Assembly (NCBI GenBank): GCA_014872815.1
Contig: WKFK01000015.1
Span: 434,001-498,000 of the forward strand
Origin: Paracoccaceae bacterium
Lineage (GTDB): Bacteria; Pseudomonadota; Alphaproteobacteria; Rhodobacterales; Rhodobacteraceae
Reading direction: 5' to 3'
DNA: 64,000 bases
Every line of letters begins with the position of its first letter. Position 1 is the stretch's first letter. Shown piece by piece: positions 1-64,000 of this stretch. The notes below the pieces were generated by a model. That model saw nothing but the letters and a program-made list of their open reading frames with translations. It did no database searches and was not told where the DNA came from. A program made the position numbers and the translations under genes.

Positions 1-123
1 CACGTGCAGGCGGAACTGGCGCAAAAGCTGGAAGCCTGGCTGGTGAGCGACCGCGCCAAAGAATTGATCGACGGCTACACATTGAAAGGTGGCCGTCTGT
101 TTATCTTCAACGCGGAACAGTAA
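1..123 (+). CDS. C-terminal end of a probable tungstate ABC transporter substrate-binding protein (partial)
   Basis: Only the last 40 codons are in the window, read in frame from base 1 to a TAA stop. The end, with a helix around VSDRAKELIDGY followed by GGRLFIFNAEQ, resembles the C-terminus of TupA-type tungstate-binding periplasmic proteins, which typically close with a G-x-x-LF-x-PNA motif. The family would deliver tungstate or molybdate to a TupBC importer. The formate dehydrogenase a few kilobases downstream needs a Mo- or W-bis-MGD cofactor, so the neighbourhood fits. The call rests on a short tail and could be another periplasmic binding protein. Confidence 0.5.
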   Translation, partial: HVQAELAQKLEAWLVSDRAKELIDGYTLKGGRLFIFNAEQ

Positions 124-130
124 ACGCGTT

Positions 131-163
131 GGTGCACGTCACTCGTCTGGGGTGACGTGCACC
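131..163. terminator. Perfect 11-bp hairpin at the convergent gene ends, probable bidirectional terminator
   Basis: GGTGCACGTCA (131-141) is exactly complementary to TGACGTGCACC (153-163) with an 11-nt loop. It sits 7 nt past the stop of the rightward partial gene and contains the last codons of the leftward DUF6505 gene. There is no clear T-run on either side, so it may act as an mRNA 3'-end stabiliser or a weak terminator. Confidence 0.5.
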
Positions 164-618
164 GCAAATTGCTCCAACTCGGCTTCTGCTGGCGCAATAC
201 TGCGGAATTGCTCTTTTACACCGGCGTCGGTGAGTTCCCGAGCCACGGTCAGAAGCGTGTTGGCCTCATGTTCGGCGCAGAGATCCGCCATATGGGAAAT
301 CTCTTCAGCCGCCACCGGACGCGCAGCCTCCAACGAAGGCGCGCCGTAAACATCCACAAAATGCTGAGCGAGCGCGTCGGTGAGGGCTTCGACCTCTGCC
401 GGCTCGATTGTGGTCACCGCGACAAAGGTCACGCGGCCAAAGGTCTCCACACCCAGCCAGCCATTGGCAAAAGCCTGACGTGCCTTGCCGGTCAGATCCG
501 CCTCGGACCAGTTGGAAAACTCAAACCCGCCGCTGATCGCCCATTCGCCGGTGCGGGCCGGGTTGAAGTAGACCCGTTGGTCGCTTTCATCAAAGTGGAT
601 CGCACGTGCCAGAAGCAT
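139..618 (-). CDS. DUF6505 family protein
   Basis: This 159-residue soluble protein has no signal peptide or membrane segment. It starts MLLARAIHF and has a short N-terminal strand-rich part (RVYFNPARTGEWAISGGFEF) followed by acidic helices. I recognise it as the DUF6505 type that accompanies mrp and a biotin/lipoate ligase-like gene in Rhodobacterales. The ATG at 618 overlaps the TGA of the upstream gene in an ATGA, which fixes the start and indicates translational coupling. No biochemical function is known to me. Its conserved place in the mrp operon suggests a link to Fe-S or cofactor assembly, which is inference only. Confidence 0.75.
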   Translation of the reverse strand: MLLARAIHFDESDQRVYFNPARTGEWAISGGFEFSNWSEADLTGKARQAFANGWLGVETFGRVTFVAVTTIEPAEVEALTDALAQHFVDVYGAPSLEAARPVAAEEISHMADLCAEHEANTLLTVARELTDAGVKEQFRSIAPAEAELEQFAVHVTPDE

Positions 619-1343
619 CAGCTGTCTCCTTCCAAAAGGCGGCTCAGGGGCAGCAGGCGGGTGTCTTCGCCGCTGCGCAGGAGCGCGCCAAAGTGTTCGT
701 CTGTGCCAACAAAGGTGCCAGCTTCTGTGTCCTCGCCAAAGGTCCACTCGACTTCTTCGCCGAGGTTATGCGCGAGGCCGCGCCATTCGGTGTTGAGCGG
801 TTTAAGCCCCTCGTCTTCCATGCGGTTGACCCAGACCAAAGTATGCCGCACCCAAGCGCCCAAAAGCGTGTCAGGGGTGACGTCCACACAGCCTTCCTCA
901 TAGAGCGCGGTTTGGTCTGGCGTGGCACCGGGCGTTTCTGCATCCATCGGGATCAGTGGCAGTTCCAACCCCACGACCAGCCAATCGGGCACTTCGCTCG
1001 CCTCCTGTGTGGAGGCCGCCACGCGCATCCGTCCACAGCGCGCGCCGTTGACCAAGATGCCACCGGGCCAGTCGAGATGTACCGCGACCTCGGGTGGGGC
1101 CAATGCGCCAAGGGCGTTTTGAAAGCCAATGGCGCAGCTGATCAGCACGGGCATCGCCTCTGTCAAAGGCACTTCAGGTGCAAAGACGATGGCGGCGCGC
1201 AGTTGATCGGCAGCAAGGTTGTAGACCACGAGCCCCGCGTCACATCCCATGATCGCTTGAGTCTTGGCCTTGGCAAAAGGGTCCGCGCTGCCACTCAGCG
1301 CAAGCCCGTCAAAAAGCGGCGGGAATTGCGGGGTGTCACTCAT
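618..1343 (-). CDS. Biotin/lipoate protein ligase-like protein (DUF4444-type C-terminus)
   Basis: 241 residues. The body (residues about 30-150) has the alternating strands of a biotin/lipoate A/B ligase fold, including HLDWPGGILVNGARCGRMRV, where ligases carry the K-x-G-G strand. The C-terminal part (HTLVWVNRMEDEGLKPLNTEW) looks like the DUF4444 extension. Both ends are coupled by ATGA overlaps, to mrp upstream and to the DUF6505 gene downstream, so the three proteins are probably made together. The canonical lipoate-ligase lysine motif is not obvious. The protein may bind rather than ligate its cofactor, and its true substrate is unknown. Confidence 0.65.
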   Translation of the reverse strand: MSDTPQFPPLFDGLALSGSADPFAKAKTQAIMGCDAGLVVYNLAADQLRAAIVFAPEVPLTEAMPVLISCAIGFQNALGALAPPEVAVHLDWPGGILVNGARCGRMRVAASTQEASEVPDWLVVGLELPLIPMDAETPGATPDQTALYEEGCVDVTPDTLLGAWVRHTLVWVNRMEDEGLKPLNTEWRGLAHNLGEEVEWTFGEDTEAGTFVGTDEHFGALLRSGEDTRLLPLSRLLEGDS

Positions 1344-2404
1344 GCGTTGCCGTCCTCGATCAGGCGACGGGCGAGGGCGCGGAAGGACTGCGCTTGTGAG
1401 CTTTCCGGCTTGGAAACCACAATCGGCGCGCCACCATCCGCTGCGACACGGATGTCCAGTGCCAGCGGGATTTCTGCCAAGAGCGGCACACCAAGTTTCT
1501 CGGCTTCGGCGGCCACACCACCATGGCCAAAGACATGTTCTTCGTGGCCACATTGCGAGCAGATGTGGGTGCTCATGTTTTCGATCATGCCCACGATTGG
1601 CGTGCCGAGCTTCTCAAACATGTTGATGCCCTTGCGGGCATCCAACAGCGCGATGTCTTGTGGCGTGGACACCACCAAGGCTCCGGTCAGCTCGGCTTTT
1701 TGGGCGAGGGTCATCTGCACGTCGCCGGTGCCCGGTGGCAGATCGACGATCAGCACATCCAGTGCCCCCCATTGCACCTGATTGAGCATCTGCTGCAACG
1801 CGCCCATCAGCATTGGGCCACGCCAAACCACGGCCTCTTCTTCGCGGGTCATGAGGCCAATCGACATCATGGTCACACCGTGGTTGCGCATTGGTAGGAT
1901 GGTTTTGCCATCGGGGCTTGAAGGACGCCCGGAAACGCCCAGCATACGAGGCTGAGAGGGGCCATAAACGTCTGCATCAAGCAGGCCTACGCGACGGCCT
2001 TCTGCGGCCAGAGCGGCGGCGAGGTTGGCAGAAACGGTGGATTTGCCGACGCCGCCTTTGCCCGACGCTACGGCGAGAATGCGGTCGATACCGGGGATTT
2101 TTTGTGGGCCTTGGGGCTCTGCCGGGCGAGAGCCCTTGAGGTCGGGCGGCGGTTTGGATGCGGCGTGTGCGGTCATCACGATGGAGACGCTCTCCACGCC
2201 CTCCAGCGCGTTCAGTTTGTCTTCGATCTCGACCTTCATTGGCTGCATTGCCTGCGCGCGGGCCGGGTCGATTTCCAGCACAAAGCGGACTTCGCCGCCG
2301 TCCACGTTCAGCGCGCGGACCATGCCGGAGGCCACCAGATCAGAGCCAGAGGCAGGGTCGGTGAAACCTTTGAGAACGTTCAGAATATCGTCGCGGTTTG
2401 CCAT
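1340..2404 (-). CDS. mrp: Mrp/ApbC-type Fe-S cluster carrier ATPase
   Basis: 354 residues, normal for a bacterial Mrp/NBP35 homologue. An N-terminal MIP18-like (DUF59) domain covers residues 1-80. It is followed by a P-loop NTPase with the deviant Walker A SGKGGVGKS (114-122), a switch DADVYGPSQP, a Walker B DLPPGTGD, and a C-x-x-C pair in HICSQCGHE that binds the bridging [4Fe-4S] cluster in the family. Members hold and transfer Fe-S clusters to apo-proteins in the cytosol. It lies one base from the DUF6494 gene and overlaps the ligase-like gene by 4 nt. The neighbouring formate dehydrogenase and polyferredoxin are plausible clients, but no direct link is visible. Confidence 0.93.
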   Translation of the reverse strand: MANRDDILNVLKGFTDPASGSDLVASGMVRALNVDGGEVRFVLEIDPARAQAMQPMKVEIEDKLNALEGVESVSIVMTAHAASKPPPDLKGSRPAEPQGPQKIPGIDRILAVASGKGGVGKSTVSANLAAALAAEGRRVGLLDADVYGPSQPRMLGVSGRPSSPDGKTILPMRNHGVTMMSIGLMTREEEAVVWRGPMLMGALQQMLNQVQWGALDVLIVDLPPGTGDVQMTLAQKAELTGALVVSTPQDIALLDARKGINMFEKLGTPIVGMIENMSTHICSQCGHEEHVFGHGGVAAEAEKLGVPLLAEIPLALDIRVAADGGAPIVVSKPESSQAQSFRALARRLIEDGNA

Positions 2405-2605
2405 TTAGCCACGCCCTTTGATCTGACCGGTGACAACATGCTCCACGTCGAGGCCATCAATGGTCAGTACCATTTTGGCGGTGAACTCTTTGCCGTCGGT
2501 GGCCTCGGCCCCGGCGTTGCGCATGGCGTCCTCAATGGCTTGCTGGCTGGTCACACCAACCTGCTTGAGGAACTTGCGCATGCTCATATTAAAATCTTCG
2601 CTCAT
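2405..2605 (-). CDS. DUF6494 family small protein
   Basis: 66 residues, first gene of the leftward mrp operon. It begins MSEDFNMSMRKFLKQVGVTS, continues with a helix (QQAIEDAMRNA) and ends with two strands (AKMVLTIDGLDVEHVVTGQI). I recognise it as the DUF6494 type usually found just upstream of mrp in Rhodobacterales. Its stop abuts the mrp ATG (2404), so the two are co-translated. A ribosome-binding site (GGAAAT) lies just upstream of the ATG at 2605. Function unknown. A small helper or regulator of Mrp is the simplest guess. Confidence 0.8.
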   Translation of the reverse strand: MSEDFNMSMRKFLKQVGVTSQQAIEDAMRNAGAEATDGKEFTAKMVLTIDGLDVEHVVTGQIKGRG

Positions 2606-2684
2606 AGGTGGATTTCCTTCTGCCTAGGGCATTCTACTTGTGGCCATGTTGACGCAAGCTGCGGCGCAGGCCTAGGTTTGTGTC

Positions 2685-3443
2685 ATGGATTTTTTTCGGT
2701 TTTTGATCGGTTTTTTGGCTGTGGCCGTCGCTGGCGTTGCCGCGGGTCCAGCTGTGTCGCAAAGCAAGACCACCACGTTGTTGGTCGTGCCGGAGGTGCA
2801 AGATACAGGTGTTGTCAAATTCATGCTGCCGCGCTTCACCCTGAAGCACGGCGTGCGGGTGACTGTGGTTGACGAAGGCGACGCTTCCGGGAGCCTGATT
2901 GCAGATGGCGACACGGTGGTGTTTTCGCGTGGCGGCACCAACTACGGCCTGACAGTGCATGACATGGACGATCCGCATATGGCCACTTTGGCCGCCTGGA
3001 TGACCGGCGATGTCGGTCGGCGCACCATCCTGAGCTTCAAGAAAGACGGCCAAGCGGTCTTTGAAGCGCCGGTTGTGGTGGCGGAGGCTGAAGAGGCGGT
3101 CGAACTGGAGGGCGACGCGGCGCGCGGGGCGGATTTGGCTCTGAGCGCCTGTGGTCGCTGCCATGTGGTGGGGGAGGTTAACCGGATGAACGGCATTGGC
3201 TCCACGCCCAGCTTTGCGGTGCTGCGCAGCTTGGATGATTGGTTGGAACGGTTTCTGGCGTTCTATGCGCTGAACCCGCATCCGTCTTTCACCATCATTC
3301 CGGATGTGACCGAGCCGTTTGACGAAACCCGGCCGTCCCCGATAAGCCCTGTCACCTTGACGCTGGAGGAGCTGGAGAACATCGTGGCCTACACCGCAAC
3401 CGTGGATCCGGCAGATTTGGGGTCGCCCATCGCGCATCAGTGA
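2685..3443 (+). CDS. Secreted mono-haem cytochrome c-like protein
   Basis: 252 residues. An N-terminal signal peptide (FFRFLIGFLAVAVAGVAAG, cleavage near AVSQ-S) leads into about 110 residues of strand-rich sequence of no recognised family. A C-terminal cytochrome c domain follows, with one C-x-x-C-H haem site (C156, C159, H160: CGRCH). No distal methionine is obvious, and a short cytochrome domain ends in EELENIVAYTATVDP. It faces the leftward polyferredoxin gene and their ends overlap by 7 nt. A periplasmic redox role, perhaps with the nearby formate dehydrogenase, is inferred from position only. Confidence 0.75.
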   Translation: MDFFRFLIGFLAVAVAGVAAGPAVSQSKTTTLLVVPEVQDTGVVKFMLPRFTLKHGVRVTVVDEGDASGSLIADGDTVVFSRGGTNYGLTVHDMDDPHMATLAAWMTGDVGRRTILSFKKDGQAVFEAPVVVAEAEEAVELEGDAARGADLALSACGRCHVVGEVNRMNGIGSTPSFAVLRSLDDWLERFLAFYALNPHPSFTIIPDVTEPFDETRPSPISPVTLTLEELENIVAYTATVDPADLGSPIAHQ

Positions 3444-5410
3444 TCCCGGCGTTTGCTGAAGTAGTCTTCCGAGGTACGCACCTTGGGGCGTTCGCCACCC
3501 GCCAACGGGTTGTTTTCCCGGTGGAACTGGGCGTTCACGCGACAGTCATCACACATGCGGATCATGCGGGCTGCGTCAGAGGTGGCAAACATCGCATGTT
3601 TGCCTTCCAGCTTCTCGACAATGCGCTCAATGGTGGATTTCACCCCAAATGGCGTGCCGCATTCGACACATTCAAATGGCTCTTCTTCGTGCACCACCTG
3701 TTGTGACAGCGCGGCGTCGGAGGTGTTGAATTGAGGCACCAATGAGATCGCGTTTTCGGGGCAGACATGGGTGCACAGACCACATTGCAGACAGGCGTCT
3801 TCCTGAAAGCGCAGCTGTGGCTTGTCCGGGTTGTCGCCCAAGGCCCCGGCGGGGCAGAGTGAGGCACAGGAGAGGCAGAGCGTGCAGGCGTCTTTGTTGA
3901 CCAGCACTGCGCCGTATGGGGCGTTTTCCGGCAGGGGGAGAGGCTCGGCCTGCTCACCGCGCAGCGCTTTGACAGCGAGACGTGTGACCTGACGGCGGTT
4001 GCCGAGGGGCAGCACTGGAGGAATGTCACCAAGACTGCTGGTGGCGCTGTAGAGCGCATCGCAGAGCGCGGACGGCTCTTGTGGGTCTAGAATACGCAGG
4101 GCGTCGTTGTCGCCGCTCAGCGCTTGGGCCAGCAGAAGCTCACTGTCGAGCGCGCCGCGATCTGTGGTGGGCGCGGCAAGCACGTCGACACCGACAAAGC
4201 CGCTTGAGAGCGCAGCCAGCATTTCGGCGTGGCCAAAGCCGCTGACACGCTCTAGGTCCAGTGGGATCACTTTGGCGGGCAGGCCGCGATCATGGCGGGC
4301 GGCCAGTGCGATCAGTTCTGCGCCAAATGCGCGGTCGTGCACCAAAAGCCGCGGCGCTTCGCCACCTGCGCTACGGTAAGCTTCTGCCATGGCATTGATA
4401 CGGGCAAATAGCGCGCTGACCGGCGGGTCGTCATAGGTGATGGCCTCGGATGGGCAGAGCGCCGCGCAGGACCCGCACCCAGCGCAGATGTTGGGATCAA
4501 TGTCGATGTGGTCGCCCGCGGGCCGGATGGCAGAGGTAGGACAGACGTCCAGACATTTGGAGCACCCCGCCTGTTCGGCGCGGGAGTGGGCACAGATGCT
4601 GGGCTCCAGTGCCAGGTAGAGCGGCTTCTCAAAGGTGCCGACCAGATGGGAGGCTTCGAGGATGGCGGCGTGGGTGGCCGGCAGGCTTTTGGGATCGGCC
4701 AGCAGATAGCCTTCGCGTTTCTCCGGCGCTGGGAAGAGCGGTGTCTCACCGCGTAGGTCGAGCAGGATATCACAGGTGGTTTTGGCGCCATCGCGCGGTT
4801 CGCCAAAAATTGCGGGGCCTCGGGTTGATGAGTCCACCTGTTGCAGCGCGTCGATTTCAATCGAAAAGTTGCCCAACGCCCCGGAGGCTTTTTTCAAGTG
4901 ACCTGCCACCACGTCAAAGTCGTGATCCTCCGGGGCGTCTGAGCCTGGCGCGAGGAGAACGGTGACGCTCAGGAAGTCTTTCAACTGACGTGCAGCGGTG
5001 AGGGCGACCTCTTCTGGGCCCACAATCAGGCAGAGCCCTTCAGAGGTGATGTCAAAGGTTTTGGTGGCCGGGGGGACCCGCAAACCGTCCGCCAGAAGCG
5101 CGGTAGCCTTGGGGCCAGCTTTAGTGCCCTCATCCGACCAAACCGCGCGATCCCGCAGGTCGACAAAGGTCGGTTCGGGAAGGGACAATTCGTCCGCCAG
5201 TTCCGCAAAGAAGGTCCGTTCCTGCGTGCAAGTGACACAGGTCGTTGATGGGTCTTCAGCCGACTGCAAAAGCCGTGCGGCGGTTTGCACTTCTGTTGCG
5301 CCAAGGGGGGTGTTCACTTTGGAGCATTTCACGGTGCCAACAGAGTCGAAGGCCTCTGTGTCCAATGAAGAAATTTCAGAACAGTCACACAAAATCAATG
5401 TCTTAGACAT
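3437..5410 (-). CDS. Large 4Fe-4S polyferredoxin associated with formate dehydrogenase
   Basis: 657 residues, cytosolic (no signal peptide). It contains two bacterial-type 2[4Fe-4S] ferredoxin modules, one near residues 282-325 (CSKCLDVCP, CAGCGSCAALCP) and one near 506-560 (CTLCLSCASLCP, CLQCGLCTHVCP). A C-terminal C-x-x-C pair set near 583-635 (CVECGTPFG, CDDCRVNAQFH) could hold zinc or another cluster. The strong site GGGGAGGAAATC precedes the ATG at 5410. It is divergent from the fdh operon. In this bacterial group a protein of this design regularly neighbours fdh genes. It probably handles electrons on the cytosolic side or helps cofactor assembly, but its partner is not shown by the sequence. 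Confidence 0.8.
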   Translation of the reverse strand: MSKTLILCDCSEISSLDTEAFDSVGTVKCSKVNTPLGATEVQTAARLLQSAEDPSTTCVTCTQERTFFAELADELSLPEPTFVDLRDRAVWSDEGTKAGPKATALLADGLRVPPATKTFDITSEGLCLIVGPEEVALTAARQLKDFLSVTVLLAPGSDAPEDHDFDVVAGHLKKASGALGNFSIEIDALQQVDSSTRGPAIFGEPRDGAKTTCDILLDLRGETPLFPAPEKREGYLLADPKSLPATHAAILEASHLVGTFEKPLYLALEPSICAHSRAEQAGCSKCLDVCPTSAIRPAGDHIDIDPNICAGCGSCAALCPSEAITYDDPPVSALFARINAMAEAYRSAGGEAPRLLVHDRAFGAELIALAARHDRGLPAKVIPLDLERVSGFGHAEMLAALSSGFVGVDVLAAPTTDRGALDSELLLAQALSGDNDALRILDPQEPSALCDALYSATSSLGDIPPVLPLGNRRQVTRLAVKALRGEQAEPLPLPENAPYGAVLVNKDACTLCLSCASLCPAGALGDNPDKPQLRFQEDACLQCGLCTHVCPENAISLVPQFNTSDAALSQQVVHEEEPFECVECGTPFGVKSTIERIVEKLEGKHAMFATSDAARMIRMCDDCRVNAQFHRENNPLAGGERPKVRTSEDYFSKRRDH

Positions 5411-5618
5411 GATTTCCTCCCCAAGGTTGACCCGTCGCCAGGTCGTAGATTTGCGTCAGAAATGCATGTTTCTGCTTCTGGGTAAAGCCCTCGGGCGGTT
5501 CCGAATCGGCAGATTCGCACGCCTCAAAAAACCAAGTGATTCTATTGGTTTTTAGGCGATATGGACAATCTGTCCGTGTGTGACCTGACGGCAGGTTGCG
5601 GTTGTCCAAAATGTCCAT
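5403..5618 (-). CDS. Possible small protein just upstream of the polyferredoxin (uncertain)
   Basis: An open frame of up to 71 codons ends in a TAA that overlaps the polyferredoxin start by 8 nt. Its translation ends (ITWFFEACESAD, HAFLTQIYDLATGQPW) in a protein-like way, with codon choice similar to neighbouring genes. No ribosome-binding site is visible before the ATG at 5618. The same bases carry an AT-rich inverted repeat. It could be a real leader gene or a chance open frame. I do not recognise a family. Confidence 0.28.
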   Translation of the reverse strand: MDILDNRNLPSGHTRTDCPYRLKTNRITWFFEACESADSEPPEGFTQKQKHAFLTQIYDLATGQPWGGNHV

Positions 5619-5741
5619 TTTTTTGCCCGAAATGCCCTGATTTTGCGTTTTCCTTTGGCAAGGCACAGGAAAGCGCCGACACTGATTGTGTCCACGAAAT
5701 TTTTTTACACGACTGCGTGGGCTCGGGAGGAAAACGACTTC
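5411..5741. promoter_or_regulatory. Divergent control region between polyferredoxin and fdh operon
   Basis: This 331-nt stretch separates two divergent transcription units and should hold both promoters. Visible structure: a 9-bp inverted repeat AAAAACCAA / TTGGTTTTT with a 9-nt loop near 5526-5553; a short dyad GGACA-ATC-TGTCC at 5563-5575; and two further TGTCC copies 9 bp apart at 5603 and 5612. I could not find a convincing -12/-24 (sigma-54) element or an FNR box. The fdh-side start is fixed by GGGAGG (5725-5730) before the ATG at 5742. Confidence 0.45.
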
Positions 5742-6299
5742 ATGCGCCAAGCGCCGGTATCATTGCCTTTGGGCATCGTGATCCGCAGAACGCCCTCGGC
5801 CAACCGCTGGGCGAAATTTGCGTGGCAAGCTGTCGGCGTGCTTCCGGGCGCGGCGCAGGCCGATTGGCGTGTCATGCGTGAAGAAGGTGACGCGGTAGAG
5901 TTTCACGCGGCAACAGTTCCGTTGGAGTTGTGGCATACCGACACCGAAGCTTACCTCACAACGTTAACCGCGCGGGTGCCGTCTATCGGCGTTGTCATGC
6001 GTGAGGCGGAAGAGGGTGACGCAGAGCGTCCCTATGAGGTGCTTCTTGCGACGGCCTCGGCGTATGAGTTTCAAGATTACGCCGACAGCGGCGAAGAGCT
6101 TTTGGAATTGGTGCCGATGCCGGAAGGTCTTGTCGCCTTCCTGCGCGATTTTGTCGAAGAGCACCACGAGGAAGAGACCTTTGTGAAACGTCGTCGCGAC
6201 AAGAAGCGCGTCGATTTGGAAGAAGATGGGCGCGGCGATGCGCGCATCTCCCAGTTGACGGACGTGTATCGCGCGCCGCGCTCCGGGAGGCCACATTGA
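5742..6299 (+). CDS. DUF3305 domain protein (formate dehydrogenase accessory)
   Basis: 185 residues, soluble. The start at 5742 follows GGGAGG by 11 nt and gives MRQAPVSLPLGIVIRRTPSANRW, typical of DUF3305 proteins. The middle has the conserved strand-helix segment ending AYEFQDYADSGEELLELVPMP, and the tail is basic (KRRRDKKR). It is the first gene of the fdh operon and overlaps the DUF3306 gene in an ATTGA. The DUF3305/DUF3306 pair regularly precedes TorD and formate dehydrogenase genes in Alpha- and Betaproteobacteria. Its molecular role is unknown; enzyme maturation is the usual inference. Confidence 0.8.
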   Translation: MRQAPVSLPLGIVIRRTPSANRWAKFAWQAVGVLPGAAQADWRVMREEGDAVEFHAATVPLELWHTDTEAYLTTLTARVPSIGVVMREAEEGDAERPYEVLLATASAYEFQDYADSGEELLELVPMPEGLVAFLRDFVEEHHEEETFVKRRRDKKRVDLEEDGRGDARISQLTDVYRAPRSGRPH

Positions 6300-6955
6300 G
6301 CCGGGGTGGGGATTTCTGGGCGCGCCGTAAGGCCGCCGTGGCGGCGGAAGCCGAAGCCGAGGTGCGTGCTGAGGAGCAGGCAGAGTTGGCCGAAGCCCAT
6401 GCCGAGCTGGCAGAGAAGTCTGACGCGGAGATTCTTGCAGAGTTGGATCTGCCCGATCCGGAGGAGATGCAGCAAGGCGACGACTTCTCCGTGTTTCTTG
6501 GCAAAGCGGTGCCGGAACGCATCCGGCGCAAGGCGTTGCGGAAGCTGTGGTTGACCAACCCTGTTTTGGCGAACGTCGACGAGTTGGTGGATTACGGCGA
6601 AGACTTCACGGACAGCGCCATGGCTGTTGAGGCGATTCAGACCACCTATCAGGTGGGTAAAGGCATGCTGGAGCATGTCAAAGAAATGGCGCGACAGGAA
6701 GAAGAGGCCAAAGCCTTGGCCGAAGGTCGCGTATCGCTGGACGAGTTTGAGGTGCAACCTGAGGCGGCGTTGGTTGAGGGTCCTGATGGGGACGAAGAGA
6801 CCGAAGTCGCGGAGGTTGCGCCAGAGGAGGTTGTGGCCGAAGCTGAGGCTCCAACTGAACCTATCCCAGATGCAGAGGTGCTCTCGGTTGCGCCACTGCG
6901 TCGCCGCATGCGGTTTGACTTTGCCGCATCAGAAACGACTGAAGAGAGGGCATAG
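6296..6955 (+). CDS. DUF3306 domain protein (formate dehydrogenase accessory)
   Basis: 219 residues beginning with a TTG codon at 6296 inside the overlapping ATTGA of the upstream stop. The first residues SRGGDFWARRKAAV match the W-x-R-R-K opening of DUF3306. A long Ala/Glu-rich helix follows, then the conserved block LWLTNPVLANVDELVDYGEDF (near residues 80-105), and a very acidic low-complexity tail of about 70 residues ending RRRMRFDFA. It pairs with the DUF3305 gene. Function unknown. The acidic tail suggests a protein-protein interaction role in assembling the dehydrogenase. Confidence 0.8.
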   Translation: MSRGGDFWARRKAAVAAEAEAEVRAEEQAELAEAHAELAEKSDAEILAELDLPDPEEMQQGDDFSVFLGKAVPERIRRKALRKLWLTNPVLANVDELVDYGEDFTDSAMAVEAIQTTYQVGKGMLEHVKEMARQEEEAKALAEGRVSLDEFEVQPEAALVEGPDGDEETEVAEVAPEEVVAEAEAPTEPIPDAEVLSVAPLRRRMRFDFAASETTEERA

Positions 6956-6957
6956 CG

Positions 6958-7566
6958 ATGAGCCAAGCCGTCACCGACACCCATGTTGCCGAAGAGGATC
7001 TGCTGCGTGCGGATCTATATGATTTTCTGGCTGCCTTATTGGCCAATCCGCCGAGCAAAGACTTGTTGAATCACGCCACTGCGCTCAGCGGGGATGACAG
7101 TGATCTCGGACAAGCGATCGCCACTTTGGCGCGAGTTGCGAAGGCCACAAATGCCAAAGCTGTAGAAAGCGAGTTCAATGCGCTGTTTATCGGTGTTGGC
7201 CGTGGCGAGCTCATGCCGTTTGCCTCATACTACCTGACTGGCTTTTTGAATGAAAAACCGCTGGCGACACTGCGTGCCGACATGGCGGCGCTGCGGATCA
7301 CGCGCGCACCAAATGTCTATGAGCCGGAAGACAACATCGCCAGCTTGCTGGAGATGATGGCGGGCATGATCCGTGGTCGTTTTGGGGATCCGGCGCCGCT
7401 GCAAAAGCAAAAGGACTTCTTCTTCACCCACATCGCTGCCTGGGCGGAGCACTTCTTCTCCGATCTGGAAGCGGCCCAGAATTCGGTGTTCTACGCGCCG
7501 GTGGGCACCGTGGGCAAAGCCTTTCTAGAGATTGAGACACAGGCGTTCCGCATGGGGGCGGACTAA
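6958..7566 (+). CDS. TorD/NarJ-family chaperone for formate dehydrogenase
   Basis: 202 residues, all-helical, no signal peptide. It carries the hallmarks of the TorD family: the motif EPEDNIASLLEMM (E-P-x-D-x-x-x-x-L-E-x-M) and the upstream FASYYLTGFLNEKPL. Such proteins bind the Tat signal and apo-form of molybdoenzymes in the cytosol and help insert bis-MGD before export. It starts 2 nt after the DUF3306 stop and precedes the Tat-signal genes, so its client is almost certainly the alpha subunit encoded at 7918-10812. Confidence 0.88.
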   Translation: MSQAVTDTHVAEEDLLRADLYDFLAALLANPPSKDLLNHATALSGDDSDLGQAIATLARVAKATNAKAVESEFNALFIGVGRGELMPFASYYLTGFLNEKPLATLRADMAALRITRAPNVYEPEDNIASLLEMMAGMIRGRFGDPAPLQKQKDFFFTHIAAWAEHFFSDLEAAQNSVFYAPVGTVGKAFLEIETQAFRMGAD

Positions 7567-7617
7567 ACGTCGATTGTAACCGTCGGACCCCAACCGACCC
7601 ACAACAAGGAGCTCGCC

Positions 7618-7809
7618 ATGAGCAAGCCAGAGGAAAAAGGTGCCAGCCGGCGCGATTTTCTGAAGCTCGCAACAGCAGCAGCCCCGGCAGCCGCAGCAGT
7701 GGTTGCCATGTCGCCTGATGCGGCAGAGGCCCAGCCTGCTGATCTGTCCCGCACAGAGATGCAGGACACCGCGCATACCCGCGCGTATCTCGACAGCGCC
7801 CGGTTCTAA
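7618..7809 (+). CDS. Small Tat-signal protein of formate dehydrogenase regions
   Basis: 63 residues, nearly all of them a twin-arginine signal: ASRRDFLKLATAAAPAAAA, followed by a short mature stretch to ARF. This is the type named 'formate dehydrogenase region TAT target' (TIGR02811), found just before fdh alpha-subunit genes. AAGGAG precedes the ATG. The mature part is only about 25 residues, so it may act as a Tat-delivered tether or a decoy for the TorD chaperone. This is inference, as no role has been shown to my knowledge. Confidence 0.85.
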   Translation: MSKPEEKGASRRDFLKLATAAAPAAAAVVAMSPDAAEAQPADLSRTEMQDTAHTRAYLDSARF

Positions 7810-7830
7810 TCGGACGTTATCACCCCGCCC

Positions 7831-7863
7831 CTGGCCACCGGTTGCGTGACGCCCACCGGTCAG
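7831..7863. promoter_or_regulatory. Weak hairpin before the fdh alpha gene
   Basis: Two ACCGGT copies (7837-7842 and 7855-7860) can pair across a 12-nt loop, extended by CTG/CAG outside a 3-nt bulge. It lies in the 108-nt gap between the small Tat gene and the alpha subunit. It could tune expression between them. No T-run follows, so it is not a clear terminator. Confidence 0.3.
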
Positions 7864-7917
7864 GATTTGAGACTAACCTAGCCAGTTCCGAGAAACGGGA
7901 CAGCAAGGGAGGAAAGA

Positions 7918-10812
7918 ATGCTTAGGAAAAAGACCAACGGGGTTGCGCGACGCCCCCAGCGGACAAGTATCCTGTCTGCCGCAGCTGAAAAAGCTGTGGA
8001 CCGCCGCACGTTCTTGCGCGGTTCAGGCCTCGCCATTGGCGGGCTGGCAGCGATTGGTGCCACCGGTGGCACCGTCACTCAGGCGCAGGCGCAAGATGCC
8101 GCCAATACTGCCGTTCAAACTGTGAAGTCTGTGTGTACCCACTGTTCGGTGGGTTGTACCGTTGTGGCCGAAGTGCAGAGCGGTGTCTGGATCGGGCAAG
8201 AGCCTGGTTGGGACAGCCCGTTTAACCTCGGCGCCCATTGTGCCAAAGGCGCATCGGTGCGGGAACACGCTCATGGCGAACGCCGCCTGAAGTACCCTAT
8301 GAAAAAAGAGGGTGGTGAGTGGAAGCGCATCAGCTGGGAACAGGCGATCGACGAGATCGGCGACGGCATGATGAAGATCCGCGAAGAAAGCGGTCCTGAC
8401 AGTGTGTATTGGCTGGGTTCAGCCAAGAGCAACAACGAACAGGCTTATCTGTTCCGCAAGTTTGCCGCCTACTGGGGCACAAACAACGTGGATCACCAGG
8501 CGCGTATCTGTCACTCCACCACCGTTGCAGGCGTTGCGAACACATGGGGCTACGGCGCCATGACCAACTCCTACAATGACATCCACAACTCCAAAGCCAT
8601 CTTCATCATTGGCGGCAACCCAGCCGAAGCCCACCCGGTTTCCCTGTTGCACGTGCTGCGCGCGAAAGAGCGTAACAACGCACCGCTGATCGTATGTGAC
8701 CCCCGCTTCACGCGGACTGCGGCACACGCGGATGAATACGTGCGTTTCCGTCCCGGCACCGATGTGGCGCTGGTTTGGGGCATTCTGTGGCATATCTTCG
8801 AAAACGGATGGGAAGACAAAGAGTTCATTCGCACCCGTGTTTGGGGCATGGACCAGATCCGCGAAGAAGTGAAGCAGTGGAACCCAGAAGAAGTTGAACG
8901 TGTCACAGGTGCTCCTGGTGAGCAGTTGCGCCGCGTGGCACGTCAGATGGTGAACAACCGCCCGGGCACCGTGATCTGGTGTATGGGTGGTACGCAGCAC
9001 ACCAACGGGAACAACAACACCCGTGCGTACTGCATTCTCCAGCTGGCCCTTGGCAACATGGGCACCTCCGGTGGCGGGACCAACATCTTCCGCGGCCACG
9101 ACAACGTACAGGGTGCCACTGACCTTGGCGTTCTCAGCCACACACTTCCGGGTTACTACGGCCTGTCCAAAGGGGCTTGGGCCCACTGGGGACGCGTGTG
9201 GGAAGAAGATGGCGAATGGCTCAGCGGCCAGTTTGCCAAGACCACCGGTGCCGACGGCAAAGAGAAGTCGCTGCAGAACCTCACCGGTATTCCGGTGTCG
9301 CGCTGGATCGACGGTGTGCTGGAAGACCCGGCCAACATGGACAACCCGGACAAAGTGCGGGCCATGGTGCTTTGGGGCCACGCGCCAAACTCTCAGACCC
9401 GTGGTCGTGAGATGAAGACCGCGATGGAAAAGCTGGACATGTTGGTCGTTGTTGACCCGTATCCAACCGTTTCCGCCGTGCTTCATGACCGCACCGATGG
9501 TGTCTACCTGTTGCCTGCCTGTACGCAGTTTGAGACTCGTGGCTCTGTCACGGCCTCCAACCGCTCGCTGCAGTGGCGGGATCAGGTCGTTGCGCCCCTC
9601 TTTGAAAGCAAGCCAGACCATGAGATCATGGGTCTGTTTGCCAATAAGTTTGGCTGGGCCGACCGCTTCTTCCGCAACATTGAAATGGAAGACGAAAACA
9701 CCCCGAACATCGAAAGCGTTACGCGCGAGTTCAATAAGGGTATGTGGACCATTGGGTACACCGGTCAGTCTCCTGAGCGCATCAAGCTGCACATGGAAAA
9801 CCAGCACACCTTCGACCGCACGACGTTGAAGGCAAACGGTGGTCCGGCAGATGGTGACTACTACGGGATGCCTTGGCCATGCTGGGGTACCGCGGAGATG
9901 AACCATCCGGGTACACCTAACCTCTATGACATGTCCAAGCGTGTCTCTGAGGGTGGTTTGACCTTCCGCGCCCGCTTTGGTGTGGAACGTGACGGTCAGA
10001 ACCTCTTGGCCGAGGGTGTTGCAAGCCTCGATTCTGAGATCCAGGACGGTTATCCAGAGTTCACCATGCAGATGCTGATGGACCTTGGATGGGACGGTGA
10101 TCTGACGGATGACGAGCGTGCGGCAATTGACGCTGTGGCAGGTGCCAAGACCAACTGGAAAACCGACCTGTCCGGCGGTATCCAGCGGGTGGCAATCAAG
10201 CACGAATGTGCGCCGTTTGGTAACGCCAAGGCCCGTGCTGTTGTGTGGACATTCCCGGATCCGGTGCCGCTGCACCGCGAGCCGCTCTACACACCGCGTC
10301 GCGACCTTGTGGAGGACTATCCAACCTACGAGGATCGGAAGTTCTACCGTCTGCCAACCATGTATGCCTCAATCCAGAAGAACGACTTCAGCAAGGATTA
10401 CCCAATCATTCTGACGTCTGGACGACTGGTGGAATATGAGGGGGGTGGTGACGAAACACGCTCCAACCCATGGCTGGCCGAACTGCAGCAGGACATGTTT
10501 GTTGAGATCAATCCGCGTGATGCGAACAACCTTGGCATTCGTGACCGGTCGCAAGTTTGGGTGGAAGGTCCCGAAGGTGGTAAGGTCAAAGTTATGGCCA
10601 TGGTCACCCAGCGGGTTGGCGAAGGCGTTGCCTTTATGCCGTTCCACTTTGGCGGTCACTTCGAAGGGAAGGACTTGCGGGACAAATACCCGGCAGGCGC
10701 CGACCCATATGTGTTGGGTGAAAGCACCAACACGGCACAAACCTATGGCTATGACAGCGTGACACAGATGCAGGAGACCAAAACAACTCTCTGCAAAATC
10801 TGGGCCGCTTAA
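7918..10812 (+). CDS. Formate dehydrogenase alpha subunit (Mo/W-bis-MGD, Tat-exported, cysteine form)
   Basis: 964 residues, a periplasmic FDH-N/FDH3-type catalytic subunit. A Tat signal (DRRTFLRG, residues 28-35) is followed by the N-terminal [4Fe-4S] site (C73, C76, C80, C108) and the molybdopterin oxidoreductase domains. At the metal ligand position, in ARICHSTTVAG, residue C198 is encoded by TGT (8509-8511), so no selenocysteine machinery is needed. The conserved GYGAMTNSYNDI and GGNPAEAHPVS segments also match formate dehydrogenases, and the C-terminal dinucleotide-binding domain is complete. GGGAGGAAAGA precedes the ATG. It oxidises formate to CO2 and passes electrons to the beta subunit encoded 14 nt downstream. 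Confidence 0.95.
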   Translation: MLRKKTNGVARRPQRTSILSAAAEKAVDRRTFLRGSGLAIGGLAAIGATGGTVTQAQAQDAANTAVQTVKSVCTHCSVGCTVVAEVQSGVWIGQEPGWDSPFNLGAHCAKGASVREHAHGERRLKYPMKKEGGEWKRISWEQAIDEIGDGMMKIREESGPDSVYWLGSAKSNNEQAYLFRKFAAYWGTNNVDHQARICHSTTVAGVANTWGYGAMTNSYNDIHNSKAIFIIGGNPAEAHPVSLLHVLRAKERNNAPLIVCDPRFTRTAAHADEYVRFRPGTDVALVWGILWHIFENGWEDKEFIRTRVWGMDQIREEVKQWNPEEVERVTGAPGEQLRRVARQMVNNRPGTVIWCMGGTQHTNGNNNTRAYCILQLALGNMGTSGGGTNIFRGHDNVQGATDLGVLSHTLPGYYGLSKGAWAHWGRVWEEDGEWLSGQFAKTTGADGKEKSLQNLTGIPVSRWIDGVLEDPANMDNPDKVRAMVLWGHAPNSQTRGREMKTAMEKLDMLVVVDPYPTVSAVLHDRTDGVYLLPACTQFETRGSVTASNRSLQWRDQVVAPLFESKPDHEIMGLFANKFGWADRFFRNIEMEDENTPNIESVTREFNKGMWTIGYTGQSPERIKLHMENQHTFDRTTLKANGGPADGDYYGMPWPCWGTAEMNHPGTPNLYDMSKRVSEGGLTFRARFGVERDGQNLLAEGVASLDSEIQDGYPEFTMQMLMDLGWDGDLTDDERAAIDAVAGAKTNWKTDLSGGIQRVAIKHECAPFGNAKARAVVWTFPDPVPLHREPLYTPRRDLVEDYPTYEDRKFYRLPTMYASIQKNDFSKDYPIILTSGRLVEYEGGGDETRSNPWLAELQQDMFVEINPRDANNLGIRDRSQVWVEGPEGGKVKVMAMVTQRVGEGVAFMPFHFGGHFEGKDLRDKYPAGADPYVLGESTNTAQTYGYDSVTQMQETKTTLCKIWAA

Positions 10813-10826
10813 GGAGGAGAAGAGAA

Positions 10827-11420
10827 ATGGCAAGAGCAAAGTTTCTCTGCGACGCCGAACGCTGCATTGAATGTAACGCCTGCGTCACGGCCTGTAAGAA
10901 CGAGCACGAGGTGCCTTGGGGCATCAACCGTCGCCGCGTTGTGACCATCAACGACGGTACACCGGGTGAGCGTTCTATCTCGGTGGCTTGTATGCACTGT
11001 TCCGACGCGCCTTGTATGGCCGTTTGTCCGGTGGACTGCTTCTACCAGAACGAAGAAGGTGTCGTGCTGCACTCCAAAGACCTCTGCATTGGCTGTGGTT
11101 ACTGCTTCTACGCGTGTCCGTTTGGCGCGCCGCAGTATCCGCAGGCAGGCAACTTTGGCAGCCGTGGCAAGATGGACAAATGTACCTTCTGTGCTGGTGG
11201 TCCGGAGGAGAACCACTCCACCGCCGAGTTCGCCAAATATGGTCGTAACCGGATTGCAGAAGGCAAATTGCCTCTCTGCGCCGAGATGTGCTCCACCAAA
11301 GCGCTGCTGGCGGGGGACGGGGACGTTGTGTCCGCGATCTACCGTGAGCGCGTTGTGGCGCGCGGCTTTGGCACCGGGGCTTGGGGCTGGGGCACAGCCT
11401 ACGAACAGAAAGGCGGCTAA
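10827..11420 (+). CDS. fdh3B: Formate dehydrogenase beta subunit, four [4Fe-4S] ferredoxin (FDH3 type)
   Basis: 197 residues with four cysteine clusters of the DMSO-reductase-family electron-transfer type: CIECNACVTACKNEH, CMHCSDAPCMAVCP, CIGCGYCFYACP, and CTFC with a late CAEMC. The protein lacks the C-terminal membrane anchor of FdnH and has no signal, consistent with FDH3-type beta subunits that ride to the periplasm with the alpha subunit. A very strong site (AAGGAGGAGAAGAGAA) precedes the ATG. It relays electrons from the alpha subunit to the membrane gamma subunit. Confidence 0.93.
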   Translation: MARAKFLCDAERCIECNACVTACKNEHEVPWGINRRRVVTINDGTPGERSISVACMHCSDAPCMAVCPVDCFYQNEEGVVLHSKDLCIGCGYCFYACPFGAPQYPQAGNFGSRGKMDKCTFCAGGPEENHSTAEFAKYGRNRIAEGKLPLCAEMCSTKALLAGDGDVVSAIYRERVVARGFGTGAWGWGTAYEQKGG

Positions 11421-11437
11421 GGCCTGCTTTCAAATTG

Positions 11438-11465
11438 TTGGCGGCGCGGGCTTTCGCGCCGCCAA
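11438..11465 (+). promoter_or_regulatory. Intra-operon 11-bp perfect hairpin between fdh beta and gamma genes
   Basis: TTGGCGGCGCG (11438-11448) pairs perfectly with CGCGCCGCCAA (11455-11465) around a 6-nt loop. No T-tract follows (TACACCAAAC), so it is not a standard intrinsic terminator. In the middle of an operon such a GC-rich stem usually stabilises the upstream message or causes partial attenuation, giving more alpha and beta than gamma and downstream products. Confidence 0.6.
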
Positions 11466-11554
11466 TACACCAAACACACTTGTCTCAAATATGATGTGGC
11501 GGCTTTCTCAAAAGGAAAGTGACGCCTCCGTTCTATTCAAACATCGAGGATGTG

Positions 11555-12745
11555 ATGCGCGCGCTTCTTTGGATTGCACTTAGTTTTATGTTGGCTTTGC
11601 CGGGTTTCGCACAAGAGGCGCCGGATCGTTCAGCGACGGGCGGTGCCCAGACGCTGGAAGATATTATGGCCCGTCAACGGGGTGAAAAGCTGGATGACAG
11701 TTTTCGTCGGGATGCAACCGGCCAGGGCAACGTCGAAGCGTTGATTGGTCAGCTTGGCACCCGCGGCACGGCCTCGGATTCTGAAGTATTCCGGGCTCTG
11801 CGCTACGGCAGCGCTGACACCACCACCGCCGCGCGCGGTCCGACTGCGGGTCTTTTGATCCAAGACTCCGGCATGGCATGGCTGACATTTCGTGAGGGAC
11901 CTTTGCTGAAGTATGGCTTGTGGTTTCTGGGCGGTATGATGGCGACAATTCTCGCCTTTTACCTGTATCGCGGAAAAATCATGATTGATGGGCCAAAGAC
12001 TGGCCGAAATATCATTCGTTTTGCTGCTTTTGAGCGGTTTTGCCATTGGGTCATGGGCGTGAGCTTTATTCTCTTGGGCCTGACTGGGATCTACCTGATC
12101 GCCGGGCGCAAGTTCTTGCTGCCGTGGATGGGCCATGAAGCCTATGCCAACATCGCCGAAGCAGGCAAATGGGTGCACAACAACATTTCCTGGGCCTTCA
12201 TGATCAGCCTGGTGTTTGTCTTCATCATGTGGGTGAAGCACAACATTCCTGACCGTGGCGACATCAAATGGATGGCCAAAGCTGGTGGTCTGTTCTCCAA
12301 GGGCGTTCACCCGCCTGCAAAGAAATTCAATGCTGGTCAGAAGATCGTATTCTGGTCCGTGATCATCCTCGGCTTCTCAATTTCGCTCTCCGGTGTTGCG
12401 CTGTTGTTCCCGTTTGAGGTGCCGGTTTTTGCCAAAACCTTCCAGATCCTAAACATGACTGGCCTGCCAAACCTGATTATGGGCGCGCCGTTGCCTGAGG
12501 TTCTGAGTCCCTATGAAGAGATACAACTGTCGCAGCTTTGGCACGGCATTGTGGCCTTCGTGTTCATTGGCATCGTCATCGCCCACATCTATCTCGGCAG
12601 CGTCGGGATGGAAGGCGCGCTGGAGACCATGGCGACCGGTGAAGTGGATGAGCAGTGGGCCAAGGAGCACCATTCCATCTGGTACGAGGAAGAGATGGCC
12701 AAGGCCAAAGAGGCTGCGCCGGATCAAGCTACGCCTGCGGAATGA
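11555..12745 (+). CDS. Formate dehydrogenase gamma subunit, membrane cytochrome b
   Basis: 396 residues. I start at ATG 11555, four bases after GAGGA, because this places a clean signal peptide (ALLWIALSFMLALPGFAQ) at the N-terminus. A periplasmic stretch follows, then about five membrane segments: one near residue 115, then the four-helix cytochrome b561-type core (FCHWVMGVSFILLGLTGIY through AFVFIGIVIAHIYLGSVG). Histidines in FCHW, KWVHNN and HGIV are likely haem ligands. The family takes electrons from the beta subunit and reduces quinone. The WD40-cytochrome c gene directly behind it (3 nt) suggests that electrons may alternatively leave through a c-type cytochrome. Confidence 0.9.
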   Translation: MRALLWIALSFMLALPGFAQEAPDRSATGGAQTLEDIMARQRGEKLDDSFRRDATGQGNVEALIGQLGTRGTASDSEVFRALRYGSADTTTAARGPTAGLLIQDSGMAWLTFREGPLLKYGLWFLGGMMATILAFYLYRGKIMIDGPKTGRNIIRFAAFERFCHWVMGVSFILLGLTGIYLIAGRKFLLPWMGHEAYANIAEAGKWVHNNISWAFMISLVFVFIMWVKHNIPDRGDIKWMAKAGGLFSKGVHPPAKKFNAGQKIVFWSVIILGFSISLSGVALLFPFEVPVFAKTFQILNMTGLPNLIMGAPLPEVLSPYEEIQLSQLWHGIVAFVFIGIVIAHIYLGSVGMEGALETMATGEVDEQWAKEHHSIWYEEEMAKAKEAAPDQATPAE

Positions 12746-12748
12746 ATC

Positions 12749-14047
12749 ATGCGGATGTGGGCGCCAATTGTGGCACTCTTGATGTGGCCGGCAGTGACGC
12801 TGGCAGATGAATTCTTCACCCTTGAAGGCCATGGCGGTCCAATCAAAGGGATCGCCGTGTCGCCGGATGGACAGCGAATTCTGACCGCCAGCTTTGACAA
12901 TGCGCTTGGGCTCTGGTCCGGGCACGCGCCTATGTGGCTGGACGGTCATGAGGCAGCAGTGAATACGGTGGCCTTCGTCGATGACGCACGTGCGGTGTCT
13001 GGCGGTGATGATTTTGCTGTGCGACTATGGGATCTATCTTCCGGAGCATCCCAAGAGCTTGGCCGCCACAAAGGCAAAGTCATGTCGGTGCGAGTCTCAG
13101 ACGGCCAGCAAATGGTGGCCTCTGCGAGTTGGGACGGCACGGTTGGCCTTTGGTCGTTGAGAGGTGCTGACCCGCGTTTCATCGAGGTGGGCTCGAACGT
13201 GAATGATGTGGCGTTCTCCTCTAACGGAACACTGCTCTACACGGGTGCGTCTGACGGTAAGATCCGCGTCTTCGACGTGGCGACCGGCGACCTGCATCAG
13301 TTGTTCCTGTCCAACGGGTTTGGCGTGAACACGCTGGTGCTCAACGAGGATGCGGGATGGCTGGCCTTTGGCGCGGTGGACGGCGTGACAAAGGTTGTGG
13401 ATGTGCAAACCGCTGCCTTGATAAAAGACGTGACTCTGGAGCGTCGCCCGATCCTGGCCATGGCCACCGATCGCGCAAAGCAAACTTTGGCGGTGGGCGA
13501 TGGTGAAGGCTATATCCTGTTGCTCAACACTGCCGACTGGTCCATTGCCAATGATTTCCGTGCCACCCATCGCGGGCCGATCTGGGCGCTGGCGTTTTCA
13601 CAAGACGGGGGCAACGTGCACGCTGGCGGACTGGATGACTCGATGTTCAGTTGGCCCTTGTCAGATCAGGATGATGTGCCACGTATGGTGGAACAGGACC
13701 GCGCTTTCCTGAATGGCAACGACAGCGCGTCTAATGGTGAGCGCCAGTTTCAGCGCAAATGCTCCATCTGCCACACATTGACCGGAGACAGCGCACGCCG
13801 GGCCGGACCGACGCTCAAAGACGTGTTTGGCCGCCGTGCCGGGACCGTAGCGGATTACAGCTATTCCGACACTTTACTGACATCAGACATTGTCTGGTCC
13901 GCGCAAACCATTGATGCGCTTTTTGATTTGGGACCAGACGTGTATATTGCGGGCACAAAAATGCCAGTTCAGCGCATCGCCCGCGCCGAGGATCGTGCAG
14001 ATCTCATCGAGTATCTGCGGACTTACAGCGACATCAAGGACGACTGA
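12749..14047 (+). CDS. WD40 beta-propeller fused to a C-terminal cytochrome c
   Basis: 432 residues: a signal peptide (PIVALLMWPAVTLA), a seven-bladed-like WD40 propeller over residues 22-315 with recurring blades (GHGGPIKGIAVSPDGQRILT, GHEAAVNTVAF, GRHKGKVMSVRV), and a class I cytochrome c domain from about residue 325. The haem site is C338, C341, H342 (CSICH), and the distal methionine is probably that of KMPVQR. Its start is 3 nt after the fdh gamma stop, so it belongs to the formate dehydrogenase operon. It may dock on the gamma subunit as a periplasmic electron acceptor. The propeller could also be a scaffold. Confidence 0.85.
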   Translation: MRMWAPIVALLMWPAVTLADEFFTLEGHGGPIKGIAVSPDGQRILTASFDNALGLWSGHAPMWLDGHEAAVNTVAFVDDARAVSGGDDFAVRLWDLSSGASQELGRHKGKVMSVRVSDGQQMVASASWDGTVGLWSLRGADPRFIEVGSNVNDVAFSSNGTLLYTGASDGKIRVFDVATGDLHQLFLSNGFGVNTLVLNEDAGWLAFGAVDGVTKVVDVQTAALIKDVTLERRPILAMATDRAKQTLAVGDGEGYILLLNTADWSIANDFRATHRGPIWALAFSQDGGNVHAGGLDDSMFSWPLSDQDDVPRMVEQDRAFLNGNDSASNGERQFQRKCSICHTLTGDSARRAGPTLKDVFGRRAGTVADYSYSDTLLTSDIVWSAQTIDALFDLGPDVYIAGTKMPVQRIARAEDRADLIEYLRTYSDIKDD

Positions 14048-14048
14048 G

Positions 14049-14174
14049 ATGAAAACTTTTTTGCTAGCCTGTGTAACCGTCGCAGGGATTTCTGTAGTGG
14101 CCTACTACGGGCTGCACGCCCTGGGGTTTTCCAGTACTGAGACGGGCAGTGGCCCTTCCGTACGACTGGACTAA
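14049..14174 (+). CDS. Tiny single-span membrane protein in the fdh operon
   Basis: 41 residues. The ATG begins one base after the stop of the cytochrome gene, and the response-regulator gene follows 5 nt later. It has one hydrophobic helix (FLLACVTVAGISVVAYYGLHAL) and a short polar tail ending VRLD. It has no recognised family. Its tight packing suggests a small subunit or assembly factor of the formate dehydrogenase complex. Confidence 0.6.
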   Translation: MKTFLLACVTVAGISVVAYYGLHALGFSSTETGSGPSVRLD

Positions 14175-14179
14175 GATAA

Positions 14180-15568
14180 ATGAACCAACTTGAGCGATCA
14201 CAGCCCCGGATGAAAGACCGTGCGCCGTCTGAATTTGGCATGGGATTGTCCGCGGCCTCTGTACTTGTGGTCGACGACGAGCCGGGCATTCGCAATTTTA
14301 TTGTGAAAATTCTGGAGCCCGTGGTCGCCCGCGTGGAGCAGGCGGCCAATACAGAGGTTGCCAGCCGACTTTTGGATGCGAACCACTTTGATATTGTGAT
14401 CCTGGACAACGTGATGCCAGGCACGACAGGATTGGCCTGGCTCAGTGAACAGCGCAAGTTGGGGTTCTTTGCTGATACGATCCTGATCACCGCCTTTGCT
14501 GACATGGACACGGCGATTGAGGCGATGCGCGCGGGAGCGGTGGATTTTGTTCTGAAACCCTTCCGCTCCAACCAGATTCTCAACGCCGTGGCGCGCTGTG
14601 TGGATCGAGTGAATCTGAGGCGGGAGAACTACCTGCTGAAATATGAGCTGGCTTCCGGCAACGAGCAAGTACGCTCGCGCCTGTTGGGCAGCTCGCCGGA
14701 GATCGAGCAGATCCGCGCTACCATGGCGCGGGCGGCGCCTTTGCCAACCCCGGTTTTGCTGACCGGGGACACAGGCACGGGCAAAGAAGTCTGTGCACGG
14801 GCGATCCACATGATGTCACCGCGAGCAGAAAAGCCTTTCGTGCCCATCAATTGCGCCACCATTGCAGGCGACATGATTGAGCATGAGCTGTTTGGTCATA
14901 TCCGTCAGGATGCCGGAGGGCGTACGGTACGCCATGACGGGGTGTTTATGAACGCCAATGGCGGCACGCTCTACCTTGACGAGATTGTGGAGCTTCCACT
15001 TCCGGTACAGGCCGCCCTTTTGCGGGTGATTGAACAGCGCAAAATCCGCCCTGTCGGCTCGTCACGTGAAGTGCCGCTGGACCTGCGGTTCCTGTTTGCC
15101 ACAAACGCCGACATGGAAGCCGCGGTGCAGGAAGGGCGTCTGCGCGAAGACCTCTTTCACCGGATCAATGTGCTCAACATTCAGATGCCACCTCTGCGCA
15201 CCCGCAATGGGGATTTGAAAGAGCTGGCGTTGATGTTCATTCAACAGATTTCGAAGTCGTTGGGGGTGCCGCCTCTCACACTGTCCGAGGGTGTTTTGCT
15301 CAATATGGCGCGCTATGACTGGCCCGGTAACGTGCGGGAATTGCGCAATCTTATTGAGCGATCCCTGATTGTGGGCGAATGGGCGTCTGAGTTTGCAGCG
15401 GGTGGTTCGGACGAAGAGGTTGAGGCGGTGGACAGCCTGGCCGCGGTGGAGCGGCGGCATATTCTGACCGTTCTGGATGCCTGTGACGGAAACCGGGCAG
15501 AGGCGGCCCGGCGCTTGGGGATCTCGCGCAAAACCATCGACCGTAAATGTGCGATGTGGAATGACTGA
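14180..15568 (+). CDS. NtrC-like response regulator without the GAFTGA sigma-54 loop
   Basis: 462 residues: a receiver domain (about 27-140, phospho-acceptor D76 in VILDNVMPG, conserved K in VLKPF), an AAA+ domain (Walker A GDTGTGKE 196-203, Walker B GGTLYLDE 261-268, sensor FLFATNAD) and a Fis-type DNA-binding helix-turn-helix at the end (NRAEAARRLGISRKTIDRK). After ELFGH (236-240), where sigma-54 activators carry E-K-G-A-F-T-G-A, this protein reads IRQDAGGRTVRHDG. The contact loop for sigma-54 is therefore missing, as in some Rhodobacter NtrC and HupR proteins that work with sigma-70. It overlaps the kinase gene by 8 nt and is a candidate regulator of the adjacent fdh genes. Confidence 0.9.
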   Translation: MNQLERSQPRMKDRAPSEFGMGLSAASVLVVDDEPGIRNFIVKILEPVVARVEQAANTEVASRLLDANHFDIVILDNVMPGTTGLAWLSEQRKLGFFADTILITAFADMDTAIEAMRAGAVDFVLKPFRSNQILNAVARCVDRVNLRRENYLLKYELASGNEQVRSRLLGSSPEIEQIRATMARAAPLPTPVLLTGDTGTGKEVCARAIHMMSPRAEKPFVPINCATIAGDMIEHELFGHIRQDAGGRTVRHDGVFMNANGGTLYLDEIVELPLPVQAALLRVIEQRKIRPVGSSREVPLDLRFLFATNADMEAAVQEGRLREDLFHRINVLNIQMPPLRTRNGDLKELALMFIQQISKSLGVPPLTLSEGVLLNMARYDWPGNVRELRNLIERSLIVGEWASEFAAGGSDEEVEAVDSLAAVERRHILTVLDACDGNRAEAARRLGISRKTIDRKCAMWND

Positions 15569-17576
15569 GACCTCAGAGTCTCAAGCCCCCCTCCGTCAGG
15601 CGCCATCAAAGCGCCGTGGCGCATCGGTGCGGATGCGCCTCTTGGCCATCGCGCTTCTGCCAACGCTGGTGATCATGCCGCTGTTTTTCATTGTGACGGC
15701 GGTCAACTGGTCCTCTCGCTTTGACAACCTGTTGATTGCAAAGGTGAATGGCGAGCTTACCATTGCGCAGCAGTACCTCAGCCAATTGTTGGAAAACAGC
15801 GACTTGCGGATGCAGGCCTTGGCGGAAAGCTCGGCCTTTGTGGATCGCGTGGTGTCCCAAGACCGCAATGCGGTTTTGACGCTTCTGGACACAAAGAAAG
15901 CCGAGATGGGGCTCGACTTTCTTTACTACATCAATGGCGATGGTGCGGTGTGGTCCTCACCCCGGTTTGTGGATGACATGGGGCTCACCAAATGGCCGGT
16001 GGTGTCGCAGGCCTTGGCCGGCACAGGCTCGGCGCAGATTGATATTTTTAGTGAGTTCGATCTGGGGCAAGTCTCTGACAACCTTGCGGAAAAAGCGCGG
16101 ATCAATCTGGTACCCACCCAGGCTGCCGTGCCAACGGAACGCACCGAAGAAACCCGGGGCATGGTGGTGCATGCCGCCACGCCGGTTGAAGGCAGCGGCC
16201 GCAGCGGAGCGCTGGTTGGGGGCGTGTTACTGAACCGCAATCTGACCTTCATCGATACGATCAACGATCTGGTGTACCCGACCGCGAGCCTGACCGAAGG
16301 CAGTCAGGGCACAGCGACACTTTTCTTAGAAGACGTAAGGGTTTCCACCAATGTGCGCCTGTTTCAGGACGAACGCGCCCTTGGCACTCGGGTGTCGGCG
16401 GCGGTCTATGAAACCGTGCTGGAACGCGGCGAGGTGTGGCTGGATCGGGCCTTTGTGGTGAACGACTGGTACATCTCCGCCTATGAGCCGATCATCGACA
16501 GCTTTGGGCAGCGGGTCGGGATGCTGTACGTAGGCTTTTTGGATCAGCCGTTTCGCGATGCAAAGTTCTCCACCATTCTGACTTTTGCCATTGCTTTTGT
16601 GGTTATCATCCTGATTTCTGTGCCAATTTTCCTACGTTGGGCACGGCAAATCTTTGCGCCTCTGGAGCGGATGGTACGGACCATTGGACGCGTAGAGGAC
16701 GGCGATCTGAACGCGCGGACGCGGGTTGAGGATGGCGGTGAAATTGGCCGTGTGGCGGCGCAGATGGACAACCTTCTGGAGCAAATTCAGGAGCGAGATC
16801 GGGAGCTTACACGGCGGGTGGTGGCTCGGACGCGGGACTTGGAGGATGCCAATAGGCGGCTTGAGGCGACCTCGAAACAGTTAGTTGTGTCGGAGAAATT
16901 GGCGGCTGTGGGCGAGATCGCGGCGGGGATTGCGCATGAGATCAACAATCCGGTGCAGGTGATTCAGGGCAATCTGGATGTTCTGCGGGTGCAGTTGGGT
17001 GACGATGCAGACCTGGTGAAGACTGAGCTGCAATTGATTGATGAACAGACGCATTCGATTTTCCTGATTGTGAACAAGCTCTTGCAGTTCACACGACCGG
17101 ACGAATATGCCGAAGGCAGTGAAGAACATCGCCCCGCCGACATCATCACCGACACGCTGCCACTGGTGCAGCATCTGCTGAGCAAGGGGCATATCGCGCT
17201 GGCGCTGGAGCTTGAAAGCATTAAGGCAATCTCGATCAACCGCACGGAGCTGCAACAAATCCTGATCAACCTGATGGTCAATGCGATCCACGCGATGCCC
17301 GACGGAGGGGCGCTGACCGTGGGGGCGTTGGACGCGGAGCGGGATGGAAGAGCGGGGGTTTTGGTTTTTGTGAAAGACACCGGTGTGGGCATGGCGCCGG
17401 AGCTTCTGACCCGGATTTTTGACCCGTTTTTCACAACAAAACAAGGCGAAGGCACCGGGTTGGGCCTGTCGATCACCCGCAAACTGGTGGAGCGCTACGA
17501 CGGAGAGATCGAGGCGGACAGTGTTGTCGGCCAAGGCACCGAATTCCGCGTGTGGTTCCCGGCGACATCGGCCTGA
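15561..17576 (+). CDS. Membrane sensor histidine kinase, partner of the upstream regulator
   Basis: 671 residues from ATG 15561, which overlaps the regulator stop. A first membrane helix (about residues 27-50) leads to a large periplasmic Cache-like sensor domain (to about 335). A second helix, a HAMP linker and a coiled coil follow. The dimerisation domain has the H-box GIAAGIAHEINNPVQ-like sequence with phospho-accepting H459, and the ATPase domain shows the N-box (NLMVNAIHAMPDGG), G1 (DTGVGM) and G2 (GTGLGLS). The architecture fits a kinase of the NtrB/DctB class sensing a periplasmic small molecule. The ligand is not evident from sequence; formate or a related metabolite is a guess from position. 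Confidence 0.88.
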   Translation: MTETSESQAPLRQAPSKRRGASVRMRLLAIALLPTLVIMPLFFIVTAVNWSSRFDNLLIAKVNGELTIAQQYLSQLLENSDLRMQALAESSAFVDRVVSQDRNAVLTLLDTKKAEMGLDFLYYINGDGAVWSSPRFVDDMGLTKWPVVSQALAGTGSAQIDIFSEFDLGQVSDNLAEKARINLVPTQAAVPTERTEETRGMVVHAATPVEGSGRSGALVGGVLLNRNLTFIDTINDLVYPTASLTEGSQGTATLFLEDVRVSTNVRLFQDERALGTRVSAAVYETVLERGEVWLDRAFVVNDWYISAYEPIIDSFGQRVGMLYVGFLDQPFRDAKFSTILTFAIAFVVIILISVPIFLRWARQIFAPLERMVRTIGRVEDGDLNARTRVEDGGEIGRVAAQMDNLLEQIQERDRELTRRVVARTRDLEDANRRLEATSKQLVVSEKLAAVGEIAAGIAHEINNPVQVIQGNLDVLRVQLGDDADLVKTELQLIDEQTHSIFLIVNKLLQFTRPDEYAEGSEEHRPADIITDTLPLVQHLLSKGHIALALELESIKAISINRTELQQILINLMVNAIHAMPDGGALTVGALDAERDGRAGVLVFVKDTGVGMAPELLTRIFDPFFTTKQGEGTGLGLSITRKLVERYDGEIEADSVVGQGTEFRVWFPATSA

Positions 17577-17610
17577 GATTCGGGGCAAAAGCCTCAAAAA
17601 CCGGTCCAAA

Positions 17611-17656
17611 ATTGCAACGTCGGTATTGTGTCGGTATCGCGACTGTATTGCAGAGG
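17611..17656 (+). repeat. Three tandem 11-bp units of a CGTCGGTATTG-type intergenic repeat
   Basis: Within the 138-nt gap between the kinase and exporter genes, three adjacent 11-mers read CGTCGGTATTG, TGTCGGTATCG and CGACTGTATTG, flanked by TTGCAA and CAGAGG. A related pair occurs at 49628-49669, sharing GTCGG-ATCGCG and GTATTGC-GAGG. One unit equals about one DNA helical turn. It lies 60-100 nt before the exporter start, where it could serve as a protein-binding array or be a dispersed repeat family. A 6-bp stem (GTTTTG / CAAAAC, 17662-17677) follows. Confidence 0.55.
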
Positions 17657-17714
17657 TGGCAGTTTTGCGGGCAAAACCGTTAACGCAGGGGCGTGAAGGC
17701 CAGATTTTTTAGAC

Positions 17715-19421
17715 ATGAATTCAAACGCGGATATATCAGACAGCGCCAGCAAGCCGGGTGTGGCCGACGTTTTGCGGCAGCGTGCAGAGGTGGCGCGGTT
17801 CCTGTTGGACGCCGGTCTGGGCCTGCGCGACCCTATTGTGTTCCTCACGTTGATCTCCGGGATAAGCCGTGCGGGCATGATCTTTGCCATCAATGAGACC
17901 GCGCGCAGCCATGCCGATGGCCTGGGTTGGTCGGTCTGGCTTTTGCTGCTCTGTGCGGTGGGCATGGTGGTGTCGGCGTACCTGCAAAAGGTGCGGGCCT
18001 TCACATTGATCACCCGTATTGAGGCGCAGATGCGCCTCCGCTTGTCCGAGCTGCTGCTGCGGGCCAACATCGATTTCCTGATCTCCGGGCAGCACGGCAA
18101 AGTCTATGGCGCGATGACGGCGGAGGTGAACCAACTGGCGCAGGCCGTGATCCATCTGGTGGAAGCGATTGGCGCGGCGATTGTGTTGCTGTTTGCCATT
18201 CCCTACCTGTTTTTTGTCAGTTGGATTGCCGGTGTTGCCGCGGTGGCCGCAATTGCGCTCGGCGGCATTGGCTTTGCCTTGATGGACGGCCCCGCGCGGG
18301 TCTGGGCCTTAAAGGCGTCCGACAGTTTTGCCGCTTATTGTGACCGGGTCAGCGACATGTTGGGCGGCTGGAAAGAGCTGCGGCTGCGGGCCAGTCGGCG
18401 CGCGGCGCTGGAGGCGGAAACCAAAGACGTGATCGCGGCGCAGGTGGCCCACAAGATGCGTTCCGAGCGGCTGTTTGCAGCCAGCACCGGCGGCGGGCAG
18501 GTCGCTGTGGCACTGTTGATGTGTTTTGTGGTGATCGTGCTGCCGCAGATGCAGGGCGGCGATGCGATTGTGATGTTTCAGGTGCTGACCATCATTTTTC
18601 TGGTGAACGGTCCCACGGAGCTGGTGTTCAACACTTTGCCGGTTTTGAGCCGGGCGGAGAACAGCTTTTACAAGATCAGAGCTGTGGAGGCGGAGTTAAG
18701 CGCGGCGCAGAGTTTGGCGCTGACGGCGGCGCCGACACTTTTGGAAAGCTTTGACGAGATTGCTCTGTGCGGGGTCGAAGCCAATGTTGGCGAGGCCCGA
18801 GACGGAGTAGTGCCGTTTCACCTAGGGCCCATTGACCTGACCTTCCACCCCGGCGAAACGGTGTTCATCTGCGGTGGCAACGGCTCTGGCAAAACCACGC
18901 TTTTGTCGTTGATAACCGGAATGCGGCATCCTGAGGCGGGAGAGATCACGCTGGATGGCGCGACGCTGACGGACAGCACGACCGCCAGCTATCGCGAGCT
19001 GTTTTCGGCGGTGTTTGCGCAGTACCACCTGTTTGACCATGCCTATGGGCTGACCGACGCGGAGCTGGGGGAATTGGAAACACGGATTGCGCAGCTGGGG
19101 CTGGCGCAGCGGGTGCAGTTGTTGGGCGACAAGTTTTCCAACACCTCCTTGTCGGCCGGGCAAAGTCGCCGTTTGGCGCTGGCCGTGGCCTTGGCGGAGC
19201 AGCGGCCGATAATTGTGCTGGATGAATTTGCCGCAGATCAGGACCCGGCCAACCGGGCGTTCTTCTATGACGTGTTGATGCCGGAATTATCGGCATCCGG
19301 GCGGCTTGTCTTAGCAGTGACACATGATGATCACCAATTTGGGAAATGTGATCGCTTGATCAAAATGGACGCGGGGCGCATCGTGTCAGATGAGCGTATG
19401 CCGCGCCGCAAAGAGGTTTGA
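17715..19421 (+). CDS. ABC exporter of the cyclic-peptide/siderophore (PvdE/SyrD-like) type
   Basis: 568 residues, a half-transporter with permease and ATPase fused. About six membrane segments span residues 30-320. The nucleotide-binding domain starts near residue 350, with Walker A CGGNGSGKTT (about 385-394), the signature LSAGQSRRLALA and Walker B PIIVLDEFAADQDP. The degenerate signature and the F-A-A-D-Q-D-P segment resemble the PvdE/SyrD 'cyclic peptide export' family and not MsbA. No NRPS gene is in the window. It is followed after 4 nt by a membrane protein and converges on the inositol-lipid operon, so lipid or lipopeptide export is possible. The substrate is unknown. Confidence 0.8.
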   Translation: MNSNADISDSASKPGVADVLRQRAEVARFLLDAGLGLRDPIVFLTLISGISRAGMIFAINETARSHADGLGWSVWLLLLCAVGMVVSAYLQKVRAFTLITRIEAQMRLRLSELLLRANIDFLISGQHGKVYGAMTAEVNQLAQAVIHLVEAIGAAIVLLFAIPYLFFVSWIAGVAAVAAIALGGIGFALMDGPARVWALKASDSFAAYCDRVSDMLGGWKELRLRASRRAALEAETKDVIAAQVAHKMRSERLFAASTGGGQVAVALLMCFVVIVLPQMQGGDAIVMFQVLTIIFLVNGPTELVFNTLPVLSRAENSFYKIRAVEAELSAAQSLALTAAPTLLESFDEIALCGVEANVGEARDGVVPFHLGPIDLTFHPGETVFICGGNGSGKTTLLSLITGMRHPEAGEITLDGATLTDSTTASYRELFSAVFAQYHLFDHAYGLTDAELGELETRIAQLGLAQRVQLLGDKFSNTSLSAGQSRRLALAVALAEQRPIIVLDEFAADQDPANRAFFYDVLMPELSASGRLVLAVTHDDHQFGKCDRLIKMDAGRIVSDERMPRRKEV

Positions 19422-19425
19422 GTTT

Positions 19426-20208
19426 ATGACTTTATCACAAGAGGCGCCAAGCCGGGCCACGGGGCTGGCGATGTTGGTGGCGCTGATCACCACCAGTTTT
19501 GTGACCGTGGTGGTGAATGTGCAGATGTATTCGGCGCGTTGGAAATTTGCGGCGTTTTACCCGGAGAAGGCCGCCGATCGGCCCTCCACGATCAGTGAAT
19601 CGATTGCTGACCCGCGCATTGGCGAGCCGTTTGCCGATTGGCTGCTACTCAGTGCGCCGCTGTTGTTTGTGGGGGTCACTTGTTTGATTGTGTCCACGTG
19701 GTGGGCGCTCAAGCTTGGTGGGCAGGTGACGGTCAAAATCACGCTGGTGACTTGGGTGTTGATCACGCTTCAGGCGATGGCCTCGGTGGGCATGGTGATC
19801 CTGAGCCAGTATCGCTTTCCGGATTTTCGCGATCAGCATATGGCGGGTAGCTATCTGTTCTTTTTCTCACAGGCCTTTGTGGTGGTTGCGGGGGAAATCC
19901 TATCGCGGGCCTATGCGGGCTTGGGCGCGGAGGGTCAGGTGGCTGGACGTATCTGGTCGCCGCGGTTTGCGCGCTGGCGGCGGACGTTCGTCTGGGTGCC
20001 GATTGTGCTTGGGCTGGTGTATCTGTGCCTGTTTCTGGGCAAGGGGTATGCGCCAGAGGCACTGCGCTATGAGGTTTATTGGGCCTATGTCAGCACGGAG
20101 CTTTTCCTGCTGAGCTCGTTTTTGTTTTACATGATGAGCTATGCGCCGGACATGTGGCGGGTGTGGAAGCGCGGCCGTGTGGGCTATTCGTCGCTGGAGG
20201 CGTCCTGA
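19426..20208 (+). CDS. Integral membrane protein of unknown function
   Basis: 260 residues from ATG 19426, ten bases after AAAGAGG. About six hydrophobic segments are visible, near residues 12-32, 65-85, 95-115, 130-155, 185-205 and 220-240. A conserved-looking extracytoplasmic stretch carries PSTISESIADPRIGEPF. The serine/isoleucine-rich S-E-S motif followed by P-x-x-G-x-x-F faintly recalls Frag1/DRAM/Sfk1-type proteins, but I would not assign it. It is co-transcribed with the ABC exporter and its 3' end overlaps the convergent CDP-alcohol phosphotransferase gene by 25 nt. Confidence 0.6.
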   Translation: MTLSQEAPSRATGLAMLVALITTSFVTVVVNVQMYSARWKFAAFYPEKAADRPSTISESIADPRIGEPFADWLLLSAPLLFVGVTCLIVSTWWALKLGGQVTVKITLVTWVLITLQAMASVGMVILSQYRFPDFRDQHMAGSYLFFFSQAFVVVAGEILSRAYAGLGAEGQVAGRIWSPRFARWRRTFVWVPIVLGLVYLCLFLGKGYAPEALRYEVYWAYVSTELFLLSSFLFYMMSYAPDMWRVWKRGRVGYSSLEAS

Positions 20209-20795
20209 GCGCGCAGCATTTGGCTGGCACGGCGGGCGCGTTGTAGCGCGGTGACATGGGCAAGAATGGCGAACCCTGCGAGGCCCCAGATAATGGCGGT
20301 GTCGCCGAGCACACCTGCGATTAGCAGCATGGCGCAGAGGTAGATCACGCGCTCCATCCGCTCAAAGAAGTCGGGCCAGTCGGTGTTGGACACGGGCATT
20401 TCGATGGCGGTGCGGGCTTTGGCGTAGGATGTGATGACCGAGCCGGAGAAACACGCCAGCGCCAGCGGCCAGGCGTCATGCATATGCGCCAACGTGGCGA
20501 GCACGGCGAGTTCTTGGTAGCGGTCGACCATGGCGTCAAAATAGCCGCCGGCTTTGGTGGACATGTTGCGGCGACGGGCGACAGCGCCGTCCAAGGCGTC
20601 AAACACAAAGGCCACGATCAGGGTTGCGCCGTAAACTGCGGGGGACTGGTGCCAGAGGTAGGCCAGGGACACGAGGATGATCAGCACCAGACCGATAAAG
20701 GTCACCTGATTGGGCGTCAGGCGGGCTTTGACCAAAGGCGTTGCCATGGCTTCCCACAGCGGGTCGATGGTGGATTTCATTAGGCCATCAATCAT
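20184..20795 (-). CDS. CDP-alcohol phosphatidyltransferase, phosphatidylinositol-phosphate-synthase-like
   Basis: 203 residues with about six membrane helices. The full family motif is present: D-A-L-D-G-A-V-A-R, then eight residues, G-G-Y-F-D, three residues, D-R-Y. The D-R-Y ending and small size resemble archaetidylinositol-phosphate synthases and the mycobacterial phosphatidylinositol-phosphate synthase, which use inositol-3-phosphate. I choose ATG 20795 because AAAGGA lies 6 nt upstream. It is the last gene of an operon that also encodes inositol-3-phosphate synthase and a CdsA-like enzyme, which supports transfer of inositol phosphate onto a CDP-activated lipid. Phosphatidylglycerol-phosphate synthase activity cannot be excluded from sequence alone. 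Confidence 0.8.
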   Translation of the reverse strand: MIDGLMKSTIDPLWEAMATPLVKARLTPNQVTFIGLVLIILVSLAYLWHQSPAVYGATLIVAFVFDALDGAVARRRNMSTKAGGYFDAMVDRYQELAVLATLAHMHDAWPLALACFSGSVITSYAKARTAIEMPVSNTDWPDFFERMERVIYLCAMLLIAGVLGDTAIIWGLAGFAILAHVTALQRARRASQMLRAQDASSDE

Positions 20796-20806
20796 GGCGT
20801 AGTCCT

Positions 20807-22333
20807 TTAGGTATAGCTGCGGATCGCGAGGCGGCGGATCTTGGCAAGACGCTCGGCGCGGTCGGTGAGCTGGGCGGTGCGTGTTGGGTTGGGGGCATAG
20901 CTCGCGGAGATGCGGGTTTTGAGCGTGGCGGCGGCGTCGCACACGCTGCCCGCCCAACCCATCAGCGGCGCGGCCAGCGTGGCGGTGCCAAGCATACCGG
21001 CGTGGCGGGCGGAGCAGACGCGGATGTCGCGGTTGAGCGCATCCGCCAGCGTTTGGGCAAACACCGGATCGGAGGCCACGCCGCCGACAATGGAGAGTGG
21101 GCCGGAGGTTTGGGTGCCTTTTTCGCGGGCGACTTTGGACATGGCCCAGCGGAGATTGAGCGCAACGCCTTCGATGGCGGCGCGGCGCAGGGCGGCTTTG
21201 TCGTGGTGCAGGCTGAGGCCATGGAACGTGCCGCGCAGGGCGGAGTTGTCCACCGGCACCCGTTCGCCCGCCAGCCAAGGCAGGAAGAACGGGTCATCTT
21301 CCTGTGGGGGTCCGATGTCGGCAAAGCGGGTGTCTTTGGCGCCGTTGCCGGTGAGTTGGCAGACCCAATCGAGCGCGGATCCGGCGTTTTCCTGGCTGGC
21401 GATCAACAGGGGACGGTGGTTCAGGCCGGAGGTGATGGTGGCGTAGGAATGCGCCACGGAGAGGCGGCGGTTGGGGAAGAAGCCTGCGATCCAGGCGGAG
21501 GTGGCGACAGAGATGTGCAGCGCGCCGTCGCTAACTTCGCCGGAGCCGAGCGCTGAGGCCATGACATCTGACGTGCCGCCCAGGACTTTTACGGTGGCGT
21601 CCAGACCAAGCTCTGCGGCAGCTTGGGGCGTGAGAGGGCCCACGATGGTGTCGGCCTGGGTGATGGGCGCCAGTTTGGCGCGGTCGATGCCAGTGAGGGC
21701 GCAGAGTGCATCGGACCAGCCTTCGCGGCCGGTACGGCTGTCCATGACCCAACTCAGGTTGGCGCTTTCGGGGCTGGTGGTCATTTCGCCGGTGGCGCGG
21801 TGCACCAACCAGTCTTTTACATCCACCATCCAGCGGGTTTTGGCGTAAATTTCCGGTTCCTGCTGCATCACCCAGAGCATTTTTGCGGTCGGGTCCATAC
21901 CGTTTTTTGCCGGCGCGCCATTGGCCAGGCGCAGCCATTTCAATAGGCGCGGGAGGTTGTAGCCATGCACCTCCGGGAAACCGCCGGTGAGGGTTTTGCC
22001 CAAAGGGGCGGCGCGTTTGTCGAGCCAGGTTAGGCACGGCCTTAAGGGCGCGCCATTGGCATCACAACAGACCAGCCCGCAGAGTTGTGAGGAAAACACC
22101 AGCGCGGCGGCGCGTTTGGACAGGTCCGGCACCTCTTGGCGCAAGGTGGAAAGCGCATGAGCCAATGCGCGCCACCAATCCTCAGGCGCCTGTTCGGCAA
22201 TGCCCCCGGTTTTCAGGACCAACGGATAGCTTTCGGTCACGCGGGCCAAAACGGAAAGGTTGCTGTCCACCACGCCGACCTTCACGCCGGAGGTGCCAAA
22301 GTCGGCTGATATGACCAAATCGCCTTGTGTCAC
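20807..22333 (-). CDS. FGGY-family carbohydrate kinase, substrate unknown
   Basis: About 508 residues, xylulokinase/glycerol-kinase fold. The N-terminal phosphate loop DFGTSGVKVGVVD and the second-domain segments VLGGTSDVMASALGSG and LSIVGGVASDPVFAQTLAD are clear. I start at GTG 22333, eight bases after GAGG. A GTG at 22342 would overlap that site. Members phosphorylate sugars or polyols with ATP in the cytosol. It sits 11 nt before the inositol-lipid transferase gene and 107 nt after the PimA-like gene, so the product may feed the head group or its glycosyl donor. Nothing in the sequence identifies the substrate. Confidence 0.85.
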   Translation of the reverse strand: MTQGDLVISADFGTSGVKVGVVDSNLSVLARVTESYPLVLKTGGIAEQAPEDWWRALAHALSTLRQEVPDLSKRAAALVFSSQLCGLVCCDANGAPLRPCLTWLDKRAAPLGKTLTGGFPEVHGYNLPRLLKWLRLANGAPAKNGMDPTAKMLWVMQQEPEIYAKTRWMVDVKDWLVHRATGEMTTSPESANLSWVMDSRTGREGWSDALCALTGIDRAKLAPITQADTIVGPLTPQAAAELGLDATVKVLGGTSDVMASALGSGEVSDGALHISVATSAWIAGFFPNRRLSVAHSYATITSGLNHRPLLIASQENAGSALDWVCQLTGNGAKDTRFADIGPPQEDDPFFLPWLAGERVPVDNSALRGTFHGLSLHHDKAALRRAAIEGVALNLRWAMSKVAREKGTQTSGPLSIVGGVASDPVFAQTLADALNRDIRVCSARHAGMLGTATLAAPLMGWAGSVCDAAATLKTRISASYAPNPTRTAQLTDRAERLAKIRRLAIRSYT

Positions 22334-22440
22334 GCGGCGCACCTCAAAAAACTATCGTCATAAAATAGCGCCTTTCACAGGCCAAAACCCTGAGACCGGT
22401 GTGACATGAGGGTGGCGAGTTTGGCAAGGGCCGGAACGCT

Positions 22441-23559
22441 TTAGGCCCGCGCGGCCAAGCCCTGTGCGTATAATTTCACGTATTCTGGGCCAACCGTGGC
22501 GACGTCAAACTCCATCGCGTGTTTGCTGGCCCATTTGGTCAATTGGGCGCGTTTGTCGGGATTGTTTGCCAGATGGATGAGGGTCCGCGCGAGGGCGGGG
22601 GCGTCGCCAGGCGGCACTAGCAGGTCCGCACCCGAGCCGGTCATCACGGTGGCAAAGCCTTCGTTGGCAGCGGCAACAGGCAGGGTGCCTGCGGCCATGG
22701 CCTCGATCAGCACAAGGCCAAAGCTTTCGCCATGCAGAGCAGGCGCGGCAAAGACATCGGCAGAGGCTATGAGCGCACGCGCTTCGGCATCGCTGGGCGG
22801 CGGCTGGAAGGATACGTGCGGCAGGGTGGCAGCTTGGGTGCGTAGGTCGGGTTCCTCTTCACCTTTGCCTGCGATGATCAATTCGGCGTTTGGGACGGTG
22901 GTGGTGACAGCGCGCCATGCGTCGAGCAGAACGGACACGCCTTTGCGGGCTTCCAGGCGGCCCATATAGACCACGCGGAAGGTCTCAGACGACTTGGCAG
23001 TCTCTCCAGCAGCGCGCCACTCTGACAGGTCGATGGTCGGCGGCAAGATGGCGGGCAGCGGATTGGCACCGGCAGCCTCCCATTGGCGATAGGGCGCCAT
23101 AGAGGGGACCACAACGCGGCTGATCCGGCGGTTGAAGTAATGCCCAACGCGGCGCAGGGCGGCAGACATTGGGTCGAAACCCGCGTTCTCCGGCAGGGTA
23201 GCGTGGAAGGTGGCGATGCTGGGCAATTTCAGGGCGCGCCACATCTGCCATGACAATAGTGGGGTCCATGGCGTGTGCATGTGAACGACATCCGCGCCCC
23301 AGTTGCGCAGGTCGGATACAGCGGCCTTGATCTCTCCGCGCGTGGCGCGGCTGACCTCAAAGCTGGTGCCATGGATCGACCACGGGCGGGCGGTTCCAAC
23401 TGTCATCAGGCCCTCTTCCGTGTGTCCGGGGTCGCCGGGCGGGGCGACAATGCGCACCTCATGGCCTTGGGTACGGCACCAAGCGGCGAGGTCACGGATG
23501 TTGCTTTGCACCCCGCCGGGGCGGTCCATGGCATAGGGTGTCAGCTGCACGATCTTCAT
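22441..23559 (-). CDS. GT4-family glycosyltransferase resembling phosphatidylinositol mannosyltransferase PimA
   Basis: 372 residues, GT-B fold. The N-terminus (MKIVQLTPYAMDRPGGVQSN, followed by an HEVRIVAPPG block) matches the P-Y-x-x-D-x-P-G-G-V-Q-S opening of PimA-type enzymes. The C-terminal domain has GRLEARKGVSVLLDAW, NAELIIAGKGEEEP and the donor-site motif HGESFGLVLIEAMAAGT. No signal or membrane span is present, so it works on the inner face of the membrane. PimA adds mannose to the inositol ring of phosphatidylinositol. The same operon makes inositol phosphate and its lipid transferase, so glycosylation of an inositol lipid is the best inference. Donor sugar unknown. It overlaps the LptG-like gene in ATGA. 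Confidence 0.8.
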   Translation of the reverse strand: MKIVQLTPYAMDRPGGVQSNIRDLAAWCRTQGHEVRIVAPPGDPGHTEEGLMTVGTARPWSIHGTSFEVSRATRGEIKAAVSDLRNWGADVVHMHTPWTPLLSWQMWRALKLPSIATFHATLPENAGFDPMSAALRRVGHYFNRRISRVVVPSMAPYRQWEAAGANPLPAILPPTIDLSEWRAAGETAKSSETFRVVYMGRLEARKGVSVLLDAWRAVTTTVPNAELIIAGKGEEEPDLRTQAATLPHVSFQPPPSDAEARALIASADVFAAPALHGESFGLVLIEAMAAGTLPVAAANEGFATVMTGSGADLLVPPGDAPALARTLIHLANNPDKRAQLTKWASKHAMEFDVATVGPEYVKLYAQGLAARA

Positions 23560-24707
23560 GGCAGGCTCCCTGTGTTGCGGCGTGGGCGTGGTAGGTAGCC
23601 GGCTTGATATAGTTGGAGGAGCGTGGCGAGGCCTAGCGCAAAGAGGGCGGGCAGTGTTGCTGCCAGCATGGGGGACAAGACGCCATGTATGCCAAGCGCC
23701 CAGAAGACTTTCACGGACACCACAGCGAGGTAGCCTACCGTGGCGAGCGCCAGCAGTTTGAACGGCGAAAGCCGGCGGCCTTGGGTGCCGAGGCTGGCAA
23801 GGCTCACACCGAGGAAGGCAAAGATGCCGGGCAGGAAGATCGCTACCTTGCGCACGGCGAGCGCGGTGGCGGCATCGGCAGCGGTTGGGGTGGCCTCGGA
23901 GGTGTCGGTGACAGCAATGACGCGGGCGACATCATTGGGCAGGTAGTAGCCGTCGATGCCGTACCAGCGCAGTTTTTCGAAAGAAATATTGAGCGCAAAG
24001 TCGAGAGTCGGTTCAAAGTCCGGCGGTTCGCTCACGCCAGGTTCCCAAATGGTCACGTTTTTGAGCGTCCAAACGTTGCGAAGTCCACGCGGTGTGACGG
24101 TCTCTGCATGCAGAACAAAGGTGAGGTCCGGCTGATCGATGCCGTCAAACAGCATGAGATTGCTGAGGTGGGCCTCTGGGCCACGCGTGACTGTGGCGCG
24201 CAGGGCACGGGTGTCCGTGCGCATCCATTGGGTGCCGACATCGGTGTTGTGGTAGCGATTGCCATAATCGCCCAGATTGGCCGCGACCTGCGCTTTCACC
24301 GCCGAAGGGCGTAACCAGTTTTCGCCGGCCATTTGCACGGTGCCAAGCAGCACGCCAGAGATCAGCAGCGCGGTCAGACGTAGGCTTGGGCTGGCACCTG
24401 CGGCGGCGAGCACCACATCGTCCAGCCGTTGGTGGCGCAAGAGGGTCACGACAAAGCCGCCTGCGACGCAGGCCATAGTGAGCAGGCGGGTCACGATGTC
24501 GGTGCTGCGGTAACCAATGTAGGGGAAGAGTACCTGCCACAGCGGGCTGTCCGTGGCCTCGGCGCGGGCGCGCACGGTGTCGAGCCATTTGGCCAGATCG
24601 ATGGAGAGGGCCACGACCAGCAGGATGAACATCATGAAGCTAATGGCGGCGAGATCGCCGCGCACCATGGCGCGCACGGCCAGGCCGGTGTGTCGCCGCC
24701 AGCTCAT
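23556..24707 (-). CDS. LptG/LptF-family permease (second of a pair)
   Basis: 383 residues from the ATG at 24707 that overlaps the upstream stop (ATGA). Topology follows the YjgP/YjgQ family: paired N-terminal helices (AISFMMFILLVVALSI; LTMACVAGGFVVTLL), a third helix, a large periplasmic beta-jellyroll-like domain (about residues 130-275), then three C-terminal helices. In the Lpt system such permeases, with LptB, extract lipopolysaccharide from the inner membrane. Here the gene is embedded between CdsA-like and PimA-like genes, not in the usual lptFG-lptD neighbourhood. A dedicated role in moving the operon's lipid product is therefore likely. It has no ATPase of its own in the operon. Confidence 0.8.
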   Translation of the reverse strand: MSWRRHTGLAVRAMVRGDLAAISFMMFILLVVALSIDLAKWLDTVRARAEATDSPLWQVLFPYIGYRSTDIVTRLLTMACVAGGFVVTLLRHQRLDDVVLAAAGASPSLRLTALLISGVLLGTVQMAGENWLRPSAVKAQVAANLGDYGNRYHNTDVGTQWMRTDTRALRATVTRGPEAHLSNLMLFDGIDQPDLTFVLHAETVTPRGLRNVWTLKNVTIWEPGVSEPPDFEPTLDFALNISFEKLRWYGIDGYYLPNDVARVIAVTDTSEATPTAADAATALAVRKVAIFLPGIFAFLGVSLASLGTQGRRLSPFKLLALATVGYLAVVSVKVFWALGIHGVLSPMLAATLPALFALGLATLLQLYQAGYLPRPRRNTGSLP

Positions 24708-25852
24708 GTGCGGCCTCGTTGCGGGGTCATCAGCGCCTCGCCGCGCCAGAGTAGGTAGGCGAGCGGTGGACCTAGGTAGAAGGTGAGCGCGAGAAGCAGG
24801 AGAGCTGCTGTTGGGATCATGGCAGACCATTCGGCCAACAACGCGCGGCTGGCCACATCGGTGGACATCATCAACAGCGCGGCCAAGGGCAGGGCGGCGT
24901 GGCGCCAGGGGCCAGCGCCGCCAGCCAGCAAGGCGGCCAGCGCCAGCAGCCCCGCCATGGGCACCATCAGGGCGCGGGTCACAAGACGGGTGATCTGGGC
25001 AGGCTCGTTGGCATTGAGGTCCAGCAGTTGCTCCGCGGCTGTGCGGCTGGTGTCCGGCGCGGGCAGGGCGTCTGCCATTTGAAAGGCAAAGCTGGCCTGG
25101 GCGGTATTGAATCGGTTGAGCGGTTTGACGTGGTCATTTGGGTATGGCGCTTCGAGCACGGAAAGCGATTGCAGCGTGATGGTGTGGGTGTCGGCCGGGG
25201 CCGGGTCAGTGACCTGCCAGTCTTGCGATTGCGCGACGCGCCAGGTGCCGTTCTGGTTGGGCTGAAACACAAAAAGCTGGCCGCGCGTTTGATCTTCATT
25301 TTGCGGCGGCGTGGCGATGAATGTGGTGTCGCGGATGGTTTGCAGCGCAGTTTCGTTACTGCTGGTGTTGATACGCGACAGCACGTGGTCTTTTTGCAGT
25401 TCGGCGAGGGCGAGGCGTTCGCCAAATTTGGCCATCGGCAGTACAAGACCGGCGTTCAGAAAGCTGAGCAGCCCACCGAAGGTGCCCAGACACAGCACAA
25501 AGGCGATCACGCGGCCCCAGTGGATACCAGCGGTGGCAAGGATCACCAATTCGCCGCGATTGCGGGCGTCCTGGGTGGCAAAATAGGTGGCGATCAACAG
25601 GCTGATGGCGAGGGCGAGGTCGAGGATTTCCGGCGTCTTGTAACTGAGCAGATGCAGCACGTCGCGGGCGGTGCCGTCGTAGCGCAGGGCGTGCTCCATC
25701 AGGGTGGTGAAGCTTTCGGCGAGGAAGATCGCCTCGATCACCAGAAGCAGGAGTAAAAGTCGCAGCACCAAGGGTTTGCCCAGTACACGCACAATTGGCA
25801 GCCGGGGCAAGGGCAGCGCAAATCTGCGTGTATGTGGGCGGTTTTGGCTCAT
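24704..25852 (-). CDS. LptF/LptG-family permease (first of a pair)
   Basis: 382 residues starting MSQNRPHTRR, a positively charged cytosolic tail before the first helix (VLRLLLLLLVIEAIFLA). The segment FATQDARNRGELVILATAGIHW matches the F-x-x-x-x-x-D-x-E-l-x-x-l-x-x-a-G loop of LptF/LptG. A periplasmic domain spans about residues 135-270 and three helices follow. A TTG start at 25909 is possible but would add an unlikely N-terminus, so I prefer ATG 25852. It is translationally coupled to the second permease. Together they form a heterodimer candidate that would borrow LptB or another ATPase. Confidence 0.8.
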   Translation of the reverse strand: MSQNRPHTRRFALPLPRLPIVRVLGKPLVLRLLLLLLVIEAIFLAESFTTLMEHALRYDGTARDVLHLLSYKTPEILDLALAISLLIATYFATQDARNRGELVILATAGIHWGRVIAFVLCLGTFGGLLSFLNAGLVLPMAKFGERLALAELQKDHVLSRINTSSNETALQTIRDTTFIATPPQNEDQTRGQLFVFQPNQNGTWRVAQSQDWQVTDPAPADTHTITLQSLSVLEAPYPNDHVKPLNRFNTAQASFAFQMADALPAPDTSRTAAEQLLDLNANEPAQITRLVTRALMVPMAGLLALAALLAGGAGPWRHAALPLAALLMMSTDVASRALLAEWSAMIPTAALLLLALTFYLGPPLAYLLWRGEALMTPQRGRT

Positions 25853-25892
25853 GGGCAGAGTGTCTCTGCCAAGGCGGGGGCTGGCAAGGGGC

Positions 25893-26780
25893 TCACCACA
25901 ATTGCGCAACCGTGTGTAGCGCTGTGATGCCCGCGCCGGCGGCGATCCAGCTGTCGAGACTGTCCAAAAGGCCGCCCTGACGGGGTAGGACTTGGGGGTA
26001 GTCTTTCACACCAGAAATGCGCTTGTGACGGGAGGCCGCGAGATCGCCAACCACGGCGAGGACACCCACAAGCTGCGCGGTGAGGGCAGTGGGCAGGAGC
26101 GGCAGGCCAAGAGCGGCGGCGGTGATCAGTGAGAGGGTCAGCAAAGCGAAGCCGCCGCCGAGCAGGCCTTCGACGGTTTTGTTGGGGCTGAGGGTGGGGA
26201 AGGCCTTGGTGCGGCCCCACATGGCGCCGAAGAACAGGGCAAAGCTGTCGAAGATTTCCACCATCAGGTAGGTTGCGAGCAGGAGTGGGCCGAGGGTTGG
26301 ATTGACGGTGCCGGAGGCCAGTAGAATCGCGGGTAGGATTGGGAAGACCAAAAGATCAGTAACAATTTGTCCCCGGGTTTTGTCGCGTTCTTCACGCAAC
26401 AGATGGATCGCGAATAGTACCACCCACAAAGGAACCGCCAGATCTTTTTTGATTGGGTCTAACATTGTTAAGAATGCCCAACCCCCAAAGAATAAAGCAA
26501 GGTGCAAGAGGCGCGGGTTCGATTGGATACGCACAGCGTCCACTTCGAATGTAATGCGTGCAACCATTATAGGCATAGCCAGATAAAGGGCATATGGACC
26601 GAGCCAAAACATCGCCGTCAGCACCGCAATTAGGGCGACGGCGGTGCCAAGTGTTTTGCCAAACTCGGCTGCGTCTTTGCGGCGGGCGGGGATCAGCGCC
26701 AGCACGGCAATGATGCCAATACCAAAGGTGTAGATGGCGACAATGGCGATGGTGACGTGAGGCAAGGTGAGTGCGGTCAT
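25893..26780 (-). CDS. CdsA-like phosphatidate cytidylyltransferase with a degenerate signature
   Basis: 295 residues, about eight membrane helices. The CdsA signature region near the C-terminus reads SRHKRISGVKDYPQVLPRQGGLLDSLDSW. The K-R, K-D and final D residues are kept. The usual H-G-G is Q-G-G and D-R-x-D is D-S-x-D. The family makes CDP-diacylglycerol from phosphatidate and CTP at the inner membrane. As a second CdsA in a lipid operon it may activate a different lipid phosphate. It overlaps the reductase gene in ATGA. Bases 26380-26600 are visibly more AT-rich than the surroundings. The substituted residues leave activity uncertain. Confidence 0.78.
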   Translation of the reverse strand: MTALTLPHVTIAIVAIYTFGIGIIAVLALIPARRKDAAEFGKTLGTAVALIAVLTAMFWLGPYALYLAMPIMVARITFEVDAVRIQSNPRLLHLALFFGGWAFLTMLDPIKKDLAVPLWVVLFAIHLLREERDKTRGQIVTDLLVFPILPAILLASGTVNPTLGPLLLATYLMVEIFDSFALFFGAMWGRTKAFPTLSPNKTVEGLLGGGFALLTLSLITAAALGLPLLPTALTAQLVGVLAVVGDLAASRHKRISGVKDYPQVLPRQGGLLDSLDSWIAAGAGITALHTVAQLW

Positions 26781-27574
26781 TTGGCCTCGTGTTTGCGGAT
26801 GATCCGCCTCTGGTGCCAGCGCAGGATCGGTGCAATCAGGCTGCTAAGACCATTCAGCAGCAGCATCTGTGGCCCCGGTGTGACCACCGGTTTGCCTGCT
26901 TCCATGCCTTTTATGAGCCGTGCGGCCACGTCCTCTGGTTGCCACAACCCACCGCCTTCGGAAATCTCCTGTGTGGCGCTGGGTTTGGTGCGTTTCTCGG
27001 CTGCCAGCTGGGGGGTATCTGTGTCGGGCGGGTAGATCAGTGTCACTGAGATATTGGCGCTTTCCAGTTCCAAATGCAGGATTTCCGCCAGTCCTCGCAG
27101 GGCAAACTTGGAGGGCGCATAGGCCCCGTATCCGTAGATGCCAAAGAAAGCCGCGCCGGAGGCGATCAGGCCAAAGCGTCCACCGCCCGCCACCGCCATG
27201 GGGGCGTGCAGGGTTTCGATGAAGGTGAGCGTGCCAAAGTAGTTCACGTCCATGTGCCGCTGATGCTGTTCAAAGCTCTGGTCTTTGAACAGGCCCGGTT
27301 CGGCCATGCCTGCGCTGGCGATGGCCATATCCGGCGGTCCGAGGTTATCAATGGCGGTTTCCAGTGCGTCGACAAAACCGTCGCGGTTGGTCACATCCAC
27401 TGCAAAGACTTCGACTTCAATGTTGGGCGCGCCCTCCAATAGCGCCTCGCGTGCGGCCAACAGTCTGGACGCATCCCGGGCAAACAGCGCGAGGTTGTAC
27501 CCTTTGAGGGCCAGCTCCCAGGCGGCGGCGAAGCCAATGCCGCTGGAGCCGCCGGTTATGAAGGCGCTGGGCAT
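26777..27574 (-). CDS. 3-ketodihydrosphingosine reductase, eukaryote-like (KDSR type)
   Basis: 265 residues, short-chain dehydrogenase fold. The nucleotide loop is GGSSGIG (8-14) and the catalytic residues are S139, Y152 and K156 (YAPSK). It closely follows animal KDSR over its whole length: LGPPDMAIASAGMAEPGLF, SKFALRGLAEILHLELE, the diagnostic YPPDTDTP (181-188), then RTKPSATQEISE and a P-E-D-V-A motif. KDSR reduces 3-ketosphinganine to sphinganine with NADPH, the second step of sphingolipid synthesis. Its ATG overlaps the TAA of the inositol-phosphate synthase gene by one base. Among all genes of the operon this one most firmly points to sphingoid-base synthesis. Confidence 0.85.
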   Translation of the reverse strand: MPSAFITGGSSGIGFAAAWELALKGYNLALFARDASRLLAAREALLEGAPNIEVEVFAVDVTNRDGFVDALETAIDNLGPPDMAIASAGMAEPGLFKDQSFEQHQRHMDVNYFGTLTFIETLHAPMAVAGGGRFGLIASGAAFFGIYGYGAYAPSKFALRGLAEILHLELESANISVTLIYPPDTDTPQLAAEKRTKPSATQEISEGGGLWQPEDVAARLIKGMEAGKPVVTPGPQMLLLNGLSSLIAPILRWHQRRIIRKHEAK

Positions 27575-28686
27575 TAGGTGTCGTCGTTCACAAAGCGCAG
27601 GACCACATCATGCGCATCGGTGTCTTCGATCTGCTCCGGCGGGTGTTTGAACAAGAAGGCTGAAGCTTCGGAAATGGGGCCAGCCAAACCACGATCCTTT
27701 GCGATACGTGCCAGACGGATGGCCACCAGTGCTTCGGCGGCGGCGTTGGGGCTGTCTTCGACGTCCAGACGTACCTCGATGTTGGTGCGCGCACCGCCAA
27801 ACAGACGGCCTTCCAGACGCACATAAGCCACTTTGCGGTCGTTCAGCCACGGCACATAATCGGATGGGCCAATGCGGATGTCGGTGTCGTCCAGCCGCTG
27901 CTCCATGGCGGATTGGACCGCTTCAGTTTTGCTTTCGCGTTTGTTGGTGAGGCGGGCGTTTTCGCTCATGTTGAGGAAGTCGGTATTGCCGCCCACGTTA
28001 AGCTGATAGGTGCGGTCAATCTCGACACCGCGCATTTCGGCCAGATTGGCGAGTGTGCGGTGCAGGATGGTCGCGCCCATCTGTGCCTTGAAATCGTCAC
28101 CCAAAATTGGAACGCCGGCAGCGCGAAATTTCTCCGCCCAAACCGGATGAGAGGCTATGAAGACCGGGATCCCGTTGACCACAGCCACGCCCGCCTCAAG
28201 CGCACATTCAACGTAAAATTCCACGGCGTCTTGAGACCCAACAGGCAGGAAGATGATCATCACCTCTGCTTCAAGCGCGCGGAGCTTGGCGACGATGTCT
28301 TCTTTGTTCAGAGCGGGGGCGTCGGATAGCCGGAAGCTGCGGTCTGCCGGATTGGCCAGCATGTGTGCGGCCACACCATCCAGATCGGGGCCGCGCACCA
28401 CAGGGGCGGTCTGATCGGCCAGATCGGTGTGGAAGCGTTCGGTGCAATTTGGCGCGGCAAAGGCCGCTTCGCCCAGGGTTTTGCCGACTTTGCGGCTATC
28501 CACATCAAAGCCAGCCACCAGTTCCACGTGGCCCGGTGTGTAGCCCGCGAGTTCTGGAAAACTCACGCCAACCGCCTGATCACCCAAGGCACGGCAATAG
28601 GACACGCCTTGGATCAGTGAGCTGGCGCAATTGCCAACGCCAACAATAACGGTGCGGATAGGGGAGGACGCTGGGGTGTTGGTCAT
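27574..28686 (-). CDS. myo-Inositol-3-phosphate synthase
   Basis: 370 residues, the compact archaeal/bacterial form. NAD-binding loop VGVGNCASSLIQG near the N-terminus, then the catalytic-domain motifs GDDFKAQMGATILHR and LNVGGNTDFLNM, and the later SDYVPWLNDRKVAYVRLEG with catalytic lysines. It converts glucose-6-phosphate to 1D-myo-inositol-3-phosphate in the cytosol using NAD+. Its ATG overlaps the stop of the DUF4833-like gene. Placement with a phosphatidylinositol-phosphate-synthase-like gene argues that the product goes into lipids and not into osmolytes. Confidence 0.93.
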   Translation of the reverse strand: MTNTPASSPIRTVIVGVGNCASSLIQGVSYCRALGDQAVGVSFPELAGYTPGHVELVAGFDVDSRKVGKTLGEAAFAAPNCTERFHTDLADQTAPVVRGPDLDGVAAHMLANPADRSFRLSDAPALNKEDIVAKLRALEAEVMIIFLPVGSQDAVEFYVECALEAGVAVVNGIPVFIASHPVWAEKFRAAGVPILGDDFKAQMGATILHRTLANLAEMRGVEIDRTYQLNVGGNTDFLNMSENARLTNKRESKTEAVQSAMEQRLDDTDIRIGPSDYVPWLNDRKVAYVRLEGRLFGGARTNIEVRLDVEDSPNAAAEALVAIRLARIAKDRGLAGPISEASAFLFKHPPEQIEDTDAHDVVLRFVNDDT

Positions 28687-29330
28687 TCGGTATAAGCTCC
28701 GCCGGAAACAGCAAGGGTATGGGTGACAAAAAGACCGGTTTGAGGGTCGTGAGTATAAAGACGCAGGCGCGTGACTTTTGGGAACAGTCCACTCTCGTCC
28801 ACGTCGAGATAAGCGTAGATCAGGCGGTAATCCCGATCGTCAAAACGGGCATATAGGGCTGCGGTAAAAGGCGCGGTTTGGCGCAGTTCAAGGGGGTGGG
28901 ACTTGAGGCCATTGAAAGTCAGGCGCAGCGTATTGGGTGTGTCGGTCTTTCGCAGTTTAACGCCAAAGCCAAAGACCCGTTCATACCAGCGCAGTGGCAT
29001 GACCTGGCCGTTTTCCTGAAACCGGCGCCAGTACACGGACACAGGTTTTTCTTCGTTCAGTTTCCCGGATTGGTCAAAGTGGGTGGTGTAGACAACGGTG
29101 TTGGCATTCAGTGTGCGTTGCAAAAAAAACAATTGGTGCGCATCGGCGGGATGGCGAAATGCGCGGTTTGCATGGGGCAGATGCGAGGTCTCACTGCGCG
29201 ACAGGTGCGTGAGCGCCGGCTTGGCTGACACGCTGGCAACTGGAGGGACAGTCAGACCCACAATTATAAGGCAGACGCCTATTGTGATCCGGCGCAGGCG
29301 CGGCAAAGTCGTGAATACGTGCCCGATCAT
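28683..29330 (-). CDS. Secreted DUF4833-like protein
   Basis: 215 residues with a signal peptide (IGVCLIIVGLTVPPVASVSA). The mature part carries LFFLQRTLNANTVVYTTHF, then PVSVYWRRFQENGQV and YERVFGFGVKLR. This pattern of N-x-N-t-v-v-Y followed by V-Y-W-x-R and Y-G matches DUF4833 as I remember it. Function unknown; a periplasmic beta-sandwich is likely. It lies 4 nt after the serine-palmitoyltransferase-like gene and overlaps the inositol-phosphate synthase gene, so it is an integral member of the lipid operon. It could bind or shuttle the lipid product in the periplasm. Confidence 0.65.
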   Translation of the reverse strand: MIGHVFTTLPRLRRITIGVCLIIVGLTVPPVASVSAKPALTHLSRSETSHLPHANRAFRHPADAHQLFFLQRTLNANTVVYTTHFDQSGKLNEEKPVSVYWRRFQENGQVMPLRWYERVFGFGVKLRKTDTPNTLRLTFNGLKSHPLELRQTAPFTAALYARFDDRDYRLIYAYLDVDESGLFPKVTRLRLYTHDPQTGLFVTHTLAVSGGAYTE

Positions 29331-29334
29331 GTGG

Positions 29335-30561
29335 CTATTCCGCGCTAAGCCGTTGCCGGGTGGCGGTGGCGGCAGAATGTGCCTGTGAAACGGCGGTGAT
29401 CACCCGATCGATGTCTGCCTCGGTATGGGCTGCGGAAATAAAGAATCGGATCCGCGGCATGTCTTTGGGGATGCCCACATGCACGACCGGCGGCGCGTAG
29501 ATGCCTTGCTGCATCAGGGCTTCGGCAACAAACACACAGTCGTCGGGGGTTTCAAACAGGATGGGCACCACGGCCTCGCCAATTGCGGTGCCTGTGTTCA
29601 ATCCAGCCTCAGCCGCTTTGCGCATGAAGTATTGCGAGTTGGCGCGCAGTTTGGTGACGCGCTCTGGTTCCTCTCGCAACAGACGTAACGCGGCGTGTGC
29701 ACTTGCGGTTGTCGCTGGGGGCAGACCGACGGAATAGACAAAACCAGGTAGGCAAAATCGCATCCATTCAATCACGTCTGCATTGGCGGCGACAAACCCA
29801 CCAGAGGACGCAAAACTTTTGGACAGGGTCCCAATCGCGATTTCCACGCGCTCCGGGTCTACGTCAAAATGCTCACACAGCCCGCGGCCGGTTTCGCCCA
29901 ACACGCCATAAGAATGGGCCTCGTCCAGCAGCAGCCAAGCGTCATAAGCGTCTTTCATGTCCAGCAGGCGCGGCAGGTCTGTGATGTCGCCGTCCATGGA
30001 GAACAGCCCGTCGGTACAGATCAGGACACGGCCATAATCGGCGCGGTGTTTGTGCAGCAGGCGTTCCAGATCATCGAGATCGTTGTGCGCGTAGGTTTCC
30101 ATGCGGGCTTTTACGCCGCGGGCCCCCACCACAATTGAATTATGGGAGAGTTCGTCCACCAGAACCAGATCACGCGGCCCAAGCAGAAGGCCGATAACAG
30201 ACACATTTGTGAGGTAGCCTGAGATGATCGAGAGAACGCCGCCGACACCTAGAAAATCGGCCATGTCCTTTTCCAGCGCGCGGTGGGCCAGACGCTCACC
30301 ACCGACAAGGCGGGAGGCGCCCACACCGGTGCCTTGCGCGTCAATGGCATCTTTGGCGGCCGCCACGGTTTTGGGGTGATGCATGAGGCCAAGGTAGTCG
30401 TAGTGCGACATCGACAGGTAGCCGTCCGGCCATTGATCGGATTGAGCTTCCAGCGCATCCGTGGGGACGAAATAAGGATGCCCGTTTTCGATCAACGCAC
30501 GGCCGCTCAGGCGAAAGCGGCGTTCTGAAAAGGCCAGGAAACTAGAGCTTCTGGGTGTCAT
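29335..30561 (-). CDS. Alpha-oxoamine synthase, probably serine palmitoyltransferase
   Basis: 408 residues, PLP fold type I. The PLP lysine is K248 in GTLSKSF. LLLDEAHSYGVLG holds D213 and H216, and VDELSH holds H140. GTGVGASRLVGGERLAHRALE is the alpha-oxoamine synthase N-terminal motif, and PGFVYSVGLPP follows the lysine as in many serine palmitoyltransferases. The family condenses an amino acid with an acyl thioester. The KDSR-type reductase in the same operon makes serine plus long-chain acyl-CoA/ACP the best guess, giving 3-ketosphinganine. Glycine-using relatives (ALAS, KBL) and BioF remain formal alternatives. It is the first gene of the leftward lipid operon, so control of the pathway probably acts here. 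Confidence 0.8.
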   Translation of the reverse strand: MTPRSSSFLAFSERRFRLSGRALIENGHPYFVPTDALEAQSDQWPDGYLSMSHYDYLGLMHHPKTVAAAKDAIDAQGTGVGASRLVGGERLAHRALEKDMADFLGVGGVLSIISGYLTNVSVIGLLLGPRDLVLVDELSHNSIVVGARGVKARMETYAHNDLDDLERLLHKHRADYGRVLICTDGLFSMDGDITDLPRLLDMKDAYDAWLLLDEAHSYGVLGETGRGLCEHFDVDPERVEIAIGTLSKSFASSGGFVAANADVIEWMRFCLPGFVYSVGLPPATTASAHAALRLLREEPERVTKLRANSQYFMRKAAEAGLNTGTAIGEAVVPILFETPDDCVFVAEALMQQGIYAPPVVHVGIPKDMPRIRFFISAAHTEADIDRVITAVSQAHSAATATRQRLSAE

Positions 30562-30836
30562 CTAAGTCTCTTAGGTCGCGGCGTAGCCGACAACCAATCT
30601 ATAGGTGTCATAAAACAATCTTGGCGCATACAAAGTGCGTGTGCCACTTGGTTAATATGACCGCTAACTGGCATTCGGTCCAGAACATTGCAAGTCTGGA
30701 ATGCATTAGAGTCGTCTTGGGGGCGGCGCTTGCACTGTTTCCTGCATATTTCAGAGGCAGGCTGCACCACTTCTTGACCTAGGCGCTTGCTCCGACAGGG
30801 ATAATCATGTTGACATAAGACAAGACGCTCCGCCCC
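30562..30836. promoter_or_regulatory. Divergent intergenic region between the lipid operon and the peptide ABC operon
   Basis: This 275-nt, relatively AT-rich stretch must carry the promoters of both operons. On the right side TTGACC (30774-30779) and GATAAT (30800-30805) resemble -35 and -10 boxes but the 20-bp spacing is long. I see no strong operator dyad and no convincing leftward promoter by eye. Confidence 0.35.
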
Positions 30837-32654
30837 ATGGTGGATTATAACGAGGGCGTGGCGAGGGAACCTGGTGTGACGGCACTTCTGACGGTTGAAA
30901 ACCTGAGTATTGGCTTTGGCGGCGATGCCCCTGTGGTCGAGGATGTCAGCTTTGCGGTTGAGGCCGGAAAGACCTTGGCGCTTGTCGGCGAAAGTGGGTC
31001 AGGCAAGACCTTGAGCTGCCGGTCTGCCCTGCGGATTTTGCCGGCAGCGGCACAGGTTCGGTCCGGATCGATTGTGCTGTGTGATCGCGAGGGGCAAAAC
31101 CCGGTTGATCTGATGTCGCTTAGCGAAAAGAAGATGCAGGACATTCGCGGCAATCGGGTTTCGATGATTTTCCAGGAGCCCATGCGCTCCCTGTCGCCGC
31201 TGCATCGGATTGGCAATCAGGTGTCTGAGGTCTTGAAGCTGCATCGGGATTTCAATGCCGCTGAGCGTCAGAAGCGCGTATTGGCGATGTTTGAGCGTGT
31301 TGGGTTTGTTGATCCGGCGCGGGTGTATGAGAGCTATCCGTTTGAGCTGTCTGGCGGGATGCGGCAACGGGCGATGATCGCGATGGCCATGGTCGGGCGG
31401 CCGGATATTCTGATTGCGGATGAGCCGACAACCGCGCTGGATGTGACCACGCAGGCGCAGGTGCTGGGGCTGATCAAAGATCTGCAGGCTGAATACGGCA
31501 TGGCGGTGGTTCTGGTCACACATGACCTTGGCGTGGTCGCCAATATGGCCGATGACGTTGTTGTGATGAATCGCGGTCGGGTGATGGAAAGTGGCTCTGC
31601 AGAGTTGATACTTGGAGACCCCAAGCATCCCTACACCAAAGACCTGATGGCGGCGGCGCCAGAAATTCCTGCCACGCCCGCAGACCGGCCGGACGAGGCG
31701 GATCGCGACTACATTCTGGAAATGCGCGACGTCAACAAGACCTACATCCTCAAAGGCAGCGCGCCGTGGAAGCCCAAGACGGTGGTGAACGCTGTGCGCG
31801 GTGTCGATTTTGGCGTGGAGCGTGGCAAAACGCTGGCCGTGGTGGGCGAGTCCGGGTCCGGCAAAACCACCTGTGCCCGCATGGCGCTGGGCGCGGAGCG
31901 GGCGGATGCGGGAGCGTCGATCCTGTTTCGGGAGACCGCAGACTCGGACCCTGTGAATTTGCAGGACCTAGATCGCGACGCACGGCTGAAGTTTCAGCGC
32001 AAAGCGCAGATGGTCTTCCAAGACCCCTACAGCACGCTGAACCCCCGGATGCGGGTGAAAGACGCGCTGTGTGAGCCGCTGGAAATTCACGGCATTGGCT
32101 CAGCGAGCGATCGGATCGACCGTGCGGTGGAAATCCTCAAATGGGTTGGGCTGAACGAAAACATGCTCACCCGCTATCCCCATGCGTTTTCCGGTGGTCA
32201 GCGGCAGCGTTTGTCGATTGCCCGTGCCTTGATGCTCAACCCGATTTTGCTGGTGTGCGACGAGCCGACCTCGGCTTTGGATGTGTCGGTGCAAGAGCAG
32301 GTGTTGCAGCTTTTGGAAGACATTCGCGACCGGCTGAATCTGAGCTATCTGTTCATCAGCCACGACCTTGCCGTGGTCGCGCGGATTGCGGATGAGGTGG
32401 CGGTGATGCGCTCTGGTCTGGTGGTCGAGCAAGGCCCGCCGGAGCAACTGTTTTACAATCCGAAACACCCCTACACCAAGGCGCTGATCGCGGCGCAGCC
32501 GGAGCCAGAAATCTCCCGGCCCATCGACCTAAAAATTGTGGCGCAGGGGGCGGGCGAGCCGTCGTCCTGGCCTGCAGAATTCAGATTTATCGGCGCGGAT
32601 GCCCCTCCGCTGACCGAGACCGACCCCGGACATAAGGTGCGTGCCCATGTTTAA
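30837..32654 (+). CDS. Peptide/nickel-type ABC importer ATPase, two fused nucleotide-binding domains
   Basis: 605 residues with two complete ABC domains. The first (about 15-275) has Walker A GESGSGKT, signature LSGGMRQR and Walker B ILIADEPTTALD. The second (about 290-560) has GESGSGKTT, FSGGQRQR and LLVCDEPTSALD. Each is followed by the C-terminal NPKHPYTK-like extension of oligopeptide ATPases. It corresponds to fused DppD-DppF or YejF. It powers the importer encoded by the next three genes. The start of the binding-protein gene overlaps its 3' end. Confidence 0.93.
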   Translation: MVDYNEGVAREPGVTALLTVENLSIGFGGDAPVVEDVSFAVEAGKTLALVGESGSGKTLSCRSALRILPAAAQVRSGSIVLCDREGQNPVDLMSLSEKKMQDIRGNRVSMIFQEPMRSLSPLHRIGNQVSEVLKLHRDFNAAERQKRVLAMFERVGFVDPARVYESYPFELSGGMRQRAMIAMAMVGRPDILIADEPTTALDVTTQAQVLGLIKDLQAEYGMAVVLVTHDLGVVANMADDVVVMNRGRVMESGSAELILGDPKHPYTKDLMAAAPEIPATPADRPDEADRDYILEMRDVNKTYILKGSAPWKPKTVVNAVRGVDFGVERGKTLAVVGESGSGKTTCARMALGAERADAGASILFRETADSDPVNLQDLDRDARLKFQRKAQMVFQDPYSTLNPRMRVKDALCEPLEIHGIGSASDRIDRAVEILKWVGLNENMLTRYPHAFSGGQRQRLSIARALMLNPILLVCDEPTSALDVSVQEQVLQLLEDIRDRLNLSYLFISHDLAVVARIADEVAVMRSGLVVEQGPPEQLFYNPKHPYTKALIAAQPEPEISRPIDLKIVAQGAGEPSSWPAEFRFIGADAPPLTETDPGHKVRAHV

Positions 32655-34539
32655 AACCCCGATCCTTGCGGCGGCCTTTGCCGTCTTCGGCCTGAGCGCG
32701 GCACAAGCCGAGTATCAGGAGAGCGCATTCTGGAAATCCGATGTGGACGCAGGCAGCTTGCCCCCGGTGGCCGAGCGCGTGCCCGAGGCGCCCAAAACCG
32801 TGGACCTGAAGTTGCGCAATCGTGAGCTGGGGCAGCAGGGCGGCACCCTGCGCACGATGGTGACGCGCTCCAAAGACGTTCGCCAGATGGTGGTTTACGG
32901 CTACGCGCGTTTGGTGGGGTTCAACGAACGCTATGAGCTGGTCGCCGACATTCTCAAGAGTATTGAGAACGAGGACGACAAGAAATTCACCATGCACCTT
33001 CGCCCGGGTCACAAGTGGTCTGACGGGCATCCGTTCACCTCTGAGGATTTCCGGTATTGGTGGGAAGATGTGGCCAACAATGAGCTGCTGTCTCCTTCCG
33101 GTCCGGTGGATTTCTTGCGGGTGGAAGGCGAGTTGCCTAAGGTCAGCTTCCCGGATGAACACACAGTGATCTACGAGTGGTCCAAGCCCAATCCGCAGTT
33201 TTTGCAGATGCTGGCCGAGGCGCGGCCACCGTTCATTTACCGTCCCGCACATTATTTGAAGCCCTTCCACGCGGATTTCACCGACGAGGAAACACTACGC
33301 GAACGCCTCTATGAAGCGCGGGTGCGTAGCTGGGCGGCGCTGCATAACCGCCAAGACAATATGTACAAGTTCGACAATCCTGACCTGCCGACGTTGCAGC
33401 CTTGGATGATGGCGACCAAAGACGGCAAGAGCCGTTTCGTATTTGTGCGCAATCCGTACTATCACCGCGTCGATACCAATGGCGTACAGCTGCCTTACAT
33501 CGACGTGGTCGAAATGCAGGTGGTCGCGCCGGGGCTTGTGGCGGCCAAAGCCAACGCGGGTGAGGTTGATCTGCAGGCGCGCGGGCTGGATTTCAAAGAT
33601 GCAGCGATCCTGAAAAAGGGAGAGGCGTCGGGTGGCTACGGCACCAAATTGTGGGCCAATGGCACGGCGAGCCAGATCGCGATTTATCCGAACCTGAACT
33701 ACAATGACGAAGGCTGGCGCGAGATCATGCGCGATGTGCGTTTCCGCCGGGCGTTGTCGTTGGCAATCAACCGCAAGACTATCAACAAAGGTTTGTATTT
33801 TGGTTTGGCCAAAGCGGGTGGCATGACCGTGCTACCAGCCAGCCCATTCTTCAAAGAAGAAAACCGTGACGCCTGGGCGATCCGTGATGTGGAGATGGCC
33901 AACGCGCTGCTCGATGAAATGGGCATGGATAAGCGCGACAAGGACGGGTTTCGCTTGCTGCCGGACGGGCGTCCGGCCTGGGTGGTGATTGAGACCGCGG
34001 GTGAACGACAGGAAGTGGAAAACGCGCTGCAGATCATCACCGACAACTGGGCCGAGATTGGCGTGAAGCTGATTATGCGGCCGTTGGAGCGCGATATCCT
34101 GCGCAATCGGGTTTATGCGGGGGAAACCATGGCCTCGACCTGGTTTGGCTGGGACAACGGGTTGCCGCAGCCTTACACCTCGCCCGCCTATTTGGCGCCG
34201 TGGGATCAGGCCTTCCAAGCTTGGCCGAAGTGGGGGCAGTATCACCAGAACCACGGGGCCGTGGGGGAGCCACCCGATTTGCCAGCGGCGATTGAGCTCA
34301 ATGATTTGGCGCATCAGTGGACCAAGGCCTATTCCACCGTAGACCGGGCCATCATTTGGCAGAAGATGGTGGATATTCACGCCGACAACGTCTTTGCCAT
34401 TGGTATTCTGAACGGTGCACCGCAGCCTGTTGTGGTGAACAACACCCTGCGCAATGTGCCAGAGAAAGCCATCTGGGCCTGGTCGCCGGGCGCGCATTTC
34501 GGGGTGCATCGCCCTGATGAATTTTTCTTCGCGGAATAG
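32647..34539 (+). CDS. Periplasmic solute-binding protein, SBP_bac_5 (oligopeptide) family
   Basis: 630 residues. I start at ATG 32647, nine bases after AAGG and overlapping the ATPase stop. The signal peptide is FKTPILAAAFAVFGLSAAQA. The mature protein shows the family-5 features: LRPGHKWSDGHPFTSEDFRYWWE, then VRFRRALSLAINRKTINKGLYFGLA, and a long C-terminal lobe. It is longer than DppA (about 535). The ligand is probably a peptide or peptide-like molecule. An unusual N-terminal stretch of about 45 residues precedes the binding fold. Confidence 0.9.
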   Translation: MFKTPILAAAFAVFGLSAAQAEYQESAFWKSDVDAGSLPPVAERVPEAPKTVDLKLRNRELGQQGGTLRTMVTRSKDVRQMVVYGYARLVGFNERYELVADILKSIENEDDKKFTMHLRPGHKWSDGHPFTSEDFRYWWEDVANNELLSPSGPVDFLRVEGELPKVSFPDEHTVIYEWSKPNPQFLQMLAEARPPFIYRPAHYLKPFHADFTDEETLRERLYEARVRSWAALHNRQDNMYKFDNPDLPTLQPWMMATKDGKSRFVFVRNPYYHRVDTNGVQLPYIDVVEMQVVAPGLVAAKANAGEVDLQARGLDFKDAAILKKGEASGGYGTKLWANGTASQIAIYPNLNYNDEGWREIMRDVRFRRALSLAINRKTINKGLYFGLAKAGGMTVLPASPFFKEENRDAWAIRDVEMANALLDEMGMDKRDKDGFRLLPDGRPAWVVIETAGERQEVENALQIITDNWAEIGVKLIMRPLERDILRNRVYAGETMASTWFGWDNGLPQPYTSPAYLAPWDQAFQAWPKWGQYHQNHGAVGEPPDLPAAIELNDLAHQWTKAYSTVDRAIIWQKMVDIHADNVFAIGILNGAPQPVVVNNTLRNVPEKAIWAWSPGAHFGVHRPDEFFFAE

Positions 34540-34548
34540 GAGCGCAGA

Positions 34549-35577
34549 ATGGCCCTGCTGCGGTTTGCAGTTTTCCGGTTTCTGACCATGCTGGCGACCC
34601 TCGTCGTGGTGTCGGTGCTGGTGTTTTTGATCATCACCCTGCCGCCGGGGGACTATCTGTCCAACCAGATCAACGAGCTGCGGGCCACGGGCCAGTCGGC
34701 GGGGATCGCCAAGGCGGAATTTCTGCGGGCGGAGTATTCGCTCGATCAGCCGTTGTGGAAGCAATACCTGATCTGGGCGGGCTTTATGCCGGGACCCCAT
34801 GGGTTTGCCGGGCTGTTGCAAGGCGAATTTGGCTGGTCCTTTGAGTTTGACAAACCGGTGGCGGATCTGGTCGGCGGGGCGCTGTGGATGACCGTGTTGG
34901 TCAACCTCGCGGCGGTACTGTTCATCTATGCGGTGGCTTTGCCGCTGGGCATCCTGGCGGCGGCGAAGTCGAAAACCTGGGTGGATTATACGTCGGCTTT
35001 TGTGGGCTACCTGGGTTTGGCGACGCCAAACTTCCTTCTGGCGCTGATCCTGTTTTACTACGGCAATCGCTATCTCAACCTGCCCATTGGCGGCTTGATG
35101 GACCCGCAATACGAAGGGCAGCCGATGAGCTTTGACAAGATGAAGTCGGTGCTCATTCACCTGATCATTCCGACGTTTGTGATCGGCACAAGCGGCGCGG
35201 CGGCGATGATGCAGCGGTTGCGGGCGAACCTCTTGGATGAGCTGGGCAAACCCTATGTGGAAACGGCCCGCGCCAAAGGTATGAGCGAGCCGCGTATGCT
35301 GACCAAATACCCGCTGCGGGTGGCGTTTAACCCCTTTGTCGCCGACATCGGCACGCTGTTGCCGTCTTTGGTGTCTGGCTCGGTTTTGGTGTCGGTGGTG
35401 CTGGGTTTGCAGACCATTGGGCCGCTGTTGCTCTCTGCTCTGAAGTCGCAAGACTTGTTCCTCTCGGCCTTTGTGCTGATGTTTGTGGCGCTGTTGACGC
35501 TGATTGGCACGCTGATTTCTGACCTGTTGCTGGCGCTCTTGGATCCGCGCATTCGATTTGGAGGGCGGGAGCGATGA
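34549..35577 (+). CDS. ABC importer permease, DppB/OppB type
   Basis: 342 residues with a first N-terminal helix (LRFAVFRFLTMLATLVVVSV), a periplasmic loop and five further helices. The EAA-type loop is LLDELGKPYVETARAKGMSEPRM. GGAG is located upstream of the ATG. Its stop overlaps the second permease start (ATGA). It forms the inner-membrane channel with the next gene product. Confidence 0.93.
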   Translation: MALLRFAVFRFLTMLATLVVVSVLVFLIITLPPGDYLSNQINELRATGQSAGIAKAEFLRAEYSLDQPLWKQYLIWAGFMPGPHGFAGLLQGEFGWSFEFDKPVADLVGGALWMTVLVNLAAVLFIYAVALPLGILAAAKSKTWVDYTSAFVGYLGLATPNFLLALILFYYGNRYLNLPIGGLMDPQYEGQPMSFDKMKSVLIHLIIPTFVIGTSGAAAMMQRLRANLLDELGKPYVETARAKGMSEPRMLTKYPLRVAFNPFVADIGTLLPSLVSGSVLVSVVLGLQTIGPLLLSALKSQDLFLSAFVLMFVALLTLIGTLISDLLLALLDPRIRFGGRER

Positions 35578-36725
35578 CCATGCAACCGGATGGCCGGTAC
35601 GTCGATCAGGCGCCGTATGATCCCGAAGCCGCCGCCGAGGCGCGCAGTGCTGAGCTGGACATGTCCAATGCGCGGCTGTTGTGGCTGCGGTTTAAGCAAC
35701 ACAAGCTGGGCTTGGTCTCGGCCATCTTCCTGTTGCTGTCCTACCTGTCTCTGCCTTTTGCAGGGTTCATTGCGCCCTATGCGCCCAACGAGCGGCTGGA
35801 GGATTACATCTACGCCCCGCCGCAGGGCATGCATTTCTTCCACGAGGGCAAGTTCATCGGGCCGCATGTCTATCCGACCACGGCAGAGATGGATCTGGAA
35901 AGCTTCAGTTGGAAATATGTGCCGGACACCAGCAGTCCGGCGATGTTGGAGTTCTTCTGCGAGGGCTCTGACTACAAGCTGGCTGGCTTGATCCCGTCCA
36001 ACACCCATCTGTTCTGTGCCCCAGAAGGCGCGACCATGTTCCTGTTTGGTGCGGACCGGCTGGGACGGGATGTGTTCTCTCGCATTCTTTATGGCGCGCA
36101 ATTGTCGCTGACCGTGGGTCTTGTGGGCATCACCGTGTCCTTTGTGATTGGCATCGTGCTTGGGTCTATTGCAGGCTACTTTGGTGGCTTCCTCGATTGG
36201 ATCATCAATCGTGTGATCGAAGTGCTGCGCAGCCTGCCGGAACTGCCCTTGTGGCTTGCCTTGTCGGCGGCGGTGCCGTCCCATTGGGGGCCGGTGTCGG
36301 TGTTTTTCATTATCTCGATCATTCTCGGGATATTGGATTGGCCCGGATTGGCGCGTGCGGTGCGCTCCAAATTCCTTAGCCTTCGCGAAGAAGAGTTTGT
36401 GAAAGCGGCGGAGATGATGGGCGCGAAACCCAGCCGTGTGATCAAAAAGCACCTGCTGCCCAACTTCCTCAGCCACCTGATTGCCAGCGCAACCCTGTCG
36501 ATCCCGGCGATGATCCTTGGGGAAACGGCGCTGTCCTTCCTGGGACTTGGCCTGCGGGCCCCGGCCGTGAGTTGGGGTGTGATGCTGAACGACGCCCAGA
36601 ACTTGGCCTCAATCGAGATCTACCCGTGGACGGCGATCCCGATGCTGCCAATTGTGATTGTGGTGCTGGCGTTCAACTTCTTTGGCGACGGCTTGCGCGA
36701 CGCGATGGACCCGAACCGGAGCTAA
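35574..36725 (+). CDS. ABC importer permease, DppC/OppC type
   Basis: 383 residues, longer than typical DppC (about 300) because of a roughly 100-residue periplasmic insertion between the first helix (ending near residue 65) and FLFGADRLGRDVFSRILYGAQLSL. The insertion includes paired cysteines (FFCEGSDY, LFCAPEGA) that could form a disulfide. The EAA loop reads FVKAAEMMGAKPSRVIKKHLLPN. Permeases of the YejE type also have extended loops here. It is the last gene of the importer operon, followed by a terminator. Confidence 0.92.
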   Translation: MTMQPDGRYVDQAPYDPEAAAEARSAELDMSNARLLWLRFKQHKLGLVSAIFLLLSYLSLPFAGFIAPYAPNERLEDYIYAPPQGMHFFHEGKFIGPHVYPTTAEMDLESFSWKYVPDTSSPAMLEFFCEGSDYKLAGLIPSNTHLFCAPEGATMFLFGADRLGRDVFSRILYGAQLSLTVGLVGITVSFVIGIVLGSIAGYFGGFLDWIINRVIEVLRSLPELPLWLALSAAVPSHWGPVSVFFIISIILGILDWPGLARAVRSKFLSLREEEFVKAAEMMGAKPSRVIKKHLLPNFLSHLIASATLSIPAMILGETALSFLGLGLRAPAVSWGVMLNDAQNLASIEIYPWTAIPMLPIVIVVLAFNFFGDGLRDAMDPNRS

Positions 36726-36745
36726 GGCTGCGGTTCGGCCTTTTT
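36724..36745 (+). terminator. Intrinsic terminator of the peptide ABC operon
   Basis: AAGGCTG (36724-36730) pairs with CGGCCTT (36736-36742), with one G-U pair, across a 5-nt loop and runs directly into TTTTT (36741-36745). The stem overlaps the TAA stop of the permease gene. Confidence 0.7.
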
Positions 36746-36759
36746 GAAAACGCTGAAAT

Positions 36760-37293
36760 TTAGTGACAGGCGGAGAACACCGGGCGTGGCGCGCTGGTAC
36801 CCAGCGTCTTGCGTGTGCCTTCAAACGCGGCGCGGGCTGAGTTGATCAGCGATTGCTCCGCCCGGTTCCACTTGGCTGCGGCCTTGGGGGCGAGCTGAAG
36901 CGGTTTTGGCGCGTCCAGCTGCGGCGTTGGCTCAATACGCTCCGAAGTCGCGGCGACTTGAGCCGCTTTCCACGCCTTGGCCGCTTTGCGCGCCATGGCA
37001 TCCCGTTGGCGGCGCCATGCTTGGCATTCCGCAGCCTGACGCGCGGTGCGCGGGCGACGGCGAACACGCGGCTTAGGGGCAGCATCGGCATTTTTGCGCG
37101 CAATGTGGTGTGCCACGGCGTCATAAGCGGCGTTGATCTCGCTCATGCGGCGTGCAGCTTCTTCCGGATCGGTTTTGGCCAGATCAGGATGATAGCGCCG
37201 CGCCAGTCTGCGCCACGCGGCCCGCATCTCTTTTTCAGAGGCCTGGGGCGTGACCTGCAGGAGGTCGTAAGCGTATGCGAGATCATGTGCCAT
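36760..37293 (-). CDS. J-domain (DnaJ-like) protein
   Basis: 177 residues. The J domain is at the very N-terminus: AYDLLQVTPQASEKEMRAAW, then RRYHPDLAK with the HPD tripeptide, and MSEINAAYDAV. The remainder is basic and Ala-rich without zinc fingers, so this is a class III J protein that would recruit DnaK to an unknown client. It is a single gene ending 34 nt from the convergent permease. Confidence 0.85.
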   Translation of the reverse strand: MAHDLAYAYDLLQVTPQASEKEMRAAWRRLARRYHPDLAKTDPEEAARRMSEINAAYDAVAHHIARKNADAAPKPRVRRRPRTARQAAECQAWRRQRDAMARKAAKAWKAAQVAATSERIEPTPQLDAPKPLQLAPKAAAKWNRAEQSLINSARAAFEGTRKTLGTSAPRPVFSACH

Positions 37294-37407
37294 GTGATGA
37301 GTTTGGGCCTTTGAGCTTCATTCATCAAGTATTTGGCTAAAATTCTAAGCATCTTCTTAAGGGCGCGTTTAGGAGTATGCCGCTATTGGTTAACGCTGAC
37401 GCCAAAG

Positions 37408-37442
37408 AAACAGGGCGCGTGTTGCCCACACGCGCCCTGTTT
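37408..37442 (-). terminator. Intrinsic terminator of the MscS gene
   Basis: A perfect 15-bp stem, AAACAGGGCGCGTGT (37408-37422) against ACACGCGCCCTGTTT (37428-37442), with loop TGCCC. On the minus strand it ends in TTTCTTT. It lies 26 nt past the mscS-family stop and is symmetrical enough to work on both strands. Confidence 0.85.
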
Positions 37443-37468
37443 GTCCGTTTAGACTGTGCGTCCGGCGC

Positions 37469-39820
37469 TTAGCGGTCATCCCCGCCAGCGGGGCCACCTT
37501 CCATGGCGTCTTCATCCATCGCCGCTTCGACAGCGCCGGCAACCGCTTCGCGTTGCTTGGGGGTGAGGTTTTCGGCATTGGTGTCATCGGCAATGCGCAC
37601 GGTGACCTCGCGGTGGGCGAATTTGATGCCTTCGCGCTCAAACAGCTCGCGGATCTCCTGATAGACCCGTTTGCGCACCAGCCATTGGTCGCCCGGTTTG
37701 GTCATGAATTTCACCCGGATGATCATGGCGCTGTCCTGCATCTCCACAACGCCTTGTGATTTCAAAGGCTGGATGAAGTTGTGCCCAATCACCGGATCGT
37801 CGAGCAACTCGATGCCAAGCTTTTTAACCAGCTTGCGCACCCGTTCCACGTCGGTGTCATAGGTCACGCGCAGCTTGAGTTTCATGATCACCCAGTCGCG
37901 GGAGTAGTTGGTGAGATACTGGATTTCGCCAAACGGAATGGTGTGCAGTGGGCCAAGGTGGTGGCGCAGCTGGAAGGAGCGCACGGAGATTTTCTCTACC
38001 GTACCTTTCACCGAGCCAATGTCGATGTATTCGCCTTTGCGGAAGGCGTCATCAAACAGGAAGAACGCGCCGGAGAAGATATCCCGGACAAGCGATTGCG
38101 CGCCAAAGCCAACGGCCAAGCCAACCACACCAGCACCGGCAAACAGCGGGCTGACGTTGACGCCCATTTCCATCAACACAATCAGGATGATGGTCACGAG
38201 GATCACCAGGAGAACAAAGTTGCGGAATAAGGGCAGCAAGGTTGCCAGTCGAGACGCGCTTGCGCCGCCGCCTTCGTCGCCGAGTTCGGCCTCTTCTGCT
38301 GGGTCGCCTTGTTCCTCTCGGATGCGGTTGTCGATCCAGATGCGGAACGCGTGGAAGCCGATGTAGCCCAAAAAGAGGATAACAATCACGTCGAGGAGCT
38401 GTCCGCCTGGCATATCCTCATTCATGATGTTGTCTGCATTGAAGATATAAAGCGCGGCATACAGGCCCGCGACCAGCGCAAGAACACCGGAAATCCGGCG
38501 TGCCAGCTCTTCAAAGGTGTTCATCTGACGGTGGTCGATGATGTTTTCGAGTTGGAACAGTTCCGCTTGCTGCTGTTCGGACAGGTTGCCTTCCTCTTCA
38601 GCCTCATCCCGCAGGGCGTCCGCTGCTTCGTTCATTTCTTTCACAGCGCGGTTGCGCTCAAAGTAGCGTTCGATGCCGAAGTTGATGGTGGCGTAAACCA
38701 CCAGCACAGCGGTGAGGATCATATAGGCGCCAGCGATCAGGGGAATTTCGGTTTCATTGCCGATGATCAAATCCCATGAGTAACGCGCCCAACCGTAGAT
38801 CACATAGACAATGAAGATCGGTGCCCACAATGTGCTGGCCCACCGGGTGGCCAGCGGTACGCGATCCGCCTCGCGGCCATTGCGGATGGCGTAGGAGATC
38901 GCGCGGTAGTTGGCGAACACCAGCGCAATGTTACCAAGGGCAAACAATGTGGAGAGAACTAGCGTGTTCACCGCGTAGACGTCGTAGACCAGACCAAGTT
39001 CGCTTAGCCATTCGCCAAAAATCATGGTGCTAACGTCAACGATACCAAGCCCGGTGACCCAATAATGCAGCTTCTTGGAATCGTGCGTCGAAAACGCCGG
39101 AATGCGGTATTGAGGCAAATACGGCGACAGGATCATACGCCAGGTCAGTGCAATCACCCGCGACAACGCATAGGCTGCAAAAATGGATGCAGTGGTGAAA
39201 CGCACCGCTGTGTCATCTGATGTTCCAAATATCAGCACGCCCAAGAGCGCGGCGACGGCCATGCCGATGAACACGCCAAGTACGCCAGCTAAAAAACGGA
39301 CTACCAAAAACGGGAGCTTTTGCGTGTAGCCTTCTGGCACTTCACGGATCAGGGGCACAACAAAGCGTGCCGCCAGTCGTCGTCCGTAGACTTGCCGCTC
39401 AAAGATCACCCCAACGCCCAGAAGTAGCAAGGTGATCACCAGTTGCTTGGCAAAGAACAGAATGGTGCCGTCCGGGCTGGAGGCGCGGAGGATAAACAGG
39501 ACTTCGTTGATCGCGACAGGAAGGTGTTGAATGCGATCCTGCAGCACCTTGTTGAAACCTTCCAACTCCCATTGCAGGCGCATGACGGACGTCATGTTGC
39601 TGGTCTCGTCGATTTCCTCTGGAGCTTCGGCCGCGTTCTCTGTCGCCATCCGATTGCCGTCGCTATCCAGAATGATAACGGTCATGCCGCTTTCGCTGGC
39701 CTGTTGCATGAGCTGAGTAAGCGCGTCGGAGGCTGGCGCGTCATCCGCGTCCTGCGCTTGGACGGCGGCCAAAGGCAAAAAGAGACATACCGAGAGAACG
39801 GCAAATAGAAGTCGGATCAT
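37469..39820 (-). CDS. Large MscS-family mechanosensitive channel
   Basis: 783 residues from ATG 39820, giving a signal peptide (IRLLFAVLSVCLFLPLAAVQA). It has a short acidic periplasmic region and about ten membrane helices. The MscS core follows: FAGAGVVGLAVGFGAQSLVRDIFSGAFFLFDD with the glycine/alanine-lined pore helix, then the beta domain (GSVKGTVEKISVRSFQLR) and the cytosolic alpha/beta domain. A charged acidic loop (EEAELGDEGGG) precedes the pore region. It resembles YbdG/MscM-like enlarged channels that open on osmotic downshock. It is a monocistronic gene with its own terminator. Confidence 0.88.
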   Translation of the reverse strand: MIRLLFAVLSVCLFLPLAAVQAQDADDAPASDALTQLMQQASESGMTVIILDSDGNRMATENAAEAPEEIDETSNMTSVMRLQWELEGFNKVLQDRIQHLPVAINEVLFILRASSPDGTILFFAKQLVITLLLLGVGVIFERQVYGRRLAARFVVPLIREVPEGYTQKLPFLVVRFLAGVLGVFIGMAVAALLGVLIFGTSDDTAVRFTTASIFAAYALSRVIALTWRMILSPYLPQYRIPAFSTHDSKKLHYWVTGLGIVDVSTMIFGEWLSELGLVYDVYAVNTLVLSTLFALGNIALVFANYRAISYAIRNGREADRVPLATRWASTLWAPIFIVYVIYGWARYSWDLIIGNETEIPLIAGAYMILTAVLVVYATINFGIERYFERNRAVKEMNEAADALRDEAEEEGNLSEQQQAELFQLENIIDHRQMNTFEELARRISGVLALVAGLYAALYIFNADNIMNEDMPGGQLLDVIVILFLGYIGFHAFRIWIDNRIREEQGDPAEEAELGDEGGGASASRLATLLPLFRNFVLLVILVTIILIVLMEMGVNVSPLFAGAGVVGLAVGFGAQSLVRDIFSGAFFLFDDAFRKGEYIDIGSVKGTVEKISVRSFQLRHHLGPLHTIPFGEIQYLTNYSRDWVIMKLKLRVTYDTDVERVRKLVKKLGIELLDDPVIGHNFIQPLKSQGVVEMQDSAMIIRVKFMTKPGDQWLVRKRVYQEIRELFEREGIKFAHREVTVRIADDTNAENLTPKQREAVAGAVEAAMDEDAMEGGPAGGDDR

Positions 39821-40016
39821 GGGGTGGTCTTTCCTGTCGTCTTTTAACGGTCTTACAGGAACAAAGCGGTGGGGCAAAACAGATTACCGAGAGGGAAGCG
39901 CAAATTGCGTCTCTGTTGCACGGCTTTAGGGCGCTTTGGGGGTGACATCTGCGGGGAAACCCGATAGCGCGGATGGGACAGGAAATGACGCGCATTTTCA
40001 CAAAGGCACAAGAGAC

Positions 40017-41294
40017 GTGAGCCTGACAAAGACAGAAAAAATCGCCGTTTTGGGGTTGGGCTATGTTGGCCTGCCGTTGGCGCTCGGGCTGGCGCGAGCG
40101 GGCTTTGACGTGGTGGGCTTTGACACCAACAGCCGATTGGTCGCTCGGTTGCTGAATCACGATGACCCCAATGGCGAAGTGTCTTCCGAGACTCTGGCGG
40201 CGAGCACGGCGCGGTTCACCGATGATGCCGCTGATTTGGCTGGCCGCACCGCTTTTATTCTAGGCGTGCCGACACCGATCACCGATGCCAAGGAACCAGA
40301 TTTGGGGCCAGTTTTGGGGGCTTGTGCCACCATCGCGCCGTATCTGACACCCGGCGCTTTGGTGATTTTGGAAAGCACGGTGTATCCGGGCGTGACCGAA
40401 GACGTTTGCGGCCCGGCCTTGGCGGAGGCTAGCGGGCTTAAGGCAGGCACGGACATTAAGCTGGGTTACTCGCCGGAGCGGGTGAACCCCGGCGATGCGG
40501 AGCACACGCTGGAGCATGTGGTTAAAGTGGTGGCGGCGCAGGACGTGGAAACACTGGACCGTGTGGATGCCATTTACCGCCCGGTGATCAAGGCTGGATT
40601 GCACCGCGCCAGTTCGATCAAGACGGCTGAGGCGGCCAAGGTGATCGAGAACACCCAGCGGGATTTGAATATTGCGCTGGTGAATGAGTTTTCGCTGATC
40701 TTTGCGCGGATGGGGCTCGACACGCTGGAAGTGCTCGAAGCGGCGGGCACCAAGTGGAACTTCCTACCATTCACGCCGGGTCTGGTGGGCGGGCACTGCA
40801 TTGGTGTCGACCCTTATTATCTGACCTATCGCGCGGAGCAGTTGGGCTATCGGCCTGAGGTGATCCTTGCGGGCCGTCGGATTAACGACAACATGGGCCG
40901 CCATGTGGCGCAGGAGCTGATCAAAGGTCTTTTGGCCAAAGGCACCAATGCCTCTGGCGCACGGGTGCTGGTCATGGGGCTGGCGTTCAAGGAAAACTGT
41001 GCCGACACGCGCAATTCGCGTGTGGTGGATATTGTGGACGAACTCAAAAGCTATTCCGCATCGGTCGACATCTGGGACCCTTGGGTTGATCCGGAAGCGG
41101 TCGATGCACATTACGGCTATGCGCTGGTCGATCAGCCCGAAAAAGGGGCGTATGACGCCGTGGTCGTTGCCGTGGCGCATCGTCAATTCCGCGAGATGGA
41201 CAGCGTGGCGATAAGAGCCCTCGGAAAGCCGGACGCTTTGCTTTACGATATCAAAGGGGTTTTACCGAAGTCCGAGTCGGACTGGCGGTTGTAA
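40017..41294 (+). CDS. Nucleotide-sugar 6-dehydrogenase (UDP-GlcNAc/GalNAc type, TviB/WbpA-like)
   Basis: 425 residues starting with GTG 40017. The NAD-binding loop is LGLGYVGLPLALGLARAG, the substrate motif ILESTVYPGVTED, and the catalytic cysteine lies in GGHCIGVDPYYLT, a form typical of UDP-N-acetyl-hexosamine dehydrogenases. GLAFKENCADTRNS closes the C-terminal domain. The enzyme oxidises C6 of a UDP sugar twice, giving a UDP-hexosaminuronate for a glycan. It is the first gene of a tightly packed glycan operon reaching 47800. Confidence 0.9.
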   Translation: MSLTKTEKIAVLGLGYVGLPLALGLARAGFDVVGFDTNSRLVARLLNHDDPNGEVSSETLAASTARFTDDAADLAGRTAFILGVPTPITDAKEPDLGPVLGACATIAPYLTPGALVILESTVYPGVTEDVCGPALAEASGLKAGTDIKLGYSPERVNPGDAEHTLEHVVKVVAAQDVETLDRVDAIYRPVIKAGLHRASSIKTAEAAKVIENTQRDLNIALVNEFSLIFARMGLDTLEVLEAAGTKWNFLPFTPGLVGGHCIGVDPYYLTYRAEQLGYRPEVILAGRRINDNMGRHVAQELIKGLLAKGTNASGARVLVMGLAFKENCADTRNSRVVDIVDELKSYSASVDIWDPWVDPEAVDAHYGYALVDQPEKGAYDAVVVAVAHRQFREMDSVAIRALGKPDALLYDIKGVLPKSESDWRL

Positions 41295-41309
41295 AGCGAG
41301 GCGGGTGAC

Positions 41310-42533
41310 GTGTCCGAAGCGATTTCTATAACGGGTGATTTGGCGGCCAATGCGTCGCCGCGTGTGCTGTTTTACAGTCACGACACCTATGGTCTGGGCC
41401 ATCTGCGCCGCTCGCGGGCATTGGCAACTGCTATCACGCAGGCCGACAGCCGGATTTCCGCGCTGATCCTCACAGGCTCGCCAGTGGCGGGGCGCTTCCC
41501 GTTTCCCGATAATGTGGACCACATCCGCCTGCCCGGCGTGACCAAGACTCCGGATGGCGACTACGAAAGTGAGCGGCTGGGTTTGCACATTGATGAAACC
41601 ACGGCGCTGCGTGCGGGGTTGATCAAGGCCACCGTGGAGCATTTTGATCCTGACATCTTAATCGTGGACAAAGAGCCAACGGGTTTTCGCGGCGAGCTGT
41701 TGCCTGCACTGGAATGGTTGAAGGCCAAGCGTAAGGCGCATTTGGTGCTGGGTCTGCGCGATGTGCTGGATGATCCTGACGTGCTGGCGGCAGAATGGGA
41801 CCGCAAAGGTGCCTTGGAAGCAGCCGAGAAATACTACGATGAGACTTGGGTCTATGGGCTGCGCTCAATTTACGATCCCACCGCAGGCCTGAATCTCTCA
41901 GCAAACTTCCGGTCGCGGATGAAATTCACAGGGTATCTGCATCGCGAGGCCCTGAGCGAAGGCGAAACCCCTGAGCAGCCTTACGTCCTTGTGACGCCAG
42001 GTGGCGGTGGGGACGGGGCCTGCATGGTGGATTTGGTTCTGTCAGCCTATGAGCAGGACCCGGACCTGTCTCCACGGGCCGTGCTGGTCTACGGACCGTT
42101 TCTCAGCGGCGAAGTGCGGGCTGAGTTTGAAGCGCGTGTTGCCAAGCTCAATGGCCGTGTGCAGGCCGTGGGCTTTGACAGCCGCATGGAGACCCTGATG
42201 AAGGGTGCGATGGGGATTGTCTCCATGGGCGGTTACAACACCTTCTGTGAGGTGCTGTCCTTTGACAAACCGGTCGTGATCGTCCCGCGCACTCGTCCGC
42301 GTATGGAACAGCACATCCGCGCCAGCCGGGCCGAAAGCCTTGGCCTCGTGCGCATGTTGGACGAGCAGCGCGACGGCTTTACGCCGGAGGCAATGATCGC
42401 CGCCATCCGCGCGCTGCCGGATCAGCCGAAACCAAGCCACGCCTTTGTACCCGGTCTGCTGGACGGGTTGGATGTGGTTTCTGAACGTACTTTGGCAATG
42501 CTTGGCGTTGCCCGATCTCAAGGCGCTGCATGA
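41310..42533 (+). CDS. MurG-like glycosyltransferase, COG4671 type (first copy)
   Basis: 407 residues with GTG start at 41310, eight bases after GAGG. GT-B fold. The N-terminus has FYSHDTYGLGHLRRSRALA, and the C-terminal donor site has SMGGYNTFCEVLSFDKPVVIVPR with RMEQHIRA, which is the hallmark of COG4671 'predicted glycosyltransferases'. Substrate unknown. It overlaps the next glycosyltransferase gene in ATGA and has a distant paralogue at 45433-46575. Confidence 0.85.
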   Translation: MSEAISITGDLAANASPRVLFYSHDTYGLGHLRRSRALATAITQADSRISALILTGSPVAGRFPFPDNVDHIRLPGVTKTPDGDYESERLGLHIDETTALRAGLIKATVEHFDPDILIVDKEPTGFRGELLPALEWLKAKRKAHLVLGLRDVLDDPDVLAAEWDRKGALEAAEKYYDETWVYGLRSIYDPTAGLNLSANFRSRMKFTGYLHREALSEGETPEQPYVLVTPGGGGDGACMVDLVLSAYEQDPDLSPRAVLVYGPFLSGEVRAEFEARVAKLNGRVQAVGFDSRMETLMKGAMGIVSMGGYNTFCEVLSFDKPVVIVPRTRPRMEQHIRASRAESLGLVRMLDEQRDGFTPEAMIAAIRALPDQPKPSHAFVPGLLDGLDVVSERTLAMLGVARSQGAA

Positions 42534-43768
42534 CACTCAAAAGACCTAAGGTGGCGGTGGTGGTCAAAGGCTGGCCTCGCCTGTCTGAGACCTTTATTGC
42601 GCAGGAAATTGTGGCCCTGGAAGAGACTGGGTACGACCTGTCGATGTGGTCGCTGCGCTTCCCCACAGATAAGAAACGCCACCCGCTGCATGAGCGTTTG
42701 CAGGCGCCGGTGCACTATCTGCCGGAGTATTTGCATCAGGAACCGCTGCGCGTGCTGAAAGGCGTGGTGTCTGGGCTGTTCAAAAAGCGTTTCTGGACGG
42801 CTCTTGGCATTTGGCTCAAAGACCTGCGCCGCGATGTGACTCGAAACCGGGTGCGTCGATTTGGGCAAGCCTGTGTGCTGGCGCGGGAGCTGCCCGACGA
42901 CATTGATCTGCTTTATGCGCATTTCATGCACACGCCTGCCTCTGTGACGCGATACGCGGCGATCATGCGGGACATGCCGTGGTCGGTGTCGGCCCATGCC
43001 AAGGACATCTGGACCTCGCCCGAATGGGAAAAGCGCGAGAAGCTGCAAGACAGCACCTTTGGTGCGGAGTTCCTGGCGACCTGCACCAAAGTAGGGGCGG
43101 ATCATTTGGCTGAGTTGGCGGACAGGCCGGACCGGGTGGAACTGGTCTATCATGGTCTGGATTTGACCCGTTTCCCGGAACCGCCAACCGAGCGGCGTGT
43201 GGGTGACGGTGTGCGCTTCCTGTCCGTGGGACGTTTGGTGGAGAAGAAAGGCTTTGATCGTCTGATCTCTGCTTTGGCGCTCTTGCCCAAGGATCTTGAC
43301 TGGCATTGGGAACACATCGGCGGCGGTGGCGATGGCAGCTTTTTGAAAGTACAGGCCGAGACGCTTGGCATTGCTGATCGTATCACTTGGCGCGGGGCCT
43401 GTGATCAGCCCGAAGTGATCGAGGCAATGCGTGTGTCGGATGTGTTTGTGCTGCCAAGCCGGATTGCAGAGGATGGCGACCGCGATGGGTTGCCCAATGT
43501 GTTGATGGAAGCGGCGAGCCAGAAGCTGTGCCTGTTGTCCACGCCGGTGTCTGCGATCCCGGAGTTCATCACTGATGGTGAACATGGCGTATTGTCCAGT
43601 GATGCCCCTGAGGCGCTTGCGGGCGCGATGGAGCGGTTGGCGCGGGATGCGGACCTGCGAGAGCGGATGACCGAGGCGGCATACGGTCGGCTGACGGCGC
43701 ATTTCCTGATGCAGCCAGGCATTGCGCAGTTGGACGCGCGCCTGCAAGCGGCCGCAAAGAAGGCCTGA
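42530..43768 (+). CDS. GT4-family glycosyltransferase (WcaL-like)
   Basis: 412 residues. The opening VVVKGWPRLSETFIAQEI is typical of exopolysaccharide GT4 enzymes such as colanic acid WcaL. The donor-binding domain shows FLSVGRLVEKKGFDRLISAL and LPSRIAEDGDRDGLPNVLMEA. Soluble, peripheral. The next gene begins 4 nt later. Confidence 0.88.
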   Translation: MTLKRPKVAVVVKGWPRLSETFIAQEIVALEETGYDLSMWSLRFPTDKKRHPLHERLQAPVHYLPEYLHQEPLRVLKGVVSGLFKKRFWTALGIWLKDLRRDVTRNRVRRFGQACVLARELPDDIDLLYAHFMHTPASVTRYAAIMRDMPWSVSAHAKDIWTSPEWEKREKLQDSTFGAEFLATCTKVGADHLAELADRPDRVELVYHGLDLTRFPEPPTERRVGDGVRFLSVGRLVEKKGFDRLISALALLPKDLDWHWEHIGGGGDGSFLKVQAETLGIADRITWRGACDQPEVIEAMRVSDVFVLPSRIAEDGDRDGLPNVLMEAASQKLCLLSTPVSAIPEFITDGEHGVLSSDAPEALAGAMERLARDADLRERMTEAAYGRLTAHFLMQPGIAQLDARLQAAAKKA

Positions 43769-43772
43769 TCCG

Positions 43773-44849
43773 ATGGGGCCGATTGCGTTTTATGCCCCTC
43801 TCAAATCACCGCATCATCCGGTGCCGTCTGGCGAGCGCCAGATGGCGCGCAACCTGATGCAGTTGCTGACGCGCGAGGGCGATGCGCCAATCTTGGTTTC
43901 CGAGCTGCGTAGCTTTGATAAACGCGGTGATGCGGTAGTGCAGGCGGATTTGATAGCGCAGGCAGAGGCCGAGATACCGGCGCTGATTGCGCGGGGGAGT
44001 GCCGAAGGCTGGGCGCTTTGGGCGACCTATCACAGCTACTATAAAGCACCTGACTTGTTGGGGCCATCGGTCAGCGCGGCATTGGGTATTCCCTATGTGT
44101 CCTTTGAGGCCACGCGGGCAAATAAGCGCCTAGGTGGGCCTTGGGACGCCTTTGAGCAAAAAGCGCAGGTGGCCTGTGATGCTGCGGATGTGCTGTTTCA
44201 CTTCACGGAGCGTGATGCTGTGGCGTTGTGGGATCACCTGAAGCAGGGCCAGCAGCTGATACATCTGCCACCGTTTTTGGCGCAGGAAGCCTTGCCCGTT
44301 CCAGCACAGCCACAGGCCCCTATCATTTTGGTGGCGGGCATGATGCGCAAGGGCGACAAGCTGGCGTCCTATCGCATCATCTCGGAGGCTTTGAGGCATC
44401 TGACCGGCGACTGGCAGGTTGAGATCGCCGGAGACGGGCCGTGTCATGAGGAAGCGGCGACGTTGATGGCGCCCTATGGCGATCGGGTGCGGTTTCTAGG
44501 GCAACTGAACGCCGCCGAAATGGCGCAGGCGTATGCGCGTGCTCGCGTCTTTTTCTGGCCCGGCGTGAACGAGGCCTTTGGCATGGTTTACCTGGAAGCG
44601 CAGGCGCATGGCGTGCCGGTCGTGGCACAGGAGCGCCTTGGCGTGCGGGATGTGGTTGCGGCGGAGGGCTTGATCGCGGATCCCGCGCCAGAGGCGCTTG
44701 CGGTGGCGGTGATGTCGGTGTTGAATGACGATGAAACCCATCGGCAACGGGCAAAGGACGCGCGTGACTTGGTGCACAATCGCCACCTGCTCACAGCCGC
44801 TCGGCAGACCGTGTGGGATGTGCTGAACCCATTGATGAAAGAGATATGA
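43773..44849 (+). CDS. GT4-family glycosyltransferase
   Basis: 358 residues from ATG 43773. The N-terminal half has FYAPLKSPHHPVPSGERQMAR, where the acceptor loop P-S-G-x-R sits, and the C-terminal half has FFWPGVNEAFGMVYLEAQAHGVPVV, the E-x(7)-E donor motif of retaining GT4 enzymes. Short linkers suggest a compact member. The stop overlaps the following phosphatase start in ATGA. Confidence 0.85.
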   Translation: MGPIAFYAPLKSPHHPVPSGERQMARNLMQLLTREGDAPILVSELRSFDKRGDAVVQADLIAQAEAEIPALIARGSAEGWALWATYHSYYKAPDLLGPSVSAALGIPYVSFEATRANKRLGGPWDAFEQKAQVACDAADVLFHFTERDAVALWDHLKQGQQLIHLPPFLAQEALPVPAQPQAPIILVAGMMRKGDKLASYRIISEALRHLTGDWQVEIAGDGPCHEEAATLMAPYGDRVRFLGQLNAAEMAQAYARARVFFWPGVNEAFGMVYLEAQAHGVPVVAQERLGVRDVVAAEGLIADPAPEALAVAVMSVLNDDETHRQRAKDARDLVHNRHLLTAARQTVWDVLNPLMKEI

Positions 44850-45436
44850 TGATCCGATTGGCCATGCTGCGGCACGGACACACGCATTGGAACCGCGCCG
44901 GACAAATTCAGGGGCGCACGGACATTCCATTGGACGATGAAGCGCGTGAAGGGTTGGCAGAATTTAAACTGCCCACGGGCTGGGACGCTGTCGATCTGGT
45001 GGCGAGCCCGTTGTTGCGTGCGCAGGAGACCGGCGAGCTTGTCGCCGGGCGCAAGCCCGCGGTTGTCGACGCGCTGATCGAGATGGACTGGGGCCACTGG
45101 GAAGGCAAAAAGGGTGTCGACCTTAAGGCCGATCCCAACAGTGGGTTTCGCGACATCGAACAGTGGGGCTGGGACTACCAGCCGCAGGGCGGCGAAAGCC
45201 CGCAGATGGTTTGGGACCGCTTGGCGCCTTGGTTGTTCGGCCTGAAGCGTGATTGCATTGCTGTCTGTCACATCGGTATCATGCGGATGATTTTGGCCAA
45301 AGCGCACGGCTGGGATTTTGACGGCCCGGCCCCGTTCGCGGTGAAGCGCAACCGGCTGTTTGTGGTGGAAATTGAGGGGGATACGGTTAAAGTCGCAGAC
45401 CCTGATATTGTGCGATTGGAAAGGCGCAGCGCATGA
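44846..45436 (+). CDS. Histidine phosphatase family protein (phosphoglycerate-mutase-like)
   Basis: 196 residues. The catalytic motif is LRHGHTHWNRAGQIQGRTDIPL, with phospho-accepting histidine and arginine, later EMDWGHWEGK and the second histidine in VCHIGIMRMI. ATG 44846 overlaps the upstream stop. A second ATG lies 3 nt further on. In a sugar operon it may dephosphorylate a sugar phosphate such as a glycan precursor. The substrate is not readable from sequence. Confidence 0.85.
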   Translation: MMIRLAMLRHGHTHWNRAGQIQGRTDIPLDDEAREGLAEFKLPTGWDAVDLVASPLLRAQETGELVAGRKPAVVDALIEMDWGHWEGKKGVDLKADPNSGFRDIEQWGWDYQPQGGESPQMVWDRLAPWLFGLKRDCIAVCHIGIMRMILAKAHGWDFDGPAPFAVKRNRLFVVEIEGDTVKVADPDIVRLERRSA

Positions 45437-46575
45437 AGGTTTTGATCGCTGTCACCCATCTTCTGGGCACCGGGCATTTGTCCCGCGCTCTGACGCTGGC
45501 GCGTGCGTTTACACGCGAGGGTCATGAGGCTGTGGTGCTCTCTGGCGGGATGCCTGCAGAGCATCTGGACAAAGACGGTATTGCGTTGGTGCAGTTGCCG
45601 CCACTGGCCTCTAATGGGGTTGATTTCACCAAACTGCTGACCGAGCTGGGCGTGGAGGCGGATGCCGCTTATCTAGCGAAACGTCAGGCGATGATGGTGA
45701 ACGCGGTTGAGGACATGGCACCCGATGTGGTGATCACCGAACTTTTCCCTTTTGGCCGGCGCAGCCTTTCGGCGGAGTTTGAAGCGCTTTTGGAGGCCGC
45801 AAAGTCATTGCCGCAACCGGCGTTGGTGCTGGCCTCTGTGCGCGACATCCTTGCGCCGCCTTCGAAAGCCGCCAAGGCCGCCCGCGCCCGTGAGGTGATC
45901 AAACAGTATTACGACGGCATCCTGGTGCACGCTGATCCGGAGCTGACCAAGCTCGATATGAGTTGGCCGTTGACCAGCGATGTGACGGCGATGCTGCGCT
46001 ACACCGGCTATGTGGCGCCGCCTGCGCCGCAGCAACACCCGGATGGCATTGGAGCCGGCGAAATTGTGGTCAGCGCTGGGGGCGGGGCCGTAGGGCAGGC
46101 GCTGTTTGAATGCGCGATCAAGGCCGCCAAGCGCAGCCCGTTGCGCTGGCGCCTGCTGGTGGGCGGCGCCAACGCTGAAGGCCGGATTGCGGAGCTCAAA
46201 ACGCTGGCCGATGACCCGACAATCAAAATCGAACCGGTCCGGTCCGATTTCCGGCAAATGCTGCACCATGTGACCGCCTCGGTCAGCATGTGCGGCTACA
46301 ACACAGCGCTCGATGTGCTGCAAACCGGCGTGCCTGCGGTGTTTGTGCCGTTTGATGATGGTGGCGAGGTGGAACAGACCCTGCGCGCGCGCGCTCTGTC
46401 TGTGCAGCCCGGCATCGAGGTGCTGAGCGCCACCGACCTGACCCCACAGAGCCTGATGGCAGAAATCAAACGTGTTGCGTCCAAAGGCCGTCGTAGTCCA
46501 TCTGGCTTGCGCATGAACGGGGCGACGGAGAGCGTGCGCATTGCGCAATCTATGCTAGCGGAGCTGCGCGGGTGA
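45433..46575 (+). CDS. MurG-like glycosyltransferase, COG4671 type (second copy)
   Basis: 380 residues, GT-B fold. It has VTHLLGTGHLSRALTLARAF at the N-terminus and SMCGYNTALDVLQTGVPAVFVPF with EVEQTLRARAL at the donor site, parallel to the copy at 41310-42533. The two probably arose by duplication and then diverged. Overlaps on both sides (ATGA before, GTGA after) couple it to the phosphatase and deacetylase genes. Confidence 0.83.
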   Translation: MKVLIAVTHLLGTGHLSRALTLARAFTREGHEAVVLSGGMPAEHLDKDGIALVQLPPLASNGVDFTKLLTELGVEADAAYLAKRQAMMVNAVEDMAPDVVITELFPFGRRSLSAEFEALLEAAKSLPQPALVLASVRDILAPPSKAAKAARAREVIKQYYDGILVHADPELTKLDMSWPLTSDVTAMLRYTGYVAPPAPQQHPDGIGAGEIVVSAGGGAVGQALFECAIKAAKRSPLRWRLLVGGANAEGRIAELKTLADDPTIKIEPVRSDFRQMLHHVTASVSMCGYNTALDVLQTGVPAVFVPFDDGGEVEQTLRARALSVQPGIEVLSATDLTPQSLMAEIKRVASKGRRSPSGLRMNGATESVRIAQSMLAELRG

Positions 46576-47327
46576 GGATTGACTGGACGCCGTTGCGGAC
46601 GGAGCTAGCACAGTGGCGCGCAGAGGGTCTGGAACTGCCGTTTTGGTGGCGCGACGACGACGCTGTTACCCCAACAGAGGCGCTGGATCAGCTTGCGTCG
46701 TTGAGCACCGCAACAGAAGTCCCGGTGCATTTGGCGATCATTCCCCAAAAGGCGACCGAGGCTCTGGCACGAAATCTGTCAGAGTGTTTTATGCCGGTTG
46801 TGCATGGCTGGGCGCATATCAGCCACACGCCGGGCGGTGTCAAAAACGCTGAGTTTGGGGCGGGGCGCCCAGCCAACGCCGCGCTGGAGGATGCGTCTCG
46901 AGGCCTTGCACACTTGCATGCCTTGTTTAGCGACCGAGTTGCGCCGATGTTTGTGCCCCCATGGAACCGAATTGCGCCCGATGTTGTGGCGGGGCTAGCT
47001 GAGGCCGGTTTTGACGCGGTCTCGACCTATAATCCACGCAAAACCGCCATGGCCGCTCCCGGTCTGGCGCAGATCAACACCCACATCGATCCGATTTTCT
47101 GGCGCGGCCACAGGGGTTTGGTTGATGTCGATACATTATTGTCTCAGATGATCACTCTGCTGCAGGATCGCCGCGCGGGCCTCACGGACAATCAAGAACC
47201 CTTGGGATATCTCACGCACCACCTTGTGCATGACGCCGATATCTGGGAGTTTTCGCGGCAGTTTTTGCTGGAAATTTGCGAGGGGCCGGTGCGGCTTTAT
47301 CGCCATGATGGAAAGGGCAACCTATGA
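46572..47327 (+). CDS. Polysaccharide deacetylase-like (NodB-fold) protein
   Basis: 251 residues beginning with GTG 46572 within GTGA. The NodB-like metal site is suggested by WWRDDDAV (D-D pair) and HGWAHISH (histidines), with PPWNRI as the later catalytic loop. The enzyme type removes N- or O-acetyl groups from sugars. There is no signal peptide, so it probably acts on a cytosolic lipid-linked or nucleotide precursor, unlike secreted deacetylases. Confidence 0.78.
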   Translation: MRIDWTPLRTELAQWRAEGLELPFWWRDDDAVTPTEALDQLASLSTATEVPVHLAIIPQKATEALARNLSECFMPVVHGWAHISHTPGGVKNAEFGAGRPANAALEDASRGLAHLHALFSDRVAPMFVPPWNRIAPDVVAGLAEAGFDAVSTYNPRKTAMAAPGLAQINTHIDPIFWRGHRGLVDVDTLLSQMITLLQDRRAGLTDNQEPLGYLTHHLVHDADIWEFSRQFLLEICEGPVRLYRHDGKGNL

Positions 47328-47800
47328 GCCGTTTGAACAGCATGATGCGGCGCTTGGCAGCGCAGGCCGATGGGCTGGAGTGGGGCAACACCATGGTGGA
47401 CAGTCTCAAGGGGGATTTCCTCGATATGGGGCTGGGCAATGGCCGCACCTATGACCACATCCGTGAGATTGCCCCGGAGCGGCGCATCTGGGTGATTGAC
47501 CGCGCGTTGAACTGCCACCATTCCTGTGTGCCGCCTGAGGAGGATTTCCTTCAGGGCGAGGCCGAGGAGATGCTCAAAAAGATGGCGGCGGACGGCACCA
47601 AAGTGGCCTTAGCGCATTATGATTTTGGCTTTGGCGACAAAGAGAAAGACGTGGCCGAGGCGGCGCGGCTGTCGGCAATGATCAAAGAGATAATGCTGCC
47701 CGGTGGTGTGCTGGTGTCGGGTCAGCCGCTGGTTGGGTTTGAGCAGGTGCGCGGGCCGACAACCGTGGCGCCGGAGCGGTATTACTTCTACAGAACTTAA
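47324..47800 (+). CDS. Class I SAM-dependent methyltransferase-like protein
   Basis: 158 residues. The SAM-binding loop is FLDMGLGNGRTYDHI and the second strand ends VIDRALNCHH. A strand with LPGGVLVSGQPLVGF follows. It is short for the family and lacks a clear substrate cap. It ends the glycan operon and would be expected to methylate the glycan or a precursor, by context only. Confidence 0.72.
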   Translation: MSRLNSMMRRLAAQADGLEWGNTMVDSLKGDFLDMGLGNGRTYDHIREIAPERRIWVIDRALNCHHSCVPPEEDFLQGEAEEMLKKMAADGTKVALAHYDFGFGDKEKDVAEAARLSAMIKEIMLPGGVLVSGQPLVGFEQVRGPTTVAPERYYFYRT

Positions 47801-47822
47801 TGGGTCTGCCCGGCCGATAGGT

Positions 47823-47884
47823 CGGGCTGCGCCTGCCTGCCCCATTGGCAGGCGCATTCGCGCCTACCCAGGCAGGCTTCGCCC
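47823..47884. repeat. Complex GC-rich palindrome between convergent genes, possible REP-like element or bidirectional terminator
   Basis: CGCCTGCC (47830-47837) pairs with GGCAGGCG (47847-47854) over a 9-nt loop. A second overlapping imperfect palindrome joins GGGCTGCGCCTGCC to GGCAGGCTTCGCCC around it. It fills the 95-nt gap between the methyltransferase stop and the U32 stop. No T-run is present. Confidence 0.55.
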
Positions 47885-47895
47885 TAGCTTGTCGA

Positions 47896-49551
47896 CTATT
47901 CCGCCGCTGGCAGCTTCAGCTCGGTGGCTTCAGCGCGGCTGAGCATGGAGCCCATTTTGCGCTCTTTCAGCACCTCACGTGCTTTGGCATACATCGGATC
48001 TTCCCAGAAGATCAGACAGCCGTTGCAGCCTTTGCCACAGCAGCCTTCGGTGCCTTTGCGGTTGGTCTTAAACCGTTTGGTGTTGGTGTCCGCCTCAATA
48101 GCCTCCACCAGCGCATCGCGGCGACGCTTATAAGCGGTCTCGTTGGTGCTGTCTTTGACTTCCATCGCCAGCGCGGTTTTGTCGAGCTGCAGACGCTTCC
48201 ACTGCTCTTCTGTCAGCGCCCGCTCTTTGCGGATCACGGTCATTGGCGGGAAGTTTTGGCGCAGATCGTCGATGTCTTCGTGCTCAAACAGAGAGAACGG
48301 CAGGCGGATCACGGTCTTGGTGGAGCCGTGGATCACGTCCTTCTTCTCACCTGAGGCGGCGATTTCGTAGTCATAAGCGCGCAACAGAATGGTGTTGCGG
48401 GCAATTGGTGAGACGATTTCCAACACGTCGCCGGGCTCCAGCTTGTTCTTCACCTCCACGTGGAAAGCATCGTCCACTACTTCGGTGACAAAGCCGGCGT
48501 ACTCCCATTGGGCAATCGCCTGGGTCTGCTCATAGCCATGCGCGAGGTTGGTCAGACGGCCTTTGTGGAAAGCGAGGGTGTAGCCACGGTTGCCCACGGT
48601 TTCGAGCTCTTCCATGTAGTCGGCCGCGTTCCAGTTTTCCGGATCGGCGTAGTAATCATCGATTGCCATGCGATAGGCGCGGGCCACAATCGCTGCGTAG
48701 TATTCCGACTTGCCGCGCCCTTCGACTTTGAGACTGTCCACGCCGATGCGCAGATAGTCATCGAGTTTGGGCATCAGGCAGAGGTCTTTGGAATTAAGGA
48801 TATAGCTGCCGCGCTCGTCTTCCTGAATCGGGAGGAATTCGCCTGGGCGCACGCCCTCTTCCAGCAGGAACTCGAACATATGCAGGTTGTCTTCATCAAC
48901 GATCAACTCCTGCACGGTGCCGTCTTTCAGGCGCATGTGGAACTTGTAGTTCCAGCGGCAGGAGTTGGCGCAGTTGCCCTGGTTGGCGCCGCGCTCGGCC
49001 ATGAAGTTCGACAGCAGGCAGCGGCCGGAGTAGGTCATGCACATGGCGCCGTGCACAAAGGCTTCCAGCTTGATGTCTGGGCATTTCTCGCGAATCTCTT
49101 CAAGCTCCGGGAAGCTCACTTCGCGGGCCAGAACCACCAGATCAGCGCCTTGGGCTTGCCAGAATTGCGTGGTGAGCCAGCTGGCGATGTTGGCCTGTGT
49201 CGACACATGCAGAGGAATCTCCGGCGCGCGTTCTTTGACGTATTGGAACACGCCGGGGTCGGAGATGATCAGCCCGTCCGGGTTCACCTGACGCACCGTG
49301 TCGATGTACTCATCGAGCTTGGGAATGTCTTTGTTATGGCTGAACAAATTCAGCGTCAGATAGGCCCGGCGGCCATGCTCGTGGCAGAATTTTACGCCTT
49401 CGATCACGTCCTCAAGCGAGAATTCGGATTTCGTGCGCAAGCTCATATCGGGCGTGCCGAGATAGACGGCATCAGCGCCATAGAGCACTGCCATCTTGAG
49501 TTTGCGGAGGTTGCCGGCTGGCATCAAAAGTTCGGATCTGTGTTGGGTCAT
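47896..49551 (-). CDS. U32-family protein (collagenase-like, tRNA hydroxylation TrhP-like)
   Basis: 551 residues from ATG 49551 (MTQHRSELLMPAGNLRKL). The U32 signature is EAFVHGAMCMTYSGRCLLSNF, followed by NCANSCRWNY. The TIM-barrel part has ADAVYLGTPDMSLR. The C-terminal region contains CCGKGCNGCLIFWEDP, a cysteine-rich tail that could bind an Fe-S cluster. E. coli relatives YegQ and RlhA hydroxylate tRNA or rRNA, and older annotations call them peptidases. This one is about 100 residues longer than YegQ owing to the C-terminal extension. The precise RNA target is unknown. Confidence 0.85.
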   Translation of the reverse strand: MTQHRSELLMPAGNLRKLKMAVLYGADAVYLGTPDMSLRTKSEFSLEDVIEGVKFCHEHGRRAYLTLNLFSHNKDIPKLDEYIDTVRQVNPDGLIISDPGVFQYVKERAPEIPLHVSTQANIASWLTTQFWQAQGADLVVLAREVSFPELEEIREKCPDIKLEAFVHGAMCMTYSGRCLLSNFMAERGANQGNCANSCRWNYKFHMRLKDGTVQELIVDEDNLHMFEFLLEEGVRPGEFLPIQEDERGSYILNSKDLCLMPKLDDYLRIGVDSLKVEGRGKSEYYAAIVARAYRMAIDDYYADPENWNAADYMEELETVGNRGYTLAFHKGRLTNLAHGYEQTQAIAQWEYAGFVTEVVDDAFHVEVKNKLEPGDVLEIVSPIARNTILLRAYDYEIAASGEKKDVIHGSTKTVIRLPFSLFEHEDIDDLRQNFPPMTVIRKERALTEEQWKRLQLDKTALAMEVKDSTNETAYKRRRDALVEAIEADTNTKRFKTNRKGTEGCCGKGCNGCLIFWEDPMYAKAREVLKERKMGSMLSRAEATELKLPAAE

Positions 49552-49627
49552 CGCGCGCGCTTTCCTGATCAGGGGGGCGTCATACACTGATCCCCGCTTT
49601 GGGGCAAATGGGGGCGCAAAACCGCAT

Positions 49628-49669
49628 CTGCAATACGTCGGCATCGCGTCAGTATTGCGGAGGCGTGAA
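49628..49669. repeat. Two tandem 11-bp units related to the repeat at 17611-17656
   Basis: CTGCAATACGTCGGCATCG followed by CGTCAGTATTG and CGGAGG. Aligned with the copy at 17611, the shared core is GTCGG-ATCGCG and GTATTGC-GAGG. It lies in the 120-nt gap upstream of the U32 start and just past the TauE stop. Confidence 0.55.
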
Positions 49670-49671
49670 AC

Positions 49672-50418
49672 TCAGAGGAAGGTGCTGATCCCACCCCAGA
49701 GCAGGCGCAGTGCGATCAGGATCAAAAGCACATTGAGCACCTTGTGAAAGCCGTGGTCGCTCATCCGGCCCAGCACATGTTTGCCCACCCAGGTGCCCGC
49801 CGCGCCACAGATGATCAGTCCCGCAATGAACAGCGCCCAGGGGGCAAAGCCAAACCCCAGCGCGGCAAACATCGCCACCTTGAGGCCGTGCTGCACCGTC
49901 ATCAGCGCGGCGTGGGTGGCCACATGGGTGTGACGGTCAAGCTGCATGGTTTTCACATAGGCGGCCACAAACGGTCCGGTGGCGCCAAAGAACATGGTCA
50001 GAAACGAAGAAAACGCGCCCGCACCGATGGGCCATTTGCCAATCCACGCCGGGGTTTTGCCGAGCACTACCCACAAAAGGAACAGGCCAATGCCAATCTG
50101 CACGGTGGCGGGCGGCAGGCTTACAGCCACACTGCCACCAATGGCGACACCGATGAGGGCACCGATGGTGAAGGCAGGCAAAGCGCTGCGCAGGATGTGG
50201 CTGCGAAACATCGTGGCGCGCACGGCGTTGGAACCCAGCTGCACCACGCCATGTACGGGGATCAGGGCGACTGGCGGCAAGATCACGGCGGCCACCGCCA
50301 GGAAGATCGCCCCGCCACCAATGCCAAGGGCGGCTGTCATCAAAGAGGTGGCAAAGCTCACCGCCAAAAGGAATATCGCATGGGCTTGGGACAGGTCTGG
50401 CGGGAGTAGGTCAATCAT
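49672..50418 (-). CDS. TauE/SafE-family sulfite/anion exporter-like membrane protein
   Basis: 248 residues with about eight helices. It has two glycine-rich halves (FATSLMTAALGIGGGAIFLA and FLTMFFGATGPFVAAYVKTM), the inverted repeat typical of DUF81/TauE. Members export sulfite, sulfonates or other organic anions. It is a separate leftward gene 30 nt past the BKACE gene start-side neighbour, whose operon it may extend. Confidence 0.88.
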   Translation of the reverse strand: MIDLLPPDLSQAHAIFLLAVSFATSLMTAALGIGGGAIFLAVAAVILPPVALIPVHGVVQLGSNAVRATMFRSHILRSALPAFTIGALIGVAIGGSVAVSLPPATVQIGIGLFLLWVVLGKTPAWIGKWPIGAGAFSSFLTMFFGATGPFVAAYVKTMQLDRHTHVATHAALMTVQHGLKVAMFAALGFGFAPWALFIAGLIICGAAGTWVGKHVLGRMSDHGFHKVLNVLLILIALRLLWGGISTFL

Positions 50419-50448
50419 GCCGCCACTATGCGGTGAAATGGCTTGGGA

Positions 50449-51315
50449 TCAAGGCCTTCCCCTGATCCCCAACATCTCCCGCGCGTCGGACGGGCTGGCA
50501 ATTGCGCGCCCGGCGTTTGTAGCGCAGGTGGCCAAAGCCTCGATCAATTGTCCGTTCGAGCGTGTCTTGTCGCCATTGGGTAAGTAGAAGGTGTCCTCCA
50601 CCCCGGTGCGCAACATGCCGCCAAGTTCTGCGGCTTTTTGGTGGGTCTGCCAAATTTCGCTGCGCCCGATCAGAGTGGCTTGCCAGAAACTGCCCTTCAG
50701 TAGGTAAGGCATCAAGAATTCCAGCAGTGTCGGGTCCACAGGCATGCCCGAGGCCACGCCCATCACAAGGTTATACTGCGCGCGGCTGGTCATGCCGTTC
50801 TGCACATACATCGCCACAGAGCGGACAATACCGGTGTCAAAGCACTCAAACTCCGGCAGAGTATCTGTCTCTGCCATCACATCGAGATGGTCCTGAATTT
50901 TGGACGGCTGGTTCTCAAACAACATCGGCGGCCAGGCCCACTCTCCATTGCTGCGCAGCTTGAGATAGTTGAGGGACCCGGCGTTGCAGGCGGCGATTTC
51001 GGGCTTGAGCGCGCGAATGCAGTCCAGCGCACCAGAGTAATCCGGCCCAACCACGCCGGTGGTGGCGTTGATCAGGATATCAGGGCAGGCATCGCGGATG
51101 GCATCAACAATCTCCGTGGCTACTTTGGGATCCCAGCTTGGCAAATGGCCCTTGCCCTCTGCTTGCTGGCGGAAGTGAATGTGGATCACGGCAGCGCCCG
51201 CGTCCATCGCTTCGCGCGCGGACGCAGCGCACTCAGCGGGCGTGACCGGCACGGGGTGCTGTGTCGGATCAGTGAGAACGCCGTTGAGCGCACAGGTGAG
51301 GATGGCTTTGTCCAT
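50449..51315 (-). CDS. 3-keto-5-aminohexanoate cleavage (BKACE) family enzyme
   Basis: 288 residues from ATG 51315. TIM barrel with AAVIHIHFRQQ holding the two zinc-binding histidines of the family and CNAGSLNYLKL later. BKACE enzymes condense a beta-keto acid with acetyl-CoA. Many have substrates other than 3-keto-5-aminohexanoate. It lies one base after the TIGR03084 gene in a catabolic operon with an acyl-CoA carboxylase, so its beta-keto substrate may arise in that route. Confidence 0.85.
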   Translation of the reverse strand: MDKAILTCALNGVLTDPTQHPVPVTPAECAASAREAMDAGAAVIHIHFRQQAEGKGHLPSWDPKVATEIVDAIRDACPDILINATTGVVGPDYSGALDCIRALKPEIAACNAGSLNYLKLRSNGEWAWPPMLFENQPSKIQDHLDVMAETDTLPEFECFDTGIVRSVAMYVQNGMTSRAQYNLVMGVASGMPVDPTLLEFLMPYLLKGSFWQATLIGRSEIWQTHQKAAELGGMLRTGVEDTFYLPNGDKTRSNGQLIEALATCATNAGRAIASPSDAREMLGIRGRP

Positions 51316-51316
51316 C

Positions 51317-52117
51317 TCAGGCCTCCTGTTTGTGGCGGCTGCCGGGGGCGGGCGGCGTTTCCGGTGGCCCCGCAAAACATTGCGCGTTGGCCATCCAGGT
51401 TTGGGCAAACTCGCCCGTGGCGGTCAGCGCGGTGTCGGCAAAGGCGCGGGTCTGGGTGACAACGGCTGCAAAATCTGCGGCGGGGCCGATGATGCTGTTG
51501 TCGCCCTCATTGCCAAACTCCCATGTGGCCCCGGACGGTGCGGTCAGGGTTAGTTTGGGCATCGCGTCCGGCACCGGCAGGCTGTGCACCTGATGGGACC
51601 AGCCAAAGGTGTTCACGCCGAGGATCACGATGTTTTTGATGCGGTCGCTGTCCGCGCGGACCTTGCCCAGTAGATCGAACACCTCAAACCCATGCGCCCA
51701 GGTTTCCATTTGCCGGGCGGTCATGGATGAGCGTGCCGACATCGACGGGCCGACCCAGGGCAGACGCGCCTTGGGATCCATATCCCGCCAGCGGGCAGCG
51801 ATGTCGCGCGCCGTCTCGATCCAGAGGGCACACAGGTCTGCGCCACGCTCCGGAATGGTTTCGTTCTCATAGCTGCGCAGGGACCCCGTGGCCTTCAGCG
51901 AGGCCATCGCGCCGCCCATGCGCGCCATAAACGCAGCTTCGTCGGAGGCAGAGAGGTCCGCGCCGGTGTTCCAGAAATGCAGATGCACCAACACGTCTTC
52001 GATGGTCCAGCCTTTGAACTGGGTCTGTGTGCGTAGCTCTGCGTCCGACAAGCCAGACAGGGCGTCATGCAGCACTTCGGATTCGGTGAGAAAATCGTCA
52101 GCTTGGGCGAGGGTCAT
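51317..52117 (-). CDS. TIGR03084-type DinB/mycothiol-maleylpyruvate isomerase-like protein
   Basis: 266 residues. The N-terminal four-helix segment has LRTQTQFKGWTIEDVLVHLHFWN with the histidine pattern of the DinB/MDMPI fold, and the C-terminal part is strand-rich (TLTAPSGATWEFGNEGDNSI). I recognise it as the TIGR03084 family, of unknown function. Both flanks are coupled: ATGA overlap with the biotin carboxylase gene upstream and one base to the BKACE gene. Confidence 0.8.
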   Translation of the reverse strand: MTLAQADDFLTESEVLHDALSGLSDAELRTQTQFKGWTIEDVLVHLHFWNTGADLSASDEAAFMARMGGAMASLKATGSLRSYENETIPERGADLCALWIETARDIAARWRDMDPKARLPWVGPSMSARSSMTARQMETWAHGFEVFDLLGKVRADSDRIKNIVILGVNTFGWSHQVHSLPVPDAMPKLTLTAPSGATWEFGNEGDNSIIGPAADFAAVVTQTRAFADTALTATGEFAQTWMANAQCFAGPPETPPAPGSRHKQEA

Positions 52118-54069
52118 GTTGGGTCTTCCATGGTCAGGATCAGCGCGCCTTTAGACAGCTGTTGTCCCGTCTCAACGTGGAGCGCGGCGACAACGCCGTC
52201 GGCGGCGGCGGTCAATTGATGTTGCATTTTCATGGCTTCAAGCACGGCGAGCGTGTCGCCTTTTTGGACGGTGTCGCCGGTGGCCACGTTGAGCGTCACC
52301 AACAGGCCCGGCATCGGCGCGGTGAGCGCGCCGGTGGAGGCGGCGTCAGTTGTGGCCCAGGGCTGCGCGCGGGTGACATGCAGGTGGTGGCCTGCGGTTT
52401 GCAGGAATAGACCGCCCGTTCCGTCTGGCGCGTGATGTACGGTGGTGCGCAAACCGTCGATGCGGAGATCGTTTGAGATGTTATGGGTCCAGCCGTCACC
52501 AGAAACTGTAATGTGACCTGTGCCGACGCCCGTTGCGGTGAGATTGTGTAGGTCTCCGTCAAGCGAAAGGTCCAGCGGAATGGGCAGGCCCCCATCGCTG
52601 GAGAACCCTGCGAGAGAGGTGTCCGGCAGCAGACTTTGCGCCTGTGCGGCGTCGCTTTCGCTGCGCAGCAAAAGCACGGCAGCAAGTGCAATGGTTTGGG
52701 ACGTGATGGCGGTCTTAGGAGGGCCATCAGGGTAGGTGTCATCCAGAAAAGATGTGGTGGCCGCGCGGTTTTGCACCTCGGCGTGATCGAGCAGGTCGCG
52801 CAGGAACGGTACGTTTGTGGTCACCCCCAGAACCGCCGTGTTGTCCAGCGATCGGGTCAGCGCGCGCAGAGCCTCATCGCGGGTGTCTCCATAGGCGATG
52901 AGCTTGGCAAGCATTGGGTCATAATGTGGTGAGACCTCGTCCCCATAGCGCACGCCGGTGTCGATGCGGATGGTGTTATCTGTTTCAAATTTATGGATTT
53001 TACCAATGGACGGGAGAAAACCATTGGCAGGATCTTCGGCATAGAGCCGGACCTCAATGGCGTGTCCTGAGAGTGTGACGTCTTCTTGGGAGACGGGCAG
53101 TGGCTTGCCCTGCGCGACAGCGATTTGAAGTTCCACCAGGTCCAGCCCCGCGACCATCTCTGTCACCGGATGCTCGACCTGAAGGCGGGTGTTCATCTCC
53201 AGAAAATAGAAATCCTCACCGTTTTCATCGAGCAGAAACTCCACCGTGCCTGCGCCGACGTATCCCACCGATTGAGCTGCCGCGATGGCGGCTTTTTCCA
53301 TACGCTTGCGTAGGTTTGGTGTCGCGCCGGGTGCGGGAGCTTCTTCAATCACTTTCTGATGACGGCGCTGCACGGAGCAGTCCCTCTCGCCCAAGGCGAT
53401 TGTATTCCCCGCGTGATCCGCAAAGACCTGAACTTCGATGTGCCGGGCGTTTTGCATGGCGCGTTCGAGGATCAGCGTTTCATTGCCAAACGCTGCGCTG
53501 GCTTCAGTGCGGGCCAAGGCGAGCGCCTCGGGCAGGTCGTCCACATCCGTGACCAGCCGCATGCCTTTGCCGCCGCCACCCGCTGCGGCTTTGACCATCA
53601 GCGGCACGCCGATGTCGCGTGCGTGAGACAGCAATGTCGCGTCGGTTTGGTCATCGCCTTGATAGCCGGGCACGCAGGGCACACTGGCGTTCAGCATGTG
53701 CGCCTTGGCAATGGCCTTGTCGCCCATGATCTCGATGGCCTCGGCGGATGGCCCCACGAAAATCAGGCCTGCGTCCTCTACCGCGCGGGCAAAATCTGCG
53801 TTCTCAGACAGGAAGCCATAACCTGGGTGGATTGCCTCGGCACTAGAGGCTTTTGCGGCAGCCAAAATGGCGTCGATGTTGAGGTAGCTGTCTGTGGCAG
53901 GGGCGTGGCCGACGCGATGGGCCTCGTCCGCCATGGAGACATGCAGCGCCTCTGCATCGGCATCCGAATACACCGCGACCGTGCGCAGGCCGAGGTCGCG
54001 CGCGGTGCGGATGATGCGACAAGCAATTTCGCCCCGGTTGGCAATCAGAAGGGTGTCAAACGTGCCCAT
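52114..54069 (-). CDS. Acyl-CoA carboxylase, biotin carboxylase plus biotin-carrier subunit
   Basis: 651 residues: ATP-grasp biotin carboxylase domain (AAAGGGGKGMR, HIEVQVFADHAGN, FLEMNTRLQVEHPVTE), a linker domain, and a C-terminal biotinyl domain with the lysine K614 in EAMKMQH. I prefer ATG 54069, seven bases after GAGGA, to the GTG at 54075. The layout equals that of methylcrotonyl-, propionyl- and geranyl-CoA carboxylase alpha subunits. With the upstream carboxyltransferase it fixes bicarbonate onto an acyl-CoA. Confidence 0.93.
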   Translation of the reverse strand: MGTFDTLLIANRGEIACRIIRTARDLGLRTVAVYSDADAEALHVSMADEAHRVGHAPATDSYLNIDAILAAAKASSAEAIHPGYGFLSENADFARAVEDAGLIFVGPSAEAIEIMGDKAIAKAHMLNASVPCVPGYQGDDQTDATLLSHARDIGVPLMVKAAAGGGGKGMRLVTDVDDLPEALALARTEASAAFGNETLILERAMQNARHIEVQVFADHAGNTIALGERDCSVQRRHQKVIEEAPAPGATPNLRKRMEKAAIAAAQSVGYVGAGTVEFLLDENGEDFYFLEMNTRLQVEHPVTEMVAGLDLVELQIAVAQGKPLPVSQEDVTLSGHAIEVRLYAEDPANGFLPSIGKIHKFETDNTIRIDTGVRYGDEVSPHYDPMLAKLIAYGDTRDEALRALTRSLDNTAVLGVTTNVPFLRDLLDHAEVQNRAATTSFLDDTYPDGPPKTAITSQTIALAAVLLLRSESDAAQAQSLLPDTSLAGFSSDGGLPIPLDLSLDGDLHNLTATGVGTGHITVSGDGWTHNISNDLRIDGLRTTVHHAPDGTGGLFLQTAGHHLHVTRAQPWATTDAASTGALTAPMPGLLVTLNVATGDTVQKGDTLAVLEAMKMQHQLTAAADGVVAALHVETGQQLSKGALILTMEDPT

Positions 54070-54071
54070 GC

Positions 54072-55691
54072 TCACATCCTCGCCACGCCAAAGCTGTTGG
54101 GGTAGAGATCGCGACGGCGGGCCTCAGCCACCGTACCAAGACAGAAAGCAATCACTTTGCGGCTGTCACGCGGATCGATCACGCCGTGGTCGAGCACTTT
54201 GCCGGAGGTGAAAAACGGCGAGCTCTGCGCATCAAACAAGCCTTGAATGGCGGCTTCCTGTTTGGCCATGCGCGCCTCATCCACGTCAACACCTTTGCGG
54301 GCGGCGCCTGCGCGGGCGACGAGGCTCATCGTTTTTGCGGCCTGCGCGCCGCCCATCACGCCAGAGCGGGAGGTGGGCCAGGCAAAGAGGAAATCCGGCT
54401 GATAAGCGATGCCACACATGCCGTAGTTGCCTGCGCCAAAGCTGGCGCCGCAGTAGAGCGTGATTTTGGCCACGCGGGCGTTGGACACCGCCTGGATCAT
54501 CTTGGAGCCGTGTTTGATCATTCCGGCCTGTTCATAAGCGGTGCCGACCATGTAGCCGGTGGTGTTGTTGAGGAATACAAGCGGCGTGCCCGCCTGATCG
54601 CAGGCCTGAATGAAATGCGTGGCCTTGTTGGCGCCCGCCGGATCAATCGGGCCGTTATTGGCAAGGATGCCAACGGTATGGCCGTAGATTTGCGCCTGAA
54701 TGCACAGGGTGGCAGGGCCGAAATCCGGTTTAAACTCGTCAAAGTCGGAGGCGTCGATAAGGCGGGCGATTAACTCGCGCGCGTCATAGGGCGTTGACCA
54801 GTCGGCAGGTACCACGCCTGCGATTTCATCCACGTCAAAACGCGGTTCTTTAAAGGCCCGCACCTCTGGCTTGGGCATATCGCGGTTCCAGTCCAGCCGA
54901 GCCATGACCCGGCGGGCCAGCGCGATGGCGTGCACGTCGTCTTCGGCGAGGTATTCCACCAGACCGGAGGTGGTTGCGTGCATTTCCGCACCGCCAAGAT
55001 CGGCGTCTTTGGCGACCTCGCCGGTCGCGGCTTTGACCAAAGCAGCCCCGGCCAGAGCAGCCATGCCGTTTTTCTTTACGCCAATCACATAGTCGGACAA
55101 TCCAGGCATATAGGCGCCACCCGCGGTGGACGGGCCGTGCAAAACCGCGACGGTGGGCAAGCCCGCAGCAGACAGGCGCGCAAGGTTGCGAAAGACACCG
55201 CCGCCCAACGCCCAGTCTTCGACGCGGTAATTCATCAGGTTGGCACCCGCGCTTTCCACCAAATGCACAAACGGCAGTTTCTGGCGTAGCGCAATCTCTT
55301 GGGCTGAGAGCATGGCTTGCAACGACATCGGGGACAGCGCCCCGGCGTTGATGCCACTGTCATCCACCACCACCATGCAGCGCACGCCGGAGACAAAGCC
55401 GATGCCCATCAGGAATGTGCTGCCTGGCAGGGATTCCTCTGGGTCATCGCTGTCTTGCAGATAGCCCGCGAGACTGTGCAGGCGTAGGAAGGGCAGGCCG
55501 GGGTCCAACAGGCGGGCGAGCCGCTCACGTGGGGTGATTTGCCCCCGCGCGGCAAAGCGCTCTTGCCGCTGCTCAGATTTCTCTGCTGTCCGGGCTTCCA
55601 GTGCGCGGAGCTCCGCCACGGCGGTCAACATCGCATCCCGGTTTTCGCCAAACGCAGGCGCGTTCGGCGTGATCTGTGTCTCAAACGACAT
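54072..55691 (-). CDS. Acyl-CoA carboxylase, carboxyltransferase (beta) subunit, MCC/geranyl-CoA type
   Basis: 539 residues from ATG 55691, preceded by AGGAGGAGGAG. The oxyanion-hole segments are GPSTAGGAYMPGL and GASFGAGNYGMCG, and GVFRNLARLSAAGLPTVAVL resembles methylcrotonyl-CoA carboxylase beta. No isovaleryl-CoA dehydrogenase, hydratase or HMG-CoA lyase is nearby, so the usual leucine pathway context is missing and the acyl-CoA substrate is open. It is the first gene of the leftward catabolic operon. Confidence 0.9.
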   Translation of the reverse strand: MSFETQITPNAPAFGENRDAMLTAVAELRALEARTAEKSEQRQERFAARGQITPRERLARLLDPGLPFLRLHSLAGYLQDSDDPEESLPGSTFLMGIGFVSGVRCMVVVDDSGINAGALSPMSLQAMLSAQEIALRQKLPFVHLVESAGANLMNYRVEDWALGGGVFRNLARLSAAGLPTVAVLHGPSTAGGAYMPGLSDYVIGVKKNGMAALAGAALVKAATGEVAKDADLGGAEMHATTSGLVEYLAEDDVHAIALARRVMARLDWNRDMPKPEVRAFKEPRFDVDEIAGVVPADWSTPYDARELIARLIDASDFDEFKPDFGPATLCIQAQIYGHTVGILANNGPIDPAGANKATHFIQACDQAGTPLVFLNNTTGYMVGTAYEQAGMIKHGSKMIQAVSNARVAKITLYCGASFGAGNYGMCGIAYQPDFLFAWPTSRSGVMGGAQAAKTMSLVARAGAARKGVDVDEARMAKQEAAIQGLFDAQSSPFFTSGKVLDHGVIDPRDSRKVIAFCLGTVAEARRRDLYPNSFGVARM

Positions 55692-55825
55692 GGGGGCTCC
55701 TCCTCCTGAGCGGTCCCGATATTTGAGACCACTCTGAGCCGCCGGCGCGGGAGCATCAAGACAGCGTGATTGTGACGCTGCGGCCAAAGCTTGTTGTTGA
55801 GGCTTTGGCGGCGTAGGATTGACCC
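55692..55825. promoter_or_regulatory. Divergent control region with two adjacent dyads, probable operator of the PaaX-like regulator
   Basis: AGCGT-gattgtg-ACGCT at 55763-55779 is directly followed by GCCAAAGC (55783-55790) paired with GCTTTGGC (55802-55809) over 11 nt. Both lie between the carboxylase start and the regulator ATG. Such paired dyads are typical of autoregulated divergent promoters. Confidence 0.5.
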
Positions 55826-56623
55826 ATGCAAACTGTTGATCTGCAAGAAGATATCAATGCCGTCGCTGGCTGTGGTCCGATCAAGGTCTGGTCGGTTGTG
55901 GTCACCATTCTGGGTGACCTACTGCAAAGCGAAGAGGCCTGGCTGTCCGGGCCGGTGCTGGACGCTTTGGTCAGCCAGCTCGGGATCAACAATCAGGCGT
56001 TGCGCGTGGCGGTGCACCGGCTGCGCCGCGATGGCTGGATCACCTCAGAAAAGCGCGGACGGCTGTCGGCGCATCAATTGACGGCCAAAGGCTGGGCAGA
56101 GACCGAAGCAGTGCGCGGGCAGATTTACGGCATGGCGGACACGGCGGACACGGCGAAGGCGGTCTGGTTGGCGGTGGGTGGGCCGAACTTGACGGCAGCA
56201 GAGTTTCTTGAGCTTTTGCCGACCCACGCGGTGGCTTTGTCAGCGCGCAGTGCGCTGGGGACCGGGACCGTGCGTCCGAGTGAAGAGGTTTTGCTGAGCA
56301 GGTTCACGCCGGAGCGGGTGCCAGAGTGGGCGGTCACTGCTTTGGTCCCGTCTGAGTTGGCGACGGAATATGATGCGCTGTCGGCGGCGGTCGGGCGCGT
56401 ACTCGCGCACAGCACGCCGGACGGCACATTGGAGCGCACCGCGCTGCGGCTGGTGATCTTGCACCATTGGCGGCGCTTGCGGCTGCGCCATGGCGCTGTT
56501 CAGGATGCGGTGCTGCCGTCTGATTGGCCCGGTGCGCGGGCGCGGCGGTTGGTGATGCAGGCGCTGACCCGGCTGGAGCGGCCGGAGGTGGCAGAGCTTG
56601 AGCGGCAAGTGGCGCTGGGCTAG
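55826..56623 (+). CDS. PaaX-family transcriptional regulator
   Basis: 265 residues. N-terminal winged helix: VWSVVVTILGDLL, then NQALRVAVHRLRRDGWI and SEKRGRLSAHQLTAKGW, as in PaaX. The middle and C-terminal parts fit the ligand-binding PaaX domains. PaaX represses phenylacetate catabolism and responds to an aryl-CoA thioester. Here the divergent operon encodes an acyl-CoA carboxylase, so an acyl-CoA inducer is plausible. Confidence 0.85.
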   Translation: MQTVDLQEDINAVAGCGPIKVWSVVVTILGDLLQSEEAWLSGPVLDALVSQLGINNQALRVAVHRLRRDGWITSEKRGRLSAHQLTAKGWAETEAVRGQIYGMADTADTAKAVWLAVGGPNLTAAEFLELLPTHAVALSARSALGTGTVRPSEEVLLSRFTPERVPEWAVTALVPSELATEYDALSAAVGRVLAHSTPDGTLERTALRLVILHHWRRLRLRHGAVQDAVLPSDWPGARARRLVMQALTRLERPEVAELERQVALG

Positions 56624-56710
56624 GCTTTTTCGAAACGGTTTGAGGCAACAGAATTAGGGCAGGATGATCCGGGGGTTGACGGACACTATGGATTGCGGAG
56701 CACGCAGCGC

Positions 56711-57841
56711 ATGAGCGCTTTGGCGGTGCCAGACCTGCAGGTCGCGGCCAAAGAGGGGCGCGCCACCGTCCGCCTGTCCGGCGCTTTGCTGACAGAGTTT
56801 CTCGCCGACATGGAAGCGCCGTTTGCACAGGCCGCGCCAACTGAAAACCATGTCGACATAGACCTCTCCTCGCTCACTGCCTTTGACACGGGCGGGGCCT
56901 GGTTGGTCTCTCAACTGCGCGCGCGATTGCAGGCGCAGGGTACGGAGGTACAGATCACCGGCGCGGCGGATCATCTGGCGTTGATCGAAACCGTGGCCAC
57001 CGCCACACCGGAAGAGACACCGCATGAGCTGCCGGAACACGGACGTTGGGAATGGGTGGCTGATATTGGCCGCAAACTGGTGTCCGGCTGGGGTGACGCG
57101 CTGTCATTGGTGAGTTTTCTGGGGCAAACGCTGGCTGGGTTGGCGGATGTGATTGTCCGTCCGCACAAAGTCCGCTGGGCCAGCCTGTTCACCCATATGC
57201 AGGACGTTGGCTTCAACGCGGTGCCGATTGTGGCGCTCATGGGCTTTCTGATCGGCGTGGTGTTGGGCTTTCAGGGCGCCAGCCAGTTGCAGCAGTTTGG
57301 CGCAGAGGTCTTTGTTGTCGAGCTGATTGGTATCTCGGTGCTGCGTGAGCTGGGCATCTTGCTGACAGCGATCATTGTTGCTGGTCGCTCGGGCTCGGCC
57401 TTCACTGCCTCTGTTGGCTCGATGAAGGTGCAGCAGGAAATCGACGCGATGCAGACGCTGGGGCTTGATCCGGTGCGGGTGCTGGTGGTGCCACGCGTGT
57501 TGGCGCTGTTGATCATGCTGCCGCTGTTGGGGTTTGTTGCCAATTTGTTTGGCCTCTTTGGCGGCGCGCTGATGAGCTGGGTCAGCCTGGATGTGAACCC
57601 CGGCATGTTCCTCACCCGCCTGCATGACAACATCGCCGTGAAACACCTGTTGGTCGGCATGGTGAAAGCGCCGTTCTTTGCGCTGGTGATTGGTGTAGTC
57701 GCCTGTTGGCAGGCCTTCCAGGTGAAAGGCAGCTCCACCAGCGTGGGCCAGCGCACTACCTCCAGTGTGGTGCAGGGCATCTTTTTGGTGATCGCGTTGG
57801 ATGCGCTGTTCTCGATCTTCTTTGCGCAGTTGGGAGTGTGA
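56711..57841 (+). CDS. mlaE: MlaE-family lipid ABC permease with N-terminal STAS domain
   Basis: 376 residues from ATG 56711. Residues 1-95 form a STAS-like domain (VDIDLSSLTAFDTGGAWL). The rest is the MlaE permease with VGFNAVPIVALMGFLIGVVLGFQGA, then GRSGSAFTASVGSMKVQQEIDAM. It forms the inner-membrane core of an MCE phospholipid transporter with the next three genes. The fused STAS replaces a separate MlaB. Spacing to the ATPase gene is 2 nt. Confidence 0.93.
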   Translation: MSALAVPDLQVAAKEGRATVRLSGALLTEFLADMEAPFAQAAPTENHVDIDLSSLTAFDTGGAWLVSQLRARLQAQGTEVQITGAADHLALIETVATATPEETPHELPEHGRWEWVADIGRKLVSGWGDALSLVSFLGQTLAGLADVIVRPHKVRWASLFTHMQDVGFNAVPIVALMGFLIGVVLGFQGASQLQQFGAEVFVVELIGISVLRELGILLTAIIVAGRSGSAFTASVGSMKVQQEIDAMQTLGLDPVRVLVVPRVLALLIMLPLLGFVANLFGLFGGALMSWVSLDVNPGMFLTRLHDNIAVKHLLVGMVKAPFFALVIGVVACWQAFQVKGSSTSVGQRTTSSVVQGIFLVIALDALFSIFFAQLGV

Positions 57842-57843
57842 GC

Positions 57844-58635
57844 ATGAGCGATATCCCAGAGCGTGACGCCATCATCAAGGTTCGCGGTTTGCGCAACCAA
57901 TTTGGCCCGCAGGTGGTGCATAACAATCTCGATCTGGATGTCTGGCGCGGCGAAGTGCTGGGTATCGTTGGCGGCTCCGGCACCGGCAAATCGGTGCTTT
58001 TACGCACCATTGTGGGTCTGAACAAACCGGCGGCGGGCACCATTGAGGTGCTGGGCACCAATGTGCTTACCGCGCCGGAAGAGGAACGGCGCAAGGTCGA
58101 AACCCGCTGGGGCGTGGCCTTTCAGGACGGGGCGCTGTTTTCCTCACTTACGGTTTTGCAGAACGTGATGGCCCCAATGAGGGAGCATCTGAAGCTGTCT
58201 ACCAACCTGATGAAAGAGCTGGGCGCGCTCAAGGTCAGTCTTGTGGGCTTACCACAACTGGCTTGCGACAAGCTGCCCAGCGAGCTGTCGGGCGGGATGC
58301 GCAAACGGGCCGCGCTGGCGCGGGCGCTCGCGCTCGACCCACAAATTGTGTTTCTGGACGAGCCAACAGCGGGTCTCGATCCCGTCGGGGCAGCGGCCTA
58401 TGACGACCTGATCGGCGAGTTGCAGCGCAGTCTGGGCATAACCGTCTTCATGGTCACGCATGATTTGGACAGCCTCTATGCGATTTGTGACCGCATTGCG
58501 GTGCTTGCCGAGAAGCGTGTTCTGGTAGAAGGTCCCATAGAAACAATGACGGATGTCGATCATCCGTGGGTGCAGGAGTATTTCACTGGCCCACGTGCGC
58601 GGGCCGCGCAGGTCAAAGGAATTGGGGGCGCATAG
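57844..58635 (+). CDS. mlaF: MlaF-family ATPase of the MCE lipid transporter
   Basis: 263 residues. Walker A GGSGTGKSVLLR, Q-loop in WGVAFQDGALF, signature ELSGGMRKRAAL, Walker B QIVFLDEPTAGLDP and H-loop MVTHD, the S-x-L-x-L style of Mla ATPases. GGGAG precedes the ATG. It drives lipid movement by the MlaE permease. Confidence 0.94.
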   Translation: MSDIPERDAIIKVRGLRNQFGPQVVHNNLDLDVWRGEVLGIVGGSGTGKSVLLRTIVGLNKPAAGTIEVLGTNVLTAPEEERRKVETRWGVAFQDGALFSSLTVLQNVMAPMREHLKLSTNLMKELGALKVSLVGLPQLACDKLPSELSGGMRKRAALARALALDPQIVFLDEPTAGLDPVGAAAYDDLIGELQRSLGITVFMVTHDLDSLYAICDRIAVLAEKRVLVEGPIETMTDVDHPWVQEYFTGPRARAAQVKGIGGA

Positions 58636-58638
58636 GGC

Positions 58639-60753
58639 ATGGAGACACGGGCAAACTACCTCCTGATTGGGGTGTTCGCGCTGGTCGGCCTGATCGGTTC
58701 GTTCCTATTTGTGCTGTGGCTTGCCAAGATCGATCTGGAAAAGCAATACGCCTATTACGATGTGCTGTTTGACAATGTCTCGGGCCTCGGGATGGCGGGT
58801 GGTGTGCGCTACAACGGTCTGCCGGTGGGACAGGTTGTGATGTTGGAGCTGGACGAGGAGAACCCCTCATTGGTGCGGGTGCGCATCGAGGTGGGCGCGG
58901 ACACGCCGGTGAAAACCGACACGATTGCGAAACTGCAGGGGCAGGGCGTCACCGGTGTGAGCTTTGTGGCGCTCTCTGGTGGCTCGGCGGAAGCTGCGGC
59001 CTTGCCGCAATACGGCGAGATCACCACGGAGAAAAGTGCTCTGCAATCCGTGGTCGAAGGTGCCCCCCAGTTGATGGAAAAGGCGATTGGCCTGCTGGAA
59101 AACCTGCAAGGGGTGGTGAGCGAAGAAAACACCGCTGCGGTGAACGAGCTTTTGGGTAATCTGGCCAGTGCCTCTGGGCGTCTGGACCGCACCTTGGCAG
59201 AGTTTGAAGAGCTGTCCGAAGATGTCGGCAGCGCGGCGCGCGAAATCGCCGCCTTTACCACGCGTTTGGAGGACTTGTCGGACACAGCCGAAGAAACGTT
59301 GGTCGAGGCCACCGGCGCGCTGGGTTCCATCAAGGAGGCGGCTGAGCGCACCAAAGGCACGCTGGACAATGCAGAGAGCGCCTTTGCCACAGCTGACAGC
59401 TTGATGAAAGAAGACCTCAAAGACTTCATCCAACGCGGTGCAGATGCGGCGGCGGCGTTGGAAAACGTGGTCGAGGTGTTGGAACCCTCCGCGATTTCCG
59501 CGATGCAGTCGGCGCAGGCTTTGATCGACGAACGTCTGCCTGCCTTGGTGCAACAGGTGCAAGACACGGCGGAAGTGATGGAAACTCAGATCGCACAGGT
59601 CGGCACCGACGCGTCGAGCCTGATGGCGCGGTATGAGGAGGTCGGCACCAGCGTGCAGGCGCGTGTTGAACAGACCCAGACGGCTATTTCCGCGTTTGAA
59701 ACCGCCACTAATGCGGCGACAGACACGCTTAATTCGGTGCGGGTGGCTTCCGATACGGCCACCACGGTGATGAACACAGACCTGCAACCTTTGGCGGATG
59801 AGGCCACGGCAGCTCTGACCACGGTAAGGGATTTGGCAACCACCAAGGTCTCGCCGTTGATTGATCAAACCAATGAAACACTGGTGGCGATCGAGACCGG
59901 CGTGGCGGAAATCACAGATCAGGGCGCGCTGATGCTGGAAACCGCCACAGCGCGTCTGGTTGAGGCGCGTAGCACGCTGGCGAACTTTAACGAGGCTTTG
60001 GAACTGTCGGACGAAATGCTGCGCTCGCTGGATGACACTGCGGATGCGGTGAACACGCTGGTACGTGGCGACGCTACTGAGATGGTTAAGGACGCCCGCG
60101 AAGCCGCGGCCAGCGCGCGCAGTGCCTTGGATGCCATCCGTGTGACGGTGGACGAACGCCTGCCGGAGGTGGTGACAAACATATCTGAGGCTGCGCAAGC
60201 CGCCAACACTATGATCGCCAGCATCGACACGCTGGCGGTGGATGCCACTGGCCAATTGGCCACGCTGTCTCCCCAAGCCAGCGATGCGTTGACGACGGCC
60301 ATCGATACGTTTGAGCGCTCCAACCGCACTTTGGAAGCGATTTATCAGGCGATGGAAACCGCCGACGACACGCTGGCCACGGCGGGCGACACCTTTAGTG
60401 GGGTGAACCAGATTTTGGATGAGGATGTGGACCAGATCGTTGCCGACATTAGCGGAGCCGTGGCGGCGGTCTCCGGTGCGGTCGACAGCGTCACCGGAGA
60501 CATCGAAGTGGCCGCCAGTGAAGTGCGCGCCGCCTCACAATCTGCGTCCAACCTCATAGGCACGGTGGAGGCTGTTGTGGTGCAAAACGAACGCCAAGTC
60601 TCGGAATTCTTGCGGCTTGGACTGCCGGAAACTGTCCGTTTTGTGGAAGAAGCGCGCTTCCTTGTGCGCAATCTAGACCGTCTGGTGGAGCGCATTCGGC
60701 GCGATCCGGCGCGTTTCCTCTTAGGTACTCAAGGCTCGGAGTTCAGCCGATGA
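58639..60753 (+). CDS. mlaD: MlaD/MCE-domain protein with very long helical extension
   Basis: 704 residues, against about 180 in E. coli MlaD. One N-terminal membrane helix (LLIGVFALVGLIGSFLFVLWLA), a single MCE domain (about residues 40-115, VRYNGLPVGQVVMLEL and GQGVTGVSFVAL), then about 550 residues of Ala/Thr/Glu-rich helix with heptad-like pattern (for example LEDLSDTAEETLVEATGALG) and no further MCE domain. Such a tail could form a needle spanning the periplasm, as proposed for other extended MCE proteins. It is co-translated with the downstream lipoprotein gene (ATGA overlap). Confidence 0.9.
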   Translation: METRANYLLIGVFALVGLIGSFLFVLWLAKIDLEKQYAYYDVLFDNVSGLGMAGGVRYNGLPVGQVVMLELDEENPSLVRVRIEVGADTPVKTDTIAKLQGQGVTGVSFVALSGGSAEAAALPQYGEITTEKSALQSVVEGAPQLMEKAIGLLENLQGVVSEENTAAVNELLGNLASASGRLDRTLAEFEELSEDVGSAAREIAAFTTRLEDLSDTAEETLVEATGALGSIKEAAERTKGTLDNAESAFATADSLMKEDLKDFIQRGADAAAALENVVEVLEPSAISAMQSAQALIDERLPALVQQVQDTAEVMETQIAQVGTDASSLMARYEEVGTSVQARVEQTQTAISAFETATNAATDTLNSVRVASDTATTVMNTDLQPLADEATAALTTVRDLATTKVSPLIDQTNETLVAIETGVAEITDQGALMLETATARLVEARSTLANFNEALELSDEMLRSLDDTADAVNTLVRGDATEMVKDAREAAASARSALDAIRVTVDERLPEVVTNISEAAQAANTMIASIDTLAVDATGQLATLSPQASDALTTAIDTFERSNRTLEAIYQAMETADDTLATAGDTFSGVNQILDEDVDQIVADISGAVAAVSGAVDSVTGDIEVAASEVRAASQSASNLIGTVEAVVVQNERQVSEFLRLGLPETVRFVEEARFLVRNLDRLVERIRRDPARFLLGTQGSEFSR

Positions 60754-61412
60754 TGCGATGGATGTCTCTTATTTTGCTTGGCGGCAGTTTGGTTCTGTCC
60801 GGCTGTGGTGGGATTGGTACAATCAGCCGAGCCACCGCGCCGACCGACCTCTATACGCTGACCCCAAAGAGCACGTTTGATACCGGTCTTCCGCGTCTGC
60901 GCCAGCAGTTAACGGTTGAAGAGCCCACGGCTTCCTCGGCGGTGAATACCGATCAAGTTGCGGTGCAGCCGACGCCTTATCGGTTTGAATACCTGCCCCG
61001 CGCACGCTGGGTCGACCGCGCGCCGGTGATGCTGCAGACGCTGTTGATTGAGAGCTATGAGAACAGCGGCAAAGTGGGGGCCGTTGGGCGCTCCTCTGTG
61101 GGATTGCGCCCGGATTACATGATCGTCAGTGACCTGCGCGAGTTTCAGGCCCGCCTGCCCAAAGCGAACAGCGAAAGTGAGGCGCTTGAGATCCATGTGA
61201 TGCTCAACATCAAGATTGTCGACGCCTTTGACGATCACATCATTGGCTCAAAAACCTTTGAGCGGGTGTCGATTTCTCCATCCGATGAAATGGATGACAT
61301 CGTTTTGGCCTTTGATGAGGCCTTGGGCAAAAGCATGCGCCGCGCCGTGGAGTGGAGCGTGAAGACCATCTACAGCCACGGCCAGCGTAACCCACGCCCC
61401 ACGTTGCGTTAG
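60750..61412 (+). CDS. PqiC/YmbA-like lipoprotein of the MCE transporter
   Basis: 220 residues with a lipoprotein signal (SLILLGGSLVLSGC, lipidated cysteine near residue 19). The mature part has YTLTPKSTFD and the DUF330-type RWVDRAPVMLQTLLIESYENSG. Such ABC-transport auxiliary lipoproteins sit in the outer membrane and dock MCE assemblies. Its end overlaps the convergent gene by 4 nt. Confidence 0.88.
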   Translation: MMRWMSLILLGGSLVLSGCGGIGTISRATAPTDLYTLTPKSTFDTGLPRLRQQLTVEEPTASSAVNTDQVAVQPTPYRFEYLPRARWVDRAPVMLQTLLIESYENSGKVGAVGRSSVGLRPDYMIVSDLREFQARLPKANSESEALEIHVMLNIKIVDAFDDHIIGSKTFERVSISPSDEMDDIVLAFDEALGKSMRRAVEWSVKTIYSHGQRNPRPTLR

Positions 61413-62047
61413 TAGACCTTCAGCCTGCACAGCATTGTGTTGTTGGTTTCCAGATCGGGGCCCCAGATGAACTCTGCCGCGCGATCCCAAGAGATTTTCG
61501 TGTAGCCACCTTTGGGGCGCACATCGCGTTTCTGATACTCGGTGGCGTTGGGCCAGTCTGAGTCGTCAAAATAGTTGGCGGTCCAGCCACGTGGCGGTGT
61601 GCTGGCCTCAAAGCCACAGGCGCCTTGGCCCACGCGCGGATTGCGTTCTTTTGCGCAAGCTTTGCTTGAGGGCGCGTTGTGGATCACCTTACAGCGCCAG
61701 TCGCTGTTGGAGACCGCCACGATATCACCGGCGGTATTTTTGATCTGCAGGATGAGCCCACCATCGCCCATCTGTTGTTTGCGCGTGCCGATGTATTCCA
61801 GCCCGGTGTCGTTCTCCTTGAAGTCTTTGGCAATGATTGCCAGCGTGAACGGGCGCTCTGCCTGAAAGGTGAAGCTTTCTGCGTTGAACGACCGTTCCGT
61901 GGCAATGGAGATCCGGTCCTCGCCAACTTTGGCGCCTTTGGCATAAAGCGCAAACCAGTTGTCGGCCCAGACGTCCGCTTTGAAGGTTTCTGCGGTTGCG
62001 GCGGTACTTAGCACCAGCGTGAGGGCGCCCCCGAGGACATGCTTCAT
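61409..62047 (-). CDS. Secreted protein of unknown function
   Basis: 212 residues from ATG 62047, with GGAGG located 5 nt upstream. The signal peptide is KHVLGGALTLVLSTAATA. The mature protein has two strand-rich blocks (FALYAKGAKVGED, then YFDDSDWPNATEY and AEFIWGPDLE). The F-D-D-S-x-W-P pattern is seen in galactose-binding-like domains. Five cysteines (WRCK, SKACAK, GACGF, MLCR) could make disulfides. Family not recognised. Confidence 0.7.
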   Translation of the reverse strand: MKHVLGGALTLVLSTAATAETFKADVWADNWFALYAKGAKVGEDRISIATERSFNAESFTFQAERPFTLAIIAKDFKENDTGLEYIGTRKQQMGDGGLILQIKNTAGDIVAVSNSDWRCKVIHNAPSSKACAKERNPRVGQGACGFEASTPPRGWTANYFDDSDWPNATEYQKRDVRPKGGYTKISWDRAAEFIWGPDLETNNTMLCRLKVY

Positions 62048-62123
62048 GTCGACCTCCAAAACTTACCTGCCTTAGTGGTAGCAGCTTGAAGACCTTCGCG
62101 GAAAACAAATTGCCCAAAAGGTA

Positions 62124-62145
62124 AAGGCGCCCCTAAGGACGCCTT
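62124..62145 (-). terminator. Probable leuB terminator
   Basis: AAGGCG (62124-62129) and CGCCTT (62140-62145) pair, extended by CC/GG, with a CTAA-type loop. On the minus strand TACCTTTT follows. It lies 27 nt past the leuB stop. Confidence 0.5.
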
Positions 62146-62172
62146 CGCAAATTCTTAAGCTATGACTTACGC

Positions 62173-63276
62173 TTACAGGCTGGCGTCGAGCGCTGCCAGC
62201 AGGGCGTCGCCCATCTCAGATGTGGACACAGGGGTGCCGCCTTCCGCTTGCATCAGGTCTGCGGTGCGCACGCCATCCGCCAGAACTTTCTCCACGGCTG
62301 CTTCCAGACGGTCCGCTTCCGTGCCTTCGTTGAAGGAGTAGCGCAGCGCCATGGCAAAGGAGAGCACACAGGCGCATGGGTTGGCTTTGCCTTCGCCCGC
62401 GATGTCAGGCGCGGAGCCGTGTACCGGTTCGTACAGTGCTTTTGGACGGCCGTTGTCCATTGGTGCGCCAAGGGAGGCGGAGGGCAGCATGCCGAGCGAG
62501 CCGGTCAGCATCGCGGCGCAGTCGGACAGGATGTCGCCAAACAGGTTGTCGGTGTAGATCACGTCAAACTGCTTTGGTGCGCGCACCAGCTGCATCGCGC
62601 CGTTGTCGGCATACATGTGGGAGACTTCCACCTCTGGGTAGTCTTTGGCCACTTCGTTGACCACTTCACGCCACAGGATGCCGCTTTCCATCACGTTGGC
62701 TTTTTCCATGGAGCACAGACGCTTGTCGCGCTTCATCGCCAGCTCAAACGCCGCGCGGGCGCCACGCTCGATTTCGGATTCGGTGTAGCGCTGGGTGTTG
62801 ATGCCCACACGCTCGTTGCCTTCTTCAAAGATGCCGCGCGGCTCCCCGAAGTACACACCGGAGGTCAGTTCGCGCACGATCATGATGTCCAGACCAGACA
62901 CGATGTCGGTTTTCAGTGAGGAGAAGTCCGCCAGCGCGTCAAAACACTGCGCCGGGCGCAGGTTGGCAAACAGGTCCATCTCTTTGCGCAGGCGCAGCAG
63001 GCCGCGCTCTGGCTTCACGGAGAAGTCCAGATCGTCGTACTTTGGTCCACCCACGGCGCCCAGCAGAACCGCGTCCACTTCTTGCGCTTTGGCCATGGTG
63101 TCGTCGTGCAGCGGCACACCGTGTTTGTCATAGGCTGCGCCGCCAACAAGGTCTTCGCTCACGTCAAATTTCAGGCCGCGTTTGTCGCCAAACCAGCCAA
63201 TAATACGCTGGACCTGGGCCATGACTTCGGGGCCGATGCCGTCGCCGGCGAGGATGAGAAGCGAAGGGTTGCTCAT
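62173..63276 (-). CDS. leuB: 3-Isopropylmalate dehydrogenase
   Basis: 367 residues, normal length. [12 protein letters not shown] at the N-terminus, [43 protein letters not shown], and the NAD/Mg motif [22 protein letters not shown] with [14 protein letters not shown]. It oxidatively decarboxylates 3-isopropylmalate in leucine synthesis in the cytosol. The gene stands alone here, without leuCD in the window. Confidence 0.96.
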
Positions 63277-63334
63277 TGCGGTGCGTCCTTGATCAAATAG
63301 GTTCGCTACGGGTTACCGATTGACGCACGAAAGA

Positions 63335-64000
63335 TCAAGAAACAAAGGGCTTTAATGCGCTCTCAAGGTGGGTCCAAACACGGGAAATGCGCGGGGTGTG
63401 GCGCAGGCTTTCATGGGCGGTGAGCCAGACCGGCAAATGTGGAATTGGAAAGTCGATGTTGATCTCTTCGATTCCCGGTGTTTGCCGCGCAATGTGGCTC
63501 TGGCAAAACCCCAATCCGCAGCCCGCGCGCACCAGTTCCCAATAGGTGGTTTGATGGTCACAGCGTACGGCAAACCAATCCCGATCCGCAGGGATGCCCA
63601 TGCCCCGCATCTCTCGAATAATTTCATCGTTTGCATCATAGCCGACGATGTCATGATGGGGCAGGTCATCGGCTCCGGTGGGGCGACCTTTGCGCGCGAT
63701 GTAGCTCTCGGCGGCAAACATGCCCAGTTCGATATCACCAAGATGTTTGGTGATCATGTCGAGCTGCTCGGGGCGATACATGCGCACGGCAATATCAGCT
63801 TCGCGAAACAGCAGGTTCTGCGATTGATCGGACGGCACAAGCTCGATCTGGATTTGCGGTTCCTGCTGGCGCAGGTCGGCCAGGATGCCCGGCATGACAT
63901 GATGCGCCATGAAGATCGACGACGAAATGCGCACCGTGCCGGCAAGATCGGTCTCACCACCGGCGGCGGCCAGCGACAGGTCGGCCATGGCGGCGGCCAT
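63335..64000 (-). CDS. LysR-family transcriptional regulator, C-terminal part (cut by window end)
   Basis: 221 residues of the effector-binding domain: TDLAGTVRISSSIFMAHHVM, then IELVPSDQSQNLLFREADIAVR and later LVRAGCGLGFCQSH. These match the two-lobed LysR sensor. The helix-turn-helix lies beyond base 64000. The end at 63335 is followed by leuB after 58 nt, so leuB may be a target, but this is not shown. Confidence 0.88.
   Translation of the reverse strand: MAAAMADLSLAAAGGETDLAGTVRISSSIFMAHHVMPGILADLRQQEPQIQIELVPSDQSQNLLFREADIAVRMYRPEQLDMITKHLGDIELGMFAAESYIARKGRPTGADDLPHHDIVGYDANDEIIREMRGMGIPADRDWFAVRCDHQTTYWELVRAGCGLGFCQSHIARQTPGIEEINIDFPIPHLPVWLTAHESLRHTPRISRVWTHLESALKPFVS

What the first reader, a model, noticed from the sequence alone, without database searches (positions are those of the whole stretch)
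20184..30561. Ten-gene operon that appears to make, glycosylate and export an inositol sphingolipid
One leftward locus joins a serine-palmitoyltransferase-like synthase, a eukaryote-like KDSR, inositol-3-phosphate synthase, a CdsA-like enzyme, a phosphatidylinositol-phosphate-synthase-like transferase, a PimA-like glycosyltransferase, two LptF/LptG permeases, an FGGY kinase and a DUF4833-like secreted protein. Most neighbours overlap by 1-4 nt. Families and motifs are seen directly. The combined pathway (sphinganine base, inositol phosphate head group, sugar addition, outer-membrane delivery) is inference. No ceramide synthase, inositol-phosphate phosphatase or LptB is in the window, so these would have to be elsewhere. 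I know of bacterial inositol sphingolipids in Bacteroidetes and of a Caulobacter ceramide pathway, but not of this assembly.
Basis: partly seen in the sequence, partly recalled or inferred. Interest (0 to 1): 0.93.

Follow-up and report, generated by a model that had tools for sequence, protein, structure and literature searches.

The report
Conserved inositol-sphingoid lipid operon in Shimia
A ten-gene cluster kept in the same order in many marine alphaproteobacteria very probably builds, sugars and exports an unusual membrane lipid carrying inositol on what looks like a sphingolipid-type base, yet it lacks two enzymes that known bacterial inositol-sphingolipid pathways use.

Summary
Observation confirmed: ten leftward ORFs at 20184-30561 (genus Shimia); 5 of 9 junctions overlap by 1-4 nt. 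All ten recur in the same order in 11 of 14 other DUF4833-bearing genomes of the order; an eight-gene core is in order in 44 of 80 named loci, reaching Stappia and a Mesorhizobium MAG. Interpretation partly supported. (1) The 'SPT' lies outside the sampled bacterial SPT clade, in a lineage that also holds RkpG-like proteins; but its relatives in L088/L090 sit beside CerS-like, phosphoinositol-ceramide-synthase-like, desaturase and MIPS genes. (2) DUF4833 marks inositol-lipid clusters: in Spirosoma it is fused to a BT_1523-type PIP synthase. (3) Twelve of 48 DUF4833 loci carry PgpA, the family of the Bacteroides PIP phosphatase. (4) The Shimia genome gave no CerS-like or PAP2-type synthase match, while the operon keeps an altered CdsA, an FGGY kinase and PIPS; attachment of the head group may run through a CDP-activated sphingoid lipid. 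No chemistry is shown. New variant of a known kind.

The parts
29335..30561 (-). SPT-like alpha-oxoamine synthase (408 aa), first gene
   Evidence: PF00155; best solved relative Sphingobacterium SPT 231 bits, E. coli KBL 215; trees
28683..29330 (-). DUF4833 protein (215 aa) with N-terminal hydrophobic segment 13-37, probably periplasmic
   Evidence: PF16117 81.5 bits, cut-off 23.1; hydropathy; PIPS-DUF4833 fusion in Spirosoma; model pLDDT 87 without a fold match
27574..28686 (-). inositol-3-phosphate synthase (370 aa)
   Evidence: PF01658; PDB 1gr0 361 bits
26777..27574 (-). SDR, 3-ketosphinganine-reductase-like (265 aa)
   Evidence: PF00106; only PDB hit below 1e-20 is KDSR TSC10, 89 bits; RkpH-like SDR of S. 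meliloti 34% identity
25893..26780 (-). second CdsA-type cytidylyltransferase (295 aa) with altered signature (QGG for HGG)
   Evidence: PF01148; second copy in genome; signature in 47 of 47 readable loci
24704..25852 (-). LptF-like permease, extra copy (382 aa)
   Evidence: PF03739 61 bits, cut-off 27.9; canonical pair on C16; start
23556..24707 (-). LptG-like permease, extra copy (383 aa)
   Evidence: PF03739 71 bits; start
22441..23559 (-). PimA-like GT4 glycosyltransferase (372 aa)
   Evidence: PF00534; PimA is the only PDB match below 1e-12, 168 bits
20807..22342 (-). FGGY kinase (511 aa), xylulokinase-like, altered sugar-site motif
   Evidence: PF00370/PF02782; E. coli XylB 144 bits; motif in 21 sequences
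20184..20795 (-). PIPS-like CDP-alcohol phosphotransferase (203 aa)
   Evidence: PF01066 57 bits; NCBIfam archaetidylinositol phosphate synthase 123 bits and PIPSynth 84, both below cut-off; catalytic signature in 12 of 12 operon homologues printed
19390..20208 (+). possible member: 272-aa membrane protein, convergent with pips
   Evidence: beside fggy-pips at 33-38% in 4 of 9 distal stretches (L153, L155, L156, L160)
17715..19421 (+). possible member: ABC exporter of the TIGR01194 (cyclic peptide exporter) type
   Evidence: 305 bits, cut-off 286; 39-44% homologues in 4 of 9 distal stretches (L153, L155, L156, L161), a weak one in L160

Best explanation
A dedicated locus for a glycosylated phosphoinositol lipid with a sphingoid-type base. 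Likely steps: the AONS condenses an amino acid (probably serine) with a fatty acyl thioester; the SDR reduces the 3-keto group; MIPS makes inositol-3-phosphate; the second CdsA makes a CDP-lipid; the PIPS-like enzyme replaces CMP by inositol phosphate; a phosphatase (PgpA inside the operon of some relatives; in Shimia the genome's single PgpA or another enzyme) removes the extra phosphate; the PimA-like GT adds a sugar; the extra LptF/LptG pair, perhaps with housekeeping LptB and the flanking ABC exporter, moves the product towards the outer membrane; DUF4833 assists on the periplasmic side. Shown: gene content, order, conservation, families, genome-wide search results. Inferred: every reaction, the product and its destination. 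N-acylation and the substrates of CdsA2 and the FGGY kinase are unresolved.
For: Gene order kept in 11 of 14 order genomes and the eight-gene core in 44 of 80 named loci; fggy and pips directly downstream in 8 of 8 further genomes checked. Closest solved relatives point to one pathway: SPT, KDSR, Ino1, PIPS, PimA. DUF4833 in Spirosoma and Hymenobacter inositol-lipid clusters, once fused to a BT_1523-type PIP synthase over its cut-off. Relatives of the SPT in L088/L090 sit beside CerS-like, PAP2 phosphoinositol-ceramide-synthase-like, PF08557 desaturase, MIPS, PIPS and PgpA genes. PgpA in 12 and a desaturase in 7 of 48 DUF4833 loci. Extra LptFG next to sphingolipid genes also in Caulobacter (PMC11324152, passages).
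Against: No CerS-like match in the own genome and in 18 of 19 operon genomes; no PAP2 synthase match in the own genome. The AONS passes no SPT model and groups with RkpG-like proteins; its deep place is unresolved. No AcpR/AasR beside it, unlike Rhodobacteria SPT (PMC9386255, passages). Window PIPS is below all curated cut-offs. Desaturases of the DUF4833 loci tested (L033, L062, L072) match only PF00487, not PF08557. The Bacteroidota plasmid clusters show no MIPS in the stretch. DUF4833 has no known fold or function. No lipid data.
Confidence: 0.6

Rival explanations
1. RkpGH-type reading: the AONS and SDR make an amino-alcohol lipid anchor of the kind proposed for rhizobial K-antigen, not a ceramide; inositol and sugars are built on it as the base of a surface glycan.
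For: AONS 42% identical (299 bits) and SDR 34% (147 bits) to an adjacent pair next to a capsule gene in S. meliloti; these group with the window lineage at 100/99; reviews describe rkpGHIJ as lipid carrier/anchor genes (passages); no CerS-like match. The names RkpG/RkpH for the S. meliloti ORFs are mine, from gene order (recalled); the record does not use them.
Against: Within that lineage the branch nearest the window's (L088-L091 side) includes loci with CerS-like, PAP2 phosphoinositol-ceramide-synthase-like and desaturase genes; Acidisoma (L207), on the same side, has capsule genes, so context is mixed. No capsule export gene in the operon; it has LptFG instead.
Confidence: 0.18
2. The inositol genes make an ordinary diacylglycerol-based phosphatidylinositol glycolipid (PIM-like); the AONS product is a second, separate lipid.
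For: MIPS, CdsA, PIPS-like and PimA-like genes are the phosphatidylinositol-mannoside set; no PAP2 synthase match to move phosphoinositol onto ceramide.
Against: The operon keeps its own CdsA with a changed signature (47 of 47 readable loci) although a canonical CdsA exists; AONS and SDR open the same operon; in L088/L090 and the Bacteroidota clusters the same functions sit with a phosphoinositol-ceramide-synthase-like gene.
Confidence: 0.13
3. The genes are unrelated units that happen to be neighbours.
For: Gaps of 98 nt before fggy and 40 nt before lptF; in two genomes of one genus the locus is split (G087, G378); GC differs between the halves, 0.635 and 0.589.
Against: Same order between families while flanking genes change; translational overlaps; co-clustering of the same functions in Bacteroidota.
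Confidence: 0.03

Closest known systems
Bacteroides thetaiotaomicron inositol lipid cluster BT_1522-BT_1526 (PMC9246714, PMC8791184; passages read)
   Same: MIPS, a PIPS-type transferase, a PgpA-family phosphatase (in relatives of the window operon), sphingoid synthase elsewhere in the genome; DUF4833 occurs in Cytophagales versions of this cluster
   Different: Window operon contains the synthase and reductase itself, an extra CdsA, FGGY kinase, PimA-like GT and LptFG; no PAP2 phosphoinositol-ceramide synthase match in the genome
Caulobacter ceramide / ceramide phosphoglycerate region CC_1152-CC_1168 (PMC11324152, PMC9386255; passages read)
   Same: SPT-like synthase, reductase and an extra LptF/LptG pair in one region
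   Different: Different synthase lineage, SDR instead of CerR epimerase type, no CerS-like match, no AcpR/AasR in the operon; LptF/G show no BLAST similarity at 1e-3 to the sphingolipid-linked pairs fetched
Rhizobial rkp-1 region (RkpG/RkpH)
   Same: Adjacent AONS and SDR homologues, 42% and 34% identical
   Different: rkp locus is tied to a PKS-like gene and capsule genes; no MIPS, PIPS, CdsA or LptFG annotated in that stretch
Mycobacterial phosphatidylinositol mannoside pathway (Ino1, PIPS, PimA)
   Same: MIPS, PIPS-like and PimA-like enzymes
   Different: Added AONS/SDR pair, FGGY kinase, LptFG; Gram-negative envelope
Fungal and plant glycosyl inositol phosphoceramides (recalled; listing)
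   Same: Proposed product class: sphingoid base, phosphoinositol, sugar
   Different: Assembly genes differ; analogy only, product not shown

Membership tests
Bacterial serine palmitoyltransferase | Passes a curated SPT model | tested here: not met
   288/640, 277/500 and 206/670 bits to the three NCBIfam SPT models. The alpha model is strict: only 3 of 39 strong alphaproteobacterial hits pass it
Bacterial serine palmitoyltransferase | Falls in the clade of characterised SPTs | tested here: not met
   Own lineage 100/100 outside the S. multivorum plus alphaproteobacterial group and 100/99 with RkpG-like rows; the deep order is weak, 92/85 and 81/66 with different sisters
Bacterial serine palmitoyltransferase | PLP lysine and AONS core residues kept | tested here: met
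   K248, H140, D213, H216 invariant in 12 sequences; their roles are recalled
Bacterial serine palmitoyltransferase | Uses serine and a long acyl thioester | not testable with these tools
   needs an enzyme assay
Eukaryote-type KDSR | Closest to KDSR/TSC10 among SDRs | tested here: inconclusive
   TSC10 is the only PDB hit below 1e-20, 89 bits by phmmer; RkpH-like SDR 34%, 147 bits by BLAST; scores not comparable
Phosphatidylinositol phosphate synthase | CDP-alcohol signature DxxDGxxAR(x8)GxxxDxxxD | tested here: met
   12 of 12 operon homologues printed; window sequence
Phosphatidylinositol phosphate synthase | Passes a curated PIPS model | tested here: not met
   84/170, 123/180 (archaeal type), 67/350 (BT_1523 type)
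CdsA | CDS signature with HGG and DR | tested here: not met
   fold-family match PF01148 but QGG in 47 of 47 readable loci and DS in the window, against HGG..DR in the own canonical copy
LptF/LptG | Pfam LptF_LptG over cut-off, as an adjacent pair | tested here: met
   61 and 71 bits, cut-off 27.9; below the NCBIfam LPS-export cut-offs
PimA-type GT4 | PimA closest among solved structures | tested here: met
   only PDB match below 1e-12, 168 bits; among NCBIfam models EpsE and MshA lead weakly; substrates untested
Bacteroides-type phosphoinositol ceramide pathway | PAP2-type phosphoinositol dihydroceramide synthase | tested here: not met
   no match at E<=10 in the own genome; the model also missed Bacteroides ihuae in its control set, but found L090 and two Cytophagales proteins
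Bacterial ceramide pathway (Caulobacter type) | CerS N-acyltransferase in the genome | tested here: not met
   profile A3: 6 of 6 controls, 1 of 19 operon genomes, not the own genome; identity of A3 as CerS rests on gene neighbourhood
DUF4833 | PF16117 over cut-off | tested here: met
   81.5 bits, cut-off 23.1

The most novel reading that the evidence does not exclude
A third route to inositol sphingolipids: the sphingoid base (acylated or not) is phosphorylated, perhaps by the FGGY kinase, activated to a CDP-sphingoid lipid by the altered CdsA, and joined directly to inositol phosphate by the PIPS-like enzyme, without ceramide synthase of the known type or transfer of phosphoinositol from phosphatidylinositol; the PimA-like enzyme and LptFG2 then give a bacterial counterpart of glycosyl inositol phosphoceramides in the outer membrane.
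Probability: 0.27. Interest if true: 0.9.

Novelty: new variant of a known kind. Interest (0 to 1): 0.74.

Why it matters
Inositol sphingolipids in bacteria are worked out in Bacteroidetes; PMC9246714 (passages) reports a phosphoinositol-ceramide-like lipid in the alphaproteobacterium Novosphingobium acidiphilum without homologues of either known cluster. This work gives two candidate alphaproteobacterial gene sets: the Shimia/Stappia operon, and a Rhizobiales set (L088, L090) with CerS-like, PIPS, PgpA, PAP2 and desaturase genes. I did not test Novosphingobium itself. It links DUF4833, a family without known function and not named in any paper found, to inositol lipids through a gene fusion in another phylum. 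And it names single genes whose deletion would decide between a CDP-sphingoid route and the known routes.
Full report
WHAT IS THERE. Ten ORFs lie on the minus strand between 20184 and 30561. Pfam gives, in order of transcription: PLP alpha-oxoamine synthase (AONS), DUF4833, inositol-3-phosphate synthase (MIPS), SDR, CdsA-type cytidylyltransferase, LptF-like, LptG-like, GT4, FGGY kinase, CDP-alcohol phosphotransferase. NCBIfam matches stay below the curated cut-offs for every protein that has a match. With the starts that fit the overlaps, 5 of 9 junctions overlap by 1-4 nt. The genus is Shimia, judged by named loci with up to 94% SPT identity and the same flanks.

CONSERVATION. DUF4833 occurs in 15 of 390 genomes of the order, own genome included, and in 3 of 385 of the class sample: the own genome, a congener and one weak match below cut-off. 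Of the 14 other order genomes, 11 have all ten genes in the same order; L021 shows the first seven, L033 all but spt, and L029 lacks spt, fggy and pips at the site; in the two last genomes an SPT homologue lies elsewhere. A named-genome scan with the SPT alignment kept the best 80 of 137 loci: the eight genes from spt to gt are in order in 44 of 80, 48 of 80 have DUF4833, all ten fall inside the fetched stretch in 16; loci cut by contig or stretch ends count as incomplete. Carriers include Shimia, Salinihabitans, Pseudooceanicola, Maritimibacter, Stappia, Hongsoonwoonella and a Mesorhizobium MAG. Where the stretch ended before fggy, 8 of 8 genomes checked (G770-G777) had an fggy homologue (51-59%) within about 2 kb downstream, with pips next to it. 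The G set and the named set overlap, because some are the same assemblies.

ACCESSORY GENES IN RELATIVES. Among the 48 DUF4833 loci, within the fetched stretches and above 60 bits: a nucleotidyltransferase in 31, a second CDP-alcohol phosphotransferase in 28, a Stealth-type protein in 20, a desaturase in 7, PgpA in 12, and a PEP-mutase, TPP-enzyme and aminotransferase trio in 15. Pfam families were checked on a few examples only; that the trio makes aminoethylphosphonate is recalled knowledge. The window operon has none of these.

THE SYNTHASE. Best solved relative is Sphingobacterium SPT (231 bits), then E. coli KBL (215). It passes no SPT model. In a 70-row tree its lineage (36 rows, 100/100) pairs with the SPT group at 92/85. 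With five more plasmid-borne homologues, one of them RkpG-like, added (46 rows), the lineage (26 rows, 100/99) takes them in, and its deep placement changes and is weak, 81/66. So sequence alone does not make it an SPT. Some of its closest relatives outside the DUF4833 operon do stand among sphingolipid genes: L088 and L090 carry a CerS-like N-acyltransferase, a ketosynthase, a PAP2 that in L090 matches the phosphoinositol dihydroceramide synthase model at 123.6 bits (cut-off 480), a desaturase that in L090 passes PF08557, MIPS, a PIPS-type ORF and a PgpA homologue. L089 and L094 have more distant versions of the CerS-like, PAP2, ketosynthase and MIPS genes. L095 and L096 show none of the other query genes above threshold, and Acidisoma (L207) has an SDR, a sterol-desaturase-family gene, glycosyltransferases and capsule genes. 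The N-acyltransferase is called CerS-like because it lies within the 20-kb neighbourhood of the alphaproteobacterial spt in 7 of 10 stretches fetched, two of them cut at the edge; of those ten spt genes only the one of G401 is over the NCBIfam cut-off.

DUF4833. Two of 72,556 plasmid records match, from Spirosoma oryzicola and Hymenobacter volaticus. Both have PgpA, GtrA, DUF5686, then a CDP-alcohol phosphotransferase and DUF4833, then PAP2. In Spirosoma one 429-aa ORF holds a BT_1523-type PIP synthase (389.5 bits, cut-off 350) and DUF4833 (161.7 bits); the PAP2 neighbours score 316 and 343 bits to the phosphoinositol dihydroceramide synthase model (cut-off 480). These are the gene kinds of the characterised Bacteroides cluster (PMC9246714 and PMC8791184, passages read). 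MIPS is not in these two stretches. The window protein has an N-terminal hydrophobic segment and a confident model (pLDDT 87) without a fold match.

WHAT WAS NOT FOUND. No PAP2 phosphoinositol-ceramide-synthase match in the own genome; in the control set that model rang in Bacillus subtilis and Deinobacterium, below cut-off, and not in Bacteroides ihuae. The own genome has one PgpA, one further CdsA and one further LptFG pair. LptB, LptC and AcpR/AasR were not searched.

CLUES TO A DIFFERENT CHEMISTRY. The operon CdsA reads QGG where the other copy reads HGG, in 47 of 47 loci with a readable signature (50 examined; three had no cdsA in the stretch), and in the 14 loci plus window. The FGGY kinase keeps its Asp259 in 21 of 21 sequences, but the residue aligned to His of the E. 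coli xylulokinase QMHG motif is Cys or Ala in 21 of 21 (that this His binds sugar is recalled). Inference: a dedicated kinase and cytidylyltransferase serve a substrate other than those of the housekeeping enzymes; a phosphorylated sphingoid lipid is the boldest candidate. A soluble FGGY kinase acting on a lipid would be unprecedented to my knowledge, so I hold this at 0.27.

EXPORT. The LptF/LptG pair is an extra copy, as in the Caulobacter sphingolipid region (PMC11324152, passages), but it has no BLAST match at 1e-3 to the LptF/G-like proteins of the alphaproteobacterial spt neighbourhoods fetched or to the own canonical pair, so it looks like an independent recruitment. A TIGR01194-type ABC exporter and a 272-aa membrane protein beyond pips have homologues beside fggy-pips in some distant genomes: 4 of 9 stretches each; they may belong to the system.

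LITERATURE. Ten searches showed no description of this operon in the rows listed; four of them listed only part of their hits, and most subscription papers are not in that library. The two papers read in passages describe the rkp-1 genes only as lipid carrier or anchor genes. A roseobacter lipid paper (PMC8319176, passages) does not mention inositol.

VERDICT. The reading as an inositol (glyco)lipid locus is well supported by conservation and by independent clusters in another phylum; the sphingoid anchor is likely; ceramide is unproven; the sugar, kinase substrate and destination are inference.

Noticed in passing
L086:5795-9747 and 14 further DUF4833 loci (listed): PEP mutase fused to a nucleotidyltransferase, a TPP enzyme and an aminotransferase lie just upstream of the operon in Stappia, Maritimibacter, Salinihabitans and others: it looks like aminoethylphosphonate synthesis, so relatives may put a phosphonate on the lipid.
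   Followed up: partly
L088 and L090 (uncultured Rhizobiales MAGs): Separate cluster with SPT-like, CerS-like, ketosynthase, PIPS, PgpA, PAP2 phosphoinositol-ceramide-synthase-like, desaturase, MIPS and GT genes: looks like a nearly full inositol phosphoceramide kit in Alphaproteobacteria.
   Followed up: partly
L205:8227-9516 (Spirosoma oryzicola plasmid): Single ORF fusing a BT_1523-type PIP synthase to DUF4833.
   Followed up: yes
window 17715-20208: TIGR01194-type ABC exporter and a 272-aa membrane protein, convergent with the operon, recur beside fggy-pips in some distant genomes.
   Followed up: partly
   Followed up: no
L097-L100 and L102-L119 (Desulfovibrionaceae): AONS homologues 42-46% identical to the window SPT; apart from a few weak GT hits none of the other operon genes nearby; function unknown.
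   Followed up: no
L207:11151-15081 (Acidisoma plasmid): SDR, an AONS 50% identical to the window SPT, a sterol-desaturase-family gene and a glycosyltransferase in a row beside capsule genes.
   Followed up: no
window 20184-25909 against 25910-30561: GC 0.635 in the distal half of the operon and 0.589 in the proximal half (window mean 0.598).
   Followed up: no
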